Shown here in pieces: positions 1 through 23,321 of a stretch of DNA of 23,321 nucleotides; the stretch's first letter is position 1; the number at the start of each line of letters is the position of its first letter. The stretch lies in IMG/VR virus record IMGVR_UViG_3300017719_000214, positions 1-23,321 of that record. One strand, 5' to 3'. Source of the DNA: a virus. The notes under the pieces were generated by a model that had not been told where the DNA came from, ran no database searches, and was given only the letters and a program-made list of their open reading frames with translations. The position numbers and the translations under genes are program-made.

Positions 1-2
1 AC

Positions 3-692
3 TCGATCGCTTTTGTGGCAGATGCAGTCAGAGTTAAGAGGGCAAGTGAAGTACTAGGAATTGTACTTGATATGGACTCTGTTTGTCTGCGACCATTTCC
101 AGAATATGACTCTTGGTTTAGTACAATGCCTGCTAAGAAAACTAGCAGCATGGCTCCTAAATGGGGACCAAAGAAACCACCAATGACAGTCCATGATGGC
201 TCCTGGGACGGAAAGGCACTCACTGCATTTCCTATTAAGATCGGGCAAACTACACAACAAGAAATGTCCAAATTATCAGATGATATAATTGCTAAATTTC
301 AAGTAGAACCTAAGGGTGGCACAGATGAATGGAATTCCATTCTATGGACTGTAAAGGCAATCGCTAATAGAGACACAACAGCCAAAGTATTTGAACCACT
401 CTATATGAGCCCTCTACCTGCTTGGTTAGGTGTCGGTAAATGTTATAGTTTAGAAAGTCCGTCTAGGTTAGATGGAAACACTGCTATATTTGGTCATACA
501 TTACCTTCCATAGATGATATTATGGAGAACTCATATATTGTTGCCCACTTCTTTGAGAGTGCTTTCCAGAATGCAGATCAAATTGACTCTGACTCTTGGA
601 GCAATATACCAGACGGAAGTCTACTGGCTAGAGAAATGGATGCAGTAGGATATAAGAGAAATAAACCATCATCACTAGACGAATTTTTTTAA
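3..692 (+). CDS. Glycosyltransferase with DxD motif, C-terminal part (5' end cut by window)
   Basis: The reading frame is open to the window edge, so the true start lies upstream; a GTG at 15 is the first possible start inside the window but is probably internal. The first 30 codons read like the sugar-binding DxD region of GT32-type transferases: an A-D-A-V-R stretch, then L-G-I-V-L-D-M-D (DxD at codons 23-25), then C-L-R-P-F. In that family the block binds a nucleotide sugar through a metal ion. The remaining ~200 residues show no other motif I recognise. It ends at a TAA just before a sigma70 promoter. The nearby UDP-glucose dehydrogenase, epimerase and cytidylyltransferase genes fit a role in sugar transfer, perhaps to host surface glycans or phage DNA. 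Acceptor and sugar donor are unknown. Confidence 0.72.
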   Translation, partial: SIAFVADAVRVKRASEVLGIVLDMDSVCLRPFPEYDSWFSTMPAKKTSSMAPKWGPKKPPMTVHDGSWDGKALTAFPIKIGQTTQQEMSKLSDDIIAKFQVEPKGGTDEWNSILWTVKAIANRDTTAKVFEPLYMSPLPAWLGVGKCYSLESPSRLDGNTAIFGHTLPSIDDIMENSYIVAHFFESAFQNADQIDSDSWSNIPDGSLLAREMDAVGYKRNKPSSLDEFF

Positions 693-699
693 AAATCCC

Positions 700-728
700 T
701 TTACATTGACACTTAATTGTGTTATAAT
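700..728 (+). promoter_or_regulatory. Sigma70-type promoter with extended -10
   Basis: TTTACA at 700-705, a 17-bp spacer, and TATAAT at 723-728 preceded by TGT (extended -10). The predicted start is about 735, only three bases before the ATG at 738. Confidence 0.8.
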
Positions 729-737
729 ATACTTATT

Positions 738-1658
738 ATGATATCAGGTACGCTATTCCAATCACTATATAAGACTGAGACAGTCAACAAGATTGACTTC
801 GATTCATTCAAAGAATTTGAGAAAGTACTATATAAACTCGCAGGTATTCCCAGAAAAGATAAGAAATCTGCGTATCTCATGTCTCCAGCGTCTTACCTCG
901 AAGGTACTACAAGAAAGAATGACAATGTTACTAAATGGGGTGGCTGGTGTGCAGTAGATGTAGATGATTTTACTGGAGATTTAAAAGAATTTTTACAGAA
1001 GAAATGTGGTAAATACTACTTTGTTTGCTATTCTACCGCATCATCTACAGAAGAAAGTCCTAAATTCAGATTGGTATTCCCTCTATCGCGAGATGTTGAT
1101 AGAGAAGAAATAAAACATTTCTGGTTCGCTCTTAATACAGAACTTGGTGAAATGGGTGATATCCAAACTAAAGATTTATCAAGAATGTACTATATTCCTG
1201 GCAAATATGCTAATGCGAATAATTTTATCTTTACCAATGAGGGTGAACATATAGACCCAGAGACACTAATGAGTGCTCATGAATACATTGAGAAAGGTGG
1301 TAATACATTCTTTGATAAATTACCTAAATCTATGCAAGAAGCATTAGTCAATCATACAAAGAATTCTCTTACTAATACGGATGTTAAATGGACTTCATAT
1401 AAAGATTGTCCATTCTTTCCAAGACAGTTAGAACTAGATTATAAAGTTATAAGTGGATCCGGTTGGTACTATAAGATGTATCAAATTATGGTGGCTCTGG
1501 CCGGTAATGCTATAAAGGCTAAATACCCTATAACAGCTAAAGAAATAGCCTGGATGTGTAGAGAACTGGATATGGATACAGGTAACTGGTACGATAAACG
1601 ACCACTTGATAAAGAGGCTGATAGAGCCTTAGAATATGTAATGAGGAATCAACTATGA
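738..1658 (+). CDS. Primase-polymerase-like (AEP/BT4734-like) replication protein
   Basis: 306 aa from ATG 738. A TTG at 717 would also be in frame but overlaps the promoter -10 box, so 738 is preferred. The block W-G-G-W-C-A-V-D-V-D-D-F (acidic DxD pair) followed by Y-S-T-A-S-S-T and P-K-F-R-L-V-F-P-L-S-R resembles the catalytic core of archaeo-eukaryotic-type primases found in phage and plasmid replication proteins. Many such proteins have Y-S-T-H-S at the second motif; here His is replaced by Ala, so activity is uncertain. The rest (T-K-D-L-S-R-M-Y-Y-I-P and a helical C-terminus) shows no other motif I know. It has no visible ribosome binding site, and its stop overlaps the next gene by 4 nt. 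The primase assignment is inference from motif layout. Confidence 0.6.
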   Translation: MISGTLFQSLYKTETVNKIDFDSFKEFEKVLYKLAGIPRKDKKSAYLMSPASYLEGTTRKNDNVTKWGGWCAVDVDDFTGDLKEFLQKKCGKYYFVCYSTASSTEESPKFRLVFPLSRDVDREEIKHFWFALNTELGEMGDIQTKDLSRMYYIPGKYANANNFIFTNEGEHIDPETLMSAHEYIEKGGNTFFDKLPKSMQEALVNHTKNSLTNTDVKWTSYKDCPFFPRQLELDYKVISGSGWYYKMYQIMVALAGNAIKAKYPITAKEIAWMCRELDMDTGNWYDKRPLDKEADRALEYVMRNQL

Positions 1659-1921
1659 CACAATATGATGAAGAAGTCGAAAGACAGAGAATAAGAGAGA
1701 AAGCAGTTAAATGGGCATCGACGCCTACTGCAGTACATACCCACTCATTAGGATCTATGTATTATGACGATAGACCCGAAGATACTGCTAATGATAAATG
1801 TGTAACTGATATGGAATTCGCAAATGGTATTATTAAAAGATACCAGAATGGTGAGTTGATACACATATTTGGCAAAGAAATGACTGAAGATGAGCTGATT
1901 GATGAGTTTTTGAGGAAGTGA
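1655..1921 (+). CDS. Conserved hypothetical phage protein
   Basis: 88 aa, starting at an ATGA overlap with the upstream gene, so it is probably translated by coupling. It is rich in charged residues (an E/R/K-rich N-terminus, a D/E-rich C-terminus ending E-L-I-D-E-F-L-R-K) and has no signal or membrane segment. I do not recognise a domain. Its place between the primase-like gene and a small membrane protein gives no firm role. Confidence 0.7.
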   Translation: MTQYDEEVERQRIREKAVKWASTPTAVHTHSLGSMYYDDRPEDTANDKCVTDMEFANGIIKRYQNGELIHIFGKEMTEDELIDEFLRK

Positions 1922-2085
1922 TGAAAAGATTTTGGACAATTTGGAAATATGCACTGGGTTCATTTAATGATGAAGATACAGCTCCTGTGGAGAATCAAAT
2001 AACAGTTATACGAACAGTTATCTTGGGTGTTAATTTACTTTGTGCAATTTTAATTATGGCCAATATTATTAAGGGGTGGATGTGA
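1921..2085 (+). CDS. Small membrane protein
   Basis: 54 aa. The ATG shares one base with the upstream stop (TGATG). The N-terminal half is soluble and aromatic-rich (M-K-R-F-W-T-I-W-K-Y-A-L-G-S-F); residues ~32-50 (V-I-L-G-V-N-L-L-C-A-I-L-I-M-A-N-I-I) form a single hydrophobic membrane segment near the C-terminus. Short proteins with this opening occur in marine T4-like phages, to my knowledge without a known function. It ends in a GTGA overlap with ugd, which supports both gene boundaries. Confidence 0.72.
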   Translation: MKRFWTIWKYALGSFNDEDTAPVENQITVIRTVILGVNLLCAILIMANIIKGWM

Positions 2086-3266
2086 GAAATATAACAGTAG
2101 TTGGATCAGGTTATGTTGGTATGGCTAATGCTACAATGTTGGCTAAATATAATAACGTAACTATATTAGACATTGATAAAAACAGAGTTGATATGGTTAA
2201 CAATAAACAGTCTACTGTTGAAGATACAGCTATACAAGAATATTTGGATAACGAAACACTTTCTCTCACCGCTACTACAGATAGTAAAACTGCTTATGAA
2301 AATGCAGAATGGGTAATAATTGCAACACCTACAGATTATGATGAAACTAAAAATTACTTTAATACTGATAGTATTAAATCTTGTATCAGAGATTGTTTAG
2401 ATTATAACACAGAAGCTCACATAGTAATTAAATCAACAATACCGGTCGGTTTCATACGCAGTATGCAAACAAAGTTTGGTAAGTTAGATATTATGTTTTC
2501 TCCAGAATTTTTGAGAGAAGGTAGTGCATTACGTGACTGTTTAAGACCTGAAAGAATTGTTATTGGTAGTAAAGGTTCGGTTGCAAAAGAGTTCGCAAAA
2601 CTTATAAAAGAAGCTATTATACCAGAATATCCAGAAGCACCTGTTTATTATACTGGTAAGTCAGAAGCGGAATCAATTAAATTATTTGCAAATACATATC
2701 TTGCCATGAGAGTTTCATTCTTTAATGAGCTTGATATGTATGCAGAATCTATGAATATGAATTCAGAAGAAATTATCTTAGGGGTAACATCTGACCACAG
2801 AATTGGTAAGGGATATTGTAATCCTTCTTTTGGTTATGGTGGTTACTGTTTCCCCAAAGATACCCGACAGCTATTGGCTAACTTCCGTAAACAAAGAATA
2901 CCTAATAAAATTATCCAAAGTATCGTATATGCGAATGAAAACAGAAAAGATTGGATAACTAATAGGATACTACAGTGTGATGGCGTATCCGTAGTGGGTA
3001 TTCACCGATTGGTTATGAAGTCAGGATCGGATAATTTTAGAAGTTCTGCAATACAAGGTGTTATTCAGCAACTAATTAATAACAAGATTAAGGTAGTAAT
3101 ATATGAACCAACTCTGGAGAGTAAAGACTTTATGGGTTGTGTTGTAGAAACAGACCACGAAAAATTTAAGAAATTAGCCGATCTTATTGTAACCAATAGG
3201 ATTGATGATAGTCTAAAAGACGTAATAGAAAAAACATACACGAGGGATATATTTAATGACAATTAG
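2082..3266 (+). CDS. ugd: UDP-glucose 6-dehydrogenase
   Basis: 394 aa, close to the 388 aa of E. coli Ugd, which it resembles along its whole length. It oxidises UDP-glucose twice with NAD+ to give UDP-glucuronate. The N-terminus has the Rossmann motif V-V-G-S-G-Y-V-G-M; then I-A-T-P-T-D-Y-D, I-K-S-T-I-P-V-G-F, S-P-E-F-L-R-E-G, K-L-F-A-N-T-Y-L-A-M-R-V, and the active-site block G-Y-G-G-Y-C-F-P-K-D-T with catalytic Cys256. The C-terminal domain has V-V-G-I-H-R-L and M-K-S-G-S-D-N-F-R. GTG 2082 is chosen because an AAGGGG site lies 5 nt upstream and it makes a GTGA overlap with the previous stop; GTG 2076 is the alternative. With the epimerase and glycosyltransferase it probably supplies acidic sugars. 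Confidence 0.95.
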   Translation: MRNITVVGSGYVGMANATMLAKYNNVTILDIDKNRVDMVNNKQSTVEDTAIQEYLDNETLSLTATTDSKTAYENAEWVIIATPTDYDETKNYFNTDSIKSCIRDCLDYNTEAHIVIKSTIPVGFIRSMQTKFGKLDIMFSPEFLREGSALRDCLRPERIVIGSKGSVAKEFAKLIKEAIIPEYPEAPVYYTGKSEAESIKLFANTYLAMRVSFFNELDMYAESMNMNSEEIILGVTSDHRIGKGYCNPSFGYGGYCFPKDTRQLLANFRKQRIPNKIIQSIVYANENRKDWITNRILQCDGVSVVGIHRLVMKSGSDNFRSSAIQGVIQQLINNKIKVVIYEPTLESKDFMGCVVETDHEKFKKLADLIVTNRIDDSLKDVIEKTYTRDIFNDN

Positions 3267-3576
3267 TAAAGAAACACAAAGAATAATCGAAGATATTAAT
3301 AAGATTAAAACATGGCACTACGATAGAAACCTAATCGAAGGTGCTACGGATAAGGACCAACTAGCCAAATTAATCCAAGAAATGGGTGAATTATCAGATA
3401 ATATCTGTAAAGGCAGAGATATTAAAGATGATATTGGAGACATTATTGTGGTCTTAATTAACATCGCTGAACGTAATGGTATCTCACTTACAGAATGTGT
3501 AAGTACTGCGTATGAAGATATTAAAGACCGTAAGGGTAGAATGGTTGATGGAATCTTTGTTAAAGAAGGTGATTAA
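3256..3576 (+). CDS. MazG-like nucleotide pyrophosphohydrolase
   Basis: 106 aa, overlapping the end of ugd by 11 nt. The all-alpha MazG/NTP-PPase signature is visible: K-L-I-Q-E-M-G-E-L-S-D (the E-x-x-E metal-binding half) followed after a short loop by D-D-I-G-D-I-I-V-V (the D-x-x-D half). The tail D-R-K-G-R-M-V-D-G-I-F-V-K is common in phage and bacterial members. Family enzymes hydrolyse nucleoside triphosphates to monophosphates and PPi. Marine T4-like phages often carry MazG, where proposals include recycling host nucleotides or altering ppGpp signalling; which nucleotide this one uses cannot be read from the sequence. Confidence 0.85.
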   Translation: MTISKETQRIIEDINKIKTWHYDRNLIEGATDKDQLAKLIQEMGELSDNICKGRDIKDDIGDIIVVLINIAERNGISLTECVSTAYEDIKDRKGRMVDGIFVKEGD

Positions 3577-3580
3577 AGGG

Positions 3581-3609
3581 TTGACAAATACCCGTGAATG
3601 TGTTATAAT
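3581..3609 (+). promoter_or_regulatory. Consensus sigma70 promoter with extended -10
   Basis: Perfect TTGACA (3581-3586), 17-bp spacer, perfect TATAAT (3604-3609) preceded by TGT. Predicted start ~3616, 17 nt before the epimerase ATG. It lies wholly in the gap after the MazG-like gene. Confidence 0.9.
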
Positions 3610-3632
3610 ATACACTAATAAAAGGTAAAAAC

Positions 3633-4493
3633 ATGCAAAATAAAGTTTTGGTTATAGGTGGCGCTGGCTTTGTCGGCTCTAATCTATGTAAGCAACTTGC
3701 TGAGTTAGACTATTATGTAGTATCTTTAGATAACTACTTTACTGGTAGTAACTTAAATCATCACGAAGGTGTTCATTATTTAGAGGGTAATTCGGCTGAT
3801 CTATTTGATATTTTTGGCCATGAACCTAATCAATTCGACTATATCTTCCATTTCGGAGAATATGCTAGAGTAGAACAATCCTTCTTTGATTATAAGACGG
3901 TAATGGATTATAATTATCATTCATTCCCTACTGTATTGGATTTTGCAAAACATTCAGACGCCAAGTTTATATACTCTGGTTCATCCACTAAATTCTCTAT
4001 CGGAGAAGATGGTAAGATGATGAGTCCATATGCATATACTAAAGCGCAGAATACTGAATTACTACAAGCATATGCAGAATGGCGTGGACTATCTTATGCA
4101 ATTGTTTATTTTTATAATGTTTATGGTGATGGTGAAATCGGTGATGGCAAGTATGCAACTGTAATCGCTAAATTTCTTAAAATGGTGAAAGAAGGAGCTA
4201 CTTCGGTACCCATTACTAGTCCAGGAACACAAGAAAGAAACTTCACGCACGTTGATGATACTGTTGATGGTTTGATTAGAATTATGCAATATGGTAGTGG
4301 TGATGGTTGGGGTATTGGTAACGATACCTCGTATTCTATGTTAGATGTTGCAGAAATGCTAGATGTGGATGTTGATATGAAACCAGAGAAATCTGGTAAT
4401 CGAATGGGTGGAGTAGTACATAACAAAATGTTACTTGCGCTTGGTTGGAAACCTAAAATAAATTTAAGAGAATATATAGAGGAGAGATTATGA
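3633..4493 (+). CDS. NAD-dependent nucleotide-sugar epimerase/dehydratase
   Basis: 286 aa extended short-chain dehydrogenase (Rossmann fold). The N-terminal G-G-A-G-F-V-G-S (residues 9-16) binds NAD(P); S-L-D-N-Y-F-T-G-S follows; Y-S-G-S-S-T (~114-119) and the Y-x-x-x-K pair Y133/K137 form the catalytic site; E-R-N-F-T-H-V-D-D-T (~residues 203-212) is the usual sugar-binding region. Members include UDP-glucose 4-epimerase, UDP-glucuronate epimerase and UDP-xylose synthase, and the exact reaction is open. Since UDP-glucuronate is made by the upstream Ugd, a UDP-glucuronate-using enzyme is an attractive but unproven guess. It has its own promoter and a weak AAAGG-type site. It is somewhat shorter than typical 310-340 aa members. 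It overlaps the next gene by ATGA. Confidence 0.88.
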   Translation: MQNKVLVIGGAGFVGSNLCKQLAELDYYVVSLDNYFTGSNLNHHEGVHYLEGNSADLFDIFGHEPNQFDYIFHFGEYARVEQSFFDYKTVMDYNYHSFPTVLDFAKHSDAKFIYSGSSTKFSIGEDGKMMSPYAYTKAQNTELLQAYAEWRGLSYAIVYFYNVYGDGEIGDGKYATVIAKFLKMVKEGATSVPITSPGTQERNFTHVDDTVDGLIRIMQYGSGDGWGIGNDTSYSMLDVAEMLDVDVDMKPEKSGNRMGGVVHNKMLLALGWKPKINLREYIEERL

Positions 4494-5068
4494 AAAGTAT
4501 GATATACGATTTTGAAACACTGGGGACAGAATTTAACGAGTCCGCGGTAGTATCTCTTGCTGCCCTAGTATTTGATTCTAGCGAATTCATTGCACCAGGT
4601 TACACATACGAAGAACTATTAAATAATGTTAAGACTGTTAAGTTTGATGTTGCTGATCAGGTCCGTAATCACAATAAAAAGATTGATCCCGATACACTAA
4701 AGTGGTGGGGAGAACTACATCCAGAGGCACAGAAACAACTCAAACCATCCGACGATGATATGTCAATTACTGAATTAAAATCTTGGATTACCTCAGTTGC
4801 AGACCCAGAGGATATAGAACGAGTATACACAAGAGGTAATACTTTCGACCCTATGTTCTTACACGCAATTATAGGTAAAGACCCATACCCACACTGGACA
4901 CTTCGTGATACGAGGTCAGTTATTGAAGGTATGACACTTTTTAATACTTCTATGAAGAATGGTTTTATGGTGCCGGGTTTAGAGGATAAGTTTATACCCC
5001 ATGACGCAAAACATGATGTGGCCATGGATGTAATGAGAATGCAATTTTTGATGAAGGAGATGATATGA
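4490..5068 (+). CDS. dexA: DexA-like 3'-5' exonuclease (DnaQ fold)
   Basis: 192 aa; T4 DexA is 227 aa. The DEDDh active-site residues are all visible: D7 and E9 in Y-D-F-E-T-L-G, D120 in N-T-F-D-P-M-F-L, and H171/D176 in H-D-A-K-H-D-V-A-M-D. This family (exonuclease VIII/Rv2179c-like) digests single-stranded ends 3' to 5'. In a T4-like phage it would trim recombination or repair intermediates. It starts at an ATGA overlap with the epimerase gene and its stop overlaps the wall-hydrolase start by 4 nt, so the three genes are probably translated together although unrelated in role. Confidence 0.88.
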   Translation: MKSMIYDFETLGTEFNESAVVSLAALVFDSSEFIAPGYTYEELLNNVKTVKFDVADQVRNHNKKIDPDTLKWWGELHPEAQKQLKPSDDDMSITELKSWITSVADPEDIERVYTRGNTFDPMFLHAIIGKDPYPHWTLRDTRSVIEGMTLFNTSMKNGFMVPGLEDKFIPHDAKHDVAMDVMRMQFLMKEMI

Positions 5069-5571
5069 GTTTTAATAGACAATTTATACCACTATGGGTA
5101 GTCATGGCATTTATGATTTTAATGTCTATATCACAAGAATTAAAAGCATCGGATGAAAATGGTGAAGCATATTGTATGGCCAAAAATATATATTTTGAGG
5201 CTGGTAACCAACCAATTGCAGGAAAGATCGCAGTATCACAAGTTGTACTCAATAGAGTATACTCGCCATCTTATCCGGATAATATATGTGATGTTATATA
5301 TCAAGCCAAATGGAGAACAAACTGGAAAGGTAAAGAAGTACCAGTAAGACATATGTGTCAGTTCTCTTGGTTTTGTGATGGTAAATCAGACGACCCAGTT
5401 GATAGTAATACTTGGATGTTTTCTCTTATGGTAGCCAATTCAATTTTAAATGGCGACTTTGAAGATATTACCGAGGGGTCTACACATTATCATGCTGATA
5501 GCGTTCGACCATATTGGGCAGATTCGTTAAATCGAACAGTACAAATTGATAACCACATTTTTTACAAATAG
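5065..5571 (+). CDS. SleB/CwlJ-type cell-wall hydrolase with N-terminal signal/anchor
   Basis: 168 aa. Residues ~8-22 are hydrophobic (F-I-P-L-W-V-V-M-A-F-M-I-L-M) and followed by a polar stretch with A-S-D, consistent with a signal peptide or a signal-anchor-release segment. The rest matches the Hydrolase_2 family: C-M-A-K-N-I-Y-F-E-A-G-N-Q (likely catalytic Glu45), Q-V-V-L-N-R-V, Y-P-D-N-I-C-D-V-I-Y-Q, C-Q-F-S-W-F-C-D-G. Family enzymes cut peptidoglycan glycan strands. In T4-like marine phages they are candidate endolysins. A built-in export signal would mean it reaches the periplasm without a classical holin channel. Whether the segment is cleaved cannot be told. Confidence 0.85.
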   Translation: MSFNRQFIPLWVVMAFMILMSISQELKASDENGEAYCMAKNIYFEAGNQPIAGKIAVSQVVLNRVYSPSYPDNICDVIYQAKWRTNWKGKEVPVRHMCQFSWFCDGKSDDPVDSNTWMFSLMVANSILNGDFEDITEGSTHYHADSVRPYWADSLNRTVQIDNHIFYK

Positions 5572-5579
5572 GTAAAAGT

Positions 5580-5987
5580 ATGAAAGAAAAGTTTAAACAA
5601 GCTTTTATGGATTGTGCAGAGAGATTTGCGCAATTATCTACAGCCAAAAGATTACAGGTAGGTGCTATTATTGTAAAGGATAATAGAATCATATCTATTG
5701 GTTACAATGGAATGCCCAGTGGATGGGATAACGTATGTGAAGAATTAGGTAAATCAAAACCAGAAGTTTTACATGCCGAGGCCAATGCAATTACTAAAAT
5801 GGCCCGATCTTCCGAAAGTTGTGAAGACGCAGTTATGTTCTGTACACATACACCTTGTATAGAATGTGCTAAGTTAATATACCAATCTGGTATAAGTAAA
5901 TTATATGTAAAAAATGATTATGTAGCCGCAAAAGGATCTGGTAAAGCATTCTTAATAGATTGCGGTATTGAATTGGAGAAAGTATGA
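5580..5987 (+). CDS. cd: Deoxycytidylate (dCMP) deaminase
   Basis: 135 aa, shorter than T4 Cd (193 aa) but with the full zinc deaminase core: H-A-E-A-N-A-I (H65, catalytic E67) and T-P-C-I-E-C-A-K (C93 and C96). The N-terminal half has S-T-A-K-R-L-Q-V-G-A-I-I and G-Y-N-G-M-P-S-G, typical of dCMP deaminases rather than cytidine deaminases. It converts dCMP to dUMP, the substrate of the ThyX encoded at 10279. A short GGTAAAAGT stretch precedes the ATG. It overlaps the next gene by 4 nt. Confidence 0.92.
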   Translation: MKEKFKQAFMDCAERFAQLSTAKRLQVGAIIVKDNRIISIGYNGMPSGWDNVCEELGKSKPEVLHAEANAITKMARSSESCEDAVMFCTHTPCIECAKLIYQSGISKLYVKNDYVAAKGSGKAFLIDCGIELEKV

Positions 5988-6406
5988 AAGTTGGGATAAC
6001 GTGTTCTACATTTGATTTGTTACACTCAGGTCATGTGGCAATGTTAAGAGAAGCAAAGACCGCATGTGATTATTTAATCTGTGCATTACAAAATGACCCA
6101 TCGGTAGATAGACCAGAGAAGAACAAGCCCGTTCAGAACATTGTAGAGAGACAAGCACAACTAGCTGCTATCAGATACGTTGATGAAATCCTTGTATATA
6201 ATACCGAAGACGAACTACGTGATATTCTTAGCATGTATCAGATTGACGTCAAGATTATGGGCGAAGAATACAGAGACATAGATTTTACTGGTAAAGATAT
6301 ATGCCAGAAACGTGGTATTGAATTCTATTTTAATAAACGTGACCATAGGTTTTCTACATCTGACCTACGCAAAAGAGTTGAAGAAAGCTCTTTACAAACG
6401 AAATAA
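5984..6406 (+). CDS. TagD-like cytidylyltransferase
   Basis: 140 aa nucleotidyltransferase with H-S-G-H (residues 14-17), V-E-R-Q (54-57) and an S-T-S-D-L-R-K-R-V block (~124-132), the signatures of glycerol-3-phosphate cytidylyltransferase and the ADP-heptose synthase transferase domain. The start I-T-C-S-T-F-D-L-L-H also fits. The expected reaction joins a sugar or polyol phosphate to CTP (or ATP). It ends the sugar/nucleotide gene block and probably belongs with ugd and the epimerase in making a surface sugar. The natural substrate is unknown. The -35 box of the next promoter lies inside its last codons. Confidence 0.85.
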   Translation: MKVGITCSTFDLLHSGHVAMLREAKTACDYLICALQNDPSVDRPEKNKPVQNIVERQAQLAAIRYVDEILVYNTEDELRDILSMYQIDVKIMGEEYRDIDFTGKDICQKRGIEFYFNKRDHRFSTSDLRKRVEESSLQTK

Positions 6407-6419
6407 AGTGTAGTATAAT
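6391..6419 (+). promoter_or_regulatory. Sigma70-type promoter
   Basis: TTTACA (6391-6396), 17-bp spacer, TATAAT (6414-6419). The -35 element sits within the end of the TagD-like gene. Here the extended -10 base pair is changed (TAG rather than TGT). Predicted start ~6426, 24 nt before the next ATG. Confidence 0.8.
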
Positions 6420-6449
6420 TATATTATTAAAATTAATTGGAGTTATATT

Positions 6450-7031
6450 ATGAATGAATTGATTAAGAACAAAACTGACTGGTACCCTATTTCTTGGATA
6501 CCTAGTACTAATTCTGGAGAATGGAGAAAGTTCGTTAAAGACAACGGAGTTGATGGAGCAGTCCGTGGGTGTTACCAAGTAGCCTTAAAGAAAGATATTG
6601 AAACAATAGGTGATGAAATAATACACGAAGCAATTGGTTATAACGGAAAGGCCAAAGATGTCATCAGTAGAACTGGTGGTATTCGTGCCCCAAAGGGTAG
6701 ACACGGAGCCAGACTTTACATTGATAAACACAACTTAGATAGAGCAAAGGATGTAGTTATCCGTTACTTAATAGTGAATGATGTAGAGAATAAAGAGCAG
6801 GAACTAGAAGGTTATCTACATAAAGAACACCAAGCCGCTTTTGGTTGGGACTTTGCATGGAGAGAAGCTAGCGGCGGTATAGATGGTAAGTATGATAAGA
6901 TTCTAGCTGAAGTTGAATATCTAACCTCTAAACAGATGATTGGTATTATCGGAGAGATAATGGAATTATCCAAACAGAAAGCTTTACAAGAACATGAAGA
7001 AAAGCTAATTAACACTTTACAATCAGAGTAA
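6450..7031 (+). CDS. Possible divergent GIY-YIG-like protein
   Basis: 193 aa with a good TTGGAG ribosome site 10 nt before the ATG and its own promoter. The order G-C-Y-Q-V-A-L, then [15 protein letters not shown], then a basic turn (R-H-G-A-R), then K-E-Q-E-L-E-G-Y-L and A-A-F-G-W resembles a GIY-YIG nuclease layout (GIY strand, YIG strand with Arg, catalytic Glu). Key positions are altered (GCY and GYNG), so the match is tentative. The C-terminal ~50 residues are a charged helix. If it is a nuclease it could be a free-standing homing-type or repair enzyme; otherwise it is simply a conserved phage protein of unknown role. Confidence 0.45.
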
Positions 7032-7044
7032 AATGTGTTATAAT
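7016..7044 (+). promoter_or_regulatory. Sigma70-type promoter with extended -10
   Basis: TTTACA (7016-7021) inside the end of the previous gene, 17-bp spacer, TATAAT (7039-7044) preceded by TGT. Predicted start ~7051, giving a 22-nt leader with AGGAG before the bS21 ATG. Confidence 0.85.
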
Positions 7045-7072
7045 ATACTTAATATTTTTAACAGGAGACTAT

Positions 7073-7336
7073 ATGCCAAGTATTGATTTACGCCCTAGGA
7101 AGAACAGAAATCCTAGAGATAAAAGACCACCAAAGGAAATGCCATTTGATGTGGCACTTCGAAAATTTAAGAAAGCCGTAGAACGTGCTGGAACTTTACA
7201 GAAAGTAAGAGAGAAAGAGTTCTACGAGAAACCAACTGCCAAAAGAAAGCGCAAGAAGGCAGAGGCAAAAGCTAGGTGGAAAAGGCAAGAGCGCTCAATG
7301 CAATTAGGACCAGATAGGTCTAGGAGAATAAAATAA
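7073..7336 (+). CDS. rpsU: Phage-encoded ribosomal protein bS21
   Basis: 87 aa. The core [17 protein letters not shown] and [15 protein letters not shown] is a clear match to bacterial small-subunit protein bS21 (71 aa in E. coli), which helps the 30S subunit choose mRNAs by acting near the anti-Shine-Dalgarno end of 16S rRNA. It carries a basic ~20-residue N-terminal extension rich in R, K, P and N and a short basic C-terminal tail. The F-Y-E-K-P-T form is like beta- and gammaproteobacterial proteins; alphaproteobacterial ones usually read Y-E-K-P-S. It has its own promoter and a strong AGGAG site. Its stop overlaps the uvsX start by one base. Phage copies are thought to enter host ribosomes. 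Confidence 0.93.
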
Positions 7337-8385
7337 TGTCTATAATGGATAAATTAAAAAAGAATTCAAAGATTAAAACAACAGAGATATTGGAAAAATC
7401 TGTATTCTTTACGGAAAAAGACCAAGTTGCTACTAATGTACCTATGGTAAATGTTGCATTATCCGGTGATATGGATGGTGGTCTTACTTCGGGACTTACT
7501 GTACTGGCAGGTCCAAGTAAACACTTTAAAACATCATTTGCCCTACTAATGGCAGGTGCATATATGAGAGAACATGACGATGCAGTTATGTTATTCTATG
7601 ATTCAGAATTTGGTTCACCCCAATCATACTTCGAGTCTTTTGGTATTGATACTGGTAGAGTATTACATACGCCAATCACAGACGTAGAACAATTGAAGTT
7701 TGATTTGGTTGGACAACTAGAGAATATTGAAAGAGGAGATAAAGTAATTATTGTTATCGACTCTATTGGTAACCTTGCAAGTAAGAAAGAGCTAGAAGAT
7801 GCTCTCAATGAGAAGTCCGTGGCAGATATGTCTAGGGCTAAAGCATTGAAGGGATTATTCCGAATGGTAACTCCTTATCTCACTATGAAGAATGTCCCTT
7901 TACTTGCTGTTAACCATACATATCAAGAAATTGGTCTGTTCCCGAAAGCTATTGTATCGGGCGGTACAGGTATCTATTACTCAGCCGATAATATTTGGAT
8001 TATTGGTCGTCAACAACAGAAACAAGGTACAGAAATCAAGGGGTATAACTTCGTGATTAATGTAGAAAAGTCCAGATTTGTAAAAGAAAAGTCCAAGATT
8101 CCAGTCAGTGTGACATGGGAAGGTGGTATTTCTGAATTCGGCGGACTACTTGATGTTGCCATGGCTGGTGGTTATGTAGTAAAACCTACTATGGGTTGGT
8201 ACGCAAGAGTTGACCATGCTACTGGAGAGATTGTAGAACCTAAGGTGCGTGAAAAGAATACACAAACCAAAGAATTCTGGGATCCTATTCTTAATGAAAC
8301 AGACTTTAAAAAGTTTGTTAAGTCACACTATCAGATTGGCCACAAACCAATGCTAGACATTGAAATTGATATTGTGGAAGAATAA
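7336..8385 (+). CDS. uvsX: UvsX RecA-like recombinase
   Basis: 349 aa (T4 UvsX is 391). Walker A is G-P-S-K-H-F-K-T-S (residues 59-67, the unusual T4-type form) and Walker B is V-I-I-V-I-D-S (137-143), followed by an L2-like loop region around V-S-G-G-T-G-I-Y-Y-S. It coats single-stranded DNA and drives strand exchange, which in T4-like phages primes replication and repairs breaks. It sits directly downstream of the bS21 gene and upstream of the helicase, so it is probably expressed from the 7016 promoter. The start at ATG 7336 shares a base with the bS21 stop. Confidence 0.95.
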   Translation: MSIMDKLKKNSKIKTTEILEKSVFFTEKDQVATNVPMVNVALSGDMDGGLTSGLTVLAGPSKHFKTSFALLMAGAYMREHDDAVMLFYDSEFGSPQSYFESFGIDTGRVLHTPITDVEQLKFDLVGQLENIERGDKVIIVIDSIGNLASKKELEDALNEKSVADMSRAKALKGLFRMVTPYLTMKNVPLLAVNHTYQEIGLFPKAIVSGGTGIYYSADNIWIIGRQQQKQGTEIKGYNFVINVEKSRFVKEKSKIPVSVTWEGGISEFGGLLDVAMAGGYVVKPTMGWYARVDHATGEIVEPKVREKNTQTKEFWDPILNETDFKKFVKSHYQIGHKPMLDIEIDIVEE

Positions 8386-8735
8386 TGGAAAACTACATAC
8401 AAGAATCCGAATATACATATGTTGAGAATGATTCTTCTGAATTTTGGGGAATCAAGTTTAGAGAATCATCCCCTTATGCTGGAGTTGTAGTTGTATATGG
8501 AACTGTGTCTATTAAAGAGTCAGAAGAACTTGAAATAGCGACACTTTCGTTTACATATAATGTCCAAGATGCAGGAGACTTTAATGTTGATGAATTGGAA
8601 AAATCAGAAGAATTTAAAAATTATTTAGGCGATGTTTTATCAAGCATAATTAATGATAGCGCCAATGAGCGAATGGAGAAAAATGGATATAACGAATCAA
8701 CTACCAACTCACATACTGAATCATCTTCTCAATAA
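8385..8735 (+). CDS. Conserved hypothetical protein between uvsX and helicase
   Basis: 116 aa, acidic, with the TAATG overlap to uvsX. The middle is beta-rich (Y-A-G-V-V-V-V-Y-G-T-V-S-I; A-T-L-S-F-T-Y-N-V), the rest acidic, and the tail is Ser/Thr/Asn-rich and low in complexity. No motif is recognised. A small gene at this uvsX-helicase junction is common in marine T4-like phages. Its last ~53 nt overlap the chosen start of the helicase gene in another frame, an unusually long overlap. Confidence 0.65.
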   Translation: MENYIQESEYTYVENDSSEFWGIKFRESSPYAGVVVVYGTVSIKESEELEIATLSFTYNVQDAGDFNVDELEKSEEFKNYLGDVLSSIINDSANERMEKNGYNESTTNSHTESSSQ

Positions 8736-10080
8736 TGAGGAGTATTGTAGACGAGTAGTACCGTATCTGCAGAAAGAGTATTTTGATGGGACACATAAGA
8801 CAGTATTTGATCTTATCGTTAAGTTTGTCGCACAACACAACAAACTACCCACTGGTAAGATTCTTGATTTAGAACTCCGTAAGATTAATGCACCGGATGA
8901 TATTCTAAATAATGCTGCAAAACTTATTGCAGAGATAAAAGAAAAGTCCGATATTGATACCGATTACTTAATCAAAGAATCAGAGAAATGGTGCCGAGAT
9001 CGGGCAGTTTATAATGCTATCATGGACTCAATTCAGATTATTGATGGCAAGAATCCAGATAAAACAGATGGTGCTATACCAGAGATTCTATCTGAGGCCC
9101 TGGGGGTTTCATTTGATCAGGCCATCGGCCATGATTACATAGATAACTCAGAAGACCGTTATGAATTCTATAATAGAACCGAAGAGAGAATACCGTTTGA
9201 CTTGGATTACTTCAATAAGATTACTAAAGGTGGATTACCAAATAAAACATTGAATATTGCTTTGGCAGGAACAGGTGTTGGTAAATCGCTCTTTATGTGC
9301 CACTGTGCAGCATCTGTCTTAGAACAAGGTAAGAATGTTCTTTATATAACCATGGAAATGGCAGAAGAAAGAATAGCAGAAAGAATCGATGCAAATCTTA
9401 TGGACTTACCAATTCAACAGTTAGAATCTTTACCGAAAAATGTATTCGATACTAAGATCCAGAAGATAGCTCAAGCATCTATTGGTAAACTTATTATTAA
9501 AGAATACCCTACTGGTTCTGCTCATGTTGGTCATTTTAGAGCTCTTCTTAATGAACTGAAACTCAAAAAGAACTTTAGTCCGGATATGATTTATATCGAC
9601 TATCTCAATATTTGTGCATCAAGCCGTATGAAAGGTATGGGCGGAAGTATAAATAGTTACACCTACATTAAAGCCATCGCAGAAGAAATGCGTGGTCTTG
9701 CTGTAGAGTTTAATGTTCCAATAGTATCGGCAACACAAACTACTAGATCTGGATTTAGTAATACTGATGTCGGACTAGAGGACACTTCGGAATCTTTTGG
9801 ATTACCGGCAACGGCTGATCTCATGTTTGCTCTTATATCTACAGAGGAACTAGAAGAATTAGGTCAATTAATGGTGAAACAATTGAAAAACCGATACAAC
9901 GATCCAACAAGTTATAAAAGATTTGTTATTGGTGTTGATCGGTCCCGCATGAAATTATATGATGTTGAAGAATCTGCCCAAACCGATCTTATTGGTGACG
10001 GCAGTTCTATCCCCGATAAACCAATTGCAACGTGGGGTGATAGAGAAAACAAAGACACGTTTGCAGACTTTAATATATAG
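8683..10080 (+). CDS. 41: Replicative DNA helicase, T4 gp41 type (DnaB family)
   Basis: 465 aa, close to T4 gp41 (475 aa). The N-terminal domain carries R-R-V-V-P-Y-L-Q-K-E-Y-F like gp41. Walker A is G-T-G-V-G-K-S (residues 196-202), followed by Y-I-T-M-E-M-A-E-E-R-I-A-E-R-I-D-A (DnaB H1a-type Glu) and Walker B D-M-I-Y-I-D-Y-L-N-I. It unwinds DNA 5' to 3' at the fork and loads primase. In-frame ATGs at 8653, 8665 and 8683 are possible; 8683 has a GGAG 4 nt upstream and gives the gp41-like N-terminus. The gene overlaps the end of the previous gene by 53 nt. Confidence 0.93.
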   Translation: MDITNQLPTHILNHLLNNEEYCRRVVPYLQKEYFDGTHKTVFDLIVKFVAQHNKLPTGKILDLELRKINAPDDILNNAAKLIAEIKEKSDIDTDYLIKESEKWCRDRAVYNAIMDSIQIIDGKNPDKTDGAIPEILSEALGVSFDQAIGHDYIDNSEDRYEFYNRTEERIPFDLDYFNKITKGGLPNKTLNIALAGTGVGKSLFMCHCAASVLEQGKNVLYITMEMAEERIAERIDANLMDLPIQQLESLPKNVFDTKIQKIAQASIGKLIIKEYPTGSAHVGHFRALLNELKLKKNFSPDMIYIDYLNICASSRMKGMGGSINSYTYIKAIAEEMRGLAVEFNVPIVSATQTTRSGFSNTDVGLEDTSESFGLPATADLMFALISTEELEELGQLMVKQLKNRYNDPTSYKRFVIGVDRSRMKLYDVEESAQTDLIGDGSSIPDKPIATWGDRENKDTFADFNI

Positions 10081-10088
10081 GAGAATAT

Positions 10089-10271
10089 ATGGATATGTTA
10101 CTTAATGCAAAAGACTGGGCAATGGACAGACTAGGAGAAAGAACATCTATTGATGGACTTGGACTAATCGCTGTTTGTGGTTCTGTTATTTTATTTGGTG
10201 GCCTTGCAAAACTACTCGCGTGGGTAGGTCTAGCATGGGGCATTTACACTTTGGTTAAAAAGGAAGGCTGA
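10089..10271 (+). CDS. Small membrane protein
   Basis: 60 aa with an AGGAG site 6 nt before ATG. The N-terminal ~23 residues are polar; residues ~25-52 (L-G-L-I-A-V-C-G-S-V-I-L-F-G-G-L-A-K-L-L-A-W-V-G-L-A-W-G) are hydrophobic enough for one long or two short membrane helices, with a basic K-K-E end. Its location between helicase and thyX is probably only operon packing. Function unknown. Confidence 0.75.
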   Translation: MDMLLNAKDWAMDRLGERTSIDGLGLIAVCGSVILFGGLAKLLAWVGLAWGIYTLVKKEG

Positions 10272-10278
10272 ATAATTA

Positions 10279-10938
10279 ATGTTTAAGGTGAAACTTATAT
10301 CATATAGTCAACCACCTGCAGAGAGCGAACTATCAGACGACCTCCTGCAGATGGTTGCATATTGTGCCAGAGTATCTAATCCTGGCAATCAAAATAATGA
10401 AAAGACGGCTGAGAAGCTTGTAAAATATCTAATCAAACATAAGCATTGGTCACCATTAGAAATGGTCAGTGCTTGCCTAGAAATAGAAACCACCAGGGAT
10501 ATCGGCCGACAGCTTCTACGTCACCGTTCGTTCTCCTTTCAAGAGTTTTCACAAAGATACGCAGATCCAACTAAAGATATGGAATTTGTTACACGTGAAG
10601 CTCGTTTGCAGGATACAAAGAACAGACAGAATAGTATTGATATACCTTTTGAAGACTCTATTAATTATGTATGGGAATCATATCAAGAAGTTGTTATCGA
10701 AAGATGTCAACAAGCGTACGAATGGGCAGTTCAGGCTGGTATAGCAAAAGAACAGGCTCGAGCAGTATTACCTGAAGGCTTGACAATGTCGCGTATGTAT
10801 GTTAATGGTACTCTTCGTTCGTGGATTCACTATATACAACTAAGATCAGAAAATGGAACTCAGAAAGAGCATATAGAAATTGCAAAAGCAGTAGGGGATG
10901 TAATCTATCAAATATTCCCGCTAGATGATGTAATATAG
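10279..10938 (+). CDS. thyX: Flavin-dependent thymidylate synthase ThyX
   Basis: 219 aa. The ThyX signature R-H-R-x5-(E-F)-S-x-R-Y is present at residues 81-94 (R-H-R-S-F-S-F-Q-E-F-S-Q-R-Y); the C-terminal L-R-S-W-I-H-Y-I-Q-L-R-S-E-N-G-T-Q-K-E-H-I-E-I-A is also typical of the FAD/dUMP site. The enzyme makes dTMP from dUMP using methylene-tetrahydrofolate and reduced flavin. It follows on from the dCMP deaminase at 5580, so together they turn dCMP into dTMP. It is a single-enzyme alternative to the T4 td/frd pair and common in marine T4-like phages. No ThyA is seen in this window. Confidence 0.96.
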   Translation: MFKVKLISYSQPPAESELSDDLLQMVAYCARVSNPGNQNNEKTAEKLVKYLIKHKHWSPLEMVSACLEIETTRDIGRQLLRHRSFSFQEFSQRYADPTKDMEFVTREARLQDTKNRQNSIDIPFEDSINYVWESYQEVVIERCQQAYEWAVQAGIAKEQARAVLPEGLTMSRMYVNGTLRSWIHYIQLRSENGTQKEHIEIAKAVGDVIYQIFPLDDVI

Positions 10939-10978
10939 TAAAAAAAGTGTTGACAAGACACTTGGTTTGTTATATAAT
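10939..10978 (+). promoter_or_regulatory. Consensus sigma70 promoter with A-tract and inverted repeat
   Basis: TTGACA (10950-10955), 17-bp spacer, TATAAT (10973-10978). A run of seven A lies just upstream (10940-10946), like an UP element. The -35 box sits in a 6-bp perfect inverted repeat, AAGTGT (10945-10950) and ACACTT (10958-10963), that could be an operator. Eighteen bases from 10939 are identical to those upstream of the 11982 promoter. Confidence 0.88.
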
Positions 10979-11008
10979 ATATACTTAAATAAAAGAGGAG
11001 TCACACTC

Positions 11009-11227
11009 GTGGCCAAAGACCGATTTGATTTAGAAAGTGCTATAATGGAAGCATGGCATACATGCGAAGATATTGACTTAATATATCACAATACTGACAA
11101 GTTTAAACTTAATGCAGAAGACTGCGATGATTTGCAAAACCAACTACTTGGTTTACGGCACATGACCGAACTTAGGTTTAATAAATTATGGGATGTATTT
11201 GAATCAATGATTAGTAACAAAGATTAA
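11009..11227 (+). CDS. Conserved small hypothetical protein
   Basis: 72 aa. The GTG at 11009 is chosen because GAGGAG lies 8 nt upstream; the longer frame from 10967 would start inside the promoter -10 region. The sequence A-K-D-R-F-D-L-E-S-A-I-M-E-A-W-H-T-C-E-D-I-D-L begins like a small conserved family in marine T4-like phages; it is helical and acidic with no catalytic motif. It is followed after 9 nt by the tRNA gene and probably shares its transcript. Confidence 0.72.
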   Translation: MAKDRFDLESAIMEAWHTCEDIDLIYHNTDKFKLNAEDCDDLQNQLLGLRHMTELRFNKLWDVFESMISNKD

Positions 11228-11236
11228 TGAAACAAT

Positions 11237-11312
11237 GCGCTTATGGTGAAACTGGATATCATCCGAGTCTTCTAAACTTGTGTTCAAGGTTCGAGTCCTT
11301 GTAGGCGCGCCA
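11237..11312 (+). tRNA. tRNA-Arg (anticodon UCU)
   Basis: A 76-nt cloverleaf. The acceptor stem is GCGCTTA with TAGGCGC (one G-T pair), discriminator G, and the CCA end is encoded (11310-11312). The anticodon arm is CGAGT/ACTTG with loop CTTCTAA, anticodon TCT at 11271-11273. The T arm is CAAGG-TTCGAGT-CCTTG; the D arm is weak but forms GTGA/TCAT with a G-T pair. It reads AGA, which appears to be the main arginine codon in the phage genes here. It lies between two small genes, downstream of the 10950 promoter. Confidence 0.95.
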
Positions 11313-11326
11313 ATTAAGGAAAGAAA

Positions 11327-11569
11327 ATGCTATACGTAGATTACCGCTTTACTATCGATGCAGATGGATTAAAATTATCAGATAAAGGTTCACCAGATAA
11401 ATGGGATCAGGTTGACATCAATCGCACCCCATTAAATGTAGGTGATATGTTTGTACTTACCCTTGATCAAGATAATTGTATGTACTTCCGTAAGTTCGAT
11501 AATCCGATATTGGATGAATTAATAGAAGGTGGATTACCAACTAACGAAAAACAACTGGAGTTATTTTAA
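11327..11569 (+). CDS. Hypothetical protein
   Basis: 80 aa with an AAGGA site just before the ATG, 14 nt after the tRNA end. It is predicted mostly beta-strand (Y-V-D-Y-R-F-T-I; G-D-M-F-V-L-T-L) with an acidic second half. No known motif or membrane segment. It shares one base with the next start (TAATG), so translation is probably coupled. Confidence 0.68.
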   Translation: MLYVDYRFTIDADGLKLSDKGSPDKWDQVDINRTPLNVGDMFVLTLDQDNCMYFRKFDNPILDELIEGGLPTNEKQLELF

Positions 11570-11784
11570 TGAGAGGATATAAACAGCCTACGGATGAACC
11601 GTACATACAACTAATATGTAATCCATATGAACATGAAACCTCGGTAAACACTCGTATTACTGTTGACGTAATGCAAAAAGATTTATCTCGTGATGATATG
11701 GTTGAAGTGCTTGAAGGATTTATGAAAGCACTGGGGTATCATTTTAGTGATAAAGAAGCCCTTTGTGTTGAGGCATTGGACTAA
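11569..11784 (+). CDS. Hypothetical protein
   Basis: 71 aa, acidic, coupled to the previous gene by a TAATG overlap and to the next by another. The second half (D-L-S-R-D-D-M-V-E-V-L-E-G-F-M-K-A-L-G-Y-H-F) looks like an amphipathic helix pair. I do not recognise a family. Confidence 0.65.
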   Translation: MRGYKQPTDEPYIQLICNPYEHETSVNTRITVDVMQKDLSRDDMVEVLEGFMKALGYHFSDKEALCVEALD

Positions 11785-11954
11785 TGGAAATTAATGCAAC
11801 AATACCTGTTCAATATAATAAACCAAATATTGAATACCAACAGATTACCGTAAAGGTGAATGGACAACAACAATCGCAAACTGTTTACACTTATGATAAA
11901 TATGGTAACTTGATTGAAACTGTTGTGCGAACACATAACATTGGATCAGTGTAA
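11784..11954 (+). CDS. Small hypothetical protein
   Basis: 56 aa starting at ATG 11784 in a TAATG overlap with the previous stop. The sequence is Gln/Asn-rich and probably beta (I-T-V-K-V-N-G-Q-Q-Q; T-V-Y-T-Y-D-K-Y-G-N-L-I-E-T-V-V). It is the third in a row of coupled small genes after the tRNA. No function is evident. Confidence 0.55.
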   Translation: MEINATIPVQYNKPNIEYQQITVKVNGQQQSQTVYTYDKYGNLIETVVRTHNIGSV

Positions 11955-11970
11955 AATAAACGATATTTTT

Positions 11971-12010
11971 TAAAAAAAGTGTTGACAAATGGTTCTATTG
12001 GTAGTATAAT
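11971..12010 (+). promoter_or_regulatory. Consensus sigma70 promoter with A-tract
   Basis: TTGACA (11982-11987), 17-bp spacer, TATAAT (12005-12010). Seven A precede it, and the 18 bases 11971-11988 equal those at 10939-10956. Predicted start ~12017; AAGGAG precedes the 12041 ATG. Confidence 0.9.
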
Positions 12011-12040
12011 ATACCTATATTAAATGATAAGGAGATTAAT

Positions 12041-12385
12041 ATGAAAAACACATTTTTTGAACAGAATATCACTGAGGTTAATAACTATCTGACTAAGATC
12101 AAAGCTGACTATCACAGGTGGCAAGATAGATGCAAAGACGGTTGTGCTAAGATTAAAGACCAAATGTTTGATGAATTTTGTGAAGGTTTAACTTATAGTG
12201 CTGGTAGGAACTACCTAAAAATTACTACTGGTCATTCAACCCATTCATTCATCGTTATTAAACCTACTAAAGGTTTTAAAGAAGGCGACATCTTGATGGC
12301 CAAATCATGGGCTGCCCCGGCAACTAACTTTGCCAGAGGTAACATCTTTGAAGACTATACAGTAAGATGGACAGGTGCGGTATGA
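12041..12385 (+). CDS. Hypothetical protein
   Basis: 114 aa with its own strong promoter and a strong AAGGAG site 6 nt before the ATG, so it should be highly expressed early. The N-terminal half is helical and charged with two Cys close together (D-R-C-K-D-G-C-A-K) and a third Cys in F-D-E-F-C-E-G-L; the second half is beta-rich (F-I-V-I-K-P; G-D-I-L-M-A-K-S-W-A). I do not recognise a family. Strong early expression and small size are features of host-takeover proteins, but that is only inference. It overlaps the next gene by 4 nt. Confidence 0.7.
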   Translation: MKNTFFEQNITEVNNYLTKIKADYHRWQDRCKDGCAKIKDQMFDEFCEGLTYSAGRNYLKITTGHSTHSFIVIKPTKGFKEGDILMAKSWAAPATNFARGNIFEDYTVRWTGAV

Positions 12386-12543
12386 AAGAATTAATCAAAG
12401 AAATCGTAGAGGTAACAATGGCAGAAGATTATGTAAGGTCTTTAGTTGGAGCCCCTACAATAGAAGAAGAAGAAGTCTGCATTTGTGGAGAAAATTTAGA
12501 ATCCTGTCCAGAGTCCTACGTCCACATGACGTCAGGAGTCTAG
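12382..12543 (+). CDS. Small Cys-containing hypothetical protein
   Basis: 53 aa starting at an ATGA overlap with the previous stop. It is very acidic (a four-Glu run at residues ~28-31) and has C-I-C-G-E-N-L-E-S-C, a C-x-C-x6-C cluster that might bind zinc. It ends at TAG 12541-12543, just before the structured non-coding stretch. The overlapping frame 12375-12572 is a shadow of this gene. Confidence 0.55.
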   Translation: MKELIKEIVEVTMAEDYVRSLVGAPTIEEEEVCICGENLESCPESYVHMTSGV

Positions 12544-12702
12544 AGGCAGTCGTCACCTATCGGACGAAATAAAGCGAGAGGGGGTAGTGTCCGAACACTC
12601 ACACGGAAATGAAAAAGTCTGTGATATAGGGGGACGAGTCCGGGGTCAGGGTGGCAACCTGTAACCCCCCAAACAGCCGAATAATGAACGGCCCCGGACT
12701 CA
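12544..12702 (+). ncRNA. Candidate structured RNA (GC-rich multi-stem region)
   Basis: This gap is visibly richer in G and C than all neighbouring DNA. It holds a perfect 10-bp stem GAGTCCGGGG (12636-12645) with CCCCGGACTC (12692-12701), enclosing two small hairpins (CAGG/CCTG, 12647-12661; CCG/CGG, 12677-12691). Upstream, TCGGAC (12560-12565) can pair with GTCCGA (12589-12594), in competition with the hairpin AGTGT/ACACT around loop CCGA (12586-12599). GGGGG at 12629-12633 could pair with the C run at 12665-12670 and form a pseudoknot across the 10-bp stem. No T-run follows, so it is not a simple terminator. It may be a leader or cis-regulator for the 12723 gene, a separate small RNA, or a replication structure. 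Strand is assumed. Confidence 0.6.
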
Positions 12703-12722
12703 ACTATTTTATGGAGATTGTT

Positions 12723-13031
12723 ATGAATAGTTATCTTGGTTCACTTCGATATGACCCTACTGGTCGTAAACGTAAAGCCCCTGGTCTAACCCGTAAACGT
12801 AAACTAAAACCAGAATTTCAACCAATGAAAGTCGAAAAGACTTATGCTGAGCAACAGATGGAAGAATTCCGTAATAAGTACCCATCTTATTCTGGTACTA
12901 CCACATACGAAGCACCTAAGGATCAATCTTGGAAACAAGAAGAATCTAAAAACTTCACAGTTGCACCTGCATATAATAAAGGTGCGTATCAAGTAATCCC
13001 ACGTAAGGATGTAAAACACATAGGTAAATAA
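12723..13031 (+). CDS. Conserved hypothetical basic protein
   Basis: 102 aa from ATG 12723, which has GGAG 6 nt upstream; the frame is open further back but runs into the structured RNA. The N-terminus S-L-R-Y-D-P-T-G-R-K-R-K-A-P-G-L-T-R-K-R-K is strongly basic and conserved-looking in marine T4-like phages. The rest is polar, with many Gln, Lys, Tyr and Pro, and probably disordered. Nucleic-acid binding is plausible from charge alone. Confidence 0.68.
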   Translation: MNSYLGSLRYDPTGRKRKAPGLTRKRKLKPEFQPMKVEKTYAEQQMEEFRNKYPSYSGTTTYEAPKDQSWKQEESKNFTVAPAYNKGAYQVIPRKDVKHIGK

Positions 13032-13032
13032 T

Positions 13033-13197
13033 ATGGAAAACGAACCACTTCAAGCCTTTAAGGTATTAGCACTAAATAAAGAAACTAACAAAATGGAAGC
13101 AGAATATATCTTTGAATCTATGAAAGAGGCGATAAGATTTCATGCTGAAATGACAGTAAAAGGTTATTTATGTGTGACTGAAAGGATAGCTATTTAA
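13033..13197 (+). CDS. Small hypothetical protein
   Basis: 54 aa from ATG 13033, one base after the previous stop. The sequence L-Q-A-F-K-V-L-A-L-N-K-E-T-N-K-M-E-A-E-Y-I-F-E-S-M-K-E-A-I-R-F suggests a strand then a helix. It overlaps the next gene by one base (TAATG). No family is recognised. Confidence 0.55.
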   Translation: MENEPLQAFKVLALNKETNKMEAEYIFESMKEAIRFHAEMTVKGYLCVTERIAI

Positions 13198-13358
13198 TGG
13201 AATACTACTTAATATTTGCTGCTTGTATATTGGGTGTCGGTTATACTTCATATAAAATTGGTGTAAAAGAAGGAGCAGAGAAAATGCTCGATCGACTAGA
13301 AGAAATTAACATCATTAATATTGATGATGAAGGTCGTATATCTCCTAAACAGCTGTAA
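13197..13358 (+). CDS. Small membrane-anchored protein
   Basis: 53 aa. Residues ~4-18 (Y-L-I-F-A-A-C-I-L-G-V-G-Y-T-S) form a short N-terminal membrane segment; the rest is a charged soluble tail (K-E-G-A-E-K-M-L-D-R-L-E-E). It is coupled to the previous gene by TAATG and is the last gene before the late promoter. Function unknown. Confidence 0.58.
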   Translation: MEYYLIFAACILGVGYTSYKIGVKEGAEKMLDRLEEINIINIDDEGRISPKQL

Positions 13359-13375
13359 ATTGACTTACAAACCTT

Positions 13376-13383
13376 TATAAATA
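13376..13383 (+). promoter_or_regulatory. T4-type late promoter
   Basis: An exact TATAAATA octamer in the 59-bp gap before the late gene block. The predicted start ~13389 gives a 29-nt leader with AAAGGG before the ATG at 13418. In T4 this motif is read by RNA polymerase carrying gp55. Confidence 0.8.
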
Positions 13384-13417
13384 GATATATTATAACCTAT
13401 TTTTTAAAGGGATTAAG

Positions 13418-14701
13418 ATGGATTTACTACCAATAAAGTTTGAAACGGGCACAAACCCTGACAAATATCTAAACGAAATTCGTGCTGCTAAAAGATTAGG
13501 TAATCTTTTTGTAAGAAAGATTAAAGCAGTGTGGACTACAATTAAAAAGGCAATTGTAAAGTTATTCAGAACCAAAGTTAGAAAAGCAGAACTATTTGAT
13601 ACGGTTGAAATTACTATACCTAAACAGGTAAAGGAAGATATAATGAATGAAATGCCGATATTAAAAGAAGAATCTGGCGCTATTGGAGCAATCAAGGGTA
13701 ACTATAACGAAGCGCTTGTTTGCCAATTTCTCTTTGATCATAGAGGGGAAGAGGTTAACATATCCAAAAATTATGAGAAATATAGAGCGGGTATTAAACA
13801 GACCGTAACTGATTGGGATAAGAAATTAAAAGTTGCTGACCAGAAAAACTATACGAAGAACATAAAAATTATCCGTAAAGGTAGTGCTGATATGGCTAAC
13901 TATCTTATCTCTGCTGCAGTAAGTGAACAAGCCACAATAGTAGGCGCTTACTTGGACAATCTTGCATTCATGGACGGAATTGACTTTAAAGCAGATATTA
14001 GAGTCGCTGTAATGAAAGAAGGCAAAGAAATCCTTGATGGTTACTCTCTCAAACTATATTCAAATAAGACAGTAGGTCTCGCAAATACAACTGCAAGAGG
14101 TTTATGTGGTCATTTAGCTGGTGATAGTGCAGAAAACGAATTCGATGGAAAAGCTAAAACTGACCAAACTCTAAAGGATTTGATTCATAAATCAAAACTA
14201 TTAAATGCTATAAAACAAGACCATAAGAAATGGTTAAAAGGTGATGAAAAATCCTATGATAAACTAATTAGGTTACGAGGATTAACACCTGCTGAAATAG
14301 AAAAATTAAGCCAATCTCAATTAAAGGCCGACAGAGCTGCGGCCAGAAAGCCAATCAATACAAGAATTGCTGCATTAGTATATGATGTATTAAAGAATTA
14401 TGAAGGTAGTGATACTCTAGGCGAAAGAGTACTTGATATTTTAGGTTTTAACGATAAAGAAACTAAAATGTTAATGGCAATTACTACTGAAAAGAAAAGT
14501 GAAATTATAGCACATCACCCTGACTTGGATTTAAGTAAAATTAAAATAGAAGACCCTAACGGTAGAGTATCAATTAATATTATTGGACCTACAGGTAAAA
14601 GAATAGTATCATTTAATGTAAAAGAAGGTGAACAGAAAAAAGTAAGTGGTTCTGTTTCTTTTGCAGGAATTGAACCAGAGGAGTATGAAGAATACCTATG
14701 A
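13418..14701 (+). CDS. Late conserved hypothetical protein
   Basis: 427 aa, first gene of the late block, with AAAGGGATTAAG before its ATG. The N-terminal ~60 residues are basic and helical. A central segment (F-K-A-D-I-R-V-A-V-M-K-E-G-K-E-I-L-D-G-Y-S-L-K-L-Y) has an Asp, then a strand ending S-L-K, loosely like a PD-(D/E)xK nuclease core, followed by a G-L-A-N-T-T-A-R-G-L block; this is suggestive only. It ends with a possible beta domain. It lies beside the putative ligase-like gene and overlaps it by 4 nt (ATGA). Late expression suggests a virion, packaging or DNA-processing role. No capsid-targeting-like start is seen. Confidence 0.72.
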   Translation: MDLLPIKFETGTNPDKYLNEIRAAKRLGNLFVRKIKAVWTTIKKAIVKLFRTKVRKAELFDTVEITIPKQVKEDIMNEMPILKEESGAIGAIKGNYNEALVCQFLFDHRGEEVNISKNYEKYRAGIKQTVTDWDKKLKVADQKNYTKNIKIIRKGSADMANYLISAAVSEQATIVGAYLDNLAFMDGIDFKADIRVAVMKEGKEILDGYSLKLYSNKTVGLANTTARGLCGHLAGDSAENEFDGKAKTDQTLKDLIHKSKLLNAIKQDHKKWLKGDEKSYDKLIRLRGLTPAEIEKLSQSQLKADRAAARKPINTRIAALVYDVLKNYEGSDTLGERVLDILGFNDKETKMLMAITTEKKSEIIAHHPDLDLSKIKIEDPNGRVSINIIGPTGKRIVSFNVKEGEQKKVSGSVSFAGIEPEEYEEYL

Positions 14702-15939
14702 AATCATTAAGTGGATATTTATCAGAGGCCGCTGGCAAAAATACACACATGACTCACATTGAAGATTTAATTCTTGATGGTGGAGTTAAGGGGGCACGCC
14801 AAGCAATATTAGCGCTAAGAAGTTTGCGTGATATGTTAAGTGGTAATTCTAAAAAGTCTGTAGATATTACCGTTAAATGGGACGGTGCCCCCGCCGTATT
14901 TGCTGGTGAAGATCCAAGAGATGGTTCATTCTTTGTTGCTAAGAAAGGTATCTTTAATGCCAATCCAAAGATTTATAAGTCACATGAAGATATTAAAGCA
15001 GATACTTCTGGCGATCTCACTAAGAAATTAATACTAGCATTTGATGAACTACAGAAGTTAGGTATTAAGGGAGTTATCCAAGGTGACTTCATGTTCGATA
15101 ATTCTGATTTAAAAAGGGAGACAATTGATGGAAAGTCTTTTCTTGTTTTTCATCCTAATACCATTGCTTACACTGTCCCTGCTGACTCTGCACTTGCTAA
15201 AGAAATTAGAGCGGCTAAGATAGGTATTGTATGGCATACTATTTACAATGGTTCTACATTTGAAACTATGCAAGCTGAGTTTGGTAGAGAGATAGTACCA
15301 AAGTTAAAGAAAACAAAGAGTGTTTGGATGGTAGACGCTACGTTACCCGACTTATCTGGTACTGCAACTCTTACTGCAAACGAAACAGAAGAAGTCACTA
15401 AAAATTTATCCGAAGCAGGTAAACTATTTAAGCAAATATCTTCATCTACCCTTAAAGAAATCGAACAGAATAAAGAATTAAATATGCTTATCAATGTGTA
15501 TAATAATTCAAAGGTTAGAGAAGGCCAAAGAATTACAGATACTAAAAAACACGCAACTGGTCTTGTGATGTGGGTTAATAATAGATACGCTAAAGAAATA
15601 GCTAAACGAAGTTCGGCTAAAGGTAAACAAACACAAATTACTAAAAGAGACGAATTATTAAAGTTTTTTTCTAAGTCTAATATAAAAAATCTACAAAAAA
15701 TCTTCGAAATGCAGAATTTTGTAGTGGATAGTAAATTAATTATTATAAATAAACTAAACAAACTTTCTAATATTGGGACGTTTGTTAAAACTAAATCCGG
15801 ATTTAAGGTAACCAACCCAGAAGGTTTTGTTGCAATAGATCGCATGGAAGGTGGCGCTGTTAAACTTGTAGATAGAATGGAATTTGCATTCAACAATTTT
15901 AGCAAAGATATTATAAAAGGTTGGGACAACCCCAACTAA
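14698..15939 (+). CDS. Late protein with ligase-like KxDG motifs and capsid-targeting-like N-terminus
   Basis: 413 aa. It begins M-K-S-L-S-G-Y-L-S-E-A, where L-S-E|A at residue 10 matches a T4 prohead-protease site. Residues 60-63 are K-W-D-G (K-x-D-G, motif I of ATP-dependent DNA/RNA ligases and capping enzymes, where Lys takes the AMP or GMP); then F-F-V-A-K-K-G-I-F, G-V-I-Q-G-D-F-M-F (motif III-like), K-I-G-I-V-W-H-T (motif IV-like), and near the end P-E-G-F-V-A-I-D and V-K-L-V-D-R (374-379 and 388-392, motif V-like). The motif order fits the nucleotidyltransferase superfamily; the fold is inferred and may be non-catalytic. The long middle is helical. It may correspond to a conserved hypothetical family of marine T4-like phages. 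Confidence 0.75.
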   Translation: MKSLSGYLSEAAGKNTHMTHIEDLILDGGVKGARQAILALRSLRDMLSGNSKKSVDITVKWDGAPAVFAGEDPRDGSFFVAKKGIFNANPKIYKSHEDIKADTSGDLTKKLILAFDELQKLGIKGVIQGDFMFDNSDLKRETIDGKSFLVFHPNTIAYTVPADSALAKEIRAAKIGIVWHTIYNGSTFETMQAEFGREIVPKLKKTKSVWMVDATLPDLSGTATLTANETEEVTKNLSEAGKLFKQISSSTLKEIEQNKELNMLINVYNNSKVREGQRITDTKKHATGLVMWVNNRYAKEIAKRSSAKGKQTQITKRDELLKFFSKSNIKNLQKIFEMQNFVVDSKLIIINKLNKLSNIGTFVKTKSGFKVTNPEGFVAIDRMEGGAVKLVDRMEFAFNNFSKDIIKGWDNPN

Positions 15940-15957
15940 ATGGGAACCGAGGATAAA

Positions 15958-16329
15958 ATGAAATCGTTCAAAGAATATACAGATGCCCAGGAGGCACTGA
16001 CTATCTCTCAAAGGCAGAAGATGAAAGCTGCCTTCAGAAAAAATAAAGCCAAGATTATGGTTGCAAGAAAGAAAGCAGCCAAGAGAATGGCCTCTCCAGA
16101 AAAATTAAAGAAACGTGCAGAAGTTGCAGCACGTAAGCTCATAATTAAAAAAATCTTAAAGAATAAGAGTAAAGCTGATTTATCTTATGCTGCTCGTGGT
16201 GAGCTTGAGAAGAAAGTAGCAAAGAAAAAAGCGGCTATTAAGAAGATAGCAAAGAAATTACTGCCTCAAGTGAAGAAAGCAGATAGAGCAAAATTAAAGA
16301 AAAATAAAATAAAAACACCAGGTCAGTAA
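15958..16329 (+). CDS. Lys/Ala-rich basic internal-protein candidate
   Basis: 123 aa from ATG 15958, which has GAGG 5 nt upstream; an ATG at 15940 would add six residues but lacks a site and hides the tag. It starts M-K-S-F-K-E-Y-T-D-A-Q-E-A, a capsid-targeting-like tag with Glu at residue 12. The rest is almost entirely Lys, Ala, Arg, Leu and Ile in helical runs (A-R-K-K-A-A-K-R-M-A; E-K-K-V-A-K-K-K-A-A-I-K-K-I-A-K-K), like a histone-type DNA-binding protein. In T4 the internal proteins IPI-III are small, basic and packed with DNA. The role here is inference. Confidence 0.72.
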   Translation: MKSFKEYTDAQEALTISQRQKMKAAFRKNKAKIMVARKKAAKRMASPEKLKKRAEVAARKLIIKKILKNKSKADLSYAARGELEKKVAKKKAAIKKIAKKLLPQVKKADRAKLKKNKIKTPGQ

Positions 16330-16331
16330 TT

Positions 16332-17681
16332 ATGTCATTTAAAAGTTTTAACGAATATTTAAAAGAAGAAAAAGGTGAAATGACATTTGTCTTTGGCCGT
16401 TTTAATCCACCCACTGTTGGCCATGAAAAATTATTTGATAAATTAAAGGCTGTATCAAGTGGTTCATATAGAATCTATGGTTCTAAATCACAAGACCCTA
16501 AGAAGAACCCATTAAACTTTAAACAGAAAGTAAAATTCCTGCGTAAGATGTTCCCTAAACATGCAAGATCTGTTATGGCAGATAGTGATGTCAGACATGT
16601 TATGGATATCGCGGTTAAACTATACGACCAAGGATATACTAAACTTCAAATGGTCGCAGGTTCGGATAGAGTAAACGAATTTGATGCATTGTTAAATAAG
16701 TATAATGGTGTTAAGGCAAGACATGGTTTCTATGAATTTAAAGATAAAATTGAAGTAATCTCCGCAGGAGAAAGAGACCCAGATGCAGAGGGAGTGACAG
16801 GGATGTCCGCTTCTAAAATGAGAGCAGCTGCTCAAGACGGTTCACTACAGACATTTGCTAAAGGCGTACCTAGTGGATATAATCCTAAAGACCTATTCAA
16901 CACAGTTCGTAAAGGTATGGGTATCAAAGAAGCAGCTAAGTTAAGAGAACACATCGAATTACCTCTAGTGTCAGAGACTCGCGAGAATTATGTAGAAGGT
17001 AATTTATTTACTGTAGGTGATACAGTAGTATTAAAAGAAACTAACGATGTAGGTGTTATTAGTGTATGTGGTAGTAATTACCTAGTTGTTGAATTTGGTC
17101 AATGGAAGAAAAGAGTATGGTTAGACCAAGTTGAACTTATGGAGAAGTGTGGCGCTGGTGAAGACGGTTCTGACGAACTTGTAAAGACATATAAAAAAGG
17201 TGTCCCTGGCCAGACAGAAGATAAAGAAGAAAAGAAACGAAATACACAATATCATAAAGGGTTGAAGAAGTCCACATCAGATAAAAGACAAGCACATTTT
17301 AATAAAGGCGCTAAGATGGATGATGATAATCCAGCTGCCTATAAACCTGCCCCTGGCGATGCTACTGCCAAAACTAAACCATCTAAACATACTAAGAAAT
17401 ATAAGCAAATGTTTGGCGAAGGCTTTCTTACATTTGAAGATTATAACATAGATGAAGGTAAGTCTGACGAGGCGTTGAAAAAGAAAGCAGATAAGTCAGG
17501 TATGCCTTTAGCAATCTTAAAGAAAGTTTATAAAAGAGGTGTTGCAGCATGGAGAACTGGCCATAGACCGGGTACTACTCCACAACAGTGGGGATTCGCT
17601 AGAGTTAATTCATTCGTAACAAAATCATCAGGTACATGGGGTAAAGCTGATAAAGACCTCGCGGCTAAAGTAGGGGGATAA
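16332..17681 (+). CDS. Nucleotidyltransferase fused to a DUF5824-like domain
   Basis: 449 aa. N-terminus S-F-K-S-F-N-E-Y-L-K-E|E carries the tag-like start and an L-K-E site at residue 12. Residues 19-165 are a NadM/cytidylyltransferase-type domain: G-R-F-N-P-P-T-V-G-H (22-31, the first His of HxGH replaced by Thr) and T-G-M-S-A-S-K-M-R (156-164). Residues ~222-270 form a small beta-barrel-like segment (G-D-T-V-V-L-K; V-V-E-F-G-Q-W). A polar Lys-rich linker follows. At 366-376 the sequence L-T-F-E-D-Y-N-I-D-E|G copies the tag again. Residues ~377-447 match the DUF5824 family as I recall it (K-S-G-M-P; A-A-W-R-T-G-H-R-P-G; W-G-F-A-R-V). This looks like two tagged proteins joined. Its substrate (NMN, CTP/ATP) is unknown. 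Confidence 0.82.
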   Translation: MSFKSFNEYLKEEKGEMTFVFGRFNPPTVGHEKLFDKLKAVSSGSYRIYGSKSQDPKKNPLNFKQKVKFLRKMFPKHARSVMADSDVRHVMDIAVKLYDQGYTKLQMVAGSDRVNEFDALLNKYNGVKARHGFYEFKDKIEVISAGERDPDAEGVTGMSASKMRAAAQDGSLQTFAKGVPSGYNPKDLFNTVRKGMGIKEAAKLREHIELPLVSETRENYVEGNLFTVGDTVVLKETNDVGVISVCGSNYLVVEFGQWKKRVWLDQVELMEKCGAGEDGSDELVKTYKKGVPGQTEDKEEKKRNTQYHKGLKKSTSDKRQAHFNKGAKMDDDNPAAYKPAPGDATAKTKPSKHTKKYKQMFGEGFLTFEDYNIDEGKSDEALKKKADKSGMPLAILKKVYKRGVAAWRTGHRPGTTPQQWGFARVNSFVTKSSGTWGKADKDLAAKVGG

Positions 17682-17682
17682 A

Positions 17683-17940
17683 ATGAAAACATTCAGAGAA
17701 ATAAGAGAAAGAGTTACTTATCCTAAGACAATGAAGGACATTGTTCGCAGGTATGGTAAGGAATTAAAACAGGCAGAAAGAACTGGTAACATAGATAAGT
17801 ACTTGTCAACAGATGCTGAAGAGGCACTTAAACATTGGGTATTCAAAAATGAACCTTATGTTGGTGATGATCCAGATGATTTTGATGAGTGGTTAGATAA
17901 TAATTTAGAAGATATTGTTAAAGGGAAGATTAAAGACTAA
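17683..17940 (+). CDS. Small tagged hypothetical protein
   Basis: 85 aa starting M-K-T-F-R-E-I-R-E-R, a variant of the shared N-terminal tag with an I-R-E at residue 9. The body is acidic and helical in the second half (D-D-P-D-D-F-D-E-W-L-D-N-N-L-E-D-I-V-K-G-K). It is tucked between two other tagged genes and shares one base with the next start (TAATG). No domain is recognised. Confidence 0.72.
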   Translation: MKTFREIRERVTYPKTMKDIVRRYGKELKQAERTGNIDKYLSTDAEEALKHWVFKNEPYVGDDPDDFDEWLDNNLEDIVKGKIKD

Positions 17941-18179
17941 TGAAGACATTCAAGGAACAAGCAAATCTTGATGAAGCGCCATTGGTAATGAACGATACTG
18001 ATATGGCTTCTGCTCTCTTCAAGGATATCAAAGACACGATGATGAAAAATGCTAGGCAAAAGAATAGAGAAAAAAACTGGCCTCTGCTTCAACAACTTGC
18101 TGCCATGGCGGGTTATGGTATTACTAAGAAAGGCCAGTCAAAAGAAAAATCATTTAGGTATGACTTAAAGAAAAAATGA
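17940..18179 (+). CDS. Small tagged hypothetical protein
   Basis: 79 aa with M-K-T-F-K-E-Q-A-N-L-D-E|A: tag-like start and a textbook L-D-E|A protease step at residue 12. If cut, the mature protein would begin A-P-L-V-M-N-D. The body is basic at both ends of a helical middle (M-M-K-N-A-R-Q-K-N-R-E-K-N-W) and ends Lys-rich. Its stop overlaps the next ATG by 4 nt. Function unknown, candidate internal protein. Confidence 0.74.
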   Translation: MKTFKEQANLDEAPLVMNDTDMASALFKDIKDTMMKNARQKNREKNWPLLQQLAAMAGYGITKKGQSKEKSFRYDLKKK

Positions 18180-18592
18180 AAACATTTAAGGAATTTAATA
18201 ATTTATCTGAACAAGAACTTAATGAAGTATTAGGTTTTTATAAGAAAGTATATGGTGGTGCCGCTAAATTGGCTGTGAAAGGTGTCAAAGGGGCTGGTAA
18301 ATTAGCCGCCAAAGGCGCCAAAGCTGGTGCAAAGGCAGCAATTAAAAAGGGTAAAGAAAAGTTTACGGATAAGGGTAAGTTGGCAGCTGCAGAAAAGAAA
18401 GCAAAGTCAATGGAAGATAAGAGAAAGACCCGAGAGAAATTAGAAAAGGCCCGAGAGAAAATTAAACAAGAAAAAGAAGCATTGAGAAAGAAAAAAGAAA
18501 GTATGCCACCTAATACATTTAAGAAAATGAGACTTGCACTGAAAAAGAAAGTATCTAAAGTAAATGATGCTGAGGCCGATTTAAAGAAATGA
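18176..18592 (+). CDS. Tagged histone-H1-like basic protein
   Basis: 138 aa with the tag M-K-T-F-K-E-F-N-N-L-S-E|Q (residue 12) and a possible second site Q-E-L-N-E|V at residue 17. Residues ~29-62 are an Ala/Gly/Lys repeat (K-L-A-V-K-G-V-K-G-A-G-K-L-A-A-K-G-A-K-A-G), like the tails of histone H1 and bacterial Hc proteins. The rest is a charged helix with coiled-coil character (E-K-A-R-E-K-I-K-Q-E-K-E-A-L-R-K-K-K). DNA binding inside the capsid is the natural guess. Overlaps: 4 nt on each side. Confidence 0.75.
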   Translation: MKTFKEFNNLSEQELNEVLGFYKKVYGGAAKLAVKGVKGAGKLAAKGAKAGAKAAIKKGKEKFTDKGKLAAAEKKAKSMEDKRKTREKLEKAREKIKQEKEALRKKKESMPPNTFKKMRLALKKKVSKVNDAEADLKK

Positions 18593-19263
18593 AATCACTG
18601 AAAGAACATATACAATTATATGAAGGTGTTAATGACCCTTCCATTTTTAAGGCAGTATTCCTTGCGGGTGGCCCAGGTTCTGGTAAGTCATTTGTAGTAG
18701 GTAAGACATCTCTAAAAGCACTAGGGTTTAGGTTAATTAACTCTGATGATGCTTTTGAAAAGGGATTAAAGAAGGCAGGATTAACAATGGATCCTAATGA
18801 TATCGCATCTGCACAGGGACAGGCAGTCAGAGCATCTGCTAAGGCTTTAACTGGTAAGATAATGACCAGAGCATTAAAAGGTAGAATGGGTGTTGTAATT
18901 GATGGTACTGGTAAAGATTATACAAAGATTAAAAAGCAAGTTGATATGCTAAGAGAACTTGGATACGCAGTACACATGATATTTGTGAATACAGATTTAG
19001 AAACGGCACAGAAAAGAAATGATGCGCGACCAAGATCCTTACCAGATGATATGGTAAAGCAAATGTGGGATTCTGTGCAAAAGAACATTGGTAAATTCCA
19101 AGGGTTATTTAGAAATAGAATGATTATTGTTGATAATTCTGAGGGTCAAGATATAGATACATCAACACTAGAAGCGTATAAAGATATAAAAACCTGGGCC
19201 GCTAAGGAACCAGAGAATGCCATTGCACAAAAATGGATAAAGGGACAGAAAAATGGAAAATAA
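18589..19263 (+). CDS. Tagged P-loop kinase (zeta-toxin/polynucleotide-kinase-like)
   Basis: 224 aa. The start M-K-S-L-K-E-H-I-Q-L-Y-E|G fits the tag with a clear L-Y-E|G site at residue 12. Walker A is G-G-P-G-S-G-K-S (27-34); N-S-D-D (~51-54) follows as in zeta-type and PNK-type kinases; V-V-I-D-G-T-G is the second strand motif; R-N-D-A-R-P-R-S-L (~141-149) is a lid-like Arg-rich region. Family members phosphorylate small molecules, peptidoglycan precursors (zeta toxins) or 5'-OH nucleic-acid ends; which applies here is open. A packaged kinase next to a ligase-like protein suggests end repair, but that is inference. It overlaps the next gene by 11 nt. Confidence 0.84.
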   Translation: MKSLKEHIQLYEGVNDPSIFKAVFLAGGPGSGKSFVVGKTSLKALGFRLINSDDAFEKGLKKAGLTMDPNDIASAQGQAVRASAKALTGKIMTRALKGRMGVVIDGTGKDYTKIKKQVDMLRELGYAVHMIFVNTDLETAQKRNDARPRSLPDDMVKQMWDSVQKNIGKFQGLFRNRMIIVDNSEGQDIDTSTLEAYKDIKTWAAKEPENAIAQKWIKGQKNGK

Positions 19264-19693
19264 AGAAAGAGATAAAATAGTAAAGGCATTTACAGCTAAG
19301 TGGAAGTATAGAAAAGATAAAGAACAATACGGTATGGCTGATGCTTGGAAAATCATTTACTCTCCAAATGCAGAAGGTAAGTATGTAGGTGATTGTGAAG
19401 ACTACGCACTTTCTATTCTATGGAGATTATCTGGCGAAAGTCATCTTAAAATGTGGTGGTTACTACTTACCCATCAAGCAGGTATTTGTTGTGTTGGACC
19501 AAGTAAGTGGAAAATGTCACACGCAGTATTGAGATATAAAGGTGAGTATGTAGATAACTGGACTAGAAAGTTTGGCCCTAAATCAGAAATTGAAAAGAAC
19601 CATACTTTCCATATTATTTATGGATGGGGTTGGGCATATTTTACTGCTCTTAAAATGGTAATAAGTAAAGTAGTAAGAACTATTAAGGGATAA
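19253..19693 (+). CDS. Transglutaminase-like cysteine peptidase domain protein
   Basis: 146 aa. Y-V-G-D-C-E-D-Y-A-L with Cys48, S-H-A-V-L with His90 and Y-V-D-N with Asp101 form the Cys-His-Asp triad of bacterial transglutaminase-like proteinases (BTLCP type). It lacks a signal peptide and does not carry the shared N-terminal tag. Such domains can cut peptide or amide bonds, or act on peptidoglycan. A role in the virion or at infection is possible from its position in the late block. The C-terminal ~35 residues (H-I-I-Y-G-W-G-W-A-Y-F) are aromatic-rich and may contact membrane. Confidence 0.78.
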   Translation: MENKERDKIVKAFTAKWKYRKDKEQYGMADAWKIIYSPNAEGKYVGDCEDYALSILWRLSGESHLKMWWLLLTHQAGICCVGPSKWKMSHAVLRYKGEYVDNWTRKFGPKSEIEKNHTFHIIYGWGWAYFTALKMVISKVVRTIKG

Positions 19694-20064
19694 TGATGCA
19701 TACATTTTTAGAGCATGTAGACGAAAGATTTGGTATCTATGAAGGTAAACATGTACCATTAGAACAACCGATGATTGAAGCTACTAAAGATAAAGACGTA
19801 GAACTTAATTCACCGAAAAGAGGTGGCAAAGCTAAGTACTATGTTTATGTAAAGAATGATAAAGGTAACGTAATTAAAATTCAATTTGGTGATACTACTG
19901 GATTGAGTGCTAAAATTAACGATAGAGATGCTGCAAGAAACTTTGCTGCAAGACATCAATGCGATACTAAGAACGATAAGACAAAGGCCGGTTATTGGGC
20001 ATGTCGTCTTCCTAAGTACGCAAAACAACTAGGATTGAAGGGTGGTGGATCTTACTTTTGGTAA
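19693..20064 (+). CDS. Conserved late/virion-type protein with tag-like start
   Basis: 123 aa beginning M-M-H-T-F-L-E-H-V-D-E-R-F-G-I-Y-E|G; I-Y-E|G at residue 17 could be a protease site, though the tag is longer than in its neighbours. The body has a pattern common in marine T4-like phages: P-K-R-G-G-K-A-K-Y-Y-V-Y-V-K-N-D-K-G-N-V-I-K, F-G-D-T-T-G, A-A-R-N-F-A-A-R-H-Q-C-D-T-K-N-D-K-T-K-A-G-Y-W-A-C-R, with two Cys that might bind metal. Function unknown; probably structural or internal. Confidence 0.78.
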   Translation: MMHTFLEHVDERFGIYEGKHVPLEQPMIEATKDKDVELNSPKRGGKAKYYVYVKNDKGNVIKIQFGDTTGLSAKINDRDAARNFAARHQCDTKNDKTKAGYWACRLPKYAKQLGLKGGGSYFW

Positions 20065-20335
20065 ACCATACTGGGAAGATGCTGATATACGTCAGTTTGA
20101 CCCAAGTATAGAAGACGCAGAATACGTGTGGCATCGTGACCATGAAGATCGCGAGGTGGAAATTTTAGAAGGTGAAGGATGGCAATTTCAATTGCAGAAT
20201 TGTTTGCCATGGTTATTAGAAAAAGGAATGGTATTTGATATTAAGAAATATGAATATCATAGATTAATTAAAGGGGTAACCCCATTAAAATGCAGGGTGT
20301 TTAAACATGGCAACAGCGCAAGAACAAAGAGTTGA
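20042..20335 (+). CDS. Cupin-like small protein
   Basis: 97 aa from GTG 20042 (or GTG 20045), overlapping the previous gene by 23 nt. The string H-R-D-H-E-D-R-E-V-E-I-L-E-G-E-G-W-Q-F-Q, then L-P-W-L-L-E-K-G-M-V-F-D-I and Y-E-Y-H-R-L-I-K-G has the spacing of a one-domain cupin (two His-containing motifs, a G-E-G turn, and H-R-L near the end) and may bind metal through the His residues. Similar proteins occur in marine T4-like phages. Substrate unknown. It overlaps the next gene by 29 nt in another frame. Confidence 0.68.
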   Translation: MVDLTFGKPYWEDADIRQFDPSIEDAEYVWHRDHEDREVEILEGEGWQFQLQNCLPWLLEKGMVFDIKKYEYHRLIKGVTPLKCRVFKHGNSARTKS

Positions 20336-20606
20336 ACAATCAGCTCGTCTTGACCGAATCGAGCAGAAGATTGACCAAATGTCTGCTGCTATTATTTCTT
20401 TGGCACGTGCCGAAGAGAAGATTGCCACTATGGCAGAGTTTGGTAAACAACAGGGAGAGCAGATATTAACTCTTATAAATAGAGTAGATCGGCTAGAAAT
20501 ATTAGTGCGTGAAAATGCACAAACGGTAAATGTTATTAATAAATTATTCTGGATAGTCATCGCGGGTGCCGCTACAGCTATTACAGGAATGCTTTTCATA
20601 CAATAG
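20307..20606 (+). CDS. Coiled-coil protein with C-terminal membrane segment
   Basis: 99 aa from ATG 20307. Residues ~5-75 are an extended heptad-like helix (Q-R-V-E-Q-S-A-R-L-D-R-I-E-Q-K-I-D-Q-M; L-T-L-I-N-R-V-D-R-L-E-I-L-V), and residues ~78-97 (L-F-W-I-V-I-A-G-A-A-T-A-I-T-G-M-L-F-I) form one membrane helix at the C-terminus. This shape is like XhlA-type lysis-associated proteins and other phage membrane anchors. A lysis role is possible but not shown, since no holin partner is visible nearby. A TATAAATA octamer at 20474-20481 lies inside it. Confidence 0.72.
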   Translation: MATAQEQRVEQSARLDRIEQKIDQMSAAIISLARAEEKIATMAEFGKQQGEQILTLINRVDRLEILVRENAQTVNVINKLFWIVIAGAATAITGMLFIQ

Positions 20607-20616
20607 GAGAATCGAA

Positions 20617-21450
20617 ATGAAAATCAATGATAAAGAAACTCTAAGCATTGCTGCAGCAGTCAGTGATGTACTAGAAGGTAAAAAATATCCAAAGGAAGAA
20701 GCTAAATATCCACATGATATGTTTCATCCAAAAACTGGAGAGAAGGAAGTAGCTAAAGACGAGTCAGAGCATAAAGCATTGGCTAAGAAAGGTTATACCC
20801 ATGAGAAACCTGAAGTTGATGAGGTTGCAGAACCTGTCGCTAAAGGTGAGAAAGAGTTTAAGGCCAAACATACTGTTAAGAAATCAGGAATGAAAGATGA
20901 TGGTACTAACATGAAAGAGACTTATAAAAAAGACGAAGACGACAAGGAAAAGACCGAGAAAGAAGGTAACGAGTTTACCATGGCCCTTGCACAAGCTCGT
21001 AAGAACGGCGACAAGGACTTTGTTGTATCTGGTAAGAAGTATATGGTTAAAGATTACAAAGAAAAAGATGACGATAAAGAAGAAGTTGAAGAATCTAAGT
21101 CTAAGTTTCCAAAATCTTTAGTTAAGAAAGCAACAGAACTTGCTCTGAAAATGGGTGGTAATATGACCGGTGCTGCTAAGAAAATTGAAAAGATGAAGAA
21201 AGGTCTTTCTGATGATCCAGAAGTCAAAGCTGCATTACAACTTGCCAATGAAGAAGTAAGTGAAGAGGTAGTTCAAGAAGCTCATAAAATGAATGAAGCA
21301 GAAGATAAGAAAGCTAAGTATAAAGCATTCTTTGATAAGGCTTTAAAGAAGTTTGGAGTTGATTCACCTGCAGAATTGAAAGGTGATAAGAAGAAAGAAT
21401 TTTTTGATTACGTAGATGCAAATTACGAAGCGGAGAACGAGACAGACTAA
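20617..21450 (+). CDS. Highly charged late/virion-type protein
   Basis: 277 aa from ATG 20617, which has AGGAG 7 nt upstream (a start further back would begin inside the preceding gene). The body is extremely rich in Lys, Glu and Asp with little hydrophobic core (K-K-D-E-D-D-K-E-K-T-E-K-E; E-K-D-D-D-K-E-E-V-E-E-S-K). The last ~45 residues (K-Y-K-A-F-F-D-K-A-L-K-K-F-G-V-D-S-P-A-E-L) form a conserved block known from marine T4-like phage proteins. It resembles scaffold or prohead-core proteins in composition. It shares one base with the next start. Confidence 0.74.
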   Translation: MKINDKETLSIAAAVSDVLEGKKYPKEEAKYPHDMFHPKTGEKEVAKDESEHKALAKKGYTHEKPEVDEVAEPVAKGEKEFKAKHTVKKSGMKDDGTNMKETYKKDEDDKEKTEKEGNEFTMALAQARKNGDKDFVVSGKKYMVKDYKEKDDDKEEVEESKSKFPKSLVKKATELALKMGGNMTGAAKKIEKMKKGLSDDPEVKAALQLANEEVSEEVVQEAHKMNEAEDKKAKYKAFFDKALKKFGVDSPAELKGDKKKEFFDYVDANYEAENETD

Positions 21451-21815
21451 TGAAAAACTTTAAAGAAATAAGAAAAGAACTCATTGAAAGTGTAAAAAGC
21501 CTTAAGAACTACAAAGATCGTAATCGTAAAGGCCATGAAGCATATATGTTTATTCATGTAGTTAAAGGTAATTCATCTAATAAATTTAACGATGACTTTG
21601 GATTTAACCAAAAAGAAATGGTTATGATGGATAAACTTATAAGTAAAATCAAAAATATGCATGTAGCAAGTTTTGATGGTGGTGATTCTGCTCCTGCATC
21701 TTTAGAGTTTTATGGTGACGTTGCATCTTTAGATAAATTCTTAAAAGATAGAAATGTACAAAGTATAGTTAAGAAATATAAAGCTAAGGTTAATGGTCCT
21801 ACTAAACTAAAATAG
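21450..21815 (+). CDS. Tagged hypothetical protein
   Basis: 121 aa beginning M-K-N-F-K-E-I-R-K-E-L-I-E|S, a good tag with an L-I-E|S site at residue 13. The body is basic, with a beta-rich middle (A-Y-M-F-I-H-V-V-K-G-N; A-S-L-E-F-Y-G-D-V-A-S-L-D-K-F-L). No domain is recognised. It starts at a TAATG overlap with the previous gene, and a late promoter follows it. Confidence 0.74.
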   Translation: MKNFKEIRKELIESVKSLKNYKDRNRKGHEAYMFIHVVKGNSSNKFNDDFGFNQKEMVMMDKLISKIKNMHVASFDGGDSAPASLEFYGDVASLDKFLKDRNVQSIVKKYKAKVNGPTKLK

Positions 21816-21819
21816 CGAT

Positions 21820-21827
21820 TATAAATA
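21820..21827 (+). promoter_or_regulatory. T4-type late promoter
   Basis: Exact TATAAATA in the short gap after the 21450 gene. With T4 spacing (+1 six bases after the box) the transcript would start at 21833, the A of the first ATG, so the message would be leaderless. Confidence 0.75.
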
Positions 21828-21832
21828 ACTAT

Positions 21833-22204
21833 ATGATGAAAATATTTGATACTTTAAATAGGAAGAATTTTGAGCTCTATGCGGCCCAAAATTATAGCAA
21901 TCCTGAATGTATAGACATAGAAGAATTTAAGGAGGACTTAGCCAGATTTAAATATCTAAAAAGACTCCTTAGACGCTATGAATTAACAGAAGATTTACAA
22001 GTTCGACTTATACTAAATCATATAATAGTTCTCTATAATGTATTTGGTATTGAACCTGCTAATAAAATGATTTGGTATAAAATTGAGAAAGAACACTGGA
22101 CTTATATTAAACCATTTCTGGTATTTTTAAATTATTTACCAGTAGATGAAAAGATAGATGTACCATTAGATCCATATATTGTGGATGTACTTAGGAAAAT
22201 TTAA
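21833..22204 (+). CDS. Conserved T4-like hypothetical protein
   Basis: 123 aa (ATG 21833, or 21836 in frame directly after). The sequence N-F-E-L-Y-A-A-Q-N-Y, D-L-A-R-F-K-Y-L-K-R-L-L-R-R-Y, R-L-I-L-N-H-I-I-V-L-Y-N-V-F-G-I-E and H-W-T-Y-I-K-P-F-L-V-F-L-N-Y-L is characteristic of a helical family found across marine T4-like phages; its function is unknown. No ribosome site is seen, fitting the leaderless promoter layout. It overlaps the next gene by one base. Confidence 0.78.
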   Translation: MMKIFDTLNRKNFELYAAQNYSNPECIDIEEFKEDLARFKYLKRLLRRYELTEDLQVRLILNHIIVLYNVFGIEPANKMIWYKIEKEHWTYIKPFLVFLNYLPVDEKIDVPLDPYIVDVLRKI

Positions 22205-22788
22205 TGAGTGTAGTAACACGTACAGCTGATTTATTTTACGCCTTTAGGTTTCTAAAGTTATTGGTCACGCCTTGGGATAAGACAGGTGCATATGAGCAAG
22301 GTATTATTGATAAAGATGGCAAAAACCTCAAGAAGGCAAGAACATTAACTACATCAGAAGAAAAGGCTCAGTATACAGTATTTCATAGATTAGTATTTAA
22401 TTTAAAAAGATTATTGGGTAAAGTGCCAGGTGGTTCTTCAAAGTTAGGTTCTTATGCAGCTGCACTGTTTTTAATTAAAGAGAATACTGATTTAACAGAA
22501 GAAGATATAAGAAATGTACTTGAAGAAGTTTTAGATGATTTGGATGAATCTTTAAACGAGAGTGTATTCTATATTAAAGATGACGTATTAAATCCAGGTA
22601 GGTATAAATTAACTAATGAAATGGCTAGTATGAATACTGGCGAGATTATTGCAAGACGGGGTGACCTAGTAGAGTGTACTTTACATAGTAAACCGTATGG
22701 TAGTATATTTGATATTGCGATATACGAAGTAACACATATTCCTACTAAACAGAAATTATATATAAGTAGTGGAGACATAAAAAGATGA
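22204..22788 (+). CDS. Conserved T4-like late protein
   Basis: 194 aa. The N-terminal half (R-T-A-D-L-F-Y-A-F-R-F-L-K-L-L-V-T-P-W; H-R-L-V-F-N-L-K-R-L-L-G-K-V-P-G-G; Y-A-A-A-L-F-L-I-K-E) is a strongly conserved block in marine T4-like phages; the C-terminal half is beta-rich (G-R-Y-K-L; G-D-L-V-E-C-T-L; I-Y-E-V-T-H-I-P). Role unknown, and it is likely late because it follows the 21820 promoter. It overlaps the next gene by 4 nt (ATGA). Confidence 0.78.
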   Translation: MSVVTRTADLFYAFRFLKLLVTPWDKTGAYEQGIIDKDGKNLKKARTLTTSEEKAQYTVFHRLVFNLKRLLGKVPGGSSKLGSYAAALFLIKENTDLTEEDIRNVLEEVLDDLDESLNESVFYIKDDVLNPGRYKLTNEMASMNTGEIIARRGDLVECTLHSKPYGSIFDIAIYEVTHIPTKQKLYISSGDIKR

Positions 22789-23321
22789 AAAAATTTAAAG
22801 ATGTTTGGGAAGATGCAGCAGCCAACTCGGTATCGGGTGATGGTGTAGATATGCCAGCAGACGTCCAACATTCAAAGAAAAAGAGGAAAAAAGCAGTGTA
22901 CGATGGTAGAACAAAGGAAGGCCGCAAATTCGTAGAAAGAATGTTGGCCAGAAAAAAGGCTAAAGATACAGCTAAACAAGTAAATGCTTCTAAAGAAAAT
23001 CAAGCATCTGTAGCCATGAAAGAAGAACAAGAACTACTTGACGAAGCATTACAACACGTTCATACAATTAAAATTGATGGTAACGCCCCAAGTAATCCAA
23101 AACCATCTGAAGCTGCTTCTATTAAAAGCGATTTTAAATTGCACGTTCAAGCAATCAGAAGTGCTGTTAAAAGATTAGGCGGTCTTATTACTGATACAGA
23201 AGTTCCTTCTAGACAAAATAAATTTGTTGGAAAAATTAAGATTGGAACTCGTGGTGATGCAAGCAAAATTAGTATCCCAGTAATTCAAAAAGGTGTTAAA
23301 TCTGGTGGTATTGAATTAGAT
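22785..23321 (+). CDS. Tagged late/virion-type protein, 3' end cut by window
   Basis: At least 179 aa; the frame is open to the window edge. It starts M-K-K-F-K-D-V-W-E|D, a tag variant with V-W-E at residue 9. Next comes A-V-Y-D-G-R-T-K-E-G-R-K-F-V-E-R-M-L-A-R-K-K-A-K, a block seen in marine T4-like phage proteins, with a basic patch K-K-K-R-K-K. A further L-L-D-E|A step lies near residue 87. The part up to the edge shows beta-type sequence (K-F-V-G-K-I-K-I-G-T). Start is set by the ATGA overlap. Probably virion-associated. Confidence 0.76.
   Translation, partial: MKKFKDVWEDAAANSVSGDGVDMPADVQHSKKKRKKAVYDGRTKEGRKFVERMLARKKAKDTAKQVNASKENQASVAMKEEQELLDEALQHVHTIKIDGNAPSNPKPSEAASIKSDFKLHVQAIRSAVKRLGGLITDTEVPSRQNKFVGKIKIGTRGDASKISIPVIQKGVKSGGIELD

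Follow-up and report, generated by a model that had tools for sequence, protein, structure and literature searches.

The question raised by this locus is what occupies a GC-rich gap between two short open reading frames in the AT-rich genome of a virus. The sequence analysed was a 23.3-kb IMG/VR virus fragment (record IMGVR_UViG_3300017719_000214; 23,321 nucleotides, hereafter "the window"). The gap (12544–12722) lies between an ORF of 53 aa without assignable family (up, 12382–12543; stop codon 12541–12543, immediately followed by the GC-rich stretch) and an ORF of 102 aa (dn, 12723–13031), both on the + strand, as are the RNA and all its helices. In a first-pass annotation made from the letters of the window, positions 12544–12702 had been described as a candidate structured RNA with a perfect 10-bp stem, inner hairpins, a G-C pairing crossing that stem and two competing upstream folds; a switch or a stand-alone RNA upstream of a gene had been suggested. 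The gene content of the window includes UvsX, a DnaB-like helicase and thymidylate synthase, and the closest match to its UvsX was phage C48C1 (Kyanoviridae, 74.5%); on these grounds the virus is placed with the T4-like phages, in the marine cyano/pelagiphage group; the marine setting is taken from its relatives and not from sample records.

The difference in composition was confirmed: GC content was 55% in the RNA, against roughly 31–40% for most of the window when read in 500-base steps. The inverted repeat 12636–12645/12692–12701 was present as described and was the sole inverted repeat reported in the gap. Folding energy was no better than that of dinucleotide-matched shuffles (z −0.50; z −1.15 for 12628–12710), so that stability alone, or composition together with the stem, would not single out the RNA; the element is taken as real because it was found in 20 further contigs and its structure beats a tree-aware null. 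Rfam 15 at gathering score gave a tRNA at 11237 as the only match in the window, and the permissive search (E ≤ 10) gave chance-level matches (best non-significant E 0.68, a human lncRNA region); the first-pass annotation had likewise named no riboswitch or ribozyme that fits. Neither ARAGORN nor the Rfam models matched the RNA as tRNA or tmRNA. Likenesses to hammerhead, RNase P and twister, judged by eye, were dropped for lack of a model match. A coding region was rejected: no frame stays open across the homologues, and their stop-free stretches differ. No published description of the RNA was found in the open-access literature.

Related viral loci (37) were collected via the protein encoded two genes upstream, and more via DNA patterns and the dn protein; the RNA was recognised in them by blastn, nhmmer and a covariance model. 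It is carried by 20 IMG/VR contigs besides the window (76–100% identity), which belong to a group of T4-like phages, uncultivated and probably marine. Three scans of viral contigs, with patterns taken from different parts of the RNA, returned essentially the same set of contigs; therefore the unit of ~200 nt travels whole. The boundary drawn by the covariance model was sharp: carriers scored ~166–192 bits, non-carriers nothing above chance. One locus (L041) was rejected as a carrier, an 18-base pattern having matched by chance where the RNA is absent. Of the outcomes named beforehand as telling against a structured RNA, two can be checked on sequence, lack of conservation and a known Rfam match; neither was observed.

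The RNA is accessory and its site is fixed, since non-carrier phages with the same upstream gene (74–83% identity) have other genes directly after the stop codon of up, and three long relatives of 121–137 kb lack it throughout. A further 14 records, among them Pelagibacter phage HTVC008M and phage C48C1, gave no match to the covariance model, cultured phages gave short chance matches at the DNA level, and plasmids gave none. One DNA pattern had five matches in prokaryote genomes, none with a covariance-model match, and these were treated as chance.

A structure model with eight units was drawn from a curated alignment of 17 sequences. Together with the covariance-model matches it places the whole conserved RNA at 12499–12701 (~203 nt): the element is longer than the first-pass annotation had it, the gap being about the 3' four-fifths of an RNA that starts near 12499 inside the end of up, and both ends are approximate. 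The 5' hairpin P0 (12510–12541) pairs 12510–12517 with 12534–12541 and, at its top, 12518–12522 with 12528–12532; pair 12514–12537 changes between U-A and G-C, and 12519–12531 from C-G to U-A in L048. It is followed by an H-type pseudoknot, PKa (12550–12581), in which stem S1 (12550–12554/12563–12567; UCGUC with GACGA) is invariant in all 17 sequences and stem S2 (12556–12562/12575–12581) reads CCUAYCG/CGRKAGG, pair 12560–12577 being U-A, C-G or U-G; one nucleotide separates the 5' strands of the two stems, and an A-rich loop spans 12568–12574. A simple hairpin of UCGUC with GACGA was dropped, because the covariation sits in the nested stem CCUAYCG/CGRKAGG. Two hairpins lie between the 5' and 3' domains and show exchanges in three pairs: Pb (12586–12599; AGUG/CACU, 12586–12589 with 12596–12599) has A-U in 13 and G-C in 4 of the 17 sequences at 12586–12599, and Pc (12602–12623; 12602–12607 with 12618–12623) has C-G/U-A at 12602–12623 and G-C/A-U at 12605–12620.

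The 3' domain is built on the main stem P2 (12636–12647 with 12690–12701), that is, the 10-bp repeat extended to 12 bp by two covarying pairs (12646–12691, U-G/U-A/G-C; 12647–12690, C-G/G-C). It is crossed by P1 (12629–12633 with 12665–12669), the G5/C5 pairing that had been named in the first-pass annotation before any comparison; P1 is unbroken in 17/17, with G-C in 8, A-U in 8 and G-U in 1 sequence at 12630–12668, and G-C in 14 and A-U in 3 at 12632–12666. Inside P2 lies P3 (12648–12660), an AGG/CCU stem invariant in 17/17 with the loop KUGGYWA, and a second, P1.1-like crossing pairing joins GGY of this loop (12653–12655) to RCC at 12676–12678 (C-G in two sequences, the window and L040, and U-A in the remaining 15). 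The domain is thus supported as a nested double pseudoknot, P2 being crossed by P1 and the second crossing coming from the P3 loop. An inner hairpin GCCG/CGGC proposed for this region is not conserved in the alignment; its stretch has other conserved partners, 12676–12678 with loop 12653–12655 and 12690–12691 with 12646–12647.

Pair counts on a first alignment were compared with shuffles: 98.2% of cells were paired, double-change cells numbered 28 against 7.8 in shuffles, and pairing fell to 45–48% when partners were slid by one column. Since this control ignores kinship, a tree-aware null was adopted, in which the changes of each column were put on random tree branches 5000 times. Over all helices of the 17 sequences 25 unpaired cells were found against 86.9 expected (P < 0.0002). 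Taken alone, P1 had 0 unpaired cells against 12.3 expected (P = 0.0004), P2 had 0 against 14.1 (P < 0.0002) and Pb had 1 against 15.1 (P < 0.0002); Pc gave P = 0.013; PKa S2 (P = 0.19), P0 (P = 0.07) and the second crossing pairing (P = 0.16) did not reach significance by themselves. The helix-wise test does not apply to PKa S1 and P3, which are invariant. When all 3787 column pairs were ranked by G-statistic, a P2 pair came first (E = 0.1) and 8 of the top 16 were model pairs. These probabilities are optimistic, because most of the model was built while looking at the alignment; the exceptions are P1, ten pairs of P2 (the first ten) and those hairpins that the first-pass annotation had already named.

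The two competing upstream folds, TCGGAC/GTCCGA and AGTGT/ACACT, both exist in the window, and from them a switch had been suggested. Among the relatives only AGUG/CACU (hairpin Pb) is conserved, with a double change from A-U to G-C and nearly all cells paired. UCGGAC/GUCCGA is broken in many of them, being unpaired at 12560–12594 in 7/17 and at 12564–12590 in 6/17, and uncompensated; one fold is therefore supported, not two, and mutually exclusive conserved folds were not found for this pair of helices.

The 5' end of the RNA overlaps up, the last ~45 nt of which double as the 5' hairpin. In several carriers up is lost or truncated and its 3' end kept. In L047 and L044 both upstream ORFs are replaced, and the last ~45 nt of up are still joined to the RNA; in L053–L057 and L098 all that is left of up is ~25 nt, folding into a stem of 7 bp with UUCG (L054 and L098) or a triloop as its cap. 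The bit of up retained where the ORF is missing is exactly the part that forms P0, and in carriers with an intact ORF the same 3' stretch forms the longer hairpin. L048 has the up frame cut to about 26 codons and two synonymous changes in up that compensate each other (ACGUC/GACGU to AUGUC/GACAU). Over the last 15 codons of up, synonymous differences drop from 0.38 to 0.20 in carriers and from 0.34 to 0.28 in non-carriers. The up protein itself has a conserved Cys-X-Cys-Gly...Cys pattern, possibly metal-binding, and a C-terminal HMTxGV, in carriers and most non-carriers. In L053 (1601–2295), and at matching places in L054, L055, L056 and L098, an IscU/NifU-type and an IscA-type Fe-S assembly gene stand together, a few hundred bases before the RNA; phage C48C1 likewise has a NifU-like gene.

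The downstream neighbour, which is not part of the RNA, has a basic N-terminus and a weak match to phrog_4593 (function unknown in phrog); no SSB match was found for it. In 18 of the 20 aligned loci its start codon follows the RNA at a distance of ~20 nt. A consistent association of the two was not found: dn is absent from L047 and L044, where the RNA structure is unchanged, and dn occurs without the RNA in L058–L065 (69–73% identity in L058–L063). The position upstream of a gene holds for the window, but the RNA persists without dn and dn without the RNA. A co-dependence of the RNA with the basic dn protein had been considered and was dropped after these loci. In the place of dn, L047 and L044 have an ORF that encodes a ferredoxin domain of the 4Fe-4S type (Pfam Fer4) and is continuous with the dn2 homologue. 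Both neighbouring genes are dispensable to the RNA. That it is kept while flanking genes are lost or swapped suggests a real RNA gene.

A perfect sigma-70 consensus promoter by motif match (TTGACA-17-TATAAT, 11982–12010, + strand) stands at the start of the operon containing the RNA. Every RNA-bearing locus has a 12/12 promoter match 418–712 nt upstream of the RNA except L047 and L044, where the match is 11/12 and the distance 184 nt. In these two the interval from promoter to RNA holds a 15-codon ORF (METSPALEKELGIPG) within a 16-bp hairpin, very stable at −34 kcal/mol over 80 nt, and the RNA follows directly. The RNA always has the orientation of the coding sequences and directly precedes another gene, being intercistronic in every carrier, and in the window neither a separate promoter nor a clear terminator was found next to it. 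Three perfect TTGACA-17-TATAAT promoters occur in the window (3581, 10950 and 11982), together with five T4-type late motifs TATAAATA (9648, 13376, 15744, 20474 and 21820), all of them further off from the RNA, the nearest on its downstream side being that at 13376; these may serve as a sketch of an early/late map. When the window (13418–14701) was compared with L040, L004 and L005, the gene behind the late promoter was seen to be swapped for an unrelated 487-aa ORF in some relatives only, the flanking genes staying; this is a second variable site.

The reading judged somewhat better than even is that of a stand-alone non-coding RNA of ~200 nt in an early operon, with a compact, stable fold, acting in trans and likely binding protein. 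Transcription of the short operon that includes the RNA would begin early, at the strong sigma-70-type phage promoter, and the RNA would fold into the 5' hairpin, the H-type pseudoknot, two hairpins and the nested double-pseudoknot 3' domain; such a compact particle, released or otherwise stable, would resist decay and might act in trans in host takeover or counter-defence, a protein of host or phage being its most likely binding partner. Counted against it are the position always before a gene, the own promoter and terminator not found in the window, and the accessory distribution. Its main rival, possible and yet rather unlikely, is a cis-acting leader or riboswitch-like element controlling translation or stability of the downstream gene(s) via a protein or small molecule. 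The shared strand and the usual ~20-nt spacing to dn point that way; the basic N-terminus of dn could bind RNA; and the gene 32 leader of phages T4, T2 and RB69 has a pseudoknot that is bound by gp32 in autoregulation (PMC3014915). With that leader the present RNA shares an H-type pseudoknot, a T4-type transcript and a place upstream of a gene, whereas its pseudoknot is one part of a multi-domain RNA of ~200 nt that is independent of the following gene, and the location is another, the gene that follows being the 102-aa ORF without SSB match. The leader reading is further opposed by L047 and L044, in which a ferredoxin-type ORF follows an unchanged RNA, by dn persisting without the RNA in L058–L063, by the alternative switch pairing not being conserved, and by P0 sitting within the preceding ORF. 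Because RNA and dn occur apart, the stand-alone option of the first-pass annotation is preferred to that of a dedicated leader.

A compact pseudoknot could plausibly block nucleases, and the intercistronic position in every carrier would suit an element for stability or processing, a knotted exonuclease block or processing mark with neither ligand nor trans role; this is considered improbable, as the near-invariant loops and linkers of the 5' domain exceed the need of a mere block and the RNA is missing from relatives that share the upstream genes. Least probable by far, and very doubtful, is a self-cleaving ribozyme of HDV-like fold processing the operon RNA just 5' of 12629. The strand order of the 3' domain (P1, P2, P3, P1', loop-to-junction pairing, P2') and its nested double-pseudoknot wiring are those of the HDV-like ribozymes, with covariation in P1 and P2 and a C-G/U-A exchange in GGY/RCC (P = 0.16 alone), and HDV-like ribozymes of the theta type also occur in phages; in ribozymes of this fold a junction cytosine is described as essential (PMC10879173). 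No invariant C was found in 12679–12689, the junction before P2', across the 17 sequences. P1 has 5 bp and P2 12 bp, a linker of 4 nt follows P3, P4 is lacking, and the crossing pairing is GGY/RCC; unlike the theta ribozymes the RNA is not tRNA-linked, no tRNA adjoins it, and no Rfam HDV model matched up to E 10. The 3' domain may at most use an HDV-like fold as scaffold and is not filed as a member of that family.

The RNA is rated as a new family relative to Rfam 15, of a kind, accessory structured phage RNAs, that has precedents. Phage T4 has two stable RNAs, C and D, small and of unknown function, which lie in its tRNA cluster; like the present RNA they are small RNAs of a T4-type phage, and they differ from it in location. 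ToxI is a pseudoknotted RNA. A phage mimic of ToxI is reported to have a counter-defence role (PMC3475682); the present RNA has no tandem repeats, and no toxin gene was recognised beside it. The wcaG, manA, glnA and PhotoRC-II RNAs of cyanophages (listed in PMC9964418) are likewise structured RNAs of T4-like marine phages found by comparison, whereas the present one matches no Rfam family and has different genes nearby.

Structured RNAs this elaborate have seldom been described in dsDNA phages. The RNA is directly amenable to experiment: its ends are approximately placed, it is strongly conserved, it has two domains with pseudoknots, and there is evidence that selection acts on it independently of the neighbouring genes. 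It is conceivable, if on balance unlikely, that it represents an RNA machine of a class new to phages: of its two pseudoknotted domains, joined in one molecule of ~200 nt, one would be wired like the HDV fold and carry another chemistry or a binding site, and the RNA would work in trans against host machinery or immunity at an early stage of infection. A domain wired in this way that lacks the catalytic residue bears on the reusability of the HDV fold.
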